A stretch of 64,000 bases of DNA, taken from contig NZ_CP043617.1 in assembly GCF_009258225.1 (NCBI RefSeq), positions 992,001 to 1,056,000 on the forward strand. Reading direction: 5' to 3'. Source of the stretch: Sulfurimonas lithotrophica (GTDB lineage: Bacteria > Campylobacterota > Campylobacteria > Campylobacterales > Sulfurimonadaceae). Below are positions 1 to 64,000 of this stretch, piece after piece (position 1 is the stretch's first letter; each line of letters starts with the position of its first letter). Position numbers and translations under genes: made by a program. The notes beneath the pieces are model-generated. The model was not told where the DNA came from, did no database searches, and saw only the letters and a program-made list of their open reading frames with translations.

Positions 1-1611
1 GAAGAAAATAGAGAATCGGACATAATGTCTATGATGCTTTATGCTACACATAGCAGTGGAGTTATTTTAAGGGCATATGAACATTCATTTTTTCAAGAAA
101 ACAGTGATAAGATGGCAAAAATAGATCTTGTAAACGATGATAAAAATTTTGCTTCAATAATGACTCATGAGGGGAAAAAAGCTTCAACTGTAGGTATTAT
201 TCAAGAAGAAGAATCAAAAGTTTCTTCTAAAGAAGGAATAGTTTTATTAGAAGCCAGTTATATACCACCCGATATAATATCTAAAAAAATGCTAGATAAT
301 AAATTAGAATCAGGTCCTCTTTATTATAGAACTTCACGTGGAAGTGAACCTGAATTAAATAGAGGTTTAGATTTTTGTATAAAACTAGTTGAAGCAAATT
401 CAGATTCTACTACTTACGGCGGAACAATTGAATTGTGTGATAATTATGAAGAAATAATTGTTAGTGTTTCAAAGTCTGAGATAGATGAAATAGTAGGTGC
501 TAAGATTGATAAAACTAGAATAACAAAACTTCTAAAAGATCTTGGGTTTGATACGTCAAAATCTCAAGGAGATTCTTATGTTGTTTCAATACCTAGATAC
601 CGACACGATATTACAAACAAACAAGATATTGTTGAAGAGATAGTTCGTATGGTAGGGATTGATAATATTGAATCAAAACCTTTTGAGATTAGAGAAGAAA
701 ATCGTTTAGAGGATGATTATTTTTGGTATAAAAAAAGAAAAACATATAGGCATAAAGCTGCTTCATCAGGTTTTTTTGAGTCAATTCACTTTGTGTTTGA
801 CGAGAAAAAAGTTTTAAATGAATATGGTTTTAAAACATTAGACGATAAAAAAGACTTACTTAATCCAATAGCAAAAACATTAGATACCCTAAGACCTACG
901 CTTTTAACTTCTCTCTTAAAAGCAGCTTCTTCAAATGCAAAGAACGGGTATTCGTCTATTAAACTTTTTGAAGTCGGTTCTGTATTTTCAACTTCAAGAG
1001 AAGAAAGCGTGAAAATGTCTTTGCTTTTTAGCGGGACAGTTTCTAAAGACGGCATCCGAAATAACGGTAAGCCAAAAATGGTTGATTTTGGATTTTTTAC
1101 TCAAAAAATATCTGATATCGTAGGAGAGTTTGAGTTAGTGAAATATGAAACAACTCATAATCTTTCTCATAAGTATCAGTGTGGCGCAATAATACAAAAT
1201 AAAGAAAAAATAGGAGAGGTTTTTCGAGTTCATCCAAATGTCGAAAAAACATATGATTTAGATGTTACATATATGTGTGAACTTGATTTTGAAAAACTTG
1301 CATATACACTTAAAACTGCTATAAGTAGATCAAAGTATCAAGCTTCTCAAAAAGACTTAAGTTTAATTATGCCTAAATCGATGGATTATTCGGTAGTTAA
1401 AAAAGTCATTAGTGATGCAAAACCTGATGAAATAATAGAATTTTATCCCGTAGATAGGTATAGTGATAATGAATTGGGCGATAATATGAGTTTAACTATA
1501 CGTTTTGTCTTACAAAGAGATGACCGTACATTAGAAGAAGAAGATATCACATCATCTATGGAAGCGGTGTTGGAAGTATTGAAAAAAGAGTTAAAAATAG
1601 GTCTTAGATGA
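1..1611 (+). CDS. pheT: Phenylalanine-tRNA ligase beta subunit, 5'-truncated by window
   Basis: Beta chain of the alpha2-beta2 cytosolic enzyme that charges tRNA-Phe. The frame is open from base 1 with no start, so the gene begins upstream; about 536 codons of a usual 770-800 are present. What is visible is the B3/4 editing region (ASIMTHEG near the start, then the TSRGSEPELNRGLDF stretch that corresponds to the family's SSxRFERG motif), the B5 DNA-binding-like region, the catalytic-core-like domain (LNPIAKTLDTLRPTLL), and a C-terminal FDX-ACB anticodon-binding domain over the last 95 residues (YQASQKDLSL). The stop overlaps the aroA start by four bases (ATGA), so the two are translationally coupled. 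pheS is expected just upstream. Confidence 0.95.
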   Translation, partial: EENRESDIMSMMLYATHSSGVILRAYEHSFFQENSDKMAKIDLVNDDKNFASIMTHEGKKASTVGIIQEEESKVSSKEGIVLLEASYIPPDIISKKMLDNKLESGPLYYRTSRGSEPELNRGLDFCIKLVEANSDSTTYGGTIELCDNYEEIIVSVSKSEIDEIVGAKIDKTRITKLLKDLGFDTSKSQGDSYVVSIPRYRHDITNKQDIVEEIVRMVGIDNIESKPFEIREENRLEDDYFWYKKRKTYRHKAASSGFFESIHFVFDEKKVLNEYGFKTLDDKKDLLNPIAKTLDTLRPTLLTSLLKAASSNAKNGYSSIKLFEVGSVFSTSREESVKMSLLFSGTVSKDGIRNNGKPKMVDFGFFTQKISDIVGEFELVKYETTHNLSHKYQCGAIIQNKEKIGEVFRVHPNVEKTYDLDVTYMCELDFEKLAYTLKTAISRSKYQASQKDLSLIMPKSMDYSVVKKVISDAKPDEIIEFYPVDRYSDNELGDNMSLTIRFVLQRDDRTLEEEDITSSMEAVLEVLKKELKIGLR

Positions 1612-2888
1612 GCAAAATAGTAGTTAATCCAGTCGATAGTTTTTCACTGAATATTTCTGATATAGCACCGGATAAATCTATATCTCATAGAAGTGCTATG
1701 TTTTCAATGCTTGCAGATGGTGAGAGTCAAATAACGAATTTTTTAAGAGCAGAAGATACTATGAACTCTTTAAAAATAGTACAAAATCTTGGTGCTAATG
1801 TTGAAGATGACGGAGAGATTATTAAAATATCTTCAGACGGTATAAAAGAGCCATTTGAAATACTTGACTGTGGAAATTCCGGAACGGGTATGAGACTTTT
1901 TTGCGGGCTTCTTAGTTCCGCAAATGGTCATTTTGTTTTAACAGGTGACAAATACCTTCGTTCTCGCCCTATGAAGCGAGTTACAAGACCTTTGATGGAG
2001 ATAGGTGCAAAATTTGACGGTCGTGATGATGCGAACTTAGCTCCTCTTAGTATTCGAGGTGCTAAATTAAAAGCATTTAACTATAAAAGTGAAATTGCAT
2101 CTGCACAGGTTAAATCGTGTATGATATTAGCAGCATTAAGAGCCGATGGAGAGTGTACATATACTGAGCCTGAACTATCACGTGATCATACTGAGAGAAT
2201 GCTAAAAGGTATGGGAGCTGATGTAGTAGTTGATGGACTTAAGACTACTATCAAACCTATGAAAAAGCTTTTAAATCCACTTAGTATTCGTGTACCTGCT
2301 GATCCTTCATCTGCATTTTTCTTTGCCGTAGCTGCTGCGATAACTCCAGGAGCTGATGTTACTTTAGAAGGGATTACTCTTAATCCTACCCGTATCGAAG
2401 CTTTTAAAGCATTAGAACGTATGGGTGCAGATATAGTTTATGAAAAAACAGATGATAGGTATGAACCAATCGGTAATATAAAAGTTAAATATGCACCTCT
2501 AAAAGCTATAACGGTTGAAGATAATATCTCATGGCTTATAGATGAACTTCCTGCACTCTCAATCGCTTTTGCCTGTGCAGATGGAGAGAGTGTTGTTAAA
2601 AATGCAGAGGAGTTACGTGTAAAAGAGTCTGACAGAATATCAACCGTAGTAGAAGGTTTAAAAGCCTGTGGAATTAAGACAACAGAATATGAAGACGGTT
2701 ATACCGTGACGGGTGGAGAACTTAAAAGTTCTGTTGTTGATAGTGACGGTGATCATCGTATAGCCATGAGTTTTATAATTGCAGGACTTAGAAGCGGTAT
2801 GGAAGTAACAGATTTAGAATGTATAAATACCTCTTTTCCAAACTTTTTTGAGATTTTACAAAGAATAACGGAAATAAAAATAAACTAA
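1608..2888 (+). CDS. aroA: 3-phosphoshikimate 1-carboxyvinyltransferase (EPSP synthase)
   Basis: Transfers the enolpyruvyl group of PEP to shikimate-3-phosphate, the sixth step of the shikimate pathway, in the cytosol. At 426 residues the length is normal. Visible signatures are DKSISHRSAMF at the N-terminus, the PEP-loop NSGTGMRLFCGLL (the LFxGxxSxxGTAMRPL-type region), SRPMKRV, the shikimate-site SAQVKSCMILAAL, ESDRI and DHRIAMSF near the C-terminus. It overlaps pheT by four bases and is followed 43 bases later by ispH, in the classic Campylobacterota order pheT-aroA-ispH-rpsA. Confidence 0.96.
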   Translation: MSKIVVNPVDSFSLNISDIAPDKSISHRSAMFSMLADGESQITNFLRAEDTMNSLKIVQNLGANVEDDGEIIKISSDGIKEPFEILDCGNSGTGMRLFCGLLSSANGHFVLTGDKYLRSRPMKRVTRPLMEIGAKFDGRDDANLAPLSIRGAKLKAFNYKSEIASAQVKSCMILAALRADGECTYTEPELSRDHTERMLKGMGADVVVDGLKTTIKPMKKLLNPLSIRVPADPSSAFFFAVAAAITPGADVTLEGITLNPTRIEAFKALERMGADIVYEKTDDRYEPIGNIKVKYAPLKAITVEDNISWLIDELPALSIAFACADGESVVKNAEELRVKESDRISTVVEGLKACGIKTTEYEDGYTVTGGELKSSVVDSDGDHRIAMSFIIAGLRSGMEVTDLECINTSFPNFFEILQRITEIKIN

Positions 2889-2931
2889 ATTCATCTAAGA
2901 ATTTACTTCTTTGATGAAGGAGATGATAACG

Positions 2932-3762
2932 ATGCAGATACAACTTGCAGAAAATTATGGATTTTGTTTTGGGGTTAAGCGTGCCATTAAAATAGCTGAA
3001 GATAATAAAAATTCTTCTACTTATGGTCCATTAATACACAATTCAAAAGAGATTGCAAGACTTGAAGATGATTTTCAAGTCGGACTAACCGATAGTCATA
3101 AAGTATTTAAAGCCGGTGATAAGGCGATTGTTCGTACACACGGTATTCAAAAACAAGAACTCGAAGAACTTAAAAACAATAATGTAAACGTTGTAGATGC
3201 AACCTGTCCATATGTGACAAAACCCCAAGAGATAGCTCAAAATATGAGTGAAGCCGGTTATAGTGTCGTGATATTCGGAGATGAAGCACATCCTGAAATC
3301 AAAGGTGTAAAATCATATGCTACAAACGGAGCATTAGTCGTTACATCTTCTAAAGAATTACAAGATATAAAACTAAAAGAAAAAATAGCTTTGATAGCTC
3401 AAACGACCAGAAAAGTTGAAGACTATATGGAAGTTGCTAATTATTTAATTCCTAGATATAAAGAGGTCAGGGTTTTTAACACAATATGTAATGCAACTTT
3501 CGAGAATCAAGAAGCGGTGCTAAATCTTTCCAAAAAGGCAGATGTGATGCTTGTAATCGGTGGAAAAAATTCATCAAATACTAAACAACTCTTTAGTATC
3601 TCTAAAGATAATTGTGCTGATTCTTATCATATCGAAGATGAAAAAGATTTAGATTTTTCATGGTTTAAAAACAAAAAACTTTGTGGAATAAGTGCAGGTG
3701 CATCTACTCCTGATTGGATTATTCAAAACGTTATAGATACAATAGAATCAAAAATCGACTAA
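2932..3762 (+). CDS. ispH: 4-hydroxy-3-methylbut-2-enyl diphosphate reductase
   Basis: Last step of the MEP isoprenoid pathway, reducing HMBPP to IPP and DMAPP with an iron-sulfur cluster. The three cluster cysteines are present at about residues 12 (YGFCFGVKRA), 92 (DATCPYV) and 186 (NTICNATFENQ). In-frame starts also exist at 2911 (TTG) and 2914, but AAGGAG at 2917-2922 lies nine bases before the ATG at 2932, and MQIQLAENYGFCFGV is the family N-terminus, so 2932 is chosen, giving 276 residues. Probably cotranscribed with aroA. Confidence 0.95.
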   Translation: MQIQLAENYGFCFGVKRAIKIAEDNKNSSTYGPLIHNSKEIARLEDDFQVGLTDSHKVFKAGDKAIVRTHGIQKQELEELKNNNVNVVDATCPYVTKPQEIAQNMSEAGYSVVIFGDEAHPEIKGVKSYATNGALVVTSSKELQDIKLKEKIALIAQTTRKVEDYMEVANYLIPRYKEVRVFNTICNATFENQEAVLNLSKKADVMLVIGGKNSSNTKQLFSISKDNCADSYHIEDEKDLDFSWFKNKKLCGISAGASTPDWIIQNVIDTIESKID

Positions 3763-3811
3763 ATATTACTTGAAAATTATAATTTTTATAAAAAAGTAAC
3801 CATTTTTTGGA

Positions 3812-3817
3812 TATAAT
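3812..3817 (+). promoter_or_regulatory. -10 element of the rpsA promoter
   Basis: A perfect TATAAT preceded by a T-rich run, 32 bases before the rpsA ATG. There is no convincing -35 hexamer, which is usual for vegetative promoters in Campylobacterota. Predicted transcription start is near 3824, giving a leader of about 26 bases that contains AGAGGATAGG as ribosome-binding site. Confidence 0.6.
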
Positions 3818-3849
3818 CACGAAATTTTATATGTAACAGAGGATAGGTA

Positions 3850-5511
3850 ATGGCGTTCGATAACGAATCATTTGAGGAAGAAGAAAATTTTGCAGAGATG
3901 TTCGCTGCAAGTGAAAAGAAGCAAAGTGCAAGTAACCGTATAGTTGAAGGTGAAATTGTAGAGATTCAAGCTGATGACAATAGAGCATTAGTTGGTGTCG
4001 GTGATAAATCTGAAGGTATTTTAAACCTTGATGAGATTAAAGATGAAAACGGTGAACTTAAGTTTGGTTTAGGCGATAAAATCAAAGTAATGGTTACAGG
4101 ATACTACAATGAGCGTCCAAAAATCTCTTATAAAAAAGTATTAGAGCAAGAAAAAACACTTGATTTTATTGAAGCAAATAAAGATAACTTTGAAGATTTA
4201 ATTATTGAAGGTGTAATTACAAAGAAAAATCGTGGCGGTTATGTTGTAGAAGCAGACGCCGTTTCATTTTTCATGCCACGTTCATTAGCGGCTTTTAAAG
4301 ATAGCGATGATGTAATCGGTCGTAAAATCAAAGCACAAGTTATTAAAATTGATGAAGATGAAAACTCTATCGTAGTTTCACGTCGTAAACTTTTCAATGA
4401 AGAGCGTAAGAAGAAAAAAGAGATTATTGATAAACTAATGGAAGATGACGTAATCGTAGAAGGTGAGATTAAAAAAATCACTTCTTACGGTATGTTTGTT
4501 GATGTTGGAGGAGCTGACGGTCTTGTTCATTATAACGAGATCTCTTATAAAGGTCCTGTTAATCCTTCAAAACTATACAAAGAAGGTGATAAAGTTAATG
4601 TTAAAGCTATCGCTTACGACAAAGACAAACGTCATCTTTCACTTTCAATAAAAGCTGTTCAACCTGATCCATGGGCTGAAGTTGAATCTGAACTGGACGA
4701 AGGTGATACTATCACTGTAACTGTTTCAAATATTGAAGCATACGGTGTATTTGTTGACTTAGGAAACGACATAGAAGGTTTCTTACATATTTCTGAGATA
4801 TCTTGGGATAAAAATGTTAAAAATCCAAATGATTATTTAACAGTAGGTCAAGAGATTGATGTTGAAGTTATCGAGATTAATTCAGATACTCACAAACTTA
4901 GAGTTTCTCTTAAAAAACTTCTTCCAAAACCGTTTGATGAGTTTGTTAAAAATCATAAAGAAGGTGATATTGTTACAGGTACTGTTACATCTCTTACGGA
5001 CTTTGGTGCATTCGTTCGTATTGACGGTGTTGAAGGTCTTTTACATAACCAAGATATCTCTTGGGATAAAAACGTAAAATGTAAAGATGTTTTAAAATCG
5101 GGTGAAGAAGTTGAAGTTAAGATTGCTAAAATCAATGCTGATGATCAAAAAATCTCACTTAATCGTAAAACTCTTTTAGAGTCTCCTATTGATACTTTCT
5201 CAAAAAGCCACAAAGTAAATACTGCTATTACCGGTACAATCCGTGATATTAAAGATTTCGGTGTATTCGTATCGCTTGGTGATGGCGTAGATGCACTTAT
5301 CCGTGATGAGGATTTAGCTCCATTAAACAAAGAAGAGTTAGAAGTTGGTCAAGAGATTGAAGCTGCTATAGCCGTAATCGATACAAGACGTGATCGTATC
5401 CGTTTATCTGTTAAAAAATTAGACTATATTAAAAGCCAAGAGATTTTAGATGAGATTAATGATAATCAATCTCACTCTTTAGGTGATTTAATTAAAGATC
5501 AAATAAAGTAA
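3850..5511 (+). CDS. rpsA: 30S ribosomal protein S1
   Basis: mRNA-binding ribosomal protein needed for translation initiation. The 553 residues hold six S1 (OB-fold) repeats at about 30-98, 117-183, 199-268, 285-357, 371-442 and 457-524; the later ones show the typical YGVFVDLG / FLHISEISW pattern (for example GFLHISEISWDKNVKNP and GLLHNQDISWDKNVKC). The first two are divergent, as in other S1 proteins where they bind the ribosome. Start set by AGAGGATAGG six bases upstream. It has its own promoter and is followed by a one-base gap to the next gene, so at least two downstream genes probably share its transcript. Confidence 0.95.
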   Translation: MAFDNESFEEEENFAEMFAASEKKQSASNRIVEGEIVEIQADDNRALVGVGDKSEGILNLDEIKDENGELKFGLGDKIKVMVTGYYNERPKISYKKVLEQEKTLDFIEANKDNFEDLIIEGVITKKNRGGYVVEADAVSFFMPRSLAAFKDSDDVIGRKIKAQVIKIDEDENSIVVSRRKLFNEERKKKKEIIDKLMEDDVIVEGEIKKITSYGMFVDVGGADGLVHYNEISYKGPVNPSKLYKEGDKVNVKAIAYDKDKRHLSLSIKAVQPDPWAEVESELDEGDTITVTVSNIEAYGVFVDLGNDIEGFLHISEISWDKNVKNPNDYLTVGQEIDVEVIEINSDTHKLRVSLKKLLPKPFDEFVKNHKEGDIVTGTVTSLTDFGAFVRIDGVEGLLHNQDISWDKNVKCKDVLKSGEEVEVKIAKINADDQKISLNRKTLLESPIDTFSKSHKVNTAITGTIRDIKDFGVFVSLGDGVDALIRDEDLAPLNKEELEVGQEIEAAIAVIDTRRDRIRLSVKKLDYIKSQEILDEINDNQSHSLGDLIKDQIK

Positions 5512-5512
5512 G

Positions 5513-5992
5513 ATGCATACTGTATTAAAATGGTTTACTCCTCTCATTGGGATTGGAGTAATCATTTTTGTTGTAATCTTTTTAATAAATATTAACTCTC
5601 ATGAAAGAATTAAAGAGTTAGAACCGCTTTCTCGAAAAAGTACTACTGCTAAACCAAAAAATGAAAAGGTTTGGTTAGAACACTTTTCTGATACTCAAAG
5701 ATTAGGGTATTTTTATCCTGTTAATGAAGTATATATAAAAACTTCTTTAGATAAAAAGATACTAAATAAAACTGTATATAGATTATCTGCTTCACTTATA
5801 GATCCATATCAGTTATTTTGTTTAAAAGAAGAGCTGAATCAGCATAAGTTAAAGTATTATCTCAAAAGAGATAAAAACGGAGTATTATTAGATATATACT
5901 CTCAAGACAAACCTAAACTAAGTTCATTAGTTAAAGTTTTAAAAAACTACCAAATAGAGGCGAGTATTTCGCTATATAAAGAGGACAAATAA
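5513..5992 (+). CDS. Unknown single-span membrane protein between rpsA and serA
   Basis: A 159-residue protein with one strongly hydrophobic N-terminal segment at about 8-28 (LIGIGVIIFVVIFLI), then a charged, Lys-rich soluble part of about 130 residues with no cysteine pair or recognisable catalytic motif. The C-terminal portion, with LDIYSQDKPKLSSLVKVLKN, has the alternating pattern of a small alpha/beta domain, comparable to SPOR-like folds, but I cannot assign it. It begins one base after the rpsA stop and its stop abuts the serA ATG, so it is almost certainly translated as part of that operon. Topology suggests an N-in, periplasmic C-terminal domain. Confidence 0.8.
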   Translation: MHTVLKWFTPLIGIGVIIFVVIFLININSHERIKELEPLSRKSTTAKPKNEKVWLEHFSDTQRLGYFYPVNEVYIKTSLDKKILNKTVYRLSASLIDPYQLFCLKEELNQHKLKYYLKRDKNGVLLDIYSQDKPKLSSLVKVLKNYQIEASISLYKEDK

Positions 5993-7582
5993 ATGCAAAA
6001 ACATACTATAGTAGTTTGTGACCATATTCATGATGCCGGTCTTGAAATGTTAAAAAATGATGAAAACATAAACTATGTTTTCGCAGCCGATGTTGATAAG
6101 ACTGAACTTGTAGAAAAAATTATCCCAACTGCCGATGTTGCAATTACAAGAAGTTCAACAGATGTAGATGAGTTTTTTATCTCACATGCAAAAAATTTAA
6201 AAGCTGTTGTTCGTGCAGGTGTAGGTGTTGATAATGTAGATATTCCTGGATGTTCAAAAGAGGGTATTATAGTTATGAACGTACCTACTGCAAATACCAT
6301 TGCTGCCGTTGAACTTACAATGGCTCATATGCTCTCATGTATGAGAATGTTTCCATACTCTCACAATCATTTAAAACAAGAGCGTATATGGAAGCGTGAA
6401 AAGTGGTACGGATATGAGCTTAAAGGCAAAAAACTCGGTGTAATCGGTTTTGGTAACATCGGTAGTCGTGTTGCTAAGCGTGCTAAGGCTTTTGAGATGG
6501 ATATTGTTGCATATGATCCATATATTCATCCATCTAAAGTAACTGACTTGGATATGACATATACTAAAAACTTCGATGATATTTTAGCTTGTGACATCAT
6601 TACTATACACACACCTAAAAATAAAGAAACTATAGATATTATCAATGAAGCTGAAATAGCTAAAATGAAAGACGGTGTAGTTTTAGTTAACTGTGCACGT
6701 GGTGGTCTTTATAATGAAGATGCACTATACAACAATCTAAAAAGCGGTAAAATCCGTTTTGCGGGTATAGATGTATTTATTAAAGAACCTGCAACTGACC
6801 ATCCATTACTTGACTTGGATAATGTAACTGTTTCACCACACCTTGGTGCTAACACTTATGAGTCTCAGTATAATATCGGTACTCAAGCTGCTCAAAATGC
6901 TATTGAAGCTGCAAAAGGCATAGCTTATCCCCATGCTATGAATTTACCGATAGATGAAACTACTATCCCTTCATTTGTAAAACCGTTTTTAGAGATGGGG
7001 CAAAAGATCGGTTTCTTAGAGTCTCAAATGAATAAAAGCCAGATCGTGTCTATAAAAGTAAGCGGATACGGTGAGATCGGTAAATATGTAGATTCACTTT
7101 CAACTTTTGTTGCAGTCGGTGCAATGAGTGAAAATTCTAGCGATACTATTAACTATGTAAATGCCGACTTTATAGCAAAAGAGAAGGGCATAGAGATATC
7201 AAGTGAAGATTGCGGTGATTCTAGTGTATATAAAAACCTAATAACTATTAAACTTACAACTGCCGAGGGTACTACTACTATCAGCGGTACTATATTTGAT
7301 GACAATGTTCAACGTCTTGTTGCGATTGACGGTTTTGATATTGAAGTGGCACTTCGCGGTAATATGATTATGTTTAAAAATACTGACGTTCCTGGCGTAA
7401 TCGGCAGTGTAGGTATGGTTTTAGCAAATAACAATGTTAATATTGCAGATTTTTCATTGGCTAGAAATACACAGGGCAATGCTTTAGCTGTAGTGCTTGT
7501 TGATAATGCAGTTAACGATGCTACAATAAAAGAGTTATCTGACTTAGAAGCTTGTCTAAGTGTAAGTTACGCTTCTATATAA
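5993..7582 (+). CDS. serA: D-3-phosphoglycerate dehydrogenase, long form with ACT domain
   Basis: Oxidises 3-phosphoglycerate to 3-phosphohydroxypyruvate, the first step of serine synthesis. At 529 residues this is the long form: substrate domain, NAD domain with GVIGFGNIGSRVAKRAK, catalytic Arg in NCARGGLYNEDAL, the Glu in KEPATDHPLL and the catalytic His in VSPHLGANTYESQ; then an ASB domain; then a C-terminal ACT domain from about 455 (MFKNTDVPGVIGSVG), which in relatives binds serine for feedback inhibition. The ATG directly follows the stop of the preceding gene. A hairpin follows at 7605-7630. Confidence 0.96.
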   Translation: MQKHTIVVCDHIHDAGLEMLKNDENINYVFAADVDKTELVEKIIPTADVAITRSSTDVDEFFISHAKNLKAVVRAGVGVDNVDIPGCSKEGIIVMNVPTANTIAAVELTMAHMLSCMRMFPYSHNHLKQERIWKREKWYGYELKGKKLGVIGFGNIGSRVAKRAKAFEMDIVAYDPYIHPSKVTDLDMTYTKNFDDILACDIITIHTPKNKETIDIINEAEIAKMKDGVVLVNCARGGLYNEDALYNNLKSGKIRFAGIDVFIKEPATDHPLLDLDNVTVSPHLGANTYESQYNIGTQAAQNAIEAAKGIAYPHAMNLPIDETTIPSFVKPFLEMGQKIGFLESQMNKSQIVSIKVSGYGEIGKYVDSLSTFVAVGAMSENSSDTINYVNADFIAKEKGIEISSEDCGDSSVYKNLITIKLTTAEGTTTISGTIFDDNVQRLVAIDGFDIEVALRGNMIMFKNTDVPGVIGSVGMVLANNNVNIADFSLARNTQGNALAVVLVDNAVNDATIKELSDLEACLSVSYASI

Positions 7583-7604
7583 TAAATAAAGTTCCTCTTC
7601 TTAA

Positions 7605-7630
7605 TTACTCTACTTTTTAAAGTAGGGTAA
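7605..7630 (+). terminator. Hairpin after serA, probable transcript end
   Basis: A 12-bp stem (TTACTCTACTTT / AAAGTAGGGTAA, one G-T pair) around a TT loop, 23 bases after the serA stop. The bases immediately after the stem are not a clean U-tract, so this may be a weak or factor-assisted terminator. Confidence 0.5.
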
Positions 7631-7696
7631 GTCTCCTCAATAAAACAATTTTATAAAATAGTAATAATATTTTCAGAAAACAGAAATAAAATAAGA

Positions 7697-7723
7697 CAAT
7701 AAGTTATGTAAAATAACTTATTG
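7697..7723. terminator. Perfect 11-bp hairpin between convergent serA and efflux operons
   Basis: CAATAAGTTAT and its exact complement ATAACTTATTG enclose a five-base loop. It lies just past the end of the minus-strand RND gene (stop at 7732) and, on that strand, is followed by TCTTATTTTATTT, which is T-rich. It can serve as terminator for the efflux operon and possibly in both directions. Confidence 0.6.
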
Positions 7724-7731
7724 AATGAAGA

Positions 7732-9423
7732 TTATATATCTTTTGTTTTATCCATTAAAATCGGAATAAATATCAAAGATACGATAACTGCAGCTACAGT
7801 ACCTGAAATAAGTGCTACACCAAGACCGCCAAATACAGGGTCACTCGCTAAAAGTGCAGAACCAAGGATAATTGCGATTGCCGTCAGCATAATAGGTTTC
7901 GCCCTTGTAGCACTTGCTATAGCAATAGCACGTCTTTTCTCTATAGCTTTTTCTTCTATAAGAGATTTTGCAAAATCAATTAAAAGTAAAGAGTTTCTTG
8001 AACTGATTCCCATAAGTGCGATAAACCCTATCAGTGAAGTCGCAGTCAAAAAGAATGTCTCGGTCGTAACCAGATCAGCTACCCAGTGTCCTATAATAAC
8101 ACCTATGATAGATAAGAAACTACCACCGAGTACTATACCGCTAAGTGCAAAAGATTTATAGTAAACTACAAGAAGTAAGAAAATCAATATAAGTGCAGCG
8201 ATAAAAGCAGCTCCTAAATCTCTAAAAGTATCTAGTGTAACTTTCATCTCTCCGTCCCAGCGGAGTAGATACTCTTCACCGTCAGTTTTGTCTTTAAGTT
8301 TTAAGTCAAACATATAAGTTGTTATTCCATCAACTTTGCTTACTTTATATTTATCTGAAAATTTTTCTATCATAATATCTCTAGCTTCAAGAAGCGGATA
8401 TACTTGGGATACCATATCTGTCTCAGCTACAACATTTACCATCGTCTTTAAGTTTTTATGATAAATCATAGGTGAACTTTGACCTTCTTCAATAGCTACG
8501 ACTTCAGTAAGCGGTATCATCATACCGTTTTTATTCATAAGACTTAATTGGCTCAGTTTAGCCTTTAAAGAAGATATTGTATTTGAGTTGATTTTTTGAC
8601 TTTCATCACTAAGTGAGACAAATATAGATATTTGATCATTCAAGTCAATAGTATTTTTAACAGCTACACCCATACCTTCAAATGCAAGATAGAGTATTTG
8701 ATTCACTTGTTCAACACTTAAACCGCTTTTACTTATTTTATCCGATATAGGGACAAGTTGGTATTTTTTATAACTCTCGTCAGCCATAACATCTACATCT
8801 ACTAAACCTTCTGTATTTTTTAGGATACTTGCAACATCGCGACTTAGTTCAATAACTTTTTGATTATCTTTACCATATACTTCAACAACTATAGATGCAA
8901 GAGTAGGAGGGCCTGCAGGCATCTCTATCATCTTAATGTTTGTACCTTCAACTAAAGGGATACATTTATCTTTTATTACGGGACGAAGCCTTTGTACCAT
9001 GTTAAACGACTTATCGTCTCTAGTATGTTTATCTGTAAGATTTACAACAATCTCAGCAAACTGTTCACCTATCTTCATTCCGCTGCCTTTTACAAGCCCT
9101 GCATAATCAAGAGGTGAGCCTTGTCCCAAAAACAACTCTAAATCTGTTACATGTTCTTCTTTTTGTAAAATACCTACGGTACATTCACTTACCGCTTTTG
9201 TTTGATCTATTGAACTACCGTTTGGAGTGTCAATATATACCGTGAAAGTATTTGTACTTTTTCCCGGAAGCATTTTGGCTAAAACTATTTTTGTAGGAAA
9301 CATCATAATTGAGCCAACAAAAAATAGAGCAACAAGTCCAAAAACAATTAATGTTTTTTTAGGGTTGTCTAAAATACCATATACAAACTCTTCAAATTTT
9401 TTACCTTGATGTTCGTGACCCAT
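7732..9423 (-). CDS. RND efflux pump, C-terminal half as separate gene
   Basis: Second half of an inner-membrane resistance-nodulation-division transporter of the hydrophobe/amphiphile type. The 563 residues start with a cytoplasmic His-containing leader (MGHEHQGKKFEE), then a TM7 equivalent at about 24-44, the second periplasmic porter/docking region to about 390, and the last five membrane spans. The TM10 equivalent reads GISSRNSLLLIDF, with Arg476 where AcrB has its relay Lys940. The start ATG shares its A with the TAA of the upstream gene (TAATG), and AAGGAGG sits seven bases before it inside that gene, so it is translationally coupled. Normal family members are one chain of about 1,050-1,100 residues; the two halves sum to 1,095. 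Confidence 0.9.
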   Translation of the reverse strand: MGHEHQGKKFEEFVYGILDNPKKTLIVFGLVALFFVGSIMMFPTKIVLAKMLPGKSTNTFTVYIDTPNGSSIDQTKAVSECTVGILQKEEHVTDLELFLGQGSPLDYAGLVKGSGMKIGEQFAEIVVNLTDKHTRDDKSFNMVQRLRPVIKDKCIPLVEGTNIKMIEMPAGPPTLASIVVEVYGKDNQKVIELSRDVASILKNTEGLVDVDVMADESYKKYQLVPISDKISKSGLSVEQVNQILYLAFEGMGVAVKNTIDLNDQISIFVSLSDESQKINSNTISSLKAKLSQLSLMNKNGMMIPLTEVVAIEEGQSSPMIYHKNLKTMVNVVAETDMVSQVYPLLEARDIMIEKFSDKYKVSKVDGITTYMFDLKLKDKTDGEEYLLRWDGEMKVTLDTFRDLGAAFIAALILIFLLLVVYYKSFALSGIVLGGSFLSIIGVIIGHWVADLVTTETFFLTATSLIGFIALMGISSRNSLLLIDFAKSLIEEKAIEKRRAIAIASATRAKPIMLTAIAIILGSALLASDPVFGGLGVALISGTVAAVIVSLIFIPILMDKTKDI

Positions 9424-11021
9424 TAATTTGCCTCCTTTTCAGTATGTTTATGTGAATCGTCTTGTGATCTGTGAAGTAGTTTTCTTCCAAGATACGGTGT
9501 AAATATATATGCTATAAACAATGATGCTAAAAGAGCAACAGGTACATTTAAAGGAATAGGTTTCATAAACTCACCCATCATACCTCCTACAAACGCCATA
9601 GGAACCATTGTTAGTATAATGGCAAGTGTAGCAACATTTGTCGGTGCACCTATCTCATCGGTAGCATTGATGAGAAGTTCATCTATATCTCTATCTTGAC
9701 TATCGTGAGCGTGCATATGTCTGTGAATATTTTCAATAACGATGATGGCGGCATCTACTAATAGACCAAGTGAAAGCAAAAATGCAAACAGTGTAATCCT
9801 GTTAATAGTCTGGTCACCCATGTATGCCAAAAATAGTGTAATAGCTAAAATTGCAGGTACAGTAAAAGTTACGATTAAAGATTCTTTCCATCCTAGGAAA
9901 AATACAAGCATTACGGCAATAATAACTATGGTAATAACTAGGTGATGTACCAGTTCGTTTACGGCATCGTTTGCTCTAACTCCGTAATTTCTGGTAATAG
10001 TATATGAGATGCCAAGTTTATTCAAGCTCTCTTTATTGGCTTCTAAAAGTTCTTTAACGTCATCAGCTACAAATACTGCATTTGTACCTGCTAGTTTGGA
10101 AACAGATAGCGTAATTTGTTCATAAGACGAACCGTCTTTAAAAAACACTTTTGCACTTTGTTTATTCTGAATATCTATACTATCTGTAATTTTTGCTACG
10201 TCTCTTAAATATATAGGGCTTCCCATATATTGTGCTACCATGATATTCTCAACATCTTTAATAGAATCGATTGCATTTTTAATACCGAATATTACAAGTT
10301 TATTATCTTTTGTCGGAGCACTGACACTTGGAACACGAACGGCAATAGATTTGATACCTTGAACAATTTGACCTAAAGATAGATGATAACCTTTTAATTT
10401 AGCGAGATCTACTTCTACGTTATACTGTGCTTTATGAGCCCCTTTTAATTCTGTTTTGGAAACACTGTTTATGGCACTTATTTCTTTTTTTAAATTTTCA
10501 ATAGTTTCTAAATACTTAGGATAAGAAATAGATTTGTTTTTTTGGTAAAAAGCTATACCCAGAATCGGTATATCAATATCAATATCAAGAGGTTTTACAA
10601 GCGGTTGCATAATATTTTTAGGAAGCTTATCCATATTTTGCATCACTTTATCATACAATTTAAGATTAGATATCTCTCTGTTTTGTCCAATATAGTACAT
10701 AACATTTACAACTGCAACATTATCCATACTCATAGAATAGATATGTTCAATACCTTTTATCTCTCTAAGCTTTGTTTCTAGCGGCTCCACGATTATTTGC
10801 TCAATCTCTTTTGGTTTCAATCCCGGTGCGGGGATAATAATACTACCTCCGCTAATAGAGATCTGCGGGTCTTCCTCTCTTGGCATAACTTCTAATGATA
10901 TATACCCGATAGCCAGTAAAAAGATAGCTAAAACGGCAGTTAGCGGATTATATAAAAATCCACGAGCTAATTTACCGGCACTATCAGTTACTTTAATATT
11001 TGATAGGTCTTTTTCTTTCAT
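9423..11021 (-). CDS. RND efflux pump, N-terminal half as separate gene
   Basis: First half of the same RND transporter: 532 residues with TM1 at about 28-45 (LTAVLAIFLLAIGYISL), then the family block VMPREEDPQISISGG, a large periplasmic porter domain with MDKLPKNIMQPLVKP, and TM2-TM6. TM4 reads GLLVDAAIIVIEN: the proton-relay Asp equivalent to AcrB Asp407 is kept (Asp423), but the following Asp408 is Ala. The chain ends in the cytoplasm after TM6 with a polar His-rich tail (HRSQDDSHKHTEKEAN), just where intact relatives carry the cytoplasmic linker to TM7. It starts one base after the adaptor gene stop. Substrates cannot be told from sequence. Confidence 0.9.
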   Translation of the reverse strand: MKEKDLSNIKVTDSAGKLARGFLYNPLTAVLAIFLLAIGYISLEVMPREEDPQISISGGSIIIPAPGLKPKEIEQIIVEPLETKLREIKGIEHIYSMSMDNVAVVNVMYYIGQNREISNLKLYDKVMQNMDKLPKNIMQPLVKPLDIDIDIPILGIAFYQKNKSISYPKYLETIENLKKEISAINSVSKTELKGAHKAQYNVEVDLAKLKGYHLSLGQIVQGIKSIAVRVPSVSAPTKDNKLVIFGIKNAIDSIKDVENIMVAQYMGSPIYLRDVAKITDSIDIQNKQSAKVFFKDGSSYEQITLSVSKLAGTNAVFVADDVKELLEANKESLNKLGISYTITRNYGVRANDAVNELVHHLVITIVIIAVMLVFFLGWKESLIVTFTVPAILAITLFLAYMGDQTINRITLFAFLLSLGLLVDAAIIVIENIHRHMHAHDSQDRDIDELLINATDEIGAPTNVATLAIILTMVPMAFVGGMMGEFMKPIPLNVPVALLASLFIAYIFTPYLGRKLLHRSQDDSHKHTEKEAN

Positions 11022-11022
11022 G

Positions 11023-11817
11023 CTATTGTACCTTTATATCAACAGTAGCATACATACCCGGATAAACTGACTTACTATTGGTTTTGAAAGAAACTTTGAT
11101 TTTAAATGTATGCGTCATAGGATTAGAGTTTGGAATAATAGCACTGATTTTTCCAACTGTATTTATATCTAACGAAGGTATAGATACTTGTACTTTCGTA
11201 CCGTGTTTGATACTTTTTAAATTACTTTCTGCAATCTCAGCCGAAATTTTTAAGTTTGATAAATCCGATAATATAACTGCCGGCATTCCAGGCATAGCCA
11301 TCTCGCCGACTTTAATATTTTTAGCTACAACTACACCGTCGTTAGGAGCTTTTATATGTAAATATCTATATTGATTTTCAACCTCTTTTAGTTGAGCTTC
11401 TGCTTGAGCTACTTGTTTTTTAGATATATCAATCATATCTTTTAAATTAGCTTCTGCAAGTTCAAGAGTTTCAACTTCGTGTTTTGAAACCATATCTTTT
11501 TCATAAAGACGTCTGTGACGATCTAGGTTCAGTTTTACGTTTGTATATTGGTTTTGATACATTTGAAGGGCGAGTTGAGCTTGACTTATTCCAAGTTTAA
11601 CTTGTGTCAAGGCTGAATCTATCTCTTTAGAATCAATTTCGTACAGCAATTGACCTTTTTTTACGTATTCGCCTTCACTAACATTAACCTGTGTTACAAA
11701 ACCCATAAAACGACTTGTAATCATCTTTTGGTTATCGGATATTACACTTCCCGAAAGTGTCAAAGTCTCTGCTACTAAAGCCGCCCCCATTGCTAAAAGT
11801 ATAAGTAGTTTTTTCAT
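11023..11817 (-). CDS. Periplasmic adaptor (membrane fusion protein) of the RND pump
   Basis: Links the inner-membrane pump to the TolC-like channel. The 264-residue precursor has a signal peptide of about 16 residues (MKKLLILLAMGAALVA), a lipoyl/barrel half with MGFVTQVNVSEGEYVKKGQ, an alpha-helical hairpin at about 70-140 rich in Gln/Glu/Lys (AEAQLKEVENQYRYL), the second lipoyl half (IKAPNDGVVVAKNIKVGEM), and a beta-barrel region ending in MYATVDIKVQ. It is short for the family (usually 350-400) and lacks most of the membrane-proximal domain. No lipobox Cys. Its ATG directly follows the stop of the TolC-like gene, and its stop lies one base before the pump start. Confidence 0.92.
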   Translation of the reverse strand: MKKLLILLAMGAALVAETLTLSGSVISDNQKMITSRFMGFVTQVNVSEGEYVKKGQLLYEIDSKEIDSALTQVKLGISQAQLALQMYQNQYTNVKLNLDRHRRLYEKDMVSKHEVETLELAEANLKDMIDISKKQVAQAEAQLKEVENQYRYLHIKAPNDGVVVAKNIKVGEMAMPGMPAVILSDLSNLKISAEIAESNLKSIKHGTKVQVSIPSLDINTVGKISAIIPNSNPMTHTFKIKVSFKTNSKSVYPGMYATVDIKVQ

Positions 11818-13185
11818 TTATTTATCTCCATTTGCTAATTTTATAAGTGCAAATATACGCTCGTTTCTTTTGTTTTGAGCCATTTGCAGTTCAAGTATTT
11901 TTTCTATTTGTTGTGATTGTTTAATAATTACGTCACTCATTGATGATAGTTTCTCTTTATAACGACCTTCATAGTTTTTGTAAATTTCATTTGCAAGTTT
12001 TAACTCTTTTTCTAAAAATGCCACTTCAGCATCTTGAGTCTCTATCTCTGTTCTAAGTTTTGCAATTTGCAGTTTTATGCCGTGACGGGCAAGTTCTACT
12101 TGAGATTTAGTTTTTAGTTTTTCTATTTGTGCCTCTTCAACTTTTGAAGCATCAACACCACCGTTAAAAATATTCCAAGTTAGACGTGCTCCGACAGTAT
12201 AAGCTTTATGATCGCTTGCTTCACCTAAAAAGGTATCATCTGCAGTAGATAATTCCGCAAATGCACCTATCATCGGGTAGTAGTTAGACTGTTGCACATC
12301 TACCATAGATTCTCTAATTTCTAAGCCTGTACTTGCTCTTTGAATATCTAAATTGTTTTTTAGTATATCCTCATCGTTGATTGAAGGCATCTCAATATTA
12401 CTTTTAGGTATCTCAATAGCATCAACTTTTTGGTTTAGTAAAAAACCTATAAAGTGGTATAGAAGTTTTTCATTATAGTTCATTTGAGATATTAAACGCT
12501 CTACATTACCTTTTTTAGCTTGAACTTCCAAAAGGTCACTTTTTTTTGCATAACCGACTTCTATCATTTGATTAGTCATTCTCTCTAGCTTATCTATATT
12601 TTTCATAATAATGTTTAAGTTATTAATAGAGTTTTCGAGTAGTGCCATATCGTAATAACTCTTTTTAAGCTGATAAATTTTTTCATTTATAACTTTATCT
12701 TTATCAAGAGTTTTCATTTTAGCCATTGATTCCATAATAGCTGTATATGAACTAATTTGAAAACCTGTAAATATAGGCAACTCATATTTTATTTTAGATT
12801 GAAAGAAATTTCTTGCATCCGGATAATTTAAATCTTTTGGTGCAATTGTTAAAGGGTTTGAACATGAAGCCGGAGGTGTAGCACTCATACACGGTAAAAA
12901 CTCTGAAAATCCAAAATCACCGAAATCCGCTTCACGCGACTCTAATTTAAAACCAAAAACATTTCCTGCACTATCAGACTTTGCAACATCTTGAACAAAG
13001 TCTAATTTACCCCAATTAGTACCGCTTACACTGCCTATTTTTTCTTTAGCGGCTTTTACGTCTAAAGTAGCAGCTTTAATCTCAAGGTTCTGAGAGTTTA
13101 ATATTTTTAATGCATTATCAAGTGAAATAGGTTCATCTGCATTAAGTACAAATACACTAAAAAGTGTAAAAACTAATTTCCTCAT
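11818..13185 (-). CDS. TolC-like outer membrane efflux channel
   Basis: Outer-membrane trimeric exit duct, first gene of the efflux operon. The 455 residues have a signal peptide (MRKLVFTLFSVFVLNA, mature start near DEPISLD), two repeats of long amphipathic helices, and beta segments including GARLTWNIFNGG, the typical outer-membrane-efflux-protein strand. A loop at about 95-125 carries two Cys (LPCMSATPPASCSNP) that could form a disulfide. Start supported by AGGAGAC about nine bases upstream on the minus strand. A palindrome-flanked -10 element lies 56-61 bases upstream. Confidence 0.92.
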   Translation of the reverse strand: MRKLVFTLFSVFVLNADEPISLDNALKILNSQNLEIKAATLDVKAAKEKIGSVSGTNWGKLDFVQDVAKSDSAGNVFGFKLESREADFGDFGFSEFLPCMSATPPASCSNPLTIAPKDLNYPDARNFFQSKIKYELPIFTGFQISSYTAIMESMAKMKTLDKDKVINEKIYQLKKSYYDMALLENSINNLNIIMKNIDKLERMTNQMIEVGYAKKSDLLEVQAKKGNVERLISQMNYNEKLLYHFIGFLLNQKVDAIEIPKSNIEMPSINDEDILKNNLDIQRASTGLEIRESMVDVQQSNYYPMIGAFAELSTADDTFLGEASDHKAYTVGARLTWNIFNGGVDASKVEEAQIEKLKTKSQVELARHGIKLQIAKLRTEIETQDAEVAFLEKELKLANEIYKNYEGRYKEKLSSMSDVIIKQSQQIEKILELQMAQNKRNERIFALIKLANGDK

Positions 13186-13226
13186 TTATCTTGTCTCCTA
13201 ATTTTTTATAATTAATTTTTATATTG

Positions 13227-13260
13227 AAAGTTAAGGAGAGATTATACCATAGTTAACTTT
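13227..13260 (-). promoter_or_regulatory. Efflux operon promoter with flanking inverted repeat
   Basis: On the minus strand a TGG-TATAAT extended -10 occupies 13246-13241. It is bracketed by AAAGTTAA at 13227-13234 and its exact complement TTAACTTT at 13253-13260 (18-base spacer). A repressor dimer bound to the two arms would cover the -10. No regulator gene of the TetR or MarR type lies next to the operon, so the binding protein is unknown. Confidence 0.5.
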
Positions 13261-13357
13261 TATTTATATCAAATGCAAAGCAAAATTTTATTATTTGAAA
13301 TATTAATATAAGAAAATAAAATAATACTATTTTAAGATTATATCACTAAAATTTGAT

Positions 13358-13363
13358 TATAGT
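13358..13363 (+). promoter_or_regulatory. -10 element before the DUF4395 gene
   Basis: TATAGT preceded by TTGAT, 19 bases before the ATG at 13382; an AAAGGG ribosome-binding site lies between. The assignment rests on position and the AT-rich context only. Confidence 0.4.
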
Positions 13364-13381
13364 TTTTAAAAGGGTAGTTTT

Positions 13382-13825
13382 ATGGGGTATGCGTGTCCAA
13401 TAGCATTTGAAAAAATTGATTCAGGGATATCTAGGATATCTTCATTGATAGTGAGTATTTTTGTAACTTATTATCTTTATAGCTTTAATATATATATATT
13501 ATACTTTTTATTTTTAGATTTTTATATGCGTATATTTTGTCAAAAAAACTTCTCTCTTATTTTTTTGATTTCAAAAATGTTAAAAAAAGTTTTAAATATC
13601 AAAGATGCATTCACAGATAGCGGAGCAAAAAAATTAGCAGGTCTATTTGGAATATTTTTTATACTGCTACTTGTACTTTTAAACCATATGGATTTAAAAG
13701 AATTTTCTTTTTTAGTAGGCGGTATTTTTATTTTATGTTCACTCTTAGATGCAAGTATAAATTATTGTGTAGGTTGTAAAGTATATTTTATAATTAAAAA
13801 AATATACCCAAGTTTTATGTCTTAA
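13382..13825 (+). CDS. DUF4395-type membrane protein
   Basis: A 147-residue integral membrane protein. The N-terminus has the family-like CPIAFEKIDSGISR block, followed by a hydrophobic pair at about 22-48, a loop with LDFYMRIF, two more spans around 85-103 and 108-130, and a C-terminal DASINYCVGCKVYFI with a CxxC-like pair (Cys-Val-Gly-Cys). This Cys pattern and the four-span layout match the DUF4395 family, whose biochemical role is unknown; relatives often sit near rhodanese or thioredoxin genes, which is not the case here. It has its own promoter and diverges from the efflux operon. Confidence 0.75.
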   Translation: MGYACPIAFEKIDSGISRISSLIVSIFVTYYLYSFNIYILYFLFLDFYMRIFCQKNFSLIFLISKMLKKVLNIKDAFTDSGAKKLAGLFGIFFILLLVLLNHMDLKEFSFLVGGIFILCSLLDASINYCVGCKVYFIIKKIYPSFMS

Positions 13826-13871
13826 ATGTTAAAATTATAAAAATTTTACACTATAGGGGTAAAAAATAGAT

Positions 13872-14192
13872 ATGCAAATGGTAGTTGATTCCTTTCGTTC
13901 AAAAGGAAAGTTATTTAAAAAAATGCAAGAGATTTCACCAAAAGAGATAGGTGTAAGAAATAAAATAAAAATGTATAAAGCTACTGATACAAGTGGTTAT
14001 TTTTGGGCTATATTTGCGGTAAGTCAAAAATCTCGATTGCTTATGAAAGATGTTCATAAATTTGAAGAGATTTATGAAAAACTAACTATTTTATGCGAGC
14101 ATAATTTTAAACATAAGTTTCTGTTTATAGATGCACCTCTTTGTTCAAAGGCAAAAGATGCATTTAAACAAAAGGGTTGGAAACTAAGCTGA
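13872..14192 (+). CDS. Conserved-looking unknown protein upstream of coaX
   Basis: A 106-residue soluble, basic protein (many Lys; pI clearly high) without signal peptide or membrane span. No motif is recognised. It contains two Cys in the C-terminal half (LCEHNF and APLCSKAKDAFKQKGW). An alternative start two codons later (MVVDSF) is equally possible; the AGGGGT at 13853-13858 is rather far from either. Its TGA overlaps the coaX ATG by one base (TGATG), so the two are coupled. Confidence 0.7.
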   Translation: MQMVVDSFRSKGKLFKKMQEISPKEIGVRNKIKMYKATDTSGYFWAIFAVSQKSRLLMKDVHKFEEIYEKLTILCEHNFKHKFLFIDAPLCSKAKDAFKQKGWKLS

Positions 14193-14791
14193 TGCTCTTA
14201 TGTGATATTGGTAATACATCGTATCATTTTCTGGATGCAGACGAAGATTACAAAGAGGATGTGAAAACTTTTAATCCAGCCTCAATAAAAGAAAATGTAT
14301 ATTATATTTGTGTAGAGCCAAATACGAAAAAAAGTCTTTTAAAATTTTCCAACTGGATAGATTTATCTGAAAAAATAAATATGAGCAACTATTATAACAC
14401 TATGGGGATAGACAGAATAGTCGCTTGTGAAGCTGTGCAAAACGGCGTAATTATAGATGCGGGAAGTGCAATTACCGTTGATGTAGTAAAAGATGGTGTA
14501 TTTCAAGGTGGCTTTATATATCCCGGATGCAGGGCTATGAGTTTCACTTACAAAAATATATCATCGGCACTTGACTATGAATTTAACTATGATTTAGATA
14601 CTAAAAAACTTCCAAAAAATTCACAAGATGCTATCAGTTACGGATATTTAAAACTATTATATTCTGAAGTTATCTCATATAAAATGCCGATAATTTTAAC
14701 AGGCGGAGATGCAAATCTATTAAAGAAAATATTTGTAGATGCCAAGGTAAATGACAGACTTATATTTGAGGGTATGAAGAAGCTTATATAA
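14192..14791 (+). CDS. coaX: Type III pantothenate kinase
   Basis: Phosphorylates pantothenate with ATP, the first step of CoA synthesis; type III enzymes belong to the ASKHA fold and are insensitive to CoA feedback. Visible are the phosphate-1 motif CDIGNTSYHF, the pantothenate/phosphate region MGIDRIVACEA, the DAGSAITVDVV phosphate-2 motif, GGFIYPG and the adenosine motif ILTGGDANLL. The ATG at 14192 overlaps the previous stop; an in-frame TTG at 14177 would add five residues and is less likely. 199 residues is short, as in other Campylobacterota. Confidence 0.92.
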   Translation: MLLCDIGNTSYHFLDADEDYKEDVKTFNPASIKENVYYICVEPNTKKSLLKFSNWIDLSEKINMSNYYNTMGIDRIVACEAVQNGVIIDAGSAITVDVVKDGVFQGGFIYPGCRAMSFTYKNISSALDYEFNYDLDTKKLPKNSQDAISYGYLKLLYSEVISYKMPIILTGGDANLLKKIFVDAKVNDRLIFEGMKKLI

Positions 14792-14809
14792 ACTACAGCT
14801 TAATTTAGA

Positions 14810-14815
14810 TAAAAT
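14810..14815 (+). promoter_or_regulatory. Possible -10 element before hisG
   Basis: TAAAAT within TTTAGATAAAATCCC, about 30 bases before the hisG ATG and after the coaX stop. Position and composition fit a vegetative promoter; there is no -35. Confidence 0.35.
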
Positions 14816-14845
14816 CCCGTAAATATTTTATACAAGGTTATACAT

Positions 14846-15460
14846 ATGTTAACAGTTGCACTTCCAAAAGGTCGTATTGCAAAAGAAACTCTAGAGATTT
14901 TTGGAAAGATTTTTGGTGATGAATTTATTTTTGATGATAGAAAACTTATTTTAGATACACCGAAATTTCGTTTTTTACTAGTAAGAAACCAAGACGTAGC
15001 GACATATGTATATCATCAGGCAGCCGATATCGGTGTAGTTGGGCTTGATACTTTAGAAGAGCAGGGGCTTGACGTTATACGTCTGCTTGATCTGCAAAAG
15101 GGTGTATGTAAAGTAAGTATAGGGATGAAAAAAGGTGAGAAGTTAGATCTTAATAAACCTGACTTAAAAGTAGCATCTAAGATGGTAAATATCACTAAAC
15201 GTTACTTTGAAGAGCGTGCAGTTAGTGTAGAGATCATTAAACTTTACGGCTCGATTGAACTAGCTCCTCTTATAGGTCTTGCGGATATGATAGTTGATAT
15301 CGTAGAGACAGGAACTACAATGAAGCAAAATGGTTTAGAGGTTGTAGAAGATATTATGACAAGTTCAACTTACCTGATTGCAAACAAAAACTCTTATGTA
15401 TCTAAAAAAGACGAAGTTTTGGATATTTATGAGAAGATAGAAAAAGTTATAAAGTCGTAG
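14846..15460 (+). CDS. hisG: ATP phosphoribosyltransferase, short form
   Basis: Couples ATP and PRPP, the first committed step of histidine synthesis. The 204 residues correspond to the catalytic-only short form, which in characterised systems needs the HisRS-like partner HisZ for activity and histidine inhibition; no hisZ lies in this window. Motifs: ALPKGRIAKETLEIFG at the N-terminus, RNQDVATYVYHQAADIGVVG in the middle, and the PRPP-binding DIVETGTTMKQNGL near 150. It is followed immediately by a methyltransferase gene. Confidence 0.95.
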   Translation: MLTVALPKGRIAKETLEIFGKIFGDEFIFDDRKLILDTPKFRFLLVRNQDVATYVYHQAADIGVVGLDTLEEQGLDVIRLLDLQKGVCKVSIGMKKGEKLDLNKPDLKVASKMVNITKRYFEERAVSVEIIKLYGSIELAPLIGLADMIVDIVETGTTMKQNGLEVVEDIMTSSTYLIANKNSYVSKKDEVLDIYEKIEKVIKS

Positions 15461-16156
15461 ATGACAGGCTCACATATGACAAATCTGGACCTTTATTCAA
15501 AAGCCGAACATTTACTCGGAATAGAAGAGGCTACAGAAGCACTTTATGATGTATATCGCGGTGAACTTGATGATTATGAAGTAAAAACACTGCTTGATGT
15601 AGGCTGTGGGCGCGGCGGATTTATGGAGCGTCTTATAAGTGATGGTATTACGTGTAAGGGAATAGACCTAAGCCAGATGATGGTAGATGCATGTAAGGCT
15701 AAAGGCTTAGATGCTCAGTGTATAGATATAAAAGAAGAGAGTGGTAAATACGATGCAATAGTAAGCATCTTCGATGTTTTAAACTTTATGGATAAAGACG
15801 GTTTAACAAGTTTTTTAGAATCTGTAGCATCTTGTTTAAATGAAGACGGTATTTTTATAGCAGATATAAATACACTCTCAGGCTTTGCAGATGTAGCCGA
15901 GGGTAGTATGAGTAATGACACGGGTGAAGAGTTTTTAAGCGTAGATGCAGTGTTTGAGAATAATGAACTTCATACAAAAATAACTCTGTTCGAGAAAGAA
16001 AATGAGTTATATAGAAAATATCAAGATACTATAGTCCAGTATTTTCATAAACTAAACTTTTTTAAAAATCTAAATGGTCTAAAACTTATAGATAAACAAA
16101 CTTTTTCACTTTATGCAGAGGAAGATAAAACACTTCTTATCTTTAAGAAGAAGTGA
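15461..16156 (+). CDS. SAM-dependent methyltransferase, class I
   Basis: A 231-residue Rossmann-fold methyltransferase. Motif I is LLDVGCGRGGFMERL at about residue 45, followed by the acidic strand-2 end GIDLSQMMV and a motif IV-like IVSIFDVLNFM. The substrate is not evident. The gene starts right after the hisG stop (ATG at 15461); a second in-frame ATG at 15476 (MTNLDLYSKAEHLLG) is an alternative and neither has a strong ribosome-binding site. It converges on the Fur-type gene, with one base between stops. Confidence 0.85.
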   Translation: MTGSHMTNLDLYSKAEHLLGIEEATEALYDVYRGELDDYEVKTLLDVGCGRGGFMERLISDGITCKGIDLSQMMVDACKAKGLDAQCIDIKEESGKYDAIVSIFDVLNFMDKDGLTSFLESVASCLNEDGIFIADINTLSGFADVAEGSMSNDTGEEFLSVDAVFENNELHTKITLFEKENELYRKYQDTIVQYFHKLNFFKNLNGLKLIDKQTFSLYAEEDKTLLIFKKK

Positions 16157-16157
16157 T

Positions 16158-16559
16158 TTATTGACAGTTTTTACATATACCCATTAGTGTAACTTGTGTA
16201 TTTTTTAGTAAAAATCCGTCTTCATTCCCTAAATTTTTATACATATCTTCAAAACAAAAGTCTATATCCATAACTTCATTACATTTTTCACAGTGCATGT
16301 GGGCATGATCTTCTTTTGTAATTTCATATAAAGTTTTAGAATTATTTACACTAACTTCAGTCAATAGCTTGTTTTCAAGCATAAGACGTATGTTTTTATA
16401 AAGAGTCGCAAGCGATATACTTGGATATGATTTTTTTACCCTTTCATATAACTCTTCAATATTTATATGACCTCTCATATGCATAATTGATAAAATACCG
16501 ATTCTTTGTTTTGTCGCTTTAAGATTATGTTCTCTAAGCATTACTTCAAAATTATTCAT
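16158..16559 (-). CDS. Fur/PerR-family metal-dependent repressor
   Basis: A 133-residue transcription factor with an N-terminal winged helix (LKATKQRIGILSIM ... SISLATLYKNIRLM) and a C-terminal dimerisation/metal domain containing HAHMHCEKCNEVMDID and the final CKNC. The two CxxC pairs form the structural zinc site of the family. The length and sequence are compatible with PerR (peroxide sensing) as well as Fur; I cannot separate these with confidence. Convergent with the methyltransferase and divergent from the YceI-like gene at 16675, and it may control itself and that neighbour through the shared 115-base region. Confidence 0.88.
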   Translation of the reverse strand: MNNFEVMLREHNLKATKQRIGILSIMHMRGHINIEELYERVKKSYPSISLATLYKNIRLMLENKLLTEVSVNNSKTLYEITKEDHAHMHCEKCNEVMDIDFCFEDMYKNLGNEDGFLLKNTQVTLMGICKNCQ

Positions 16560-16568
16560 AACAGAATT

Positions 16569-16591
16569 TTATCATTATTTTTATGTGATAA
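16569..16591. promoter_or_regulatory. Candidate operator between fur-like and yceI-like genes
   Basis: TTATCA and TGATAA form a 6-bp inverted repeat spaced by 11 AT-rich bases, ten bases upstream of the Fur-type start codon. The spacing and AT richness resemble Fur/PerR boxes, but the match is partial. Confidence 0.3.
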
Positions 16592-16674
16592 ATGAAAATT
16601 TTTAAATTGTATGATAATAATAATATTCGTTTAAGATAAGATACTCTACACTTCTTGTTAATTAAGGAGAAACG

Positions 16675-17091
16675 ATGTTTAAAATATTACTTGCATTAAC
16701 ACTTTGGGTATCGCTTTATGCAACTCAAAAATATACGGGTTGTGAACTTGCACAATACGGTGATGTAAAGGTACAGTTAGATAAAAAAGCTGATTTTGTG
16801 AAAGTTAAGTATGATGCTATAGCCAAGAGTGGAAGTAATTTTAAAGATATCCTTGTGGGTTCTAAAATAACTTTAGATGATAAAAAAGTTATAGAAATAA
16901 TAGATATACGAGCAAATAAACGAGTCAAAGGTGAACCTAGAACAGGTAGTTTGACTGTAAGTCGTGATTCGAAAAAGATTAAAATGAACTATTGGTACAA
17001 TAACGGACACTTTATAGCTTACTCTCAAAAAAATCAAGAACATCTTTCTTTCTACTTTGATATAAAAGCTATTCTTTGTTACACAAACTAA
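16675..17091 (+). CDS. Small secreted YceI-like protein
   Basis: A 138-residue precursor with signal peptide (MFKILLALTLWVSLYA) and a mature domain of about 120 residues with two Cys (GCELAQ near the start and ILCYTN at the end) that could pair. The stretches NFKDILVGSKITLDD and IDIRANKRVKGEPRTGSLTV, followed by MNYWYNNGHFIAY, resemble the second half of Campylobacterota YceI-like periplasmic lipocalin-fold proteins that bind isoprenoid or lipid molecules. It is shorter than the usual 180-190 residues. AAGGAGAA lies five bases before the ATG. The last 23 bases overlap the end of pdxA on the other strand. Confidence 0.65.
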   Translation: MFKILLALTLWVSLYATQKYTGCELAQYGDVKVQLDKKADFVKVKYDAIAKSGSNFKDILVGSKITLDDKKVIEIIDIRANKRVKGEPRTGSLTVSRDSKKIKMNYWYNNGHFIAYSQKNQEHLSFYFDIKAILCYTN

Positions 17092-17986
17092 TAGCACTTT
17101 TAACAGCGTTTATATAGCTTAGTGTTTTGGCTTTGCCTTGATAGGCTATATCAAATGCAGTACCGTGATCTACCGAAGTTCTAACTATAGGTAAGTTTAA
17201 AGATATATTTACACTCTCATCAAAATAGAGTGCTTTTAGTGGTGTTAGACCTTGGTCATGGTACATTGCAACATAATAGTTAAAGTTTTTTCTCGCATCT
17301 GGTGTAAATGCTACATCCGGAACTAAACAACCAACATAGCGCTCAAAGCCTAGCTTGTCGTTTACACTCTTTATTGCGGCTTCTATTTCACGTTCTTCAT
17401 CACCTAAAACTCCATTGTCGCCTGCATGAGGGTTTAGTCCAAGTACGGCTATTTTTGCTTTAGGTAAAGAGGTGTCTAAATCTAAAAAGAAACTCACAAG
17501 CTTATCTTGTTTTATACTTTTGGCTACATCTTTTAAAGGTATATGCTCGGTATAAAGTGCTACAAACATCTTCTCGCAACCGAGCATCATAATGGCATCT
17601 TGTTTGAAGTGTTTGCGAAGTAGATCGGTATGACCTTTATAGTCAAGTCCTGCCAAGCTCCATGCTTCTTTGTGTATAGGCATTGTAACTACTGCATCTG
17701 CTTTATCGCTTTCGCATAGACCAATAGCTTTTATAAAGCTTTCATATGAAAATCTTCCACTATTTGCATCTATAGTAGATGGTTTTATTTCAAAGTCTGC
17801 ATCCATTTTAACAGTTTGAAAATCTTTTGGAATATCTACATTTAAAAGTTTGGCAGCGTGAGCAAGCAGTTTATCGTTGATGCAATAGACGGGTTTACAT
17901 ATTTTGGAAATCTCATTATGTGCTTTTAGTGCTATCTCTATCCCAACACCGTTAATATCACCGACACTTACTGCTATTTTTTTCAT
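17069..17986 (-). CDS. pdxA: 4-hydroxythreonine-4-phosphate dehydrogenase
   Basis: Oxidises 4-phosphohydroxy-threonine in the DXP-dependent pyridoxal phosphate pathway; its product is condensed by PdxJ, encoded just upstream. Metal-binding histidines are visible in GHTDLLRKHF, GLNPHAGDNG and YHDQGLTPLK, and VGDINGVGIEI is the N-terminal signature. 305 residues, slightly short of the 330 typical of enterics. The ATG overlaps the pdxJ stop by one base, so the pair is coupled. Confidence 0.95.
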   Translation of the reverse strand: MKKIAVSVGDINGVGIEIALKAHNEISKICKPVYCINDKLLAHAAKLLNVDIPKDFQTVKMDADFEIKPSTIDANSGRFSYESFIKAIGLCESDKADAVVTMPIHKEAWSLAGLDYKGHTDLLRKHFKQDAIMMLGCEKMFVALYTEHIPLKDVAKSIKQDKLVSFFLDLDTSLPKAKIAVLGLNPHAGDNGVLGDEEREIEAAIKSVNDKLGFERYVGCLVPDVAFTPDARKNFNYYVAMYHDQGLTPLKALYFDESVNISLNLPIVRTSVDHGTAFDIAYQGKAKTLSYINAVKSAISLCNKE

Positions 17987-18777
17987 TATCTTGTAGTTAG
18001 TTTCTTCATCTCTTTGATAGCTTCGGATAAGCCTGAAAAGACACTTCTTGCAATAATGCTTTGACCTATATTTAACTCGGTAATTTCTTCTATATCCATC
18101 ATATAATGAACGTTCGCATAATTTAATCCATGTCCAGCAGCAACTTCAAGCCCGAGTTTTTTTGCATATACAGAAGCCTCTTTTATGTTTTTTAATTCAT
18201 TTTCTAGCATTGTTTCTAATTTATAACGAGGTAGTTCCAACTCCTTTATGCTATGGTTTGAATGGGATAGATTGGCGTAAAGCATAGCAAAAATATTTGC
18301 AAATGCACCTGTATGAAGTTCAACCATTTCAGCACCCAATTCTTTTGATTTTTGCATAGCTTCCATGGTTGGATCGACAAATAAAGAAACGGGAATAAGT
18401 GAATCATGTAATTTTTCTACGGCATAACAAATTTTACTTGAGTGGTTAAAAACATCAAGTCCGCCTTCAGTAGTTACTTCTTCACGTTTTTCCGGGACAA
18501 GTGTAGCACGATGCGGTTTCATATCGCAAACTATGTCTAATATATTTTTATCTATCGCACACTCTAAATTTACGGGTAACTTAGAATTAATCATGATGTT
18601 TTTAACATCAATATCTTGTATATGTCGTCTGTCTTCTCTAAGATGTATGGTTATTTGGTCAGCTCCGCTTTCACATGCTACAAACATTGCTTGAAGAATA
18701 TCAGGGTCGTTTACACGTCTAGCTTCACGTAAAACAGCTACATGGTCTATGTTTACACCTAAGTTCATTTTACACAT
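17986..18777 (-). CDS. pdxJ: Pyridoxine 5'-phosphate synthase
   Basis: Condenses 1-deoxyxylulose 5-phosphate with 3-amino-2-oxopropyl phosphate to make PNP. The TIM-barrel motifs are GVNIDHVAVLREAR, HLREDRRHIQD, VNLECAID, LVPEKREEVTTEGG and AAGHGLNYANVHYM. Two starts compete: ATG at 18777 (MCKMNLGVN), which has AGGA six bases upstream and overlaps the acyltransferase gene by eight bases, and ATG at 18768 (MNLGVN), which looks like the family N-terminus but has no ribosome-binding site. I keep 18777. Confidence 0.94.
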   Translation of the reverse strand: MCKMNLGVNIDHVAVLREARRVNDPDILQAMFVACESGADQITIHLREDRRHIQDIDVKNIMINSKLPVNLECAIDKNILDIVCDMKPHRATLVPEKREEVTTEGGLDVFNHSSKICYAVEKLHDSLIPVSLFVDPTMEAMQKSKELGAEMVELHTGAFANIFAMLYANLSHSNHSIKELELPRYKLETMLENELKNIKEASVYAKKLGLEVAAGHGLNYANVHYMMDIEEITELNIGQSIIARSVFSGLSEAIKEMKKLTTR

Positions 18778-19468
18778 TTAAAATCCTATATACAAATTTT
18801 TTATATTTTTGTTCAAGCTCATTATGTTCAATTTCATCTCCAAAATGCACTTCAACTATCTTTTTATTTTTAAATGGTGCGTGTTTAAAAACACTCTCCA
18901 AAGTATCGTTAATAAAGACCGGTACTATATCAAGCTTATTTGATCTTGCTATTTTTTGAGCACCGGGTTGAAATTCTAATATATTATTGCTTTTATTTCT
19001 CTCCCCTTCGGGGAAAATATATATATTTACATCATTATCTTTATCCAGAGAGTGTTTTATTTTTTTAAAAAAACTAATGAGACCTTTTTTCTTCTCAAGA
19101 TCAACACTAATATTTCCGCTATATTTAAAAAAGTCACCGTAAAAAGCGTTAAACAACTCCTCTTTAGCTATCCAAAGACCTGATTTATTATGTTTGGAAA
19201 AGATACTTTCCATAATTATTATATCTAAAAGCGATCGATGGTTGATAATATAAAGTTTATGATTTTTTTTTGGTAAAGAACCATATATTTTAATATCGAT
19301 ATTTAAATATTTCAAAATATTATTTGCATATGCTTGACGGTCTTTTGATAGCTGGATATGTGCTTGTTTATGAGTTATAAAGGGATGCTTATATGTTCTT
19401 TTAAATATTTTTATATATTTATATCCGAGTTTAATCATATATGGGTATTTGATAAGTTTTTTAATCAT
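18770..19468 (-). CDS. plsC: 1-acyl-glycerol-3-phosphate acyltransferase-like protein
   Basis: Membrane-associated acyltransferase of 232 residues, probably acylating lysophosphatidate in phospholipid synthesis. The HX4D catalytic box is INHRSLLDI and the glycerophosphate-binding motif is FPEGERNKS (FPEGTR type); GAQKIARSNKLDIVPVFI follows as expected. No strong N-terminal membrane span is present, but the first 40 residues are basic and amphipathic. Located between the small lipoprotein gene and pdxJ in the same orientation. Other PLSAT-family substrates are possible. Confidence 0.85.
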   Translation of the reverse strand: MIKKLIKYPYMIKLGYKYIKIFKRTYKHPFITHKQAHIQLSKDRQAYANNILKYLNIDIKIYGSLPKKNHKLYIINHRSLLDIIIMESIFSKHNKSGLWIAKEELFNAFYGDFFKYSGNISVDLEKKKGLISFFKKIKHSLDKDNDVNIYIFPEGERNKSNNILEFQPGAQKIARSNKLDIVPVFINDTLESVFKHAPFKNKKIVEVHFGDEIEHNELEQKYKKFVYRILNV

Positions 19469-19504
19469 CGGATTTAAACTTTTCTATACCCTTAAGCATA
19501 TATA

Positions 19505-19606
19505 TTATTTAGACCTGTGAAGAGGATGTTGATAATCATTACGTTCACATGCAGTAAACATAGAAGCAATAGCTAAAGCTAATATCGATGTTATTATGAT
19601 TTTCAT
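19505..19606 (-). CDS. 33-residue putative lipoprotein
   Basis: Short gene reading MKIIITSILALAIASMF, then TAC and the tail ERNDYQHPLHRSK. It has a Lys-start, a hydrophobic core and a FTAC lipobox, so the mature product would be a 14-residue lipopeptide starting at Cys20, positively charged and His-containing. AAGGATAA lies seven bases before the ATG on the minus strand, and the gene sits between two co-directional genes (44 bases after the DUF255 stop, 36 bases before the acyltransferase start). Its size and build resemble entericidin-like small lipoproteins, but no homology is claimed. Confidence 0.7.
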   Translation of the reverse strand: MKIIITSILALAIASMFTACERNDYQHPLHRSK

Positions 19607-19650
19607 GCTTATTATCCTTACTATAAATTAATTTAAAAACACTATTTTAG

Positions 19651-21579
19651 CTAAATAGAGTTAATTATTAGCTTATCTAATTGGTCTAAATCATCTGTAG
19701 AAGAGAAGCAACTTTTATCTCCGCAGATTAAATATTCACTGTTTGAATCAGATTTTAGCAATATAAACGGATATTTTAATGCACTTAGTTTATCTATATG
19801 GTTGCTTAGATTGTCTTGAGTTGATTTAATAATTCTTTCACCCTTTGTATATCTAAGAACCTGTTCTAGCATTTTTGGATATAGAACCGGGCGTCTTGCC
19901 AATTCATATGAATTATATTCAAGCGTTTTAAATGCAAAATGTGCGTATTTCTCATCTTCTATTATACTGCTTAGGCTAAACATGGCTTCAATAATGACCG
20001 CTACGCTTGAAGTATATGTATTATCCGATATTTCGGCTTTTGTTTCAAAGTCCATATCGCTAAAATTCCATACGCCGTTTTTATAAAACTTTTCAAGTGC
20101 AATATTTATAAATCTTTGTGCTTGTATAAGATATATATCTTTGCCAGTATATTTATAAGCACTCATTATTGCATCTGCTAAAAATGCGTAGTCTTCTAAA
20201 AATGCCTCAATCTTAGGAGTCTTGTGAATGAGTGTGGTATGGTAGAGCTTTTCATCTATATACATTGTTTTTAAAAGCTCATTTAGCGAATTAACGGCTA
20301 TCTTATTATATTTATTGTCTATACTACCTAAAATAAATAATGATTTAAGCATCATTGCCGACCATGAAGTTTGAACTTTTTTATCTATAAACGGATACTC
20401 TCTATCTTTGCGAATATTCTGAAGTATAGTCTTTATTTCAGCAAATTCTTCAGGGGCATCTGCATCTATTCTAATTATATTTTTGCCTTCAAAATTTCCC
20501 GTTTGCGTTACTCCGAGCTGTTTGAGTACTTTATCTACGTTTTCATATTTATCGTTTAGTGCCTGTTTTACTTCATCGTATGTATATATAAAGTAAGAAC
20601 CTTCTTCGCCTTGACTGTCAGCATCGCTTGCGGAGTAAAAAAGTCCATTTTCACTCATAAAGTTAAGCCAAAAGTCAGCAATACTTTTTGCAATACTTAA
20701 GTGTTGTTCATCTTTATAAATCAAGTATGTTTTAGTATATACTTCACACAATAAAGCATTGTCGTAAAGCATCTTTTCAAAGTGCGGTACCAACCATCTC
20801 TCATCAACGCTGTACCTGCAAAATCCGCCGTCTATCAAGTCGTATATACCGCCTTTTGACATATTGTTTAAGGTATCTAATAGCATCGCACGAGCAGCTT
20901 TGTCATCATAGAGTCTGTCTATCGTTAAAAGTGTGTTTAAGGTATTGGCTTGGGGAAATTTCGGCGATACCGAAAAACCTCCAAATCTTGGGTCATAATT
21001 GTTTTTTACCTGATGTAAAAAATTTTTGTAAAAATCCTCTTTTAAGAGAGTTGCTTCTTTTGGATGTTCATAATGGTTTATAAAACCTTCAACTTCATCC
21101 GCATTTTTATAAAGTTGTTCATCGTTTTCATTTATTTTTTGAGCTATCAGTTTTGTCAGTTCAATAAAACCCATCCCTTCTATGGAACCTGCCCTTGATT
21201 CAGGCGGTATATAAGTCCCTGCAAAAAACGGCTTGTTCTGCGGTGTACAAAAAATTGAGGTAGGCCAACCGCCAGGACGACGGTTAAGAAGCATATGTAC
21301 CTCTTGAAAGTGTTTATCTATATCGGGTCTTTCTTCACGGTCAACTTTTATAGATACAAAGTTTTCATTTAGTATCTTTGCACACTCCTCATTTTCAAAT
21401 ACATTTTCTTCCATAACATGACACCAATGACATGATGAATATCCTATACTTATAAATATAGCTTTATTTTCTTTTTGTGCTTTTTCAAATGCTTCATCAC
21501 ACCAAGGATACCAATCTACAGGATTGTTTTTATGTTGTTGAAGATATGGAGAATCTTCGTATGTTAGTTTGTTCGACAT
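19651..21579 (-). CDS. DUF255 thioredoxin-fold protein (YyaL/SPATA20 family)
   Basis: About 642 residues. The N-terminal thioredoxin-like domain has [11 protein letters not shown] (CxxC active site) and [11 protein letters not shown], with [15 protein letters not shown] just before it; the rest is an (alpha/alpha)6-barrel-like region with [20 protein letters not shown]. Widely conserved cytoplasmic family with unknown reaction. The start at 21579 ([12 protein letters not shown]) is preferred to 21588 because AAGGTGG is nine bases upstream of it and would touch the other. Probably the first gene of the operon DUF255, lipoprotein, plsC, pdxJ, pdxA. Confidence 0.9.
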
Positions 21580-21664
21580 TATATTCATCCACCTTTATAT
21601 ATAAAACCGCTAGTTATAGGAGTATTTATTTTTTGGTATTTTATGTAAATAATATTAATATTTT

Positions 21665-21682
21665 TTGAAAAAAAGTTTTCAA
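21665..21682. promoter_or_regulatory. Inverted repeat over the -35 position of the M15 gene
   Basis: TTGAAAA and its exact complement TTTTCAA, separated by AAAG. It ends 14 bases before the TATAAT at 21697, so it covers the -35 position and is a candidate operator in the divergent region between the DUF255 and peptidase genes. Confidence 0.35.
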
Positions 21683-21696
21683 TATATATTTTTAGT

Positions 21697-21702
21697 TATA
21701 AT
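21697..21702 (+). promoter_or_regulatory. -10 element directly before the M15 peptidase start
   Basis: Perfect TATAAT whose last base lies eight bases before the ATG at 21710. The expected transcription start (near 21709) falls at the start codon, pointing to a leaderless or nearly leaderless mRNA; no ribosome-binding site is present. Confidence 0.5.
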
Positions 21703-21709
21703 AACGCTT

Positions 21710-22450
21710 ATGAAAAGAAGAGATTTTTTATTAACTTCAATATTGACACCAGTCTTTGCAAAAAATTTGTTGGCCAACGATACGGATATTTATTTAACGG
21801 CTAATGAATGGAGAACTTTAGTTACTCTAAACCAAAGATTAAAAAGATTAAGACGGTATGTAGGCTTTGCAAACTTTAATATTATCTCTTATACGAGTGC
21901 ATTGTATTATGGAAGAAACTATAGTAGAATCGGAGAATTTAGCAAAGAGGAATTGAACCTAATTGACAAACTCTTCCATGAAAGACCTTCGCAGTACGGT
22001 TTTTTCGGTATTAAAACCTGTGAAAATATAGAGAATGAAATCCTTTTAAAAGATGTTAGCAAAATTCCATATACGGGACACTATCTGTTTAAAGGGCAGC
22101 CTGAAAAAGACTATAAAAACCTTTTAGCAGATGTTGGTCCAACGCTTATTCTTACATCGGGTGTTAGAAACGTAATAAAACAGTTGAGTCTTTATGTAAA
22201 TAAAATATACTATTTAAACGGAAATGTGACTCAAGCGAGTAACAGTATAGCACCTCCTGCATACTCATATCATACGATTAGTGATTTTGATGTAGGTAGA
22301 AAAGGGTGGGGATATAAAAATTTTACGGCGGACTTTGCTACGACGGATGAATTTTATAAAATGAGGGAACTTGATTATATCGGTATGAGATACGATAAAA
22401 ATAATAATGACGGAGTAAGATTTGAGCCATGGCATGTTGAAGTTATTTAG
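21710..22450 (+). CDS. VanY-type D-alanyl-D-alanine carboxypeptidase (M15), Tat-type signal
   Basis: Peptidoglycan-trimming metallopeptidase of about 246 residues. Zinc-site motifs of the M15B family are present: SYHTISDFDVG (His188, Asp194) and EPWHVE (Glu239, His242). The N-terminus MKRRDFLLTSILTP has a twin-arginine motif followed by a short hydrophobic stretch, so export by Tat is likely. The start at 21710 is chosen because upstream codons (to TTG at 21665) include the promoter. Its last 17 bases overlap the Csd4-like gene, so two peptidoglycan carboxypeptidases are made from one transcript. Confidence 0.82.
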   Translation: MKRRDFLLTSILTPVFAKNLLANDTDIYLTANEWRTLVTLNQRLKRLRRYVGFANFNIISYTSALYYGRNYSRIGEFSKEELNLIDKLFHERPSQYGFFGIKTCENIENEILLKDVSKIPYTGHYLFKGQPEKDYKNLLADVGPTLILTSGVRNVIKQLSLYVNKIYYLNGNVTQASNSIAPPAYSYHTISDFDVGRKGWGYKNFTADFATTDEFYKMRELDYIGMRYDKNNNDGVRFEPWHVEVI

Positions 22451-23726
22451 TCTGCTTTTTTTAGTTTCAACTGCACTTTTTTCTTCTACTAAAAGTTACG
22501 ATTTTAACCTTATTAAAAAAGGTATTGATGACAACAATACGCTTTTGGTTATTGGCGGCATCCAGGGTGATGAGCCCGGAGGTTTTTTGTCCGCATCTCT
22601 GCTTGTAACACACTATGAGATAACAAAAGGTTCTGTTTGGATAGTTCCAAATCTTAATTTTTACTCCATTATAAAAAGAAGTCGCGGACCTTTTGGGGAT
22701 ATGAACAGAAAATTTGCCGAACTCTCCTGTAATGACCCTGAATATGATATAGTTCAAAGAATTAAAGGGTATATAAAAGAAGATAACGTAAAGCTAGTCG
22801 TAAATTTGCATGACGGAAGCGGCTTTTATCGTCCACAGTATATTGACAAACTTCATTCTCCGTATAGATGGGGGCAATGTTCTATCGTAGATCAAGAAAA
22901 AATAGATGCTAAATACGGTAATTTAAAAGAGATATCCGAACAAGTCGTAAATTATGTTAATAAGTATTTAATGAAAGATGAACATAAGTATCATGTTCAT
23001 AATACAAGAACAAACGAGGGTGATGAAGAGATGGCAAAAACCCTTACATATTTTGCCATAAATAATTCAAAAGCTGCTTTTGGTAATGAAGCCAGCAAAA
23101 GTTTAAGTACGCATCAAAGAGTTTATTATCATCTTTTGGCTTTAGAGAAATATATGCAAATTATGGGTATAGAGTATAAAAGAAAATTTAATATGAACTC
23201 TAAAGGTGTATATGCAGCTATAAATAATGATATATATATATCAATGTATGATAATAAAATAAAACTCCCCCTTAGTAAAATTAGAAACTATTTAAGATAT
23301 TTCCCGATTAAAAAAGACCAAGAAGTAAAATTTCGTGCAAGTAATCCTCTTTTAACTATTGTTCAAAAAGATAATGAATATACTATCCAATACGGAAATA
23401 GAAGGCTCTCAAGATTAAAAGCCGATTATATGGAACATGATGAGTATAGACCCGAAGTAGAATTTCTGGTTGACGGTATAGAAAAAGATGTGAAATTCGG
23501 AGATATAGTTGAGGTAGAAGAAAACTTTCTGGTAAGAAACGATAATGCTTACAGGGTAAATGTTATAGGCTTTACGACAAACTCCAAAAAAGAGACCGAT
23601 ATGAAAATAAAGAAAAATCAGATTGCTAAAAAATTTTCAATAGATAAAAGCGGCGATATATATAGGGTAGAGTATTACAAAGAAGACAAATTCGCAGGAA
23701 TGGTCCTAATTAAATTTAAAAGTTAA
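22434..23726 (+). CDS. Csd4/Pgp1-like D,L-carboxypeptidase (M14), cell-shape determinant
   Basis: Periplasmic zinc carboxypeptidase that in Helicobacter (Csd4) and Campylobacter (Pgp1) trims peptidoglycan tripeptides to dipeptides and is needed for helical shape. The 430 residues start with a signal peptide (MLKLFSLLFLVSTALFSS). Zinc ligands match the Csd4 pattern with Gln in place of the usual His: GGIQGDEPGG (Gln44, Glu47) and NLHDGSGFY (His126); the catalytic Glu is in FGNEASKS (Glu219). C-terminal beta domains follow. The ATG at 22434 lies inside the upstream gene; a TTG at 22422 is the longer alternative. Confidence 0.88.
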   Translation: MLKLFSLLFLVSTALFSSTKSYDFNLIKKGIDDNNTLLVIGGIQGDEPGGFLSASLLVTHYEITKGSVWIVPNLNFYSIIKRSRGPFGDMNRKFAELSCNDPEYDIVQRIKGYIKEDNVKLVVNLHDGSGFYRPQYIDKLHSPYRWGQCSIVDQEKIDAKYGNLKEISEQVVNYVNKYLMKDEHKYHVHNTRTNEGDEEMAKTLTYFAINNSKAAFGNEASKSLSTHQRVYYHLLALEKYMQIMGIEYKRKFNMNSKGVYAAINNDIYISMYDNKIKLPLSKIRNYLRYFPIKKDQEVKFRASNPLLTIVQKDNEYTIQYGNRRLSRLKADYMEHDEYRPEVEFLVDGIEKDVKFGDIVEVEENFLVRNDNAYRVNVIGFTTNSKKETDMKIKKNQIAKKFSIDKSGDIYRVEYYKEDKFAGMVLIKFKS

Positions 23727-23749
23727 ACCTTTAATTTATAAAATGTGAT

Positions 23750-23755
23750 TATAAT
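23750..23755 (+). promoter_or_regulatory. -10 element of the dsbD promoter
   Basis: Perfect TATAAT in the sequence ATGTGATTATAATGTGATTT, with TG upstream; the octamer ATGTGATT is repeated on both sides of the -10 with 11-base spacing. The dsbD ATG is 27 bases downstream and has GAGGA seven bases before it. Confidence 0.5.
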
Positions 23756-23782
23756 GTGATTTAATTATTTTGAGGATATTTT

Positions 23783-25585
23783 ATGATGAAAAAATTGTTA
23801 CTATTATTTTTCGCAGCTATTTCACTTATAGCGGCTCCAAAATTTTTGATGCCCGAAGATGCATTTAAACCAAGTGCTGAAGTAAATGAAAAAAATCAAA
23901 TAGTTGCCAAAATAGAGATAGCAAAAGATATATATCTTTATGAAGAGTCTATAAAACTTGAAGTTCCAAGCGAGAGCGGTCTAGTTATAGCAAATATTGA
24001 ATCTCCCAAGTCAATTGATCATTATGGAGATATGGCATATACGACAAGTCCTACTTTTATAATAGATTTAGAAAAAAATGCAGATATTAGCGGTGTCAAA
24101 GAGATTGAATTTAAACTATCTTATCAAGGCTGTTCTGAACAAGGACTTTGTTATGAACCATATACGGATGCTTTTAAATTAAAAATTGATACAAATAAGC
24201 TTAGTAGCAGTAAAACAAAAGCATTAAAAACTTTAGATGTAAAAAAAGAAAAAAGTCAAAATAAACAGACAGAGATTAAACAGATAGATACTAAAGAAAA
24301 ATCTGAAACAGATATGATTGCAGATGTAATAAAAAATAGTAGTTTATGGGTAATACTTTTAACTTTTTTCGGTTTTGGATTATTATTGTCTTTAACACCG
24401 TGTGTATTTCCTATGATTCCGATAATATCGGGCGTTATAGTTTCTCAATGTAAAAATGAAGGTAGATGCAAGGCATTTACAATGTCGCTTATCTATGTAC
24501 TTGCAATGAGTGTGGCATATACTATCGCGGGTGTATTAGCAGGAATGTTTGGAGCTAATCTGCAAGCCGCTCTTCAAAACCCTTATGTTATTTTTGCATT
24601 TGCCGGTGTATTTGTGGCATTAGCATTTTCTATGTTTGGATTTTATGAGCTTAAAATTCCCGATAGTATTGTAAGCAAAGTCAGCACTACGGGAGAGAAA
24701 AAAGGCGGATTTGCAGGTGTGGCGGTCATGGGCTTTTTATCTGCTTTAATTGTCGGACCTTGTGTGGCAGCACCGCTTGCAGGTGCACTTGTATATATTG
24801 GGCAAACAGGAGATGCCGTTCTTGGCGGGGCAGCTTTATTCTCTATGAGTTTGGGTATGGGAATTCCACTTATTCTTATCGGTACTAGTGCAGGTAAGTT
24901 TATGCCAAAACCGGGTGAATGGATGACACTTGTAAATGCATTCTTCGGTGTAACAATGATAATTATAGCTATCTGGATGTTAGAGCGTATATTGGATAGT
25001 ACAATCACTATGCTTGCATATTCATTTACAGGGATATCTTTTGCATATTATCTTGGTCTTTTTGATAGTGAAAAAACACATCACCATGTTAAAAAGTCTA
25101 TAGCTATGATTATATTTATATATTCTTTAGCATTATTTGTAGGTGTTCTTGGCGGTTCAAGCTCTATGGGTAAACCATTAGAGGTTTTTAAAGCTTCAGC
25201 TTCTTCTTCATTTGTAAAACAAACATCTTCACATAAAGAGTTTAAAGTAGTTAAAAATATTCCTGAGTTAGATGCTTTGCTAGAAGAAAATAAAGGAAAA
25301 AAGATACTTATTGATTTTAGTGCCCAGTGGTGTACGTCTTGTAAAGAGTTAGAACATATCACTTTTGCAGATGAAGCCGTTAGAACTAAGATGGATAAGT
25401 TTGTTTTAATCAAAGCCGATATCACGGAAAATACAGATAAACAAAAAGCCTTAAGTGCCAAATACGGTGTATTTGGACCGCCTGTGATTATATTTATATC
25501 TGAGGCGGGTGATGTTATAGATTCAAAAACCATTGTCGGTTTTATTGAACCGGAACCTTTTTTAAAGCATCTTCAAAGTATCTAA
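23783..25585 (+). CDS. dsbD: Thiol:disulfide interchange protein DsbD
   Basis: Moves electrons from cytoplasmic thioredoxin to periplasmic proteins, used for disulfide isomerisation and cytochrome c maturation. 600 residues: signal peptide (to about 19), N-terminal alpha domain with the Cys117/Cys123 pair (QGCSEQGLCYEP), eight-span DsbD core from about 190 to 470 with Cys207 (LTPCVFPMIPI) and Cys327 (VGPCVAAPLAGAL), and a C-terminal thioredoxin domain with WCTSC (Cys517/Cys520). All six redox cysteines are present. It can feed the CcsBA cytochrome system encoded at 60.5 kb. Confidence 0.95.
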   Translation: MMKKLLLLFFAAISLIAAPKFLMPEDAFKPSAEVNEKNQIVAKIEIAKDIYLYEESIKLEVPSESGLVIANIESPKSIDHYGDMAYTTSPTFIIDLEKNADISGVKEIEFKLSYQGCSEQGLCYEPYTDAFKLKIDTNKLSSSKTKALKTLDVKKEKSQNKQTEIKQIDTKEKSETDMIADVIKNSSLWVILLTFFGFGLLLSLTPCVFPMIPIISGVIVSQCKNEGRCKAFTMSLIYVLAMSVAYTIAGVLAGMFGANLQAALQNPYVIFAFAGVFVALAFSMFGFYELKIPDSIVSKVSTTGEKKGGFAGVAVMGFLSALIVGPCVAAPLAGALVYIGQTGDAVLGGAALFSMSLGMGIPLILIGTSAGKFMPKPGEWMTLVNAFFGVTMIIIAIWMLERILDSTITMLAYSFTGISFAYYLGLFDSEKTHHHVKKSIAMIIFIYSLALFVGVLGGSSSMGKPLEVFKASASSSFVKQTSSHKEFKVVKNIPELDALLEENKGKKILIDFSAQWCTSCKELEHITFADEAVRTKMDKFVLIKADITENTDKQKALSAKYGVFGPPVIIFISEAGDVIDSKTIVGFIEPEPFLKHLQSI

Positions 25586-26131
25586 ATGAGTTTTAATTTA
25601 GACGAGAGTGAAAAAAATTTACTAAAAAATATAGCAAGAGACACACTTTTTGAAGCCGTAATAAACGGCAAAAAGTTTGAAGTAGATGCTACAGAACTTT
25701 CACAAAATCTAAAGACAAATGTCGGTGCATTTGTAACTCTTTATAAAAATAAACAACTTCGTGGATGCATAGGGATTTTTGAGCCAAATGAACCTTTATA
25801 TGAGGTAGTTAGAAATATGGCTATATCTTCCGCATTTCACGATACTAGATTTAATCCCGTAAGCGAAGATGAGTTAGAGGATATAGAGATAGAGATATCT
25901 GTTTTAACTCCAAGAAAAAAGATAAGCTCTTTGGATGACATAGTTATCGGAAGAGACGGCATATATATACAAAAAGGATCAAGAAGCGGTACTTATCTGC
26001 CCCATGTTGCAATACAAATGGGTTGGGATGCAGAAGAGTTTGTAAGCAGTTGTGCACTTGAAAAAGCCGGAATAAGTTTTGATGAAATTAACGAAGCTGA
26101 TATATTTACATATCAATCTATAGTCTTCTAA
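25586..26131 (+). CDS. AMMECR1-domain protein
   Basis: 181 residues, an AMMECR1-family domain, conserved from archaea to humans with no proven enzymatic role. Typical blocks are GAFVTLYKNKQLRGCIGIFEP (its core, LRGCIG, is the family hallmark), AFHDTRFNPVSEDELEDIEIE, and the C-terminal LPHVAIQMGWDAEEF. The ATG follows the dsbD stop directly, so the two are cotranscribed. The radical SAM and MEMO partners found beside this domain in other genomes are not here. Its end overlaps the protoglobin gene on the other strand by four bases. Confidence 0.88.
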   Translation: MSFNLDESEKNLLKNIARDTLFEAVINGKKFEVDATELSQNLKTNVGAFVTLYKNKQLRGCIGIFEPNEPLYEVVRNMAISSAFHDTRFNPVSEDELEDIEIEISVLTPRKKISSLDDIVIGRDGIYIQKGSRSGTYLPHVAIQMGWDAEEFVSSCALEKAGISFDEINEADIFTYQSIVF

Positions 26132-27045
26132 ATTATCTTTTCAGCCGGATTTTTATATTTTTTTATCGTTACAAGCCAGTAAGATATTGCAAGACCTACG
26201 ATAACTACAGCTATAACCAAAAGTTCATCACCTTTTTCAGATGATAAAGAATAAATAAGTACCTTTCTAATAAGAGCCGCCATTGCGAGCATTATAAATG
26301 CACCTATAGCAAAACCTTTGCCCTGAAGATGGTTAATCTCTTCATGTATAAGTTCAATCGCCGCCCATAAAACAAGTAAGCTACCTAAAACTGTAAGAAT
26401 ACCTTTCTCTATTCCTTTATCCGAGAAAAATAACAGATATATATCGTATCCAAAAAGACCGATTGCAAAAAAGGCAACTAAAGCTAAAGCTCCGGCTAAG
26501 AAGTAGTTTATATATGAATTAAATTTTTTTAAGCCAGTAAGTATATTTTTTTCAATTTTTGATAAAGATAAAAATTTACCCAATTCTTCTTCCCTGTAGG
26601 AACTGGTTAGTGTATCGAGATTAATATCAATTATTTTTTCAACTGCTTTTATTTCGTTTATATGATACTCTTTATTTAGAAAATTCTCTTCTATATTAGT
26701 TAAAACAAAAGTTCTAACAAAAGTAAAAGCTGAATTTACATAGTGTGTAGGCAAACCTATTCTTACATGAACTTCACCTATTTTATACAGATATGTAAAA
26801 TATTGTAAATCATAGTTTCCGCAAAAAAGATTTATAAACCATTCTTTTATTCTTTTTCTATGGTATTGGATTATTTTTTTATTTTTTAAAAATTGGGCAG
26901 TTCGTCCAAATCCCCAAATATAATCGTAAAACTCATCAACAAATTTATCTGCAAGTTCGGTCATTCTAGGTTGTAAATCTTTTAAAGTAGCTTCTTCTTC
27001 TTTTGTAAATTTATAGTGTTCTTTTAAACTTTTGTGATCTTGCAT
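26128..27045 (-). CDS. Protoglobin domain fused to a PsiE-like membrane domain
   Basis: 305 residues in two parts. Residues 1-160 look like a globin-coupled-sensor/protoglobin domain: FVDEFYDYIWGFGRT and the proximal-His motif GEVHVRIGLPTHYV with His93 as likely haem ligand. Residues 185-300 hold four membrane spans with ELIHEEINHLQGKGFAIG and ALIRKVLIY, resembling PsiE, a membrane protein induced by phosphate starvation in enterics with unknown function. The arrangement suggests a haem-based gas or redox sensor tethered to a membrane effector. Monocistronic, with its own -10 element. Confidence 0.72.
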   Translation of the reverse strand: MQDHKSLKEHYKFTKEEEATLKDLQPRMTELADKFVDEFYDYIWGFGRTAQFLKNKKIIQYHRKRIKEWFINLFCGNYDLQYFTYLYKIGEVHVRIGLPTHYVNSAFTFVRTFVLTNIEENFLNKEYHINEIKAVEKIIDINLDTLTSSYREEELGKFLSLSKIEKNILTGLKKFNSYINYFLAGALALVAFFAIGLFGYDIYLLFFSDKGIEKGILTVLGSLLVLWAAIELIHEEINHLQGKGFAIGAFIMLAMAALIRKVLIYSLSSEKGDELLVIAVVIVGLAISYWLVTIKKYKNPAEKII

Positions 27046-27077
27046 ATTAAAACCTTTAGTCGAATAGTATGGTAATT

Positions 27078-27083
27078 ATTATA
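27078..27083 (-). promoter_or_regulatory. -10 element of the protoglobin-PsiE gene
   Basis: TATAAT on the minus strand preceded by TGTGA (extended -10), 33 bases upstream of the ATG at 27045. Confidence 0.5.
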
Positions 27084-27141
27084 TCACATTTACAAATTAA
27101 AAAAATTACTTTTATAAATATAAAGAAAACCAAAAAATATG

Positions 27142-27147
27142 TATAAT
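27142..27147 (+). promoter_or_regulatory. -10 element directly before the metallophosphoesterase start
   Basis: Perfect TATAAT preceded by TG, with only five bases between it and the ATG at 27153. The predicted transcription start coincides with the start codon, so the mRNA would be leaderless unless translation starts at the internal ATG at 27168. Confidence 0.45.
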
Positions 27148-27152
27148 AAAAT

Positions 27153-28277
27153 ATGTTTTTAAAATTTATGCCATTATTCTTTGTCGCTTTTATAGGTGTA
27201 TTTATAATTATAAATATGTATATAAACAGACGCTTTTTTACTCAACTGCATCTCAGTCAAAAGTCAAAAAAATATTTAAAATATTTTTTATACATAAATA
27301 TATTCGGAATTGTACTTTATGTATTAGGAAGGTATTTATTTGATTTTCCAAATTGGTTATACTTTTTAGTTTCACTTCCTATAGGTATTCTCTTTCTACT
27401 ATTATGTAGTGCAGTGTTCTATGACATAATTAGAGTTATCTCAGACAGAGTACCTATGAGTAATAAAAGAAGAGATTTTTTTAAAAAATCACTTGATATA
27501 TCTTCACTCGGTGTTGCGTTTGCATTAAGTAGCCGTGCAATATATGAAGCTAAGTTTATAAAATTAGAACGCGTAGATGTTGAGATAAAAAATCTAAAAA
27601 ATAAATATAAAATAGTACAACTTAGTGATATACATATAGGCGGAATCGTAGATAAAAATTTTATTCACTCTATTGTTGAGAGAGTAAATAATCTTGAACC
27701 GGATATTGTAGTAATAACAGGTGATTTGGTAGATATAAAAATTTCACGTGCACGTGAAGCTCTTGATGAATTTAAAAAGCTAAAACATAAACTCGGCATA
27801 TATTTTGTAGTAGGGAATCATGAGTATTTTCACAATGTTGATGAGATAATAGACGAAGTCAAAAAACTTGGTTTTAGAGTTTTAGAGAATGAAAATGTTT
27901 ACATTGGAGACAAAGGTGAAGGTTTTAATTTGGCAGGCGTTTATGATATTTTTGGATATAGAGCAGGGCATCATATGCCCCAAATCAAAGATGCTCTAAT
28001 GGATATTGATAACAACTCACCGACTGTTCTTTTGGCGCATCAGCCTAGATATATAGAAGAAGTAACAGGGGAGGTTGACTTGATGCTAAGCGGTCATACG
28101 CACGGCGGGCAGTTATATCCGTTTAAAGCCCTTGTAAAATTACAACAGCCATATCTTAACGGTTTATATCAACATGATGAAAAACTGCAGATTTACGTCA
28201 GTAAGGGTACCGGTTTTTGGGGTCCTCCGATGAGACTTGGAGCTTCATCGGAGATTACAGAGATAACTATTTCGTAA
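27153..28277 (+). CDS. Membrane-anchored metallophosphoesterase (YaeI/YkuE type)
   Basis: 374 residues. The N-terminal 95 residues contain about three membrane spans, followed by a twin-arginine-like segment NKRRDFFKKSLD and a hydrophobic stretch, then a calcineurin-like phosphoesterase domain from about 150: LSDIHIGG, VVITGDLVD, VVGNHEYF, and LSGHTHGGQLYP supply the dimetal ligands. Relatives hydrolyse lipid-linked phosphates such as UDP-diacylglucosamine (LpxG/LpxH-like) or other phosphodiesters; lpxB lies convergent next door, but the substrate remains open. Its 3' end overlaps lpxB by 11 bases. Confidence 0.85.
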   Translation: MFLKFMPLFFVAFIGVFIIINMYINRRFFTQLHLSQKSKKYLKYFLYINIFGIVLYVLGRYLFDFPNWLYFLVSLPIGILFLLLCSAVFYDIIRVISDRVPMSNKRRDFFKKSLDISSLGVAFALSSRAIYEAKFIKLERVDVEIKNLKNKYKIVQLSDIHIGGIVDKNFIHSIVERVNNLEPDIVVITGDLVDIKISRAREALDEFKKLKHKLGIYFVVGNHEYFHNVDEIIDEVKKLGFRVLENENVYIGDKGEGFNLAGVYDIFGYRAGHHMPQIKDALMDIDNNSPTVLLAHQPRYIEEVTGEVDLMLSGHTHGGQLYPFKALVKLQQPYLNGLYQHDEKLQIYVSKGTGFWGPPMRLGASSEITEITIS

Positions 28278-29310
28278 TCAAATCAGCAACATTTTTTGAA
28301 CTTCCATGTTGCAAATATGCACGTAACTCTTTAGAGTCTTTTAAAAATGAATCTCTATTATAGTTATTGAACGCATCTATAAGATTTTGAGCGGTAACTG
28401 CATCTTGTAAAAATTCCGGATGCATAGTTTTGCCCTTATGTTTATCGTACATAATATTTGCTAATCCTGCATATTTTGTAGTAGCCAAACGACTTACTAT
28501 AAACCAGTCTATTTTATTTGCAATATAACTTAAGACAAGAGGCGTACCTATTATGGAAGCTTCAAGTGTAGCAGTCCCCGAACATATAAAAGCAAAGTCT
28601 GCATCTAAGAGTGTATTGTAAGTTTCATGCACAACTTCAAATTTGCTAATATCACCGTATAATGCGTCTATCTTTTCTTGTGAGAAGTTTGTAGGGATAA
28701 TGAGGATGCCCTTAACTCCCAGTTTTTCTCTTACTTCTCTAAAAATCGGCATAAGTCTCGTTATCTCACCTTTACGGCTTCCGGGCATAAAGACTATTTT
28801 TTTAACTTTATCGTTAAGAGATGTTTTAAACTCTGTAATTTGGTCAAGCAGAGGATGCCCTACATAAGTAATATTTGCATCACTAGGATAGTAAGATGGC
28901 TCAAATGGAAGTATAGATGCAAGTGTATCTATAGTGCGTGCCAAAACAGGGATGCGTTTTTTCTTCCATGCCCAAGCCTGAGGTAAAATATAATATATGA
29001 TTTCTTTGTTTGGATATCTTTTTTTAAGTGCTTTTGCAAGCGGAAGATTAAAGCCTGAAGAATCTATTAGAAGCACTTTATCAACATCTTTTGCCAACTC
29101 AACCATCTCATCTTTTAGTTTAAAAAAGAAACGCAGTTTTTTTAGTGCATCTACAATGCCCATTATTGCCAAAGCCGATAAATCGACTATGGGATTACCA
29201 AGCTCGTTGCTAAATATCCCGACAAATTCTACATCGTCAGCTAGTTCTTTCTTTAATGATTTTAGATGCACATTTGCCGAGTGCTCTAATGCAGAAACAA
29301 GTATTTTCAT
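28267..29310 (-). CDS. lpxB: Lipid-A-disaccharide synthase
   Basis: Glycosyltransferase (GT19) joining UDP-diacylglucosamine and lipid X to form the lipid A backbone at the inner membrane. 347 residues, a little shorter than enteric LpxB. Motifs: EHSANVHLKSL at the N-terminus, IDSSGFNLPLAKALK, the signature YYILPQAWAWKKKRI, YVGHPLLDQ, FMPGSRKGEI and CSGTATLEASIIGTPLVL (nucleotide-sugar binding). It overlaps the upstream cytochrome gene by four bases, so both are translated from one message. Confidence 0.95.
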   Translation of the reverse strand: MKILVSALEHSANVHLKSLKKELADDVEFVGIFSNELGNPIVDLSALAIMGIVDALKKLRFFFKLKDEMVELAKDVDKVLLIDSSGFNLPLAKALKKRYPNKEIIYYILPQAWAWKKKRIPVLARTIDTLASILPFEPSYYPSDANITYVGHPLLDQITEFKTSLNDKVKKIVFMPGSRKGEITRLMPIFREVREKLGVKGILIIPTNFSQEKIDALYGDISKFEVVHETYNTLLDADFAFICSGTATLEASIIGTPLVLSYIANKIDWFIVSRLATTKYAGLANIMYDKHKGKTMHPEFLQDAVTAQNLIDAFNNYNRDSFLKDSKELRAYLQHGSSKNVADLITK

Positions 29311-29669
29311 GAACCGCCGTCTCCTTCTTGGTAAAAACTGTCATCATATTTTTGAGTCGATGTTTCTTCTATATATTCGTTCATATATGTAGTGAGTGCA
29401 TCTATCTCATTATCGCTAAGGTTCATAGCAAACGGTATCATCATCTCTTGTTGCTGGTTGTCTGCTTCGCGTGAGCGAAAACGATTTAGCTTGTAAGTTA
29501 GAAAACCTTTTGCACGGTTAGCCAGATAGGGATACCTATGCATACCCTCCAACTTTACACCGTGACAACCTCCGCAACCTTTTTGTTTATAAAGTTTTTT
29601 ACCTTTTTCATAAATAGTGTCTGCATCTAAAGTTAAAAAAATTAAAAATAATGGTAAAAGAAAACGCAA
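29307..29669 (-). CDS. Small monohaem c-type cytochrome
   Basis: About 120-residue secreted cytochrome of the class I (cytochrome c553) size. A hydrophobic signal (LLPLFLIFLTLDA) precedes the haem site CGGCH; MNLSDNEIDALTTYM is the usual C-terminal helix, and Met in MIPFAMNLS is the likely sixth ligand. Start chosen as TTG at 29669, because GAGG lies six bases before it; a TTG at 29681 would include that site in the coding region. Ends in an acidic Gly-rich tail. Likely an electron carrier; pairing with lpxB in one operon has no obvious functional meaning. Confidence 0.85.
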   Translation of the reverse strand: MRFLLPLFLIFLTLDADTIYEKGKKLYKQKGCGGCHGVKLEGMHRYPYLANRAKGFLTYKLNRFRSREADNQQQEMMIPFAMNLSDNEIDALTTYMNEYIEETSTQKYDDSFYQEGDGGS

Positions 29670-29684
29670 TCTAAGCCTCAATAA

Positions 29685-29690
29685 ATTATA
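29685..29690 (-). promoter_or_regulatory. -10 element of the cytochrome-lpxB operon
   Basis: TATAAT on the minus strand, 16 bases before the TTG start at 29669, with TTGAGG as ribosome-binding site between. Confidence 0.45.
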
Positions 29691-29732
29691 ATAACAAAAT
29701 TATATCAAAACCAGCAGCAAAGGCAGGCAAAA

Positions 29733-30866
29733 ATGGTAATAAAAAACGCAATGATTTGTGATGATGAGGGTTTACGTGAAGGTAACTTTACTATTGAAGA
29801 CAGAACAGACAATATTATAGATGCAAACGGTGCGTACCTAATCCCTGCTTTGGTTGATTTGAATGTTAGACTTAACGACGGTGTGTTAAACTCGCAAAAT
29901 ATCCAAGCAGTATCGCTTGAAGCTAAAAAAGGAGGTGTCGGTCATATAGTTTTAAACGCCGATTCAACACCTTCTATAGATAATGAAGGAATTTTAGAAT
30001 TTGCACAAAATGGACTCAGAGATGCAGAAGGCTCAAACGTAGATGTTATGTTAAATGCACTTCAAAACGACGGAAGTTTAAGTAATATCGCAATTCTTTT
30101 GAAAAAAGGTGCTATCAGTCCGTATATGAGCACTATAGCAAAAAACGACGTAGCTATAAAAATAGCCGAGTATATTCAAATGTATGGAAATACTTTGTTT
30201 GTAAAAGCTGAGGACAACTCACTTATAAGCAGCGGTGTTATGCTTGAGAGTGATGTAAGTTCTCGATTAGGACTTGCAGGCATACCTGATTTGAGTGAAG
30301 TTTTACATGTTAGTCGTATGATTGAGATAGCAAGACATTTTAAAATAAAAATACTTTTTAAATCCATAGCATCTCCTCGTTCAATCTCTTTGATAACACA
30401 AGCAAAAAAAGAGGGAGTAGAAGTTTCCTGTGAAGTGTCTCTTCATCATTTGATAAACTCAGATGAGGCTTGTGAAGGGTTTAATACGGTTGCGAAACTT
30501 GACCCGCCTCTTACATCCAAAAGCGATGTAGTTTTACTTCAAGATGCATTAAAAAACGGACAAATAGATATTTTGACTATGTTGCATCAGCCATCTTCCC
30601 CGGTAAATAAAGAAGTGGCGTTTTATGATGCCGCATACGGATGCGAATCTATAGCTGATGCACTCCCTCTTTACTATACAAAACTCGTAAAAACAGGTTT
30701 AATCTCCATGGAGAAACTTGTTGAGTTGGTCTCTTTAAATCCAGGAAATGTAGTGGGTACTAAAAAATCGTATATTCTTTTTAATCCTGAAGTGGAATCA
30801 ACAATAGATAATACCCAATCTCTTTATAACGGAGAAAATGTGTTTGGAGAGGTTATAAATCTATAA
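29733..30866 (+). CDS. Dihydroorotase-like protein lacking metal ligands (pseudoenzyme)
   Basis: 377 residues with the amidohydrolase fold of the multifunctional-type dihydroorotases: N-terminal beta sandwich (VIKNAMICDDEG), LIPALVDLNVRL, GGVGHIVLNADS, SSRLGLAGIPDLSEVLHVSR, EVSLHHLI and KLDPPLTSKSDV. The catalytic metal motif Asp-x-His-x-His is replaced by Asp42-Leu-Asn-Val-Arg46, and the TDHAPH motif by TMLHQPSS, so it should not hydrolyse dihydroorotate. In some bacteria such inactive homologues support aspartate transcarbamoylase; no pyrB is in this window. It precedes nagZ by 17 bases. Confidence 0.82.
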   Translation: MVIKNAMICDDEGLREGNFTIEDRTDNIIDANGAYLIPALVDLNVRLNDGVLNSQNIQAVSLEAKKGGVGHIVLNADSTPSIDNEGILEFAQNGLRDAEGSNVDVMLNALQNDGSLSNIAILLKKGAISPYMSTIAKNDVAIKIAEYIQMYGNTLFVKAEDNSLISSGVMLESDVSSRLGLAGIPDLSEVLHVSRMIEIARHFKIKILFKSIASPRSISLITQAKKEGVEVSCEVSLHHLINSDEACEGFNTVAKLDPPLTSKSDVVLLQDALKNGQIDILTMLHQPSSPVNKEVAFYDAAYGCESIADALPLYYTKLVKTGLISMEKLVELVSLNPGNVVGTKKSYILFNPEVESTIDNTQSLYNGENVFGEVINL

Positions 30867-30883
30867 AGATTTAAGGAACTTTT

Positions 30884-31912
30884 GTGGATACAATAGAGTT
30901 AGAGTTAAAAAATAAAATCGCTAAGATGCTTATTGTAGGGTTTGATACTCTTAAAGCAGATAAAGAAGACTATATTTATAAGTGTATAAAAGAGTATAAA
31001 GTTGGTGGAGTTATACTTTTTGATAAATTTTATAATGATAGAGAAAAAGCTAAAAATATTAAAAATCCAGCACAATTAAAAAAATTGACGACCGAGCTTC
31101 AAAATATAAACAAAGAGAAACTTTTAATATCTATAGACCAAGAGGGCGGGCGTATAGCCAGACTTAAACAAGAAGATGGTTTTTCTAAAACTCTATCGGC
31201 AAAAGGACTTGCTTCTTTGGGTGAAGAAACTTCACGTAAGCATTATACATCCATTGCATCCGAGTTGCAAAACTTGGGTGTAAATGTTGACTTTGCACCA
31301 CTTGTAGATTTAGGTCTAAATAAAGAGAGTGACGTCATATACAAATTGGACAGGGCTTATGGTGATGATGCAGAAACAGTAAGTAAATATGCAGAGATAT
31401 TTATGGATGAACTGGCTAATCATAAAGTGATTAGCTGTCTTAAACATTTTCCCGGTCACGGTTCGGCTAAGGGTGATTCACACGAGGGTTTTGTAGATGC
31501 TACAACTACTTGGAGTGAACTAGAATTAGAACCGTATAAAAAACTTCTTTATAAAACCAAGATGATAATGACTGCACACGTTTTTAACAAAAATTTGGAT
31601 GATAAGTATCCAGCTACACTATCTTATAATACAAATACAAAGTTGCTTAGAGAAAAACTTGGGTATGACGGTGTAATTATAGGGGATGATTTACAGATGG
31701 GTGCTATAAAAGAGCACTACTCAAATGAAGAGGCATTAAAACTTAGCATAAACTCAGGAGTTGATTTAGTTATGTACTGTAATCAGCTAGGAGACGACAA
31801 GGCTGAAGATATTATAGATATTATCTATAAGCTTGTAATAAACGGCGAGATAGCACAAGAACGTATAGAAGAGTCAAATAAACGCATAGATAGACTTTTG
31901 AGTGAGATATAG
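30884..31912 (+). CDS. nagZ: Beta-N-acetylhexosaminidase NagZ (GH3)
   Basis: Cytosolic glycoside hydrolase that removes GlcNAc from GlcNAc-anhydroMurNAc (muro)peptides in peptidoglycan recycling. 342 residues; the family signature KHFPGHGSAKGDSHEG supplies the acid/base His-Asp dyad, and the nucleophile Asp lies in GVIIGDDLQMGAI; SIDQEGGRIARL binds GlcNAc. No signal peptide. GTG start, with AAGGAA eight bases upstream. First gene of the recycling operon that runs to 37458; the next ATG follows its stop directly. Confidence 0.93.
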   Translation: MDTIELELKNKIAKMLIVGFDTLKADKEDYIYKCIKEYKVGGVILFDKFYNDREKAKNIKNPAQLKKLTTELQNINKEKLLISIDQEGGRIARLKQEDGFSKTLSAKGLASLGEETSRKHYTSIASELQNLGVNVDFAPLVDLGLNKESDVIYKLDRAYGDDAETVSKYAEIFMDELANHKVISCLKHFPGHGSAKGDSHEGFVDATTTWSELELEPYKKLLYKTKMIMTAHVFNKNLDDKYPATLSYNTNTKLLREKLGYDGVIIGDDLQMGAIKEHYSNEEALKLSINSGVDLVMYCNQLGDDKAEDIIDIIYKLVINGEIAQERIEESNKRIDRLLSEI

Positions 31913-33397
31913 ATGCAAACGGGCTTTTCGTTTTATGACTGGTTGATATTTGCTTCATACTTTGCACTGCTTATTTTTGCATCTATCTTTTTAGCCAATA
32001 AAAATATGAAAAGCTCACGTGAATTTTTTGTAGCATCCAATGCTATGCCTATTTATGCCGTAGCTCTTTCACTTTTAGCTACAGCTCAATCAGCTGCAAC
32101 ATTTTTGGGTGCACCGGAGTTTTCTTACAGATACGACTTAACGCTTATAGGTTACTCTATAACCTCACTTTTGGCCATATATATAGTTTCAAAACTATTA
32201 GTACCTAGGTTTTATGCAATTAATGCACTTAGTGTGTATGAACTTTTAAAAACAAGGTATGATGAGAGTGCATCTAAGAGTGCAGGGATAATGTTTTTGG
32301 TAGGGCGTGTATTTGCATCGGGGGCTAGGCTTTATATAGCTGCCATTGCACTTAGTATGATTGTGTTTTATGAAGTGAGCTTTTACAGCGTAGTTTTAAG
32401 TGTGATTATTTTAATAATAGGTGCTTTGATTTTTACCTATTTCGGCGGTGTAAAATCAGTAATATACAGTGACATTATTCAGATAGTGGTATATCTTGGA
32501 GCCGGGATAGCGGTTCTTTTTTATCTGTATAGCTCTTTAGGTATGGATTTCTCTACTATAATGTCTAAGTTAAATGAAGCTCAAAAGCTAAAATTTGTAG
32601 ATTTTGAATTAAGTTTTTCAAATGAGGGGAAGTTTAATATCTTTGCTCTTCTAAGCGGATATATGCTTTTAAATATTGCCGCTTTTGGGCTTGATCAGGA
32701 CTTAACTCAAAGGGTACTCTCATGTAAAAATGAAAAACAGGCAAGTTTTTCTTTATACGGTGCTACACTTTTAAGCATACCGGTATCTATGTTGTTTTTA
32801 TCAATAGGTCTGCTTTTATATCTTTACTACCAAGAACATAGCATCTCACAAAAGTTTGAAGGACAGAGTGTTACGATTTTTATGTACTATATCTTAAATG
32901 AGATGCCTGAGGGTTTAAAAGGTTTTGTTACAATTGGGGCAATTGCCGCGGCACTCTCTAGTACAAACTCTGTTTTAGGTGCTATGAGCTCGGTCGCTAT
33001 TGAAGATATATATAAGCCTTTTAAATTAAAAAAAGATCCAAACACCAAAGAGTTGCATTTTGTAAAAATGGCAAAAATTATGGTGCTTTTATTTGCTTTG
33101 GCATTATCTGTTATGGCAATTTTGAGTTATATCGTCCACTCTATGAGTGAAGTTCCGCTTATAAGTTTTGCCCTTGGTGTAATGGCATATGCCTACAGCG
33201 GACTTTTAGGTGTTTTTGCCGCAGCCATATTTACTACAAGGGGTAACTCAAAGTTAGTCCCTTATGCACTTTTAGGTGGATTTTTGAGTGTTTTAAGTAT
33301 GCAAGGGTATACTTTTGGTTTTGATATAGGTTTCGCATGGCAATTAATGATAGGAACCTTTATCTCGTTTATTATTATGCAGATTGGGAAGGATTAA
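31913..33397 (+). CDS. Sodium:solute symporter (SSS family)
   Basis: 494-residue membrane transporter with about 13 spans of the LeuT-fold SSS family (GLUT-Na/sialic-acid/proline group). Conserved pieces are ATAQSAATFLGAPEFSY in TM1, GGVKSVIYSDIIQ, and the Na2-site helix AALSSTNSVLGAMSSVAIEDIY. The substrate is not predictable from these motifs alone. Its place between nagZ and anmK, sharing their transcript with no gap, suggests import of a peptidoglycan-derived sugar or muropeptide; AmpG, the usual importer in enterics, belongs to another family (MFS). Confidence 0.9.
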   Translation: MQTGFSFYDWLIFASYFALLIFASIFLANKNMKSSREFFVASNAMPIYAVALSLLATAQSAATFLGAPEFSYRYDLTLIGYSITSLLAIYIVSKLLVPRFYAINALSVYELLKTRYDESASKSAGIMFLVGRVFASGARLYIAAIALSMIVFYEVSFYSVVLSVIILIIGALIFTYFGGVKSVIYSDIIQIVVYLGAGIAVLFYLYSSLGMDFSTIMSKLNEAQKLKFVDFELSFSNEGKFNIFALLSGYMLLNIAAFGLDQDLTQRVLSCKNEKQASFSLYGATLLSIPVSMLFLSIGLLLYLYYQEHSISQKFEGQSVTIFMYYILNEMPEGLKGFVTIGAIAAALSSTNSVLGAMSSVAIEDIYKPFKLKKDPNTKELHFVKMAKIMVLLFALALSVMAILSYIVHSMSEVPLISFALGVMAYAYSGLLGVFAAAIFTTRGNSKLVPYALLGGFLSVLSMQGYTFGFDIGFAWQLMIGTFISFIIMQIGKD

Positions 33398-33399
33398 AA

Positions 33400-33825
33400 T
33401 TGTTATATTTGAGTGTTAAACTAATACATATTTTTTCGGTGTTTATTTACGGTGGGTTTCTTTTTACGGATAATCTTTTTTTGGCAAAAATGAAAAATGA
33501 TTTGAGCGATGATGAGCATAGTAAAGTTAGAGAATACTTTATGCAGTATGTTAGAAAGGTTGTGCCAAAAGCTCTTGTAGTAGCTGTTATAAGCGGTATA
33601 TACCTTTTACATGAAAATTTTGGAACTATTAGTGCTGATGGTCTTAGCAGTTTTCAAATTATGCTTGGGCTAAAAGCATTCTTGGGATTATGGCTTGGAG
33701 CTCGCGGAATTTTACAAGTGTTTTTCGGTATTCAGCCTTTTATTTTTAAAAGTCATTTAGTACCTTTTATACTCGTAATTATAATTATTTTCTTATCCCA
33801 GGCGATGCACTACGGGAGTTTTTAG
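33400..33825 (+). CDS. Unknown four-span membrane protein in recycling operon
   Basis: 141 residues, start TTG at 33400 supported by AAGGAT nine bases upstream and by a hydrophobic first helix (LYLSVKLIHIFSVFIYGGF). Four hydrophobic segments at about 2-20, 50-68, 80-100 and 112-132; conserved-looking His in the first (LIHIF) and the last (SQAMHYGSF) could bind haem as in CopD/cytochrome-b-like small proteins, but this is only a pattern. A longer reading from 33337 would overlap the symporter by 61 bases. Function unknown; co-translated with recycling genes. Confidence 0.75.
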   Translation: MLYLSVKLIHIFSVFIYGGFLFTDNLFLAKMKNDLSDDEHSKVREYFMQYVRKVVPKALVVAVISGIYLLHENFGTISADGLSSFQIMLGLKAFLGLWLGARGILQVFFGIQPFIFKSHLVPFILVIIIIFLSQAMHYGSF

Positions 33826-33853
33826 TTGATTTTTAAGTATTAAGAGGCAAGGT

Positions 33854-34945
33854 ATGAAAAAAGAATTGTACATCGGTGTTATGAGCGGAACAAGTTTGGA
33901 TGCCATAGATATATCACTGTGTGCAATAAACAAATCAAGCTTTAAAGTCGTTGCATCTAAAGAATATCCTTATGATGAAGAGTTAAAAGCAAGTGTACTT
34001 AAAATGATTTCTCAAAATATCTCTCTTAAAGAGTTCGGTGAAACAGATTATCGACTAGGTATGATGTATGTAGATGCAATAAGAAAGTTTTTAAAAGAAT
34101 TTTCACTAAATACCAAAAATATAACTGCAATAGGACTTCACGGTCAAACTATCTGGCATGAACCAAAATCTGACTATCCTTTTTCTTTACAAATCGGAAA
34201 TGCATCTTTAGTTGCCAAACAAACAGGAATAGATGTTGTAAGTGATTTTAGATCCGGAGATATAGCATTAGGCGGAGAAGGTGCTCCTTTTGCTCCCGTA
34301 TTTCATAAAGAGATGTTTAGCACTTTAGGTAAAAAAACAGCTATCTTAAACCTTGGCGGTATAGCCAACTTGACTATACTTCAAGGTGGTATGCTCGGTT
34401 ATGACTTAGGACCTGCAAATATACTTTTGGATATATGGATAAAAAAAAATAAAAATAAAAAATTTGACAAAGACTCAAAGTGGGCGAGAGAGGGCAGTGT
34501 TGATTTTGGATTGCTGAGCCGCTTTTTAGATGAAGATTTTTTTTCAAAAAAAGCACCCAAAAGTACAGGTAGAGAACTTTTTAATGAAGAGTGGCTGGAA
34601 CTTAAACTGACAAATTTTAGTACAAAAGCTCAAGATGTTCAAAGAACACTCTTAGAACTTAGTGTTTCTATAATCGCAAAAGAGGTTAAAAAGTATGAAA
34701 TAGAACTTCTTTTAGCTTGTGGAGGCGGAGCCAATAACGCTTATCTTATAGAATTGTTAGCCCAAAAGCTAGACGGCATAAAAGTATGTACTACTGATAA
34801 ATTCGGTGTTAACGGCGATTTTTTGGAAGCTATGGCTTTTGCATATTTTGCTTATAAAAGAATCTCTAATGAAGAGTTGCATCTAAAAAGTGTAACGGGT
34901 GCTTCGCGAAACGGGATTTTAGGGGCTGTATATGCAGCTGATTAA
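33854..34945 (+). CDS. anmK: Anhydro-N-acetylmuramic acid kinase
   Basis: Cytosolic kinase that opens the 1,6-anhydro ring of anhMurNAc while phosphorylating it to MurNAc-6-phosphate. 363 residues, ASKHA fold. Motifs: GVMSGTSLDAIDISL (phosphate-1), IGLHGQTIWHEP, FRSGDIALGGEGAPFAPVFH with the catalytic Asp, LNLGGIANLT, GYDLGPANILLD, and LLACGGGANNAYLI (adenosine). ATG supported by an AGAGGCAAGG site. Its last 14 bases overlap the next gene. Confidence 0.95.
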   Translation: MKKELYIGVMSGTSLDAIDISLCAINKSSFKVVASKEYPYDEELKASVLKMISQNISLKEFGETDYRLGMMYVDAIRKFLKEFSLNTKNITAIGLHGQTIWHEPKSDYPFSLQIGNASLVAKQTGIDVVSDFRSGDIALGGEGAPFAPVFHKEMFSTLGKKTAILNLGGIANLTILQGGMLGYDLGPANILLDIWIKKNKNKKFDKDSKWAREGSVDFGLLSRFLDEDFFSKKAPKSTGRELFNEEWLELKLTNFSTKAQDVQRTLLELSVSIIAKEVKKYEIELLLACGGGANNAYLIELLAQKLDGIKVCTTDKFGVNGDFLEAMAFAYFAYKRISNEELHLKSVTGASRNGILGAVYAAD

Positions 34946-35867
34946 AAAATTTTTAGCAAATAGCGTATATAAAGATTATGAAATACAAACAGCTTCTACC
35001 GATGCCAGCTTTAGAAGATACTTCCGTATAAGCAAAGATGAAAAAAGTTTTATCGTTATGGATTCGTCTTTAGAGAAGGAATCTTTAAAACCGTTTGTAG
35101 AGGTAACAAAAAAGCTCTTAAAAGCAGATGTGGATGCACCTAAAATATATTTTGAAAATTTAGAAGAGGGTTTTTTGGTTTTAGAAGATTTTGGTTCACA
35201 AGATCTTCTAAGCTCATTAAATAAAGATAATTTTAAAAAATATTATAAACTTGCTATAAACGAGATACTGAAGATGCAAAAGGCAGATACAAATGATTTG
35301 CCCATGTATGATGAAGTGTTTTTAAAAAAAGAGATGTCTTTGATGAAAGAATGGTTTATAGAAAAATTTATAAAAGACAAAAACTATGATACCGCTATGA
35401 TTGATGAAGCCCTAAATTATATAGCAAAAGAGGTTCTTTCTCAGCCGCAAGGATATTTCGTACATCGCGATTTTCACTCAAGAAATATAATGCTAAGAAG
35501 TGATGAGAGTCTTGGCGTTATTGATTATCAAGATGCAATGAATGGAAGCATCACTTATGATTTAGTTTCACTTTTAAGAGATTTATATATAAGATTTGAG
35601 CCAAATGATATAGAAGAGTTGGCTTTATATTTTAGAGATATTGCAGGTATAGATGCAAACGATAAAGAGTTTATGAGATGGTTTGATTTTATGGGTATGC
35701 AACGTCATATCAAGGTACTTGGAATATTTTCTAGGCTTTATCTGCGTGATGGCAAAGACGGCTATTTAAAAGATTTACCGCTAACGCTTCAGTATCTGTT
35801 GGAATCTGCATCCAAATATGACGAAACCTCAAAACTATACGGGTATTTAAAAACGATTAGATTATGA
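34932..35867 (+). CDS. amgK: Cell-wall sugar kinase AmgK-like (APH fold)
   Basis: 311-residue aminoglycoside-phosphotransferase-fold kinase. In Pseudomonas, AmgK phosphorylates MurNAc (or GlcNAc) at the anomeric position. Visible are ASTDASFRRYFRI at the N-terminus, the LVLEDFGSQDLL hinge, the catalytic loop VHRDFHSRNIML and the metal-binding VIDYQDAMNGSITYDL. Together with MurU, encoded next and overlapping by four bases, this defines the AmgK-MurU salvage route. A MurNAc-6-phosphate phosphatase (MupP) would be needed between AnmK and AmgK and is not in this operon. Confidence 0.88.
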   Translation: MQLIKKFLANSVYKDYEIQTASTDASFRRYFRISKDEKSFIVMDSSLEKESLKPFVEVTKKLLKADVDAPKIYFENLEEGFLVLEDFGSQDLLSSLNKDNFKKYYKLAINEILKMQKADTNDLPMYDEVFLKKEMSLMKEWFIEKFIKDKNYDTAMIDEALNYIAKEVLSQPQGYFVHRDFHSRNIMLRSDESLGVIDYQDAMNGSITYDLVSLLRDLYIRFEPNDIEELALYFRDIAGIDANDKEFMRWFDFMGMQRHIKVLGIFSRLYLRDGKDGYLKDLPLTLQYLLESASKYDETSKLYGYLKTIRL

Positions 35868-36505
35868 CAGCAATGATATTGGCAGCGGGACGCGGAGAAA
35901 GGATGCGTCCTTTGACGGATGAAAAACCAAAACCGCTTTTAGAAGTATCTCAAAAACCTCTTATAGAGTGGCATCTGGAAAAACTGGCACAGTGTGGATT
36001 TAAAAAAGTAGTTATAAATATAGCCCATTTAGGATATATGATACCAAAGAGGCTCGGCGATGGTTCAAAATGGGGTTTAGAGATATGCTACTCCGATGAG
36101 CAAGAAAGCGGAGCACTCGAGAGTGCAGGAGGAATCATAAAAGCATTACCTGAGCTTAGTGAAGAATTTTTGGTACTAAATGCGGATATATGGTGTGATT
36201 ACGAGTTTAAAAACGGTTTTAAATTAAATGGTAAGCTGGCACATTTGATACTTGTAGAAAATCCAGAACATAATCCAAAGGGTGACTTTGAATATAAGGG
36301 TTTAAAATATACTTTTTCAGGAATAGGGTACTATTCTAAGAAAATGTTTGAAAATATGAAAGTAAAGAAGCTGGCATTAGCACCGATTTTAATACAAAAC
36401 ATAGCTAAAAATAAAATCAGCTTTGAAATTCATAAGGGAATATGGATGGATATCGGTACTGTGCAAAGATTAAAAAAGGTGAATAAACTATGCAATTTAA
36501 AATAA
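35864..36505 (+). CDS. murU: N-acetylmuramate-1-phosphate uridylyltransferase MurU
   Basis: Nucleotidyltransferase of 213 residues that converts MurNAc-1-phosphate to UDP-MurNAc in the salvage route. The N-terminal MILAAGRGERMRPLTDEKPKPLLEV carries the pyrophosphorylase signature (first twenty residues shown in part), then VINIAHLGYMI, LNADIWCDY (metal-binding Asp) and WMDIGTVQRL. Length and context (ATGA overlap with amgK) fit MurU rather than RmlA or mannose-1-phosphate guanylyltransferases. It overlaps the next gene by 16 bases. Confidence 0.88.
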   Translation: MTAMILAAGRGERMRPLTDEKPKPLLEVSQKPLIEWHLEKLAQCGFKKVVINIAHLGYMIPKRLGDGSKWGLEICYSDEQESGALESAGGIIKALPELSEEFLVLNADIWCDYEFKNGFKLNGKLAHLILVENPEHNPKGDFEYKGLKYTFSGIGYYSKKMFENMKVKKLALAPILIQNIAKNKISFEIHKGIWMDIGTVQRLKKVNKLCNLK

Positions 36506-37458
36506 TAATATTAATTTTTTTAACAACTACGTTATCGGCTAAATATACAAACTGTGATTTTAAAAACGAGCATTATACGGATATTTGTAAAAAAGTTGTA
36601 AAAAGTGGAGTAAGTTACGATTATGTAAACAGATTTTTACTTTCACATTTCAAAACAAAAAGGTTTGATGAAGTATCTTGGAAATATCTTCAGCCAAGAC
36701 ATATTAAAACACATAAAAAAAATGAAAAAAAAGCAAATAACTCATTAGTTTCTTCAATACCTAAAATAGTAAAACATCTAAAAAAGTATAAAGAAGTTTA
36801 TGACTATACAGAAAAAAAGTACGGAGTAAACCGTGAGGTTGTAGCTTCCATACTTATGAAAGAAACAAGTCTTGGAAAACTAAAACCAAAACATGATGCT
36901 TTTATAGTGTTTAACACTATAGTAAAAAGGATAAATCCTAAAACAAACAGACAAAAATGGTTGCTAAAAATGGGAAAATCAAATATGGCATCTATAATAA
37001 AGCATTGTTACAAAAAAGATGTAGAACCAGAAGAGTGTAACTTGCCAAGCTCATATGCAGGGGCTGTCGGAATTCCGCAATTTATGCCTGAAAATTTTAA
37101 ATATGCGAAAAGTTACTGTGAAGGCGAAATTTGCGATCTGACGAAAATGGAAGATGCCATAGTAAGTGCGAGTTATTTTTTACACAAACGTGCAAAATAT
37201 AAAAAACTTATTGACTGGGATAAAATCCCTAATATGGAAAAAATTGAAGCCGATTGGTATGAGTTTGAATATAATAACCAATATGCATCGTTTTCTTACA
37301 AAAAAAATAGAAACGGCAGAGTCTATAAGTGTTATGTCTGCGGGAAAAAAGATTTACAATATTTAGATATATACATAAAGAAAGTCCTAAAATATAATAA
37401 CTCCTCAAATTACGCAGTAGGTGTTATGAGACTGGCATACGATACACATTATTTTTAA
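36490..37458 (+). CDS. MltB-type lytic murein transglycosylase
   Basis: 322 residues with a signal peptide (IIILIFLTTTLSA). Cleaves peptidoglycan glycan strands forming 1,6-anhydroMurNAc ends. The catalytic Glu is in ILMKETSLGK and the SLT_2 family block SSYAGAVGIPQFMPENF follows; AVGVMRLAYDTHYF ends the protein. Four additional Cys (CDFKNEHYTDIC, CYVCGKK) and a CxxC-like pair are unusual for the family and may stabilise the secreted form. Last gene of the operon, providing substrate for NagZ and AnmK. Confidence 0.88.
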   Translation: MQFKIIILIFLTTTLSAKYTNCDFKNEHYTDICKKVVKSGVSYDYVNRFLLSHFKTKRFDEVSWKYLQPRHIKTHKKNEKKANNSLVSSIPKIVKHLKKYKEVYDYTEKKYGVNREVVASILMKETSLGKLKPKHDAFIVFNTIVKRINPKTNRQKWLLKMGKSNMASIIKHCYKKDVEPEECNLPSSYAGAVGIPQFMPENFKYAKSYCEGEICDLTKMEDAIVSASYFLHKRAKYKKLIDWDKIPNMEKIEADWYEFEYNNQYASFSYKKNRNGRVYKCYVCGKKDLQYLDIYIKKVLKYNNSSNYAVGVMRLAYDTHYF

Positions 37459-37488
37459 TATTTTATATAGTTCTAAATTAAAACAATA

Positions 37489-37494
37489 TATAAT
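37489..37494 (+). promoter_or_regulatory. -10 element before the dihaem peroxidase gene
   Basis: TATAAT 28 bases before the ATG at 37522, in an AT-rich 63-base gap after the recycling operon. A weak AAGAGA ribosome-binding site follows. Confidence 0.45.
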
Positions 37495-37521
37495 AGTAAC
37501 ATAAAATAATAAAAGAGATGC

Positions 37522-38430
37522 ATGAATTTAAGACTTTTAATAATATTTGCTTTACAGTTATATTTATACTCTCAGCCGATAATGCCGCTTCCTCTTAGCA
37601 TCTCCGTAGATGAAAAAAAAGCTCAACTCGGTAAGGAACTATTTTTTGATACTATCCTCTCTTTAGATAACAGTGTATCTTGTGCAACGTGTCACGACAT
37701 AGAAAAAGGCGGTGATGACGGGTTGGTTTTTTCTATCGGAATAAATGGAAGACAAGGGGATATAAATGCTCCTACGGTTTTTAATTCTATATATAATTTC
37801 AGACAATTTTGGAACGGAAGAGCAAAGGACTTAAAAGAGCAGGCAAAGGGTCCTATTGAGAATCCTTTAGAGATGGGAAATAATTTTGGAAATTTGATAG
37901 AGGTATTAAGTAATACTCCATATAGAAAAAGATTCAACGCCTTGTATAAAGACGGTATTACTGCAGATAATATAGCAGATGCGATAGCTGAATACGAAAA
38001 AACATTAATAACTCCGGAGTCTGCGTTTGATAAATATTTAAACGGTGATGAAGATGCTATAACTAAAGAGCAAAAAGAGGGTTATGAAGTTTTTAAAGAT
38101 GTTGGTTGCATAACATGTCATCATGGAATTAACATAGGTGGAAATTTATATAATAAATTCGGTGTTATAGAATCTGCAACATCTAAACGTAAAGGTAGAT
38201 ACGAAGTCACACAGAATAAAGAAGATATTTATTATTTTAAAGTGCCCTCACTGAGGAACATAGAAAAAACTGCACCTTATTTGCATGACGGAAGATACGA
38301 TAAACTAGAAGACGTAGTGAAGTTTATGTCTAAATATCAACTGGGTCGTGCTATTACGGATACAGAGATAGATAAAATAGTAAAATTTTTACATTCGCTA
38401 AGCGGTAAGATACCTCAAGGGATAGAGTAG
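37522..38430 (+). CDS. Dihaem cytochrome c peroxidase family protein
   Basis: 302-residue periplasmic CcpA/MauG-family protein with a signal peptide (LRLLIIFALQLYLYS). Two haem sites: SCATCHD (N-terminal, peroxidatic) and GCITCHHG (C-terminal, electron transfer). Family blocks are LGKELFFDTILS, the NAPTVFNSIYNFRQFWNGRA stretch, and KVPSLRNIEKTAPYLHDGR. Probably reduces H2O2 with electrons from small cytochromes, though MauG-like protein oxidation is possible. Slightly shorter than the usual 320-350. Six bases upstream of the PAS-GGDEF-EAL gene. Confidence 0.9.
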   Translation: MNLRLLIIFALQLYLYSQPIMPLPLSISVDEKKAQLGKELFFDTILSLDNSVSCATCHDIEKGGDDGLVFSIGINGRQGDINAPTVFNSIYNFRQFWNGRAKDLKEQAKGPIENPLEMGNNFGNLIEVLSNTPYRKRFNALYKDGITADNIADAIAEYEKTLITPESAFDKYLNGDEDAITKEQKEGYEVFKDVGCITCHHGINIGGNLYNKFGVIESATSKRKGRYEVTQNKEDIYYFKVPSLRNIEKTAPYLHDGRYDKLEDVVKFMSKYQLGRAITDTEIDKIVKFLHSLSGKIPQGIE

Positions 38431-38436
38431 TTTAGT

Positions 38437-40938
38437 ATGAATAAGTTTGAAAATTTTACTACAAAAAATAAAACAGATACTGTATATGTACTGATAATAT
38501 TTTTTATAGTTTTGATATCTGCTTTATCTTTGTATTTGATTAGAGCCAACAGCATTATACAAAGTGATACTGAATATAAAAAAATCATCTCTGAACTGCA
38601 TATATTAAATAAGGGTTTTGATAATTTCTTTTTAAAATCCACTACATTTAATAATTATGACCTTATAAATAAAAATATTAAAGACTTTGAAGAAAAACTT
38701 GAAATATTATCGACAAAAAATAAAAATACAGTATTTAAAGATAAATATAACGATTTATTAAACAGATTAAAAAATGACTTTAAGGATAAAAAAAATGTTA
38801 TTGAGTCCTTTAAATCCGAAAATGCTCTTTTAATAAGTTCTATACATTATCTCAATAAGTTAAATGAACTTGTTTCAAAAGAAAGACTACTGGATAAAAA
38901 AGATATAGATTTGATGCAAAAAACTTTATCCGATATTATGCTTTATTATATAAATACATCATTTCTTAGTAAAAATATATCTGCAAATGTAAAATACTTT
39001 TCCAATCTGCATGAAAAAAACAAACTAAACGAGTTAAAAATGTTTATAGCTCATGCAAATAAAAGCATACAAAGAATAGACAAGTTATCTAAAATAAAAA
39101 ATAAAAAATATTTTTTAAACGATTCAATCAAAAACTTGGAACTCTTTTTGAATAAAAAATTTACAAATGCTATATACAACGGACGTATAGTAGTTGTAGT
39201 ACTTTTGATTATTGCATTTTTCTTTTTAGCTGCTTTGCTTATCATGTATAAACGCACACTAAAAGTAAAAGATGATTTAATAAGTTTTACAACGGCGGTA
39301 GAAAATAGCTATAACTCTATTGTTATTACAGATGCCGAGAAAAATATTATATATGTGAACGATATTGTTTTAAAAGAAACCGGTTATGAAAAACATGAAC
39401 TCTTAGGGCAAAATCCAAGGATTTTAAAATCAGGAGATAAATCTGATGAGTTTTATCAAGAGATGCATAAATCTCTTGATAAAGGAAATCGTTGGGAAGG
39501 CGAGTTTATAAATAAACGTAAAGACGGAACGGAGTTTTACGAAAAAGCTTCAATATTACCGATATTTCAAGATTCAAAGTTGGTTAATTATCTTGCCGTT
39601 AAATTAAATATTACCGATTACATTATTCAACAACAAAAAGTTAAACATATGGCATACCACGACTCTTTGACGTCATTGCCAAACAGAACAAACGTAGAAG
39701 AGTATCTAGAAATTAATTTACCGATTGCCAAAAGAAACAATCATAAGATTGCTATTTTGTTTATTGATATAGATAATTTTAAAACTATTAACGATACTTT
39801 AGGACACGACGTCGGAGATGACTTTATAAAAGAGTGTGCTAAAATGCTCAGAAGCGTACTTAGAAAATCGGATATATTGGCACGTATAGGCGGTGACGAA
39901 TTTTTAATAATTTTAGAATCCATAGATACAAACTACAGTGCAGCAGATGTCAGTACCAAGATAATCGATATGTTTCAAAAACCAATTGATGTAAAAAACA
40001 ATAAATTGACCTTAACTCTAAGTATCGGAATATCTATTTTTCCTAACGATGCAGATAACTATATCACTTTATTTAAATGTGCAGACATGGCTTTATACAA
40101 AGCAAAAGAAAGCGGAAAAAATAATTTTCAATATTACAAGAAAAAATTGTCCGTAAATATGCATGGTAGGTTAAATATAGAACAGGCTCTAAAAGGTGCT
40201 TTAAAAAAAGATGAAATTTTTCTTGTATATCAGCCAAAATATAATATTGCTTCAAAAGAGATTGTAGGTTTTGAGACTTTGGCAAGATGGGAAAACGAAA
40301 AATTAGGGCTTATTCCTCCGGATAAGTTTATTACTATAGCTGAGAGTACAAACGATATTTTAGAAATCGGTTTGTTTATTTTTAAAAAAGCATGTATAGA
40401 TTTTAAAGACTTTAGAGAGATAAACACAAATCTTCAAACTATATCTATAAATATCTCTACCGTTCAGCTATACCAAGATAGTTTTATCAAAGATATTATG
40501 AATATAATAGATGAAGTCGGAATTGAAGCAAGCTCAATAATTCTTGAAATCACAGAGACACATATTATGAAAAATATTTTTTATAGCATGAGAGTTCTAA
40601 ATGAACTAAAAACTCTTGGATTTAGCGTGTCTATAGATGATTTTGGGACAGGTTATTCCTCTCTTAATTATTTAAAACAGCTTCCGATTAACGAACTCAA
40701 AATAGATAAATCTTTTATAAATGATTTACCGTATGATTTAAATGATGTAGCTATATCTAAAGCGATTATATCACTCTCAAAAAATATGGGTTATGTAAAC
40801 GTAGCAGAAGGTATAGAGACTACAGAACAAGAGGAGTTTTTATTAAGCGGCGGATGTGAAATAGGTCAGGGTTATCTGTTTTGTAAACCAAAGATAAAAG
40901 ATGAGATAATTCAAATACTAAGAGATAAAACCCCTTAA
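38437..40938 (+). CDS. Membrane sensor with PAS, GGDEF and EAL domains
   Basis: 833 residues: TM1 at about 14-36, a periplasmic helical sensor of about 210 residues, TM2 at about 249-271, a PAS domain (VIKNIIYVNDI type, about 280-400), GGDEF at 405-565 and EAL at 580-830. The GGDEF loop is intact (ARIGGDEFLIIL) with an upstream inhibitory I-site RKSD. The EAL domain has ETL in place of EAL but keeps the metal-binding acids (NIST, EITETH, SIDDFGTGYSS, VAEGIET), so both synthesis and hydrolysis of c-di-GMP are possible. Likely cotranscribed with the peroxidase gene. Confidence 0.93.
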   Translation: MNKFENFTTKNKTDTVYVLIIFFIVLISALSLYLIRANSIIQSDTEYKKIISELHILNKGFDNFFLKSTTFNNYDLINKNIKDFEEKLEILSTKNKNTVFKDKYNDLLNRLKNDFKDKKNVIESFKSENALLISSIHYLNKLNELVSKERLLDKKDIDLMQKTLSDIMLYYINTSFLSKNISANVKYFSNLHEKNKLNELKMFIAHANKSIQRIDKLSKIKNKKYFLNDSIKNLELFLNKKFTNAIYNGRIVVVVLLIIAFFFLAALLIMYKRTLKVKDDLISFTTAVENSYNSIVITDAEKNIIYVNDIVLKETGYEKHELLGQNPRILKSGDKSDEFYQEMHKSLDKGNRWEGEFINKRKDGTEFYEKASILPIFQDSKLVNYLAVKLNITDYIIQQQKVKHMAYHDSLTSLPNRTNVEEYLEINLPIAKRNNHKIAILFIDIDNFKTINDTLGHDVGDDFIKECAKMLRSVLRKSDILARIGGDEFLIILESIDTNYSAADVSTKIIDMFQKPIDVKNNKLTLTLSIGISIFPNDADNYITLFKCADMALYKAKESGKNNFQYYKKKLSVNMHGRLNIEQALKGALKKDEIFLVYQPKYNIASKEIVGFETLARWENEKLGLIPPDKFITIAESTNDILEIGLFIFKKACIDFKDFREINTNLQTISINISTVQLYQDSFIKDIMNIIDEVGIEASSIILEITETHIMKNIFYSMRVLNELKTLGFSVSIDDFGTGYSSLNYLKQLPINELKIDKSFINDLPYDLNDVAISKAIISLSKNMGYVNVAEGIETTEQEEFLLSGGCEIGQGYLFCKPKIKDEIIQILRDKTP

Positions 40939-41742
40939 GTATTTTGCAACTGCATCTTCATCGTTTGAATGTTTTGATATATATGTAGCTATCTTTTTTA
41001 CGTCTTTATGAGCATTTGCGACGGCTACCGATGTTCCGGCTAATTCAAACATCCCTATATCGTTTAGATTGTCTCCAAACACCGTATAATGTTTAAAGTC
41101 TATGTTTAGGTATTCATTTACTTTTTTAAGACCGTGTGCCTTATCTGCATCTGCATGAAGCAGTGTAAGAAAATAACAATCCATGTAGGCTTCAGGTGCG
41201 AGTATATACTTTAGTGAATTTCCAAAAGTTTTATATAGTTCATTTTTTAAAATTAACAATTCATCTTCATCGCCCATATATACCAGTTTAAAGTTATCTT
41301 TCATAGCACGAATGTTTGATTTTTCTTCTAAGTTGTCATCACCTATATATCTGTCTAATAAACGGTGCTGATAATCATTTCTCTCTTTTGGGTATAAAAA
41401 TGCTTCATTTAGGTTTTTATCTTTTAGTGCCAGCACAAAGGGAAAAAGATTATGTTTAGAACCAAGTTCAATAATAGCATCTGCCATATCTTTTTCTATG
41501 ATTTTCATATCTATTATTTTTTTATCTTCACTTACAATAAGCGAACCGTCAAGTAAAATCATAGGTGCATTTATATTTAGACCATCTAAAAACTGTTCTG
41601 TTTTTTTAAATGTTCTTGCAGTAGCTACCGAGAGAGTACTTTTTAAAGACAAAGAGTTCCAAGTATCTTTTGTAAACTCACTTACACTTAAATCACTTCT
41701 TAAAAAAGTGTGGTCTAAATCAGTTATAAAAACTTTACCCAT
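40918..41742 (-). CDS. HAD-superfamily phosphatase, Cof type (IIB)
   Basis: 274-residue cytosolic hydrolase. Motif I is FITDLDHTFLRSD (DxDxT variant DLDHT), motif II is SVATARTF, and the C-terminal motif IV is VFGDNLNDIGMFELAG, with SVAVANAHKDVKK following. The C2B cap lies between. Substrates of this class are sugar phosphates, nucleotides or PLP and are not predictable. The ATG follows the tgt stop directly, so it is co-expressed with tgt; its end overlaps the GGDEF-EAL gene on the other strand by 21 bases. Confidence 0.88.
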   Translation of the reverse strand: MGKVFITDLDHTFLRSDLSVSEFTKDTWNSLSLKSTLSVATARTFKKTEQFLDGLNINAPMILLDGSLIVSEDKKIIDMKIIEKDMADAIIELGSKHNLFPFVLALKDKNLNEAFLYPKERNDYQHRLLDRYIGDDNLEEKSNIRAMKDNFKLVYMGDEDELLILKNELYKTFGNSLKYILAPEAYMDCYFLTLLHADADKAHGLKKVNEYLNIDFKHYTVFGDNLNDIGMFELAGTSVAVANAHKDVKKIATYISKHSNDEDAVAKYLRGFIS

Positions 41743-42864
41743 CTACTTAGACCTTTTTGCATAAAACTCTTTTTTGAACTCTGTATATCTATCTTGTAAA
41801 ATTGCCTCACGTGCTTGTTTCATAAGATTTAGGTAATAATAAAGGTTATGCAGGGTTGCAAGACGAAAGTATGTAATCTCACGGCTTCTAAATAGGTGGT
41901 TTATATATGCACGGCTATATCTTTTACAAGTAGGGCATTCACACTCTGCATCTATAGGAGAGGGATCTTCTTTAAATTTGGCACCTTTAATATTTAACTT
42001 ACCAAAAGAAGTAAAAAGAGTTCCGTTTCTTGCATTTCTGGTTGGCATCACACAGTCAAACATATCTACTCCGCGTTCTATATTTTCAATTAGATCTTCA
42101 GGAGTTCCGACACCCATCAGGTAGCGTGGTTTATCTTCAGGCATATACTGTGTAGTATGCTCAACCGTATCGTACATCTCATTATTTAACTCACCCACGC
42201 TAAGCCCGCCTATGGCAAAGCCGTCATAATCAAGTGCACAAAGCTCAGTTGCACTTTTTGTACGCATCTCTTTATCTATTCCGCCTTGTATAATGGCAAA
42301 TATATTTTGATCTACTCCAATTCCCTCTTTTTGTTTTGTACGAAAGTATTCAATAGAGTCTTTTGCCCACTCGGTTGTTCTTTCGATGCTAAGTTTAATA
42401 CGCTCTTTTGTAGCGGGAAGTGCAACTAAATCATCTAATATCATCATGATGTCACTTCCAAGGTTATGTTGAATATCTATAACTTTTTTAGGAGTGAAAA
42501 AATGCTTTGAACCGTCAATATGGCTTCTAAACTCTATACCGTCTTCTTTTGGTTTAGATATATCGGACAGGGAAAATGCCTGAAAACCTCCGCTATCTGT
42601 TAAAAAGCTTTTAGGATATGTTGAAAAACCGTGAAGTTTTCCCATTTTTGCTATTGTTTTATCTCCGGGACGAAGGTATGTATGATATGTATTTGCCAAA
42701 ATTATTTCGGCTCCAAGCGTATCTATGACGTCTTGCATATCAAGAGCTTTGATAGTACCAAGTGTGCCGACAGGCATAAATACAGGTGTTTGTATAGTTG
42801 AATGTGCAGTTTTTATAGTACAGGCACGGGCTTTGTTTGATGTGGCATCTAAAGTAAATTCCAT
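41743..42864 (-). CDS. tgt: Queuine tRNA-ribosyltransferase
   Basis: Exchanges guanine-34 for preQ1 in tRNAs with GUN anticodons. 373 residues: [18 protein letters not shown], the nucleophile region [45 protein letters not shown], and the zinc site [18 protein letters not shown] with three Cys plus a His further on ([10 protein letters not shown]). Start ATG at 42864 (MEFTLDAT); the TTG at 42879 would add five residues without support. Confidence 0.95.
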
Positions 42865-42898
42865 AAGTTTATATTCCAAAGATTATTATTTTTGTGCA

Positions 42899-42904
42899 AT
42901 TATA
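42899..42904 (-). promoter_or_regulatory. -10 element of tgt-HAD operon
   Basis: TATAAT preceded by TGC (extended -10) on the minus strand, 35 bases before the ATG at 42864. Confidence 0.5.
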
Positions 42905-42954
42905 GCATTAATAAAAATTGTAGAAACTTTTCTAAGATTTAAGTCCGTTTTTTG

Positions 42955-42960
42955 TAGAAT
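42955..42960 (+). promoter_or_regulatory. -10 element of efp
   Basis: TAGAAT preceded by TTTTTTG, 31 bases before the efp ATG; an AAAAAGG ribosome-binding site lies ten bases before the start. Confidence 0.45.
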
Positions 42961-42990
42961 ACAAAAAAATATTTTTAAAAAGGCATATTA

Positions 42991-43557
42991 ATGGCAACAA
43001 TCGGTATGGGTGATATCAAAAAAAACGTTCGTTTAATTGTTGGCGAAGTTCCATATAAAGTGGTTGAATTTCAACACGTTAAACCGGGTAAAGGTGCAGC
43101 TTTTGTTCGTATGAAAATGAAGAGTTATTTAAACGGAAAAGTGGTTGAAAAAACCGTACATGCGGGTGATAAGTTTGAAGTTCCCGAGATAACGTATAAA
43201 ACTATGCAGTATCTTTATGACGATGGAGATATGTATCAGTTTATGGATAACGATACTTATGACCAACTTGGATTATCTTATGAGCAATGTGAAGATGCAT
43301 CTAAATGGTTTAAAGACGGTATAAACGTAGATATTATTTTTTACAAAGGTGATGCTATAAGTGTTGCGGCTCCTGAAGTGATGGAGTTTGTTATTGCTGA
43401 GACTCCACCTAACTTTAAAGGTGATACTTCAAGCGGTAGTAAAAAACCTGCTACATTAGAGAGCGGTGCAGTTGTTCAAGTTCCATACCATGTACTTGAA
43501 GGTGATACTATCAAAGTAAATACCGTAGATGGCGAATACTTAGAAAAAGTAAAATAA
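42991..43557 (+). CDS. efp: Elongation factor P
   Basis: Relieves ribosome stalling at polyproline stretches. 188 residues, three OB-like domains. The tip-loop is KPGKGAAFVRMK with Lys35-36 region as the usual modification site; C-terminal VQVPYHVLEGDTIKVNT is characteristic. The modification enzyme (EpmA or other) is not in this window. Single gene between a divergent tgt and a terminator hairpin. Confidence 0.96.
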   Translation: MATIGMGDIKKNVRLIVGEVPYKVVEFQHVKPGKGAAFVRMKMKSYLNGKVVEKTVHAGDKFEVPEITYKTMQYLYDDGDMYQFMDNDTYDQLGLSYEQCEDASKWFKDGINVDIIFYKGDAISVAAPEVMEFVIAETPPNFKGDTSSGSKKPATLESGAVVQVPYHVLEGDTIKVNTVDGEYLEKVK

Positions 43558-43565
43558 ACCTCTTT

Positions 43566-43601
43566 TTTATGCTTTAATGATTCTTTGCATTAAAGCATAA
43601 A
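43566..43601. terminator. 14-bp hairpin between convergent efp and PAS-GGDEF-EAL genes
   Basis: TTTATGCTTTAATG pairs perfectly with CATTAAAGCATAAA around an eight-base loop, nine bases after the efp stop and four bases from the end of the opposing gene. Plausible bidirectional terminator although neither side has a clean T-tract downstream. Confidence 0.6.
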
Positions 43602-43604
43602 TAA

Positions 43605-45278
43605 CTAAAACAATTCCGCTTTTGCGGGTTTATGCAAAAAGTAACCTTGAAAGTAGTTACAACCCATCATCATTAGTTTAGTGACTTGTTCTTGCGTTTC
43701 AACCCCTTCAGCTATAATATCCAATCCAAATTTTTGTCCTATAGAGATTATTGTTTGTGTGATGATTTCATCATTTTTGTTATTTACAATATCACAAATA
43801 AAAGACTGATCTATTTTTAGCTCATCAATCGGAAGTGCTTTAAGATATGCAAGAGATGAGTAACCTGTCCCAAAATCGTCTATTGAAATAGATATTCCCA
43901 TGTTTTTTAACTGAAAAATTTTCTCTAAAGCCCTATCTATATTCCCTATAAGTAAATTTTCCGTTAGTTCGAGTCTTAATAATTTTGGATTTATATTGTA
44001 CGTATCTAAAATAGCTTTTAATGTTTGGATGAATACATCTGTTTCAAATTGACGTATGCTTACGTTTACAGATAGTCGCCAATTCTTTTTACTTTGTTCG
44101 TTTTCCCAGCTTTTTAACTGTTTAACAGCCTCTTCAAGTATCCAATTTCCGAGTTTGATTATAAGTCCGCTTTCTTCGGCTACGGGTATAAAACTGCTTG
44201 GAGATATAACACCTTTAGTCGGATGAATCCAACGTACCAATGCTTCTAAGCCTATTATCTTTTTTTCTTCTTCCAAAGAATATTGTGCTTGGTAATAAAG
44301 TGAAAACTCTTTATGTTCTATAGAGTGTCTTATTCTATCTGTTAGTTTTGCTTTTTCTATAATCTCTTCTTGTAGTTTTGGATCAAAAAAACTAAATCCG
44401 TTTTTACCGTTTTTCTTTGCATTATGAAGAGCACTGTCGGCAAAATTTATAAGTTCCAGGCAAGAGGAAGTGTCATCGTTAAACATTACTATACCTATGC
44501 TTGCACTCATAAAAAAAGTATAGTCGTTTATAGTATATGGATTTTGTAGTGTTTTTAGTATTTTTTTTGCTAAATTTTTTGTTGAATGAAGTGCATCGTG
44601 TCTAATTTGGGAATTTACCTTGTTTAAAATAATAAACTCGTCAGATCCGGGTCTACCTAAAATATCGTGCTCTTCCAAACACTCTTGAATTCTTTTTTTA
44701 GTTTCATTTAAAATTTTGTCTCCTACATTATGCCCTTTTATATCATTAACAAGTTTAAAGTCGTCAATATTTAAAAGTAAAATAGAATTAAATTTATTGT
44801 TTTTTTTGCTATCGGATATTGCCTCTCTTATATGAACTTTTAACGAATCTTTATTTGGAAGATTTGTAAGGGTGTCGTAGTAAGCCAGCTTGGATATTTT
44901 TTTTTCTAAATTTTTTTGAACGGTTATATCTAAACCTATTTGAATTTTGACTTTTCTGTTATCGTTCCATTTTACTATTCTGTCGTTAAAAAGATAAGTT
45001 TTCCCGTTAATTGAATTTTTGTTTTCCCATTCGTAAACCGTTCCGATATCAAGGTTTAAAAGGTTTTTATTTTTTTGCATAGGACAAAAATGGCAAGGGC
45101 TGTTTTCATCTTTTTGCAATACTTTGTAGCAAGTTTTACCTATTACATTCCCAAATTCTTCTTTGCATCTATCATTGGCATATATGATTTCATAGTTTTG
45201 CAAATCTATGACATAAACTAAAGCACCCGTATAGTTTACTATTGTCTCTAAAGGGTTAAACGTATCACTTAAGTACAT
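43605..45278 (-). CDS. PAS-GGDEF-EAL protein, probable c-di-GMP phosphodiesterase
   Basis: 557-residue cytoplasmic protein. A PAS domain (10-120) contains GKTCYKVLQ and PCHFCPMQK, three Cys that may bind metal or sense redox. The GGDEF loop is GRPGSDEF (second Gly to Ser, no RxxD I-site), so synthesis is doubtful. The EAL domain (310-555) is intact: GLEALVRWI, NVSIRQF, RLELTENLL, ISIDDFGTGYSSLAYL, DIIAEGVETQEQ. Therefore likely a phosphodiesterase. It starts five bases after the chemoreceptor gene stop; the two form an operon. Confidence 0.9.
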   Translation of the reverse strand: MYLSDTFNPLETIVNYTGALVYVIDLQNYEIIYANDRCKEEFGNVIGKTCYKVLQKDENSPCHFCPMQKNKNLLNLDIGTVYEWENKNSINGKTYLFNDRIVKWNDNRKVKIQIGLDITVQKNLEKKISKLAYYDTLTNLPNKDSLKVHIREAISDSKKNNKFNSILLLNIDDFKLVNDIKGHNVGDKILNETKKRIQECLEEHDILGRPGSDEFIILNKVNSQIRHDALHSTKNLAKKILKTLQNPYTINDYTFFMSASIGIVMFNDDTSSCLELINFADSALHNAKKNGKNGFSFFDPKLQEEIIEKAKLTDRIRHSIEHKEFSLYYQAQYSLEEEKKIIGLEALVRWIHPTKGVISPSSFIPVAEESGLIIKLGNWILEEAVKQLKSWENEQSKKNWRLSVNVSIRQFETDVFIQTLKAILDTYNINPKLLRLELTENLLIGNIDRALEKIFQLKNMGISISIDDFGTGYSSLAYLKALPIDELKIDQSFICDIVNNKNDEIITQTIISIGQKFGLDIIAEGVETQEQVTKLMMMGCNYFQGYFLHKPAKAELF

Positions 45279-45283
45279 AAGAT

Positions 45284-46369
45284 TTACCGTTCTTGAGATA
45301 GTTTGTCTAAAAGTATAAATAATTCTTTGCTGGATAGTTCTGCTAGTTTAAAATGTTCCAATATCTCTTTAATATCTGTAGAATTTTCTTTTAAATTTTC
45401 AATAGCCTTTATAATATGGTCGTGTACGTTTTTATGAGGTTTAAGAAGTTCATTATAACTTTGAGTATGTCCGAATCTATCTTTTCCGATACCCGTATCA
45501 TACCATTTTCCAAGTCTGCAATCGTGATGATTTGAAAAATGAGTATCGGTTTTATTATGAAAAAACGTATCGTAAGCATTGGCTTTAAAGAAAAGATGGT
45601 CTAATTTTACAAGTCCTATAAAGGTATCGTCAAGAACGGTATCTATAGATTCAACAATATGTTCACCGTCATCTGCAAATTGTTGAAGTTTTACTTCAAA
45701 ATCTTTTGTCAATTGTTCTGATTTTTGTGCTATATGTGTCATGGTTGAAGATGTTTCTTCTATATTGTGAGATTCTTGTTTTAATATATTGATTGTCAAT
45801 TCAACTTCTTTGGTTGCTTTTTGCGTTCTCTCTGCCAGTTTTCTTACCTCGTCTGCCACAACGGCAAAACCACGCCCGTGATCACCCGCACGAGCTGCTT
45901 CTATGGCAGCATTAAGTGCGAGTAGGTTTGTTTGGTCTGCAATATCGTTTATAAGCTCCATTAAGGAAGATACATCCCCGATTCCACTAGCGAGTTTTGA
46001 AACACCGTCGTTTGATTCTTCAATAGCACCCATCAGTTTAACCAAGTTTTTAGATATAGACGATAAGCTTTGTTTTGAACCAAAAGAGGAAGTTTTTGAA
46101 TGCTCTTGCATATTTAAAAGCGTATCAACGGTTGATGAAAAATCTTTTTGAAGAATAGGGATATTATCTATACATGTAGATAACAACAAATCAACAATAC
46201 TGTTATAAATAAGTTGTTCATCTAAGTTTTTTGTTTTTATTTCAAGTTTTTGTTGTAAATTTTCATTCTCTTTTTTAAGTTGATTTATCACATTTTGAAA
46301 ATGTTCGATCTCATCCTTTTTTTGGATAAGTTCCTTATTTAGCCTATCTTTTTTTTGAAAGTTAAACAT
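45284..46369 (-). CDS. Soluble methyl-accepting chemotaxis-like protein with CZB zinc domain
   Basis: 361 residues, no membrane span. N-terminal coiled coil (about 8-70, rich in Lys/Glu/Gln), then the cytoplasmic chemoreceptor signalling hairpin ([20 protein letters not shown] and [14 protein letters not shown]), and a C-terminal chemoreceptor zinc-binding (CZB) domain with the 3His-1Cys pattern: [23 protein letters not shown] and [12 protein letters not shown]. This is the architecture of Helicobacter TlpD, which senses reactive oxygen and metabolic state. It is followed by the EAL protein. The gene has AAAGGAA as ribosome-binding site. Confidence 0.9.
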
Positions 46370-46452
46370 TATATTTCCTTTTATATTATTACACGTGATT
46401 TAATCTATGCGTTAATAATCAATAAGTGATTGTAGCAACAATTTTAACTCAA

Positions 46453-46458
46453 TATAAT
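46453..46458 (+). promoter_or_regulatory. -10 element before the XRE regulator
   Basis: TATAAT, 51 bases before the XRE start; the intervening leader carries the 12-bp palindrome listed separately. Confidence 0.45.
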
Positions 46459-46466
46459 TTAAATAT

Positions 46467-46493
46467 TTATTAATTTTTAACAAAAATTAATAA
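46467..46493. promoter_or_regulatory. Perfect 12-bp inverted repeat before XRE gene
   Basis: TTATTAATTTTT and its exact complement AAAAATTAATAA flank a three-base AAC loop, 15 bases before the ATG at 46509 and just after the predicted transcription start. It may be an operator for the XRE protein itself or an RNA hairpin over the ribosome-binding region. Confidence 0.5.
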
Positions 46494-46508
46494 TTAAGGG
46501 GGATACTT

Positions 46509-46769
46509 ATGAGTATATATAAAAATTTATGTGTAGCTGATGAAGAAGAAGTTAGGGAATTTATTCAACTTGTAGCTAGTAATATAAAAAGAATCAGGCA
46601 AGAAAAGGGTGTAACTCAATTAGAACTGGCTTTAATGATAGGGCAAAAATCTTCTGCATTTTATGCCAATGCCGAAAATTCTGCAAAAAACAGAAGATTT
46701 AATTTAGAACATATATATAAAATTTCTAAGGCTTTGGATGTTGAAGTAAGTGATTTTTTTAAAAAATAG
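46509..46769 (+). CDS. XRE-family helix-turn-helix regulator
   Basis: 86-residue DNA-binding protein consisting of little more than a Cro/C1-type HTH (about 21-78): IKRIRQEKGVTQLELALMIG and the recognition helix region KSSAFYANAENS, then LEHIYKISKALDV. No partner toxin or phage gene is adjacent. GGGGGATAC is a strong ribosome-binding site. Divergent from the chemoreceptor operon (140 bases) and upstream of dnaE. Confidence 0.88.
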   Translation: MSIYKNLCVADEEEVREFIQLVASNIKRIRQEKGVTQLELALMIGQKSSAFYANAENSAKNRRFNLEHIYKISKALDVEVSDFFKK

Positions 46770-46804
46770 AATAAAAAAGTTAGTTCATATTAAGCGAAGT
46801 TAAC

Positions 46805-46810
46805 TATAAT
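46805..46810 (+). promoter_or_regulatory. -10 element of dnaE
   Basis: TATAAT, 29 bases before the dnaE ATG, with TAGGAT as ribosome-binding site. dnaE is therefore transcribed apart from the XRE gene. Confidence 0.5.
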
Positions 46811-46838
46811 ATTTTTAATTATTTAGCATAGGATTTTT

Positions 46839-49800
46839 ATGAGCGCTCAACCTTTTACTCACTTACATTTACATACGGAATACTCACTCTTAGACGGTGC
46901 AAATAAACTTACAAATCTAGTTAAACAGGTTAAAGAGCTTGGTATGACAAGTGTAGCTATGACGGACCACGGTAATATGTTCGGTGCAATTGATTTTTAC
47001 CACCAGATGAAAGAAGCCGGTATAAAACCGATTATTGGAATGGAAGGTTATATACATAACGGTGAAACATTAGATGACAAATCTACAAAACAAAGGTTTC
47101 ATATATGTTTGTTTGCCAAAAATAAAAAAGGCTATGAAAATCTAATGTATTTGTCTTCTAAAGCATTTATAGAAGGTATGTACTATTTTCCTCGTATAAA
47201 CAAAAATGAGTTACGTGAGCATTCTGAGGGTATTATATGTTCTAGTGCTTGTCTTCAAGGTGAAGTTAACTGGCATCTAAATACGGCAAATGAACGTAAC
47301 GTAAAAAACGGAGCATTGGGATACGCCGGTGCTTTAGAAGTCGCTCGTGAATATAAAGATATATTCGGAGATGATTTTTATTTGGAGATTATGCGTCACG
47401 GAATAGGCGATCAGCTTTTTATTGACGAGCAGATTCTAAAAATATCTAAAGAGTTGGATATAAAAGTGGTAGCTACAAACGATACCCACTATACATATCC
47501 GGGTGATGCACAGTATCATGAAGCTTTTATGTGTATCGGAATGAATAAACTCTACGATGATCCAAACCGTCTTCGCCATTCCGTTCATGAGTTTTACTTA
47601 AAATCACCTGCACAGATGCAGAGACTTTTTGCAGATATTCCAGAAGCATTGATACATACTCAAGAGATAGTAGATAAATGTGAAGATTTTGTACCGGTTG
47701 TAAAAACACCGACACCTCCAAACTTTAAATTTACACCCGAATATGCGCAAAAAGACGGTTTTGCATTAAGTTGTGATGAGCCAAATACTATGGATGCAGA
47801 GTATTTTGTATTTTGTTGTAAAAAAGGGCTTGAAGAGCGTTTAAAACATGTACCACAGGATAGACACCAAGAGTATAAAGAACGTCTAGAATTTGAAATG
47901 GATATTATCAACTCTATGAAATTTCCGGGATATATGCTTATAGTTTGGGATTTTGTTAGAGTAGCCAAAGAGATGGGTATAGCGGTTGGTCCCGGACGCG
48001 GATCTGCCGCGGGAAGTCTTGTTGCATATGCACTGGAAATTACAGATATCGATCCTATGAAGTATGATTTGCTTTTTGAGAGATTTTTAAATCCCGAACG
48101 TGTATCGATGCCCGATATCGATATGGACTTTATGCAGGCACGCCGTGGTGAAGTAATTGATTATGTTGTAGAAAAATACGGTCGTAATCAAGTTGCTCAG
48201 ATTATTACCTTTGGTTCACTTCTTGCCAAAGGGGTTATACGTGATGTTGCACGCGTGCTTGATATGCCTCTAAGTCAAGCAGACAAAATGGCAAAACTTA
48301 TACCTGATGAGCTTGGTATTACGCTAAACGGTAAAGAAAAAAAAGGTGAGTTTATACCGGGGGCTTTTCAAAAAGAGCCTAAACTTCAAGAACTTGTTGA
48401 AACAGACACAAATGCAGCAAGGGTTTGGGAGTTTGCAAAAAAACTCGAAGGGCTTAAAAGAAACTCAGGTATTCATGCCGCAGGTGTAGTTATAAGCAAT
48501 GAAGAGTTATGGAAAAAGACACCAATATACAAACCTTCGGGTGAAGATACTTTTGTGACGCAATACTCGCTAAACTATCTTGAAGATGTTGATTTAATTA
48601 AGTTTGACTTCTTGGGTCTTAAAACTCTTGATGTAATCGATAATGCTATAAAACTTATAAAGCTCAGATACGATAAGGATATAGATTGGCATAAAATCGA
48701 TGAGAATGACCCTAAGGTTTATGAAGTTATTCGCGGCGGAAATACGGTTGGGATGTTTCAGATAGAATCAGACGGTATGCAGGATTTAAATAAACGTCTT
48801 AAACCTGATAGTTTTGAAGACTTGATTGCGGTCTTGGCACTTTATAGACCGGGACCGATGGAATCAGGGATGCTTGATAGCTTTATAGAGCGTAAGCACG
48901 GACGTGAAGCGATAGAATATACTTTTGATGCGATGGAGCCTATACTAAACAATACATACGGGGTCATCGTTTATCAAGAACAGGTTATGCAGATAGTTCA
49001 GACTATCGGTGGTTTTAGTTTGGGTTATTCAGATATTATCCGTCGTGCAATGGGTAAGAAAAAAGATATGGCGGTATATAACGCCGAGTTTAGTGAAGGT
49101 GCACAAAAGCAGGGGCTTGATTACGACAAAGCATCTCAGCTGTTTGATTTGATTGAAAAGTTTGCGGGTTACGGTTTTAACAAGTCTCACTCTGCGGCAT
49201 ATGCAATGGTTACATTTCAAACTGCTTGGCTAAAAACGTATTATCCAAACGAATTTATGGCAGCACTTCTTACAAGCGATAAGGACAATACCGATAAAGT
49301 CGTCAGATATATCGATGAAGTCAAAAGAATGGGAATCGAACTCTCGCCTCCGGATATCTGTGATTCGCAACTAGAGTTTTCTGCTATAAATAAAGACGGA
49401 CAGGAGATAATCCTTTTTGGACTTGGAGCTATTAAAGGTGTTGGTGGAGCTGCGATAGAATCAATGCTAAAAGAAAGAAAAGAAAATGGCGATTATAAGT
49501 CTTTAGAAGATTTTGTAAATAGAATTGAACCTTCAAAAGTAAATAAACGTGTGATTGAATCGGCTATAAAGGCAGGAGCGTTTGACAGGTACGGGTATTC
49601 CCGAAAGGCATTGCTTGACCAGATTGAGCTTATAGTTGAGACTGCAAAAAGTGCAAGTGAAGCCAAAAAAAATGCGGCTGGGAGCTTGTTTGGAGATGAT
49701 GCAGAAATCACTACCGTAAAACTTGAACTTAGCAACTCTGAAGAGTATGGTTTAAAATCAATCTTGGAATTTGAAAAAAATACCTTAGGATTTTATGTAT

Positions 49801-50387
49801 CTGGGCATCCTTTGGACGACTTTAGAGAAAAAATAGAACAACTAAACTATACACTCTCATCAGAGATAGCAGATGCCAAAGACGGTTCATATGTTATATT
49901 TATAGGTAAAGTTGAAGATGTAGAGAAAAAAATATCTAAAAAGGGAAATCAGTTCGGTATCGTAGATTTGATGGATTTTCACGGAAATATAGATATTATG
50001 CTTTTTGAAGATAAACTCAACGAACTTGAAGAGATGGATCTGGATGAACCTATAGCTTTTAAAGCAAAAATTACCCATACGGATATGTTTACCCGCATAG
50101 GTGTTACAAAAATCATGACTCTAAAAGAAGCAACCAAAGAGACAAAAAAAGTTAAAAAAGAGGTGCGTGAGATTCCGCAAGAGCCTTTAAATTTAGCCGT
50201 TAAGATAAGTGATGATTCAAAAATTCTGGATGAACTTTATACCTTAGTCAGACAAAATCCCGGAAGTAGGGAGTTAAAATTGACTATCGTATCGAAATTA
50301 CAAAATATCGTTATAGAATCCGGCATAAGGGTAAACAACAATATTATAAAAGCTATAGACGGAAATGAACTTATTGATATTTTGTAA
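46839..50387 (+). CDS. dnaE: DNA polymerase III alpha subunit
   Basis: Replicative polymerase catalytic chain, 1,182 residues. The PHP domain at the N-terminus has HLHTEYSLLDG and MTDHGNMFG; the palm catalytic acids lie in PDIDMDFMQARRGEVIDYV; LYRPGPMESGM, YGVIVYQEQVMQI and KSHSAAYAMVTFQTAWLK are typical. Fingers, tandem HhH and an OB domain (KGNQFGIVDLMDF) follow. Normal length. The stop is 11 bases before a response-regulator ATG, so the signalling cluster downstream may partly be read from dnaE. Confidence 0.97.
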   Translation: MSAQPFTHLHLHTEYSLLDGANKLTNLVKQVKELGMTSVAMTDHGNMFGAIDFYHQMKEAGIKPIIGMEGYIHNGETLDDKSTKQRFHICLFAKNKKGYENLMYLSSKAFIEGMYYFPRINKNELREHSEGIICSSACLQGEVNWHLNTANERNVKNGALGYAGALEVAREYKDIFGDDFYLEIMRHGIGDQLFIDEQILKISKELDIKVVATNDTHYTYPGDAQYHEAFMCIGMNKLYDDPNRLRHSVHEFYLKSPAQMQRLFADIPEALIHTQEIVDKCEDFVPVVKTPTPPNFKFTPEYAQKDGFALSCDEPNTMDAEYFVFCCKKGLEERLKHVPQDRHQEYKERLEFEMDIINSMKFPGYMLIVWDFVRVAKEMGIAVGPGRGSAAGSLVAYALEITDIDPMKYDLLFERFLNPERVSMPDIDMDFMQARRGEVIDYVVEKYGRNQVAQIITFGSLLAKGVIRDVARVLDMPLSQADKMAKLIPDELGITLNGKEKKGEFIPGAFQKEPKLQELVETDTNAARVWEFAKKLEGLKRNSGIHAAGVVISNEELWKKTPIYKPSGEDTFVTQYSLNYLEDVDLIKFDFLGLKTLDVIDNAIKLIKLRYDKDIDWHKIDENDPKVYEVIRGGNTVGMFQIESDGMQDLNKRLKPDSFEDLIAVLALYRPGPMESGMLDSFIERKHGREAIEYTFDAMEPILNNTYGVIVYQEQVMQIVQTIGGFSLGYSDIIRRAMGKKKDMAVYNAEFSEGAQKQGLDYDKASQLFDLIEKFAGYGFNKSHSAAYAMVTFQTAWLKTYYPNEFMAALLTSDKDNTDKVVRYIDEVKRMGIELSPPDICDSQLEFSAINKDGQEIILFGLGAIKGVGGAAIESMLKERKENGDYKSLEDFVNRIEPSKVNKRVIESAIKAGAFDRYGYSRKALLDQIELIVETAKSASEAKKNAAGSLFGDDAEITTVKLELSNSEEYGLKSILEFEKNTLGFYVSGHPLDDFREKIEQLNYTLSSEIADAKDGSYVIFIGKVEDVEKKISKKGNQFGIVDLMDFHGNIDIMLFEDKLNELEEMDLDEPIAFKAKITHTDMFTRIGVTKIMTLKEATKETKKVKKEVREIPQEPLNLAVKISDDSKILDELYTLVRQNPGSRELKLTIVSKLQNIVIESGIRVNNNIIKAIDGNELIDIL

Positions 50388-50398
50388 AAGAGGGTATT

Positions 50399-51151
50399 AT
50401 GGCTGTTTTTGACCTTAATTCGTATAAAAATAAAATAGAAAAGATTAAAAAGTTTACTAAAAATTCAAATATACTCATGGTTGAAGACTATAAACCTCTT
50501 CATGAATCACTGTATAAATTTTTTTCATCGATTTATAAAGAGGTAGATAGTGCATATGACGGGGAAGAAGCTTTTGATTTATATAAATATAAAATTGATA
50601 ATTCTCAGAAGTATGAAATAATATTTACAGATATAGAGATGCCAAAAAAGAACGGTATAGACTTGGTAAAAGATATAAGAAAAATTAACCTCTCCGAATA
50701 CATAGTAGTTTTTTCGGCTTATAAAGACAGTAAATATCTTTTAGAACTTATAAATAACGGTGTAAGAAAGTTTATACCTAAACCCATAGAGTTTATGCAG
50801 CTTCTTGATGAATTAATTTTAATATACGAAGAGATTAACGAAATAGATTCAGGAAATAAAATTGAATTGTCTCATAATGTTGTTTATGATAAAAAGCAAA
50901 AAAATATATACGTAGATGAGGAACTTGTTAAGTTGTCTCAGTATGAACAGCTTATACTATATCTACTTATAGATAAAGTTAACAAAGCCGTCTCAAATGC
51001 TGAAATAGTAAACTATTTAGAGTTAAATATGATAGATGTAAATTTGGAAAATGTTAGAAAACTTGTATATAAACTCAGAAATAAGTTGCCAAAAGAGATT
51101 ATTCAAAGTGTTTACGGCATCGGATATCGCATCATAAAACAAACACATTAA
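50399..51151 (+). CDS. OmpR-family response regulator
   Basis: 250 residues: REC domain at about 22-145 with MVEDYKPLHES, phospho-acceptor Asp in FTDIEMPKKNG and Lys in FIPKPIEF; winged-helix transcription domain at about 165-250 ending in VRKLVYKLRNKLP and SVYGIGYRI. AGAGGGT lies before the ATG. It is the first of four co-directional genes with a histidine kinase next, so a two-component pair is likely. Confidence 0.9.
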   Translation: MAVFDLNSYKNKIEKIKKFTKNSNILMVEDYKPLHESLYKFFSSIYKEVDSAYDGEEAFDLYKYKIDNSQKYEIIFTDIEMPKKNGIDLVKDIRKINLSEYIVVFSAYKDSKYLLELINNGVRKFIPKPIEFMQLLDELILIYEEINEIDSGNKIELSHNVVYDKKQKNIYVDEELVKLSQYEQLILYLLIDKVNKAVSNAEIVNYLELNMIDVNLENVRKLVYKLRNKLPKEIIQSVYGIGYRIIKQTH

Positions 51152-51159
51152 TTTTTAAG

Positions 51160-51177
51160 GCGACATTCAAGCGACAT
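51160..51177 (+). promoter_or_regulatory. Direct repeat upstream of kinase gene, possible regulator site
   Basis: GCGACAT occurs at 51160-51166 and again at 51171-51177, an 11-base period that puts both on one face of DNA. It lies nine bases upstream of a TATACT -10 at 51186. OmpR-type regulators such as that encoded immediately before often bind such tandem sites. Confidence 0.45.
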
Positions 51178-51185
51178 ATTTATTT

Positions 51186-51191
51186 TATACT
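51186..51191 (+). promoter_or_regulatory. -10 element before the histidine kinase
   Basis: TATACT, 27 bases before the ATG at 51218, downstream of the GCGACAT repeats. AGAGGGGGAT follows as a strong ribosome-binding site. Confidence 0.4.
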
Positions 51192-51217
51192 TGTATTTAT
51201 ATTTAGAGGGGGATATA

Positions 51218-52456
51218 ATGAAAAGTATAGTGCATAACTCTTCTTTAGTCGATATGTTAAAGCAAGATAAGAGTATAAAAAGTTCGACTGACAGTGTACG
51301 TTTGGAAGAATTAAGCATATCGTATGAATGTTTGGCATCTATCGGTAATTCTTTTGAATTAGAGAGTATGATGAGCGAATTTATAATAACATTCGCAAGG
51401 AAAACAAACTCTATATCTGCCCTATATTACAAACATGATAATGACGATAAACCTTTAATACATATTGGCAAAAAAATCTCATTTAATATTCAAAAAAGTA
51501 TGTTGAATCTTGAAAAAGCATTTACAAGTATTCAAGAAAATAAACAAATTTTAGTTTTATCCCTAAAAACAGGATACTTGGTTTTTATATATGAAAACTC
51601 CCCTATAAAAAAAATATCATCGATGCTAGAAAATTTTAAAGTTAAACTAAATTTATCTATAAGTGCATGTGAGGGTGTTCATAATTTAGAAAAGCTAAAT
51701 GAGGAACTTGAAGACAGGGTTGAAGAATCCGTAAGGCTTATAAGAGAAAACGAGAAGATGCTACTTGCTCAATCCAAACAGGCAATTATGGGTGAGATGA
51801 TAGAGATGATAGCACATCAATGGAGACAACCTATTACATCTATAGGTATGATAGTAAATAACTTATTTTTAGATATTGCAATAGATGAAATCGATATGGA
51901 TGAAATGGTAAAAGATTTAGAAAAAATCAGTTATCAAGTTAAGCATCTATCGGGAACTATAGATGATTTTAGAGATTTTTTTAAAGAGAGTAAAGAAAAA
52001 AACAGTATGACTATAAAAGAGGTTATGGCAGCTACGATGATTATCATAGAAAAACAACTCTCAAGCCATAATATAGAAATAAGGTGTATAAATAATACGG
52101 ATGATATCTCTATAAATACATATAAAAATGAACTGATTCAGGTCGTACTAAATATATTGGCTAATTCTAAAGATGCTTATAATGATAAGGAACTAGATGA
52201 AAAAATAATTGAAGTTGAATCAAAACAGGTCGGTGAAGACGTTGTTTTATATATACGTGATAATGCCGGTGGGATACCTGAAAATATTATAGGTAGAATA
52301 TTTGAACCTTATTTTTCAACAAAAAATGAAAAAAACGGTACCGGTCTCGGTTTATATATGTCTATGATTATTGTCAAGGAACATATAGGCGGTAAGATAG
52401 AGGTAAAAAATACCGATAACGGTGCTGAATTTAAAATTACGATTCCGATAAAGTGA
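51218..52456 (+). CDS. Cytoplasmic sensor histidine kinase
   Basis: About 412 residues, without membrane span. A GAF-like sensory region (about 35-165; FARKTNSISALYYKHD) precedes a coiled coil and the HisKA domain with MIAHQWRQPITSIGM (phospho-His). HATPase boxes: VVLNILANSKDAY (N), IRDNAGGIPENI (G1), IFEPYFSTKNEKNGTGLGLYM (F/G2, shown in part). Start chosen at 51218 because of the AGAGGGGGAT site; a longer frame from 51191 lies over the promoter. Likely partner of the response regulator upstream and the two REC proteins downstream. Confidence 0.88.
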   Translation: MKSIVHNSSLVDMLKQDKSIKSSTDSVRLEELSISYECLASIGNSFELESMMSEFIITFARKTNSISALYYKHDNDDKPLIHIGKKISFNIQKSMLNLEKAFTSIQENKQILVLSLKTGYLVFIYENSPIKKISSMLENFKVKLNLSISACEGVHNLEKLNEELEDRVEESVRLIRENEKMLLAQSKQAIMGEMIEMIAHQWRQPITSIGMIVNNLFLDIAIDEIDMDEMVKDLEKISYQVKHLSGTIDDFRDFFKESKEKNSMTIKEVMAATMIIIEKQLSSHNIEIRCINNTDDISINTYKNELIQVVLNILANSKDAYNDKELDEKIIEVESKQVGEDVVLYIRDNAGGIPENIIGRIFEPYFSTKNEKNGTGLGLYMSMIIVKEHIGGKIEVKNTDNGAEFKITIPIK

Positions 52457-52463
52457 GTTTAAG

Positions 52464-53735
52464 ATGACTAGTGAAAAAATTCTAAAGTTGAAAAAAATGG
52501 GACAATACATAAAAATTTTGTATGTAGAAGATGATAAATCGGTATCTGAGCAGTTTTACAGATTTTTAAAAAAAATTTTTTCAAACGTATATACTGCAAG
52601 CAATGGAATAGATGCTTTAAAGCTTTATAAAAAATCCAGTTACGATATTGTCATTACGGATATTGAGATGCCTCATATGGACGGTATTGAGATGATTGAA
52701 AAGATAAGAGATATAAATGAAGAACAAGCAATAGTAGTTACATCTGCTTATAACAACTCTCAATATCTTCTAAAATTAATAGATAATCGTATTGATAAAT
52801 TTATATTAAAGCCCTTTAACAACAATAATATTTTCAAAGTAATATCAAAATTGGTTATTCAGATATATAAAGAGAAAAAATTAGAGCAAAAAGAGGTGAA
52901 GCTAAAAAGCACACAGATGCTTAATAATGCGGTGTTTAATAAAATGGATGTTCCGTTACTGGTAATAAACGAAAATATTGTCGAGTACTTTAATAATAAA
53001 TTTATTAACAGTTTTAACAGTAACGATAAATGTGTCCTTGCAAAAGAGTTTAATCTAGCTAGCCTATTTTATGATGAATATTCAAAGTTGGGTAACGAAG
53101 ATATTATAAATGATTTGTTAAAAAACAACTCGCTTGTAAAAAAACTTTATACGCATAACAACAAGCCTAAAAAATTCATTACAAATATCGTAAGGATTGA
53201 GAGTAAAAAATACTTAATATCGTTTTACAACCTTGATTCCATGTGCTTAAATGTTGACAAAGTTAATAATCAGGAAAAAAAGATAGATATATTGACTTCA
53301 TTACACACAAGATATGCTTTTGAAAGTAAGTTGGACGAAATAACAAGTTCTGAAAAAGAGTATAGCATCATGTGTTTTTGTATAGAAAATATAGAAGATC
53401 TTGTTAAGTCTTTCGGTGTAAAAAGTTTAAGAGATATATACTCTCAAGTAGGTAAAAAACTCAACAGCTTTTTTAAAAAAGAGATAGATGATGATAGTGT
53501 TAAATTATACTATTTTGATCGTAATAACTTTGTTGCTTTAGTAGATAAAAATAAACTAGGTGTTACAAAAAAACTGCTAAATACTTTTGGCGAATATAAC
53601 GGGTACTCAAAACATGAACTTGATTTATATGAACCGATACCTTTAAACGTTTTAAGTAAAGATTTGGAAAAAAGGAAAAATAATACAAATATTATGGAAC
53701 AGGTTGATAATCTATTATACATGTTAGAAAAATAG
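52464..53735 (+). CDS. REC protein with degenerate GGDEF-like C-terminus
   Basis: 423 residues: REC domain at about 15-130 (LYVEDDKSVSEQ, phospho-acceptor in VITDIEMPHMDG, Lys in FILKPF), a central region at 155-260 that may be PAS-like, and a C-terminal GGDEF-fold region where the expected catalytic loop reads YYFDRNNFVALV instead of GGDEF; diguanylate cyclase activity is therefore unlikely. TSLHTRYAFESKL corresponds to the family's TGLxNRRxF. Seven bases after the kinase stop. It may act as a phospho-dependent scaffold or c-di-GMP receptor. Confidence 0.82.
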   Translation: MTSEKILKLKKMGQYIKILYVEDDKSVSEQFYRFLKKIFSNVYTASNGIDALKLYKKSSYDIVITDIEMPHMDGIEMIEKIRDINEEQAIVVTSAYNNSQYLLKLIDNRIDKFILKPFNNNNIFKVISKLVIQIYKEKKLEQKEVKLKSTQMLNNAVFNKMDVPLLVINENIVEYFNNKFINSFNSNDKCVLAKEFNLASLFYDEYSKLGNEDIINDLLKNNSLVKKLYTHNNKPKKFITNIVRIESKKYLISFYNLDSMCLNVDKVNNQEKKIDILTSLHTRYAFESKLDEITSSEKEYSIMCFCIENIEDLVKSFGVKSLRDIYSQVGKKLNSFFKKEIDDDSVKLYYFDRNNFVALVDKNKLGVTKKLLNTFGEYNGYSKHELDLYEPIPLNVLSKDLEKRKNNTNIMEQVDNLLYMLEK

Positions 53736-53754
53736 CAAAACAGATGGGGAAACA

Positions 53755-55254
53755 ATGTTGAATAAAATAAAAGAACTTAGAGAAATATCACAAAACTTCA
53801 GTGTTTTATATGTTGAAGACGATTTGCCTATTCAAAATAGCGTATCAAAGTATTTAAAAAAAATTTTTAAAAATATAGAGTGTGCAAATAATGGCTTAGA
53901 AGCACTTGATAAGTACAAAAAAGATATGTACGATATAGTCATTACGGATATTTCGATGCCAAAAATGAACGGTATCGAGATGATTGAAGAGATTGTAAAA
54001 ATAAATAACGAACAGGAAATTCTTGTTACTACTGCACATAATGAGTTAAATTATCTACATAGTTCAATAAACCTCGGCGTTAACGGTTATGTTGTAAAAC
54101 CATATGATTATGAGGTGTTAAATAACGAGCTGTATAAGATATCCAAAAAAATAAATAAATTTAAAGAAAATGAAAATTTTAAACAACAGCTTGATAATAT
54201 GGTAAAGCAAAAAACATCCGAGCTGCAGAGTTTGGTAGAGTTTCAATCTAAGAACTATGATAAAACACTATACTCAATGGTCGAACTTATTGAAAGAAGA
54301 GATACATACACTGCAGGTCATTCAAAAAGGGTGGCACATTACAGCGAACTTATAGCAAGAGATATGGGATACCCTGAGAATGAATGTAAGTTGCTTCATC
54401 AGGCTGCTATTTTACATGATGTCGGAAAAATATCTACTCCGGATGCAATTTTACTAAACCCAAACTCTCTAAACGATATTGAGTATAAATTGATTCAAGA
54501 ACATGTTGAGGTAAGTTATAAACTTTTAAAAAAGATACCTATGTTTGAATCATTATGCGATATTGTATATTCACACCATGAAAGATATGACGGAAAAGGG
54601 TATCCAAGAAAATTAAAAGGCGATGAAATTCATCCTATGGCGCATATATTGATAATAGCAGATGCATTTGATTCTATGACGACAAATAGAATATATAAAT
54701 CCAGAAAAACAGTATCTGAAGCACTAGATGAGATTCAATGCTTAAGTGCCAAACAGTTTCATCCCGATGTCGTTAAGTATGCACTTATAACTTTAAAAGA
54801 TATAATTATCGATGAAAATATAAACCAACTACCCAAAACAAGACTTGAACAAGAAAGATTTGCTTATTTTTACAAAGATAGACTCAGTTCGTTATATAAC
54901 CATCATTATTTGGATATAGTGCTTATGAAAAATGAGAGGGATAATGCTTTTAAACATCTGTATATAATCAAACTACAGCAGTTCTCGAAATATAATAACG
55001 AATATGGCTGGAAAGCGGGTGATAAAGTGCTTGCAAAGATTGGAAACTATTTACACGAGAGTGTTGAAAAGGCTTTGATTTTTAGGGTGTTTGGAGATGA
55101 TTTTGTAATAATAAGTGACTCTAAAACAGATGTAGAAGCTATAACAAAAGGTATAAATAATATTTTAGAAAATATATATGTAACTTTTTTTATAAAACAT
55201 ATAAAACTAAAAACAAATAAAATCACGAAAGTTTCTCAGCTGGAGAGAATCTAA
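53755..55254 (+). CDS. REC-HD-GYP phosphodiesterase with degenerate GGDEF tail
   Basis: 499 residues: REC domain at about 15-130 (LYVEDDLPIQNS, VITDISMPKMNG, VVKPYDYE), coiled-coil linker, HD-GYP domain at about 175-355 with all hallmark residues (GHSKRVAHYS, LHDVGKI, SHHERYDGKGYP), then a C-terminal GGDEF-like region with RVFGDDFVII in place of GGDEF. The HD-GYP half should hydrolyse c-di-GMP under control of the REC domain. ATG at 53755. Closes the four-gene signalling cluster. Confidence 0.92.
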   Translation: MLNKIKELREISQNFSVLYVEDDLPIQNSVSKYLKKIFKNIECANNGLEALDKYKKDMYDIVITDISMPKMNGIEMIEEIVKINNEQEILVTTAHNELNYLHSSINLGVNGYVVKPYDYEVLNNELYKISKKINKFKENENFKQQLDNMVKQKTSELQSLVEFQSKNYDKTLYSMVELIERRDTYTAGHSKRVAHYSELIARDMGYPENECKLLHQAAILHDVGKISTPDAILLNPNSLNDIEYKLIQEHVEVSYKLLKKIPMFESLCDIVYSHHERYDGKGYPRKLKGDEIHPMAHILIIADAFDSMTTNRIYKSRKTVSEALDEIQCLSAKQFHPDVVKYALITLKDIIIDENINQLPKTRLEQERFAYFYKDRLSSLYNHHYLDIVLMKNERDNAFKHLYIIKLQQFSKYNNEYGWKAGDKVLAKIGNYLHESVEKALIFRVFGDDFVIISDSKTDVEAITKGINNILENIYVTFFIKHIKLKTNKITKVSQLERI

Positions 55255-55306
55255 AGCATTAAATAATTTTTGGTAAAATTACTAAAATTTTACAAAAGAT
55301 ATTTAT

Positions 55307-56566
55307 ATGGACAAAAAAGATTTTAATGAAGGTTTACTTGGATTTTTAGATGCATCCCCTACACCTTTTCATGCTACTAACAATATGAAGATGATGCTAC
55401 AAAATGCAGGTTTTTTAAGACTTTACGAAGAACAAAAGTGGAGATTGGACGAAGGCAAAAAATATTATATTATCAGAAATGATTCGTCGTTAATTGCATT
55501 TACATACTCTAAGAATAAAAACTATGTAATGGTCGGTGCCCATACTGACTCCCCAAATCTAAAACTAAAACCAAATTCGGTTATAAAAGAACACGGTGTA
55601 GTAAAGTTCGGTGTTGAACCATACGGCGGTTTACTTTTAAATCCATGGTTTGACAGGGATTTAAGTCTTGCAGGACGTGTTAGCTATCTTGATTCAAACA
55701 ATACTATAAAAGACACTTTAATAGACGTTAAGAAAAAAATAGCAATTATCCCTTCTTTAGCAATTCACTTAGATGAAAAAGCAAATTCTGAGAGAACTAT
55801 AAACAAGCAAACAGATATCTTACCGATACTTACGACAAATGATGATTTTAATTTTGAAGATTTTATAAAGTGGCAACTAGAGAAAAATGATATTAGAGAT
55901 GCAAAAGAGATATATGCAAACGAACTTAGCTTTTACGATACTCAAAAAGCTTCGTATGTAGGTTTACGTGACGATTTTATAGCTTCAGCTAGACTTGATA
56001 ATCTGCTTTCTTGTTATGTCGGGCTTTTAAGCATCTGTAGTGTTGAAGCAAGTACTCCTATGATGTTTATAGCAAATGATCACGAAGAGGTGGGAAGTGA
56101 GAGTACATCTGGAGCAAGCGGGAGCTTTTTAGAAAATACTCTAAGACGAATGTATCCTGATTATGAGGATTATATACAGATGCTGCGTTCATCTACATTA
56201 ATCAGTGCCGATAATGCACATGCAGTGCATCCAAACTATCCGTCTAAACACGATAAAGAACACTCACCCAAGATGAATAAAGGTGCCGTAATAAAGATAA
56301 ATGCAAATCAACGCTATGCATCAAACTCAAAAACAATCTCAAAGTTTATGAATATAGCTTCAAATTTAGGTGAAGAGTATCAGCAGTTTGTAACACGCAG
56401 CGATATTGGATGCGGCTCGACAATAGGCCCATTAACGGCAACAAGACTGGGGATTGAGACAATAGATGTAGGATTGCCGACTTTAGGGATGCACTCAATT
56501 CGTGAGTTGGCAGGGAGTGAAGATGCACATTCACTTTATAAAATCATACTAGGATATACTCTTTGA
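55307..56566 (+). CDS. apeB: M18-family aspartyl aminopeptidase
   Basis: 419-residue dodecameric-type zinc aminopeptidase that removes N-terminal acidic residues from peptides in the cytosol. Metal-site motifs: VGAHTDSPNLKLKP, NDHEEVGSES and GMHSIRELAGSEDAH near the end; FGVEPYGGLLLNPWFDRDL is the family block. The stop overlaps the next start by four bases (TTGA), so the two are coupled. A possible -10 (TAAAAT near 55273) precedes it. Confidence 0.93.
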   Translation: MDKKDFNEGLLGFLDASPTPFHATNNMKMMLQNAGFLRLYEEQKWRLDEGKKYYIIRNDSSLIAFTYSKNKNYVMVGAHTDSPNLKLKPNSVIKEHGVVKFGVEPYGGLLLNPWFDRDLSLAGRVSYLDSNNTIKDTLIDVKKKIAIIPSLAIHLDEKANSERTINKQTDILPILTTNDDFNFEDFIKWQLEKNDIRDAKEIYANELSFYDTQKASYVGLRDDFIASARLDNLLSCYVGLLSICSVEASTPMMFIANDHEEVGSESTSGASGSFLENTLRRMYPDYEDYIQMLRSSTLISADNAHAVHPNYPSKHDKEHSPKMNKGAVIKINANQRYASNSKTISKFMNIASNLGEEYQQFVTRSDIGCGSTIGPLTATRLGIETIDVGLPTLGMHSIRELAGSEDAHSLYKIILGYTL

Positions 56567-57549
56567 GCGAAAATCAAATAACCCAAGAGGAGCTTACTCT
56601 ATTAATTGAGCAGACATATAAGGTTGAAAAGGAGTTTACCGAACTAAAACAATCTTATGATCATCTGCAAGGTACTGTTGAAAAAGTAGTAGAGTTTTTA
56701 CCAAATGCCATATGGATTTTAAATGAAGACGGCGAGGTTTTTTTACAAAACTCAAAGGCTAGGGAGTTATGGCAGTTATTTGATATTATGGAGTTTCGCG
56801 ATGATGATTACGAGCTTAATTTTGAAGACAAATCATATATAGTAAAAAGCTCAACCCATAAAGATAAAAAGATGTTTTCCGCAACAGATATTACAGAACA
56901 AAAAAGAAGGGAAAATCTTGCGACTATGGGGCAAATGGCAGCTCACCTCTCACATGAAATCAGAAACCCAATAGGTTCAATCTCACTTCTTAGCTCAACT
57001 TTGAAAAAACGTGTAATTCCTGAAAATATACCTATAGTTGAAGAGATTCAAAAATCTATATTTAAGATAGAAAGAATTATAAAAGCTACATTGATGTTTT
57101 CAAAAGGGATTAGAATAAATAAAAAAACTTTTAAGTTCTCAAAACTTAAAGAAAATCTTCTGAGTGATTGCGGAAGTTACGGTTATTCAAAAGACATAAG
57201 TTTTACGATGCCCAAAGACGACTTTGAAATAGAAGGTGATTTTGATCTTTTAGAGATACTGTTTTCGAACTTTTTATTTAATGCGATAGATGCAATAGAG
57301 CTTGATGATGAAGATGACGGCTTAATTGAATTGGATTATAAATATGAAGATAATATTCATAAGTTTTTTGTTTATGATAGCGGTGTTGCTATAGAAAATA
57401 AAAAAGAATTGTTTGAAGCTTTTAAATCAACAAAAGTTAAAGGTAACGGTTTGGGACTTGTACTATCGGCTCAAATAGCCGAGGCACACGGTGGTTATGT
57501 GGAACTGTTGGAGGGCGATAAAAAAGGATTTGGTATATATATTGCTTAG
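56563..57549 (+). CDS. flgS: FlgS-like cytoplasmic sensor histidine kinase
   Basis: 328 residues without membrane segments: N-terminal coiled coil, a PAS-like stretch (VVEFLPNAIWILNEDGEVFLQ), HisKA with MAAHLSHEIRNPIGSISLLSS (phospho-His), and HATPase with NFLFNAIDAIE and GNGLGLVLSAQIAEAHGG. The domain layout and the H-box match FlgS of Helicobacter/Campylobacter, which phosphorylates FlgR to switch on sigma-54 flagellar genes. Start is TTG at 56563 with AGGATA upstream, overlapping the apeB stop. FlgR is not in the window, so the name rests on similarity of layout. Confidence 0.75.
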   Translation: MSENQITQEELTLLIEQTYKVEKEFTELKQSYDHLQGTVEKVVEFLPNAIWILNEDGEVFLQNSKARELWQLFDIMEFRDDDYELNFEDKSYIVKSSTHKDKKMFSATDITEQKRRENLATMGQMAAHLSHEIRNPIGSISLLSSTLKKRVIPENIPIVEEIQKSIFKIERIIKATLMFSKGIRINKKTFKFSKLKENLLSDCGSYGYSKDISFTMPKDDFEIEGDFDLLEILFSNFLFNAIDAIELDDEDDGLIELDYKYEDNIHKFFVYDSGVAIENKKELFEAFKSTKVKGNGLGLVLSAQIAEAHGGYVELLEGDKKGFGIYIA

Positions 57550-57583
57550 CTGCTCGTAAATATAAGGGGAAATTGGAGAAGTT

Positions 57584-57904
57584 ATGAAAAAACATAGCCT
57601 TACAAATATTATAGAATATGTAAAAATAGATGAATTTTACGTAGTTTGTCACTTTAGATGCAAGATAAAAAACAAAACTGTTATAAGTAAAGTTCCGTTT
57701 GAGCCTTATGAAGGAAAAATAGAATTTACATGGCAGGATATTCTTTTTCATCCGATAGAATCTTATAATAGGTATTACCATACGCCTATAAAGATATTTG
57801 ACAGTTTTGAGGATGAAAATACTTTGGTTCAGAAGGCATTTGATAAGGTTTCAAAATATTTTAAATGGGATTCTCAACTAAAAAATTACGTATATAGATT
57901 ATAG
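57584..57904 (+). CDS. Unknown small protein, first of two before cti
   Basis: 106 residues, soluble, rich in aromatic and charged residues (VKIDEFYVVCHFRCKIKN, then FTWQDILFHPIESYNRYY). No signal peptide or known motif; two Cys at CHFRC. GGAGAAG is a good ribosome-binding site. The gene ends eight bases before the next. Conserved function cannot be inferred. Confidence 0.65.
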   Translation: MKKHSLTNIIEYVKIDEFYVVCHFRCKIKNKTVISKVPFEPYEGKIEFTWQDILFHPIESYNRYYHTPIKIFDSFEDENTLVQKAFDKVSKYFKWDSQLKNYVYRL

Positions 57905-57912
57905 GAAAAAAG

Positions 57913-58197
57913 ATGGATAAAGAAAAAATTGTTATTCCAAGAGGCTCGTTAGACTTTTATAAATATGAAAAAGACGGACTTATATACTATGAGTTTAATG
58001 CAACAAGATGTTCACCGCCTGAACCAATGGTAAATGCAATAGCAGGGCTTAGTATGTTAAAAGAAAAAAATGAAAGATTGGTAGGATTTTTTTTTCACGT
58101 ACCTTCACCGCTATTTGGTAGAATCGGGAACGAGTTTGTCTATGAAATAGATGAAATGGACAACGGCGATGTTAGAGTTGAGTTTCAATTAGCTTAA
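57913..58197 (+). CDS. Unknown small protein, second of two before cti
   Basis: 94 residues; predicted beta-rich with RGSLDFYKYEKDGLIYYEF, a CSPPEPMVNAIAGL helix and a final VYEIDEMDNGDVRVEF. No recognised domain. AGGAAAA precedes the ATG. It sits seven bases upstream of cti and may belong to its operon. Confidence 0.68.
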   Translation: MDKEKIVIPRGSLDFYKYEKDGLIYYEFNATRCSPPEPMVNAIAGLSMLKEKNERLVGFFFHVPSPLFGRIGNEFVYEIDEMDNGDVRVEFQLA

Positions 58198-58204
58198 ATT
58201 CATA

Positions 58205-60487
58205 ATGCATATCTATAAATATATCTTCGTTGTTTTCTTTATTTTTTTTACGGCTTGTTCTGTAAAACCTCTAAAACCTATAGTTGTTAAAGCTGTTGAT
58301 AGAGAAATAGATTATCAAAAAGATATAAAACCTATTTTAGATAAAAGATGCGTATCATGTCATTCGTGTTACAACTCACCATGTCAATTAAAACTCAGTT
58401 CATATGAAGGTTTGGATAGGGGCGTTACAAAAGAAGAAGTATATCTTGGAGAGAGGCTCTCTTCTCAAAATCCGACCAGACTTTTCATAGATGCAAAAAA
58501 TACACAAGAGTGGAGAAAACGAGGTTTCGCTAGTATAAGTAAGTCAAATTCTGCTATCGGTACAAATAACTCTTTAATGTTACAAATACTAGAGCATAAA
58601 ATGAAAAATCCTAAAAGTTTAGGTGAATATCTATCTGAAGAAGATTTGACCTGTGCAAAAGATTTAGACGAATTAGCCGAATATTTGGATGACAATCCTC
58701 AAAAAGGGATGCCTTATGGTTTTCCGCCTCTAAAAAATAGTGAGTTTGAACTTATTAAACAGTGGTTGTATCAGGGTGCTAAATACACTCCGCAAAAACA
58801 TACATCTTTCCCAAATGAACTTATTGAATTTGAAAAATTTTTTAACGCAGATGATGCAAAACATAAAATGAGTGCAAGGTATATATATGAGCATCTATTT
58901 TTGGCACACATATCATTTAAATCCAGACCAAATGAATTTTATGAACTTGTGCGCTCATCAACTCCAAGTCCTGAACCTATAAATATAATTGCAACTGTTC
59001 GTCCATACGATAATCCAAAAGTAGATAAATTTTATTACAGGTTTAAAAAGATAGAATCGACTATTGTGCATAAAACGCATATGGTTTATGATATGAGTTT
59101 TGATAAACTGGAGCGTTTTAAAGAGTTGTTTATAAAACCAAAATGGGATGAAAAAGCTTATGATTTTGGTTATGACTCAGAAGACAATGCAAATCCTTTT
59201 ATCGTGTTTTCCCAAATACCGGCAAAATCAAGGTATCAGTTTTTACTTGATGACAGAGAATACGTAATCAGAACTTTTATTCGCGGTCCTGTATGTAAAG
59301 GTCAAATCGCATTAAATGTTATACACGACCATTTTTGGGTTACGTTTATGCAACCGGAATTTGACCTTTCCATAAAAGATAACAAATTTTTCAAATCTCA
59401 GTATAAAAATTTAGAATTGCCGATAAAAGAGGGTAGTGATATGGCGCTTCTTGAAACATTTACTGATAACTATAATGACAAGGCTGTAAATTACTATATA
59501 AATAGACAAAAACTTTATGATAAAGTATATAAAGACGGACTCGATGAACAAAGCGTTACAGGTGATATTTTAACTGTTTACAGACACTTTGACAGTGCAT
59601 CCGTTCATAATGGAGCATTAGGTAATCTGCCAAGGACTTCATGGGTTATTGATTTTCCATTGTTTGAGCGAATCTATTATGCACTGGTAGCAGGATTTGA
59701 TATATTTGGAAATATTGGTCATCAAGTTAGTATTAGGCGATATATGAATAGGTTAAGAGTGGAGGGAGAATCTTATTTTTTAAACCTGCTCCCAAAAGAG
59801 GATAGAGAAAATATATTTAAATCTTGGTATATAGACAGTGAAGATGATGAGATATTTTATTTTTCAAAAAACGATTCAAAAAAAATATATAAAAAAATAG
59901 ATTCAAAACGTGAATTTTTAGAGTCAATAATTGGAAAGTTTGATGAACTTAATTATGTTAAAGCAAATCAAAGGTTATCAAAACCTCCAAAGACATACAA
60001 GACTAAAGAGGATTATATAGACGGATTTCGTTCCCTTATATCAAAAGGAAACAGGTTTATAAGTCATGTAAACGATTCTCATTCAAATTTAGCATATTTG
60101 CGTGTAAAAAATATACCGAATGAAGATGATAAAGTTGTGTCAATAGTCGTAAACAGATGGCATGATAATGTCTCTTTTATGTTTGATGAAGAAGATAGAT
60201 TAAATTCCGACAAAGATGAGATGAATTTTATAGAAGGATTTGTTGGATCTTATCCAAATCTTTTTTTAGTTGTAGATTATAAAGATTTACCGAACTTTAT
60301 AGATATGTTGCATAATTTTGATGGAAGTCAGAAGTATAAAAAAAGATTTATGAAGTACGCTATTATGCGTTCAGATAAAGATTTTTGGAAACACTACGAC
60401 TGGTTTCAAAACAGGTTTTTTAAAGATAATCCGCATGAAGCGGGATTATTTGATTTAAACAGGTATTACTACAAAGCATATGAGTAA
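58205..60487 (+). CDS. cti: Fatty acid cis/trans isomerase, lipoprotein form
   Basis: Haem-containing periplasmic enzyme that converts cis to trans double bonds in membrane phospholipid acyl chains, rigidifying the membrane under heat or solvent stress. 760 residues. The N-terminus is a lipoprotein signal (FFIFFTAC, Cys18), then the c-haem site CVSCHSCYNSPCQLKLSSYEG at Cys49-His53 (shown in part); WRKRGF, MPYGFPPL, NELIEFEKFF and FIRGPVCKGQIALNVI further support the family. Cti is usually soluble in the periplasm, so lipid anchoring is notable. ccsBA follows, which can attach the haem. Confidence 0.9.
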   Translation: MHIYKYIFVVFFIFFTACSVKPLKPIVVKAVDREIDYQKDIKPILDKRCVSCHSCYNSPCQLKLSSYEGLDRGVTKEEVYLGERLSSQNPTRLFIDAKNTQEWRKRGFASISKSNSAIGTNNSLMLQILEHKMKNPKSLGEYLSEEDLTCAKDLDELAEYLDDNPQKGMPYGFPPLKNSEFELIKQWLYQGAKYTPQKHTSFPNELIEFEKFFNADDAKHKMSARYIYEHLFLAHISFKSRPNEFYELVRSSTPSPEPINIIATVRPYDNPKVDKFYYRFKKIESTIVHKTHMVYDMSFDKLERFKELFIKPKWDEKAYDFGYDSEDNANPFIVFSQIPAKSRYQFLLDDREYVIRTFIRGPVCKGQIALNVIHDHFWVTFMQPEFDLSIKDNKFFKSQYKNLELPIKEGSDMALLETFTDNYNDKAVNYYINRQKLYDKVYKDGLDEQSVTGDILTVYRHFDSASVHNGALGNLPRTSWVIDFPLFERIYYALVAGFDIFGNIGHQVSIRRYMNRLRVEGESYFLNLLPKEDRENIFKSWYIDSEDDEIFYFSKNDSKKIYKKIDSKREFLESIIGKFDELNYVKANQRLSKPPKTYKTKEDYIDGFRSLISKGNRFISHVNDSHSNLAYLRVKNIPNEDDKVVSIVVNRWHDNVSFMFDEEDRLNSDKDEMNFIEGFVGSYPNLFLVVDYKDLPNFIDMLHNFDGSQKYKKRFMKYAIMRSDKDFWKHYDWFQNRFFKDNPHEAGLFDLNRYYYKAYE

Positions 60488-60514
60488 TGTAACACTCTGT
60501 TAGCTTATAAAAAC

Positions 60515-60520
60515 TATAAT
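60515..60520 (+). promoter_or_regulatory. -10 element of ccsBA
   Basis: TATAAT, 25 bases before the ATG at 60545; CAAGGGA is the ribosome-binding site. Confidence 0.5.
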
Positions 60521-60544
60521 ATCTTTTTAAATTCAAGGGATATT

Positions 60545-63500
60545 ATGAAAGTAGTTTTAAATATATTTGGTTCAATGAAAACTATGGCAGTTTTGATGTC
60601 TATTTTTGCTTTTGCAATTGGATATGCAACATTTGTAGAAAATGATTTTGGAACCATCACGGCAAAAGCAGAGATATATAATGCAAGATGGTTTGAGATT
60701 TTACTTGGACTCTTAACTATAAATTTAATCATAAACATTATAAGATTTAAGATGTTTAGTATGAAAAAAGCATCTATACTTATGTTTCATTTAGCTTTTA
60801 TTGTAATTATAATCGGTGCAGCCGTTACGCGTTATATCGGTTATGAAGGTACTATGCATATTCGTGAAGGTTATAGTTCAAATACAATGCTAAGTGCCGA
60901 TACATACTTTAGCGTAAGTGCTAGTATTGATGGTAAAACTGCAACCAGTGAGGAGAGTATATACTTATCAAAACGCTCTCAAAACTCTCTAAGCTCTAGC
61001 CTAAATATAGCGGGAAAAGAGGTAGATGTTAAACTGGTAAGATATATTCCTGATGTTATTGAAGCTTTAGAAGAAGCTAAAGACGGAGTAGCTACTTTAG
61101 ATATGATGGTAACGGGTAGCGGTTCAGGTGAGCCATTGATTCTTAAAGAGGGTGAATATTATGAGTTTCCATCATATGTCTTAGATTTTAACTCAGGTGC
61201 AAATTTTACAAAAGATGTTATAAAAATATATGTAGAAGATACAAAACTCTATCTAAACCATACAAAAACTTTAAATACACTCAGTATGGATACTCAACAA
61301 AATTCTGAAATAAATGCAAGTGAAAAAAGTCTTTTTAATACAAGAATATTATATACAAGTAACGATATCGGGGGATTTGTTTTAAAAAAATTTTATCCCA
61401 GTGCTAAGAAAAAACTTATATCAAACCCTAATGCATCCGCACAACAACCAGGTTTAGATGCACTTGTATTTGACGTAAACGTAGATGGTAAAAGTAAAGA
61501 AGTTTATGTATTTGGACAAGCCGGACGTAAAGCAAAAGAGACACATGACATAATCAACGGTGTAGATGTGCATCTGTCATACGGTGCTAAAAAACTTACT
61601 TTACCTTTTTCTATACATTTAAACGATTTTCAACTTGAGCGTTATCCGGGATCTATGAGCCCATCTTCATATGCCAGCGAAGTTGAGTTGATTGATAATG
61701 AAAAAAATATAAAAATGCCGTATAGGATTTATATGAATAATATTTTACAACATAGAGGTTATAGGTTTTTTCAATCATCTTACGATCAAGATGAAAAAGG
61801 CACTATTCTTTCGGTAAATAACGATCCGGGTACCTTGCCTACTTATATAGGTTACTTTTTCTTGTTTTTAGGTATGACTTGGTCATTATTCTCTAAACAT
61901 AACAGGTTTGCCGCACTTTCAAATAAAGCTAAAAAAGCTTCCCAAAAACATTTTGCTTCAATACTTTTATCATTGGGACTTGCATTTAGCGTTACTCCTT
62001 CATATGCAGATGATTTAGCACCTAAATTAAAAACCGTAGTTAGTTTTGACAAAGAACATGCACAAGAGTTCGGAAAACTAGTACTTCAAGACAGCGGTGG
62101 TAGAATGAAGCCTATCGATACATTATCCACTGAAATACTTGCAAAACTAAGCAAATCTGCCAATTTAAAAATCGGTGAATATAAGCTTACTCCTACTCAG
62201 GTTATTTTAGGTATGATGATTAAACCCGATGAGTACAGAGATATAAAAATGATACGTACAAAAAAAGAAGAGATAAATAAAATTTTATCTGTTAAAGAAG
62301 ACGCAAAATATGCTTCTTTTTCTCAGTTCTTTACGGATTCCGCAAATATAAGAGGATATAAACTGGCTCAATACGTAGAAGAAGCCGTTAGAAAACAACC
62401 AAAACACAGAAATCAATTTGACAAAGATATATTACAAGTTGATGAAAGAGTAAATATAGCTTATTCTGTATATACGGGTGCACTATTAAAGATATGGCCG
62501 AAACCTAGTGATATGAATAATAAATGGTTTGCAAGTATAGAAGCACTTCAAACTTTTTCTGCGGAAGATTCTTCTAAAGTCAGAGAGATAGCTTTTGCAT
62601 ATTTTTCATCCGTAGATACCGGTATTAAAACCGGTGATTGGAGTAGTGCAAATGATGCTCTTGCAAAAATAGCTGAATATCAAAAATTTTACGGTCAAGA
62701 AGTATATCCTAGTAAAAATAGAATAGAAGCAGAAATTTTTTACAATAAAGCAAATATTTTTGAAAGACTCTATCCTTTATATCTTTTGGTAGGGTTTGTA
62801 CTTTTAGTTTTTAGTTTTATTAAAATAATAAACCATGATTTTAAACTTGGAATTGTTGCCAAGTCTTCATTATGGTTATTAATACTGTTTTTTATAATTC
62901 ATACTATCGGTTTGGGTATTCGTTGGTATATATCGGGTCATGCCCCTTGGTCAAACGGATATGAGTCTATGATATATATTGGATGGGCTACGGTTTTAGC
63001 AGGTTTTCTTTTCTCAAAGCATTCCCCTTTAACTATGGCTTCGACCGCGATATTAACAGGATTAATACTTTTTGTAGCACATTTAAACTGGATGGATCCG
63101 CAAGTTACAAACTTGGTTCCTGTACTAAAGTCGTACTGGTTAAGCATCCATGTTGCCACTATTACTGCTAGTTACGGATTTTTAGGTCTTGGTGCATTGC
63201 TTGGTTTTGTAGCTATTATTTTATTTATTTTAAAAACACAAAAAAATGATGCAAAAATTTCAAACTCTATTAAAGAGTTAAATGCCATAAATGAAATGAG
63301 TTTAATGATTGGTCTTGCACTTCTTACGATGGGTAACTTCCTTGGCGGTGTTTGGGCAAATGAGTCTTGGGGACGCTATTGGGGATGGGATCCAAAAGAA
63401 ACATGGGCATTGGTAACTATATTGTTGTATGCGGTGGTTGTGCATCTGAGATTCATTAAAGCATTATACAGCGAGTTTAACTTCGCAGTTATCTCACTTC

Positions 63501-63670
63501 TAAGTTATTCAAGTGTTATTATGACTTACTTTGGAGTAAACTACTATCTTGCAGGTCTTCACTCTTATGCAAAAGGTGATCCTGTTCCTATTCCTGATTT
63601 TGTTCCTGTAACATATCTTGTTATAGGTATAGTTATAGCGCTCGCATTTAGAAATAGAAAGCTGGCATAA
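60545..63670 (+). CDS. ccsBA: Fused cytochrome c synthase CcsBA (System II)
   Basis: 1,041-residue membrane protein that exports haem and ligates it to CxxCH sites of apocytochromes. N-terminal ResB/CcsB part: four spans and a large periplasmic domain (SMKTMAVLMSIFAFAIGYAT near the start). Middle periplasmic region from about 480 (SVTPSYADDLAP). C-terminal CcsA part with WWD domain GVWANESWGRYWGWDPKETW and ligand histidines in adjacent spans. Fusion of CcsB and CcsA is typical of Campylobacterota. It serves the cytochromes encoded at 29.3, 37.5 and 58.2 kb. Confidence 0.95.
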   Translation: MKVVLNIFGSMKTMAVLMSIFAFAIGYATFVENDFGTITAKAEIYNARWFEILLGLLTINLIINIIRFKMFSMKKASILMFHLAFIVIIIGAAVTRYIGYEGTMHIREGYSSNTMLSADTYFSVSASIDGKTATSEESIYLSKRSQNSLSSSLNIAGKEVDVKLVRYIPDVIEALEEAKDGVATLDMMVTGSGSGEPLILKEGEYYEFPSYVLDFNSGANFTKDVIKIYVEDTKLYLNHTKTLNTLSMDTQQNSEINASEKSLFNTRILYTSNDIGGFVLKKFYPSAKKKLISNPNASAQQPGLDALVFDVNVDGKSKEVYVFGQAGRKAKETHDIINGVDVHLSYGAKKLTLPFSIHLNDFQLERYPGSMSPSSYASEVELIDNEKNIKMPYRIYMNNILQHRGYRFFQSSYDQDEKGTILSVNNDPGTLPTYIGYFFLFLGMTWSLFSKHNRFAALSNKAKKASQKHFASILLSLGLAFSVTPSYADDLAPKLKTVVSFDKEHAQEFGKLVLQDSGGRMKPIDTLSTEILAKLSKSANLKIGEYKLTPTQVILGMMIKPDEYRDIKMIRTKKEEINKILSVKEDAKYASFSQFFTDSANIRGYKLAQYVEEAVRKQPKHRNQFDKDILQVDERVNIAYSVYTGALLKIWPKPSDMNNKWFASIEALQTFSAEDSSKVREIAFAYFSSVDTGIKTGDWSSANDALAKIAEYQKFYGQEVYPSKNRIEAEIFYNKANIFERLYPLYLLVGFVLLVFSFIKIINHDFKLGIVAKSSLWLLILFFIIHTIGLGIRWYISGHAPWSNGYESMIYIGWATVLAGFLFSKHSPLTMASTAILTGLILFVAHLNWMDPQVTNLVPVLKSYWLSIHVATITASYGFLGLGALLGFVAIILFILKTQKNDAKISNSIKELNAINEMSLMIGLALLTMGNFLGGVWANESWGRYWGWDPKETWALVTILLYAVVVHLRFIKALYSEFNFAVISLLSYSSVIMTYFGVNYYLAGLHSYAKGDPVPIPDFVPVTYLVIGIVIALAFRNRKLA

Positions 63671-63679
63671 AGTAAGAGT

Positions 63680-64000
63680 ATGGATTTTAAAGGTTTTGAT
63701 AAAAAATCATTAACGTTTTTAGAGTCGATTAGACAAAACAATAACAAAGAATGGTTTGAAGCTCATAAAAAAGAGTATGAAGAGTATATTTTAAACCCAT
63801 CACGTCTTTTTGTAGAAGAGATGGGTGAGCATCTGATGGCACTTGAACCGACTCTAAATTTTGAGCCCAAAATAAATAAATCTCTTTTTCGCATCTACCG
63901 CGATACCCGTAGAATGGGTGCAAACAAAGTGCCTCTAAAACACAGAATAGGTTTTGTTTTTTGGCAAGGTGGCGGCAAAAGGCTTCAAAGTTCAGGGTTT
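63680..64000 (+). CDS. DUF2461-family protein, 3' end outside window
   Basis: 107 codons before the window edge. Reads MDFKGFDKKSLTFLESIRQN, then NKEWFEAHKKEYEEYILNP and a block INKSLFRIYRDTRRMGANK with KHRIGFVFW; these match the DUF2461 family (about 220 residues, function unknown, found in bacteria and some fungi). Nine bases after the ccsBA stop, so likely in the same transcript. The C-terminal half is not visible. Confidence 0.82.
   Translation, partial: MDFKGFDKKSLTFLESIRQNNNKEWFEAHKKEYEEYILNPSRLFVEEMGEHLMALEPTLNFEPKINKSLFRIYRDTRRMGANKVPLKHRIGFVFWQGGGKRLQSSGF

Follow-up and report, generated by a model that had tools for sequence, protein, structure and literature searches.

How the anhydro sugar enters bacteria that possess AnmK and are free of AmpG, such as Rhodothermus marinus (PMC6987092), is an open question. 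It is raised again by an operon in the window, the 64,000-nucleotide stretch of Sulfurimonas lithotrophica DNA analysed here, in which a sodium:solute symporter (SSS) gene stands among genes for muropeptide recycling. The SSS clade to which this protein belongs offers a concrete, testable answer: we consider it likely that these genes serve AmpG-free peptidoglycan recycling, with the symporter as the importer of a peptide-free muramic sugar.

Gene content and order of the operon

The operon is real, and all of its genes lie on the + strand between 30884 and 37458. Profile matches bore out the genes and the order given in an earlier reading of the bare DNA letters (the sequence-only reading), namely NagZ, AnmK, AmgK, MurU and a lytic transglycosylase with a symporter inside; a small membrane ORF completes the list. 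The features are given below, together with one phosphatase gene from downstream.

30884..31912, + strand: nagZ, GH3 beta-N-acetylglucosaminidase (PF00933, E 1.8e-60); GTG start
31913..33397, + strand: SSS-family symporter (PF00474, E 4e-31); proposed to import peptide-free anhydromuramic sugar with Na+
33337..33825, + strand: small membrane ORF, 162 aa, from the ORF list; true start probably close to the SSS stop
33854..34945, + strand: anmK, anhydro-MurNAc kinase (PF03702, E 4e-124; NF007139, 442 bits against a cut-off of 367)
34932..35867, + strand: amgK, MurNAc/GlcNAc anomeric kinase (NF045759, E 6e-70, 235.9 bits, below cut-off 550)
35864..36505, + strand: murU, MurNAc-1-P uridylyltransferase (NF045761, 265.6 bits against an NCBIfam cut-off of 250)
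36490..37458, + strand: MltB/SLT_2-type lytic transglycosylase (PF13406, E 8.5e-28); hydrophobic, signal-peptide-like N terminus; probably exported
40918..41742, - strand: Cof-type HAD-IIB phosphatase (PF08282, E 1.5e-45); candidate MurNAc-6-phosphate phosphatase, not a MupP orthologue

The tight spacing described earlier holds for most junctions: NagZ and the symporter abut, and the overlaps that follow are of 14 nt (AnmK/AmgK), 4 nt (AmgK/MurU) and 16 nt (MurU/transglycosylase). It does not hold between the symporter and AnmK, which lie 456 nt apart, the sole non-tight junction of the operon, with the 162-aa ORF, left out of the earlier account, housed there. This ORF has no match in Pfam or NCBIfam. 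Among the relatives, a homologue (141 aa, beginning just past the symporter) was found in L048 only, and the ORF was rejected as a conserved operon component. For amgK, the best model is AmgK (NF045759), at a score below the curated cut-off, and the anmK-amgK-murU position is kept in all 27 AnmK+ genomes of our survey. The arrangement is far beyond chance: all 16 AnmK+ genomes of the window's family (16/16) show it, and a second family has a modified version. A promoter and terminator scan of the operon gave no clear excess over shuffles.

Two further epithets need correction. Calling the operon complete was too strong, with neither a MurNAc-6P phosphatase nor an amidase within it, and it is not self-contained, as the amidase, predicted to be exported, is encoded elsewhere in the genome and the candidate phosphatase gene is no part of the operon.

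The host genome (2.4 Mb, 99.99% complete) was searched for ampG and mupP at other positions, a check already proposed in the sequence-only reading, and neither AmpG nor a true MupP was found. The AmpG model (TIGR00901) had no match in this genome even at E ≤ 1 and none over cut-off among 298 Campylobacterota genomes. AmpG-like matches occur in 22 genomes of the phylum, all far under the cut-off and none of them AnmK+, a lack of overlap that is not significant (p 0.11). MurQ was never over its cut-off of 302 bits in the 27 AnmK+ genomes, where the best score was 36 bits; the host genome reached 25.7 bits. For MupP, the best score among the host's HAD_2 proteins was 92 against a cut-off of 359. 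The protein with this score (G000:C1:1057334, L119), considered as MupP and rejected, is nearest to phosphoglycolate phosphatase; it is not specific because it occurs in 197/298 genomes, including AnmK- ones.

Distribution and structure of the symporter clade

Across the 298 Campylobacterota genomes, in which the symporter was counted at an identity of at least 52%, the SSS clade was present in 26 and AnmK in 27. The co-occurrence of the symporter with anmK, amgK and murU had been thought worth checking. For symporter and AnmK it proved near perfect: all symporter genomes encode AnmK (26/26) and 26/27 AnmK genomes encode the symporter. In 27/27, AnmK, AmgK and MurU are encoded together at a single locus. 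The sole AnmK+ genome lacking the symporter comes from a fragmented assembly (G284), in which anmK starts some 0.7 kb away from the end of its contig. Symporter and AnmK are at most 10 kb apart in 24/26 genomes, and NagZ lies upstream of the symporter in all 16 window-family genomes that have one. Within the window's genus, the 14 AnmK+ genomes all carry the symporter and the Cof-type HAD gene, and the four AnmK- genomes carry neither. In G254, which has no AnmK, NagZ abuts the transglycosylase and the SSS-AnmK-AmgK-MurU block is missing as a unit. Fisher values for the co-occurrence are very small, but the genomes share ancestry and the p-values therefore overstate independence; the within-genus pattern and the absence of the block weigh more.

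The clade extends beyond the phylum. A tblastn search of plasmids returned same-clade symporters in Sphingomonadales at 39-41% identity, and in a tree the Campylobacterota and alphaproteobacterial proteins form one group at 100/100 support, to which neither SiaT nor the other SSS proteins belong, with long branches outside the clade. The system is thus not one of Campylobacterota as such, as had been claimed: AnmK occurs in only 27/298 genomes of that phylum and the same transporter clade is found in alphaproteobacteria. There, linkage rests on four plasmid loci, all with a TonB-dependent receptor and MurQ near the symporter (4/4) and three with AnmK (3/4); in Novosphingobium, NagA, a SIS-domain protein and a D-lactate dehydrogenase round out a MurNAc catabolic cluster. 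The element common to both genomic contexts is (anhydro)MurNAc handling, and the two separate contexts point at the same kind of cargo for the clade. A Kordiimonadaceae homologue (L057) falls in the same clade, yet has no recycling genes nearby.

The Sphingomonadales clusters, whose symporter genes are accompanied by those for a TonB-dependent receptor, MurQ, NagA and D-lactate dehydrogenase, resemble nutrient uptake. By analogy, the main task of the operon might be to scavenge muramic sugars of foreign or environmental origin, for food or as a wall precursor, and not to recycle the cell's own wall; the transporter's cargo would be the same. We regard this as unlikely: MurQ is not over cut-off in the Campylobacterota examined and no TonB receptor gene recurs beside the operon there, while AmgK and MurU would rebuild UDP-MurNAc and the operon includes its own transglycosylase.

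The window protein matches PF00474 at 108.8 bits against a gathering score of 22.8. SSF is its only Pfam match, with no relation to PF07786 (NagX/HGSNAT-like). Its best fold matches are SSS proteins, and the nearest solved structure, both by sequence and by fold (TM 0.78), is SiaT (5nv9/5nva), the Proteus mirabilis sialic acid symporter, in which Ser60 and Thr63 hold the substrate carboxylate and Ser342 and Ser343 belong to the Na2 site (PMC5931594). The window protein shares with SiaT the fold and family, the Na2 site (S349/S350 in the window, S/T in Campylobacterota) and S60 and T63, which are invariant across the Campylobacterota and alphaproteobacterial clade proteins; SiaT Asp182 also has a counterpart. 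The window protein is unlike SiaT in its 23% identity over the fold alignment, its gene context, and the positions of SiaT Arg135 and Gln82, where it has A135 and S82. Arginines 132 and 139, about one helical turn either side of the Arg135 position, are invariant and specific to the clade. An AlphaFold model built from 10 sequences had a mean pLDDT of 71; residues 41-77 of the pocket helix fell below pLDDT 50 and are unreliable, and we therefore make no docking claim. That an SSS protein takes AmpG's place in importing GlcNAc-anhMurNAc or anhMurNAc is a proposal supported by the lack of detectable AmpG, the co-occurrence with AnmK, the missing block in G254, the Sphingomonadales context and the kept Na2 residues.

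Processing enzymes and the probable cargo

The probable cargo is read from where NagZ and the amidase would act, for which signal peptides were judged by eye. The window NagZ has no signal peptide, with an in-frame stop four codons upstream of its start. A signal-peptide-like N terminus is found in all 29 other NagZ sequences with a complete start (18 + 11), but not in the window or L048. In many relatives NagZ is about 560 aa long and ends in an Amidase_2 domain of the AmpD fold. The second family (f4) has a separate, probably exported amidase encoded directly upstream of the symporter. Overall, an amidase is present in 26/26 symporter genomes, fused to NagZ in nine, directly upstream of the symporter in nine and elsewhere in eight. 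The host genome has a single Amidase_2 gene, at C1:2003244, far from the operon, and its product has a hydrophobic, signal-peptide-like N terminus.

In most relatives anhMurNAc itself is the likely cargo, because the predicted-exported NagZ and amidase would strip GlcNAc and peptide before import. In the window lineage, NagZ is predicted to be cytoplasmic and the cargo is therefore probably the disaccharide GlcNAc-anhMurNAc, cleaved after entry.

A muropeptide importer of another class would be an Opp/Yej-type ABC transporter as in Agrobacterium, leaving the symporter with an unrelated role. YejBEF-YepA stands in for AmpG in Rhizobiales and Rhodobacterales (PMC9790009), and the host genome encodes an Opp-type family-5 ABC binding protein that could carry muropeptides. 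That gene is, however, unlinked to the operon, and the symporter is lost and kept together with AnmK. Moreover, the sole Amidase_2 is predicted to be exported, which would leave no AmpD of this family in the cytoplasm to act on fragments imported with their peptide. We judge import by the ABC system highly unlikely.

It is only slightly less improbable, in our estimate, that the symporter takes up not a muramic sugar but GlcNAc or some other neutral amino sugar liberated by NagZ. SSS proteins carry many sugars, NagZ releases GlcNAc, and AmgK also phosphorylates GlcNAc; the NCBIfam name of the AmgK model is N-acetylmuramate/N-acetylglucosamine kinase. Against this, a NagP-type permease is encoded just downstream in seven relatives and would import the freed GlcNAc, giving this sugar a carrier of its own in those genomes; the MFS loci of the window genome included no NagP. 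MurQ acts on MurNAc-6P, and the tie of the alphaproteobacterial branch to this enzyme argues against a GlcNAc cargo, as do the invariant Ser60 and Thr63, whose SiaT counterparts bind a carboxylate.

One lineage departs from the rest in the predicted binding pocket. Among 33 relatives, 262 symporter columns are conserved, and in 17 of these the residue is unique to the window and L048. Four of the 17 changes (S58A, F81Y, Y82S and W250Y) fall on the ten SiaT contact positions, an enrichment (p 0.002, or 0.003 against all 494 positions) that was noticed post hoc and concerns one branch. Three of the four shrink the side chain (S to A, Y to S, W to Y). The window and L048 are the only two sequences with a predicted cytoplasmic NagZ and the only two with the four changes, which suggests disaccharide import in the window and its closest relative. 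L049, the sister of both, has a predicted-exported NagZ and the usual pocket residues; the transporters of the window and L049 form a natural pair in which to study the step of an SSS pocket from a mono- to a disaccharide.

A candidate phosphatase and the proposed route

The MurNAc-6P phosphatase missing from the operon is most likely the Cof-type (HAD-IIB) gene product, a different HAD subclass from MupP and the best candidate for this step. The gene lies 3.5 kb downstream of the operon, is present in 27/27 AnmK+ genomes and 0/4 AnmK- genomes of the genus, and is within 17 kb of anmK in 19/27 genomes. Identity to the window protein is at least 49% in AnmK+ genomes and at most 49% in the 25 other genomes with a match. 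With NagP as a neighbour in some genomes, the protein may have a GlcNAc-related role. A second kind of MurNAc-6P phosphatase is thus proposed.

Gene content, gene order, co-occurrence, the lack of detectable AmpG, MurQ and MupP, and the sodium-site residues are direct observations; from them we infer all transport and enzyme activities, and the cargo, as follows. The exported lytic transglycosylase would release 1,6-anhydro-muropeptides in the periplasm, from which the exported AmpD-fold amidase would remove the peptide. In most relatives GlcNAc would also be taken off before import, by an exported NagZ that is often part of one protein with the amidase, leaving anhMurNAc as cargo. The SSS protein would import the sugar acid with Na+, AnmK would convert it to MurNAc-6P, the Cof-type HAD phosphatase to MurNAc, and AmgK and MurU to UDP-MurNAc. 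In the window lineage, GlcNAc-anhMurNAc would enter and a cytoplasmic NagZ would split the disaccharide. A broader reading joins these parts: the SSS clade would be a dedicated Na+-coupled anhydro-muramic sugar permease in two phyla, loss of the NagZ signal peptide in the window lineage would have gone with a switch of cargo, anhMurNAc giving way to GlcNAc-anhMurNAc, and the MurNAc-6P phosphatase would be of the Cof-type HAD-IIB class. As a whole, we hold it only tentatively, as possible rather than probable.

Anabolic recycling in Pseudomonas uses AmpG, NagZ, AmpD, AnmK, MupP, AmgK and MurU (PMC5371407). The present system resembles it in AnmK and MurU (both over cut-off), NagZ and the proposed direct route to UDP-MurNAc; the kinase encoded between AnmK and MurU matches AmgK best, at a score below cut-off. 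It differs in that no AmpG, MupP or cytoplasmic AmpD-type amidase was found here, the importer would be an SSS protein, the amidase is predicted to be exported and so is NagZ in nearly all relatives. Unlike E. coli-type catabolic recycling, it has no MurQ etherase over cut-off. Bacillus subtilis salvages outside first, with extracellular NagZ and AmiE, the PTS importer MurP, and MurQ (PMC5061867). In most relatives, too, NagZ and the amidase would work outside the cytoplasm, leaving a monosaccharide for import; the window shares the predicted-exported amidase, but not an exported NagZ. Unlike B. subtilis, the host is Gram-negative, and the system would handle anhydro sugars, with an SSS protein for the PTS and AnmK-AmgK-MurU for MurQ.

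A parallel to most relatives of the window is R. marinus, which has an exported NagZ with a beta-lactamase domain, AnmK and no AmpG, and for which an importer was not identified (PMC6987092). Both are AmpG-free, with a cytoplasmic AnmK and a NagZ that is exported (predicted to be so in the relatives here), but NagZ is fused to the beta-lactamase domain there and often to an amidase here, and an importer candidate is present here. The symporter would resemble YejBEF-YepA of Agrobacterium in taking AmpG's place in bacteria without AmpG, although the latter is an ABC transporter (PMC9790009).

In the open-access literature, we found no SSS protein reported as a peptidoglycan-sugar importer of this kind. 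An earlier SSS MurNAc carrier is possible. The class of the Tannerella forsythia MurNAc importer MurT is described inconsistently: one paper places it in the sodium symporter superfamily in its introduction and in the MFS in its discussion (PMC5790795), and another relates it distantly to NagX (PMC9007349). T. forsythia possesses AmpG, and no AnmK is predicted in it (PMC7670621). Its MurT parallels the proposed role of the window symporter in non-PTS MurNAc import and in an operon with MurNAc-handling enzymes.

Absence of the symporter block as a unit

At L134, a locus in a Campylobacterota genome without AnmK (G254:C10:117500-120500), the symporter-AnmK-AmgK-MurU block is absent as one unit, and the lytic transglycosylase gene immediately adjoins nagZ.

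Genes within and beside the window operon

29733-30866, upstream of NagZ: dihydroorotase-like protein, NF006268 match below cut-off
33337-33825, + strand, between the symporter and AnmK genes: membrane ORF, 162 aa
37522-38430, immediately downstream of the operon: MauG/MbnH-type di-haem cytochrome c peroxidase gene

The membrane ORF matched no Pfam or NCBIfam family and, among the relatives, a homologue was seen only in the closest one (L048), which also carries a MauG/MbnH-type peroxidase gene at the equivalent position. The dihydroorotase-like protein, for which no Pfam match was found, is possibly a non-functional PyrC paralogue.

Variant gene arrangements in other genomes

In four relatives (L050-L053), a gene for a KPN_02809-family zinc metallopeptidase is inserted at the amgK/murU junction of the operon. 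Near the operon of G288, a ~104-residue C-terminal piece of a second symporter copy (L080:8907-9209) is apparently the leftover of a duplication. Nine Campylobacterota genomes encode NagZ with an AmpD-fold amidase fused at its C terminus (for example, L058:7012-8697); the N terminus, judged by eye, is signal-peptide-like, and this one, probably exported protein could remove GlcNAc and peptide alike. In Sphingomonadales, a PP2C-like protein gene immediately precedes anmK (L139:4032-5995, L138 and L140), and in L139 the two genes overlap by one base.
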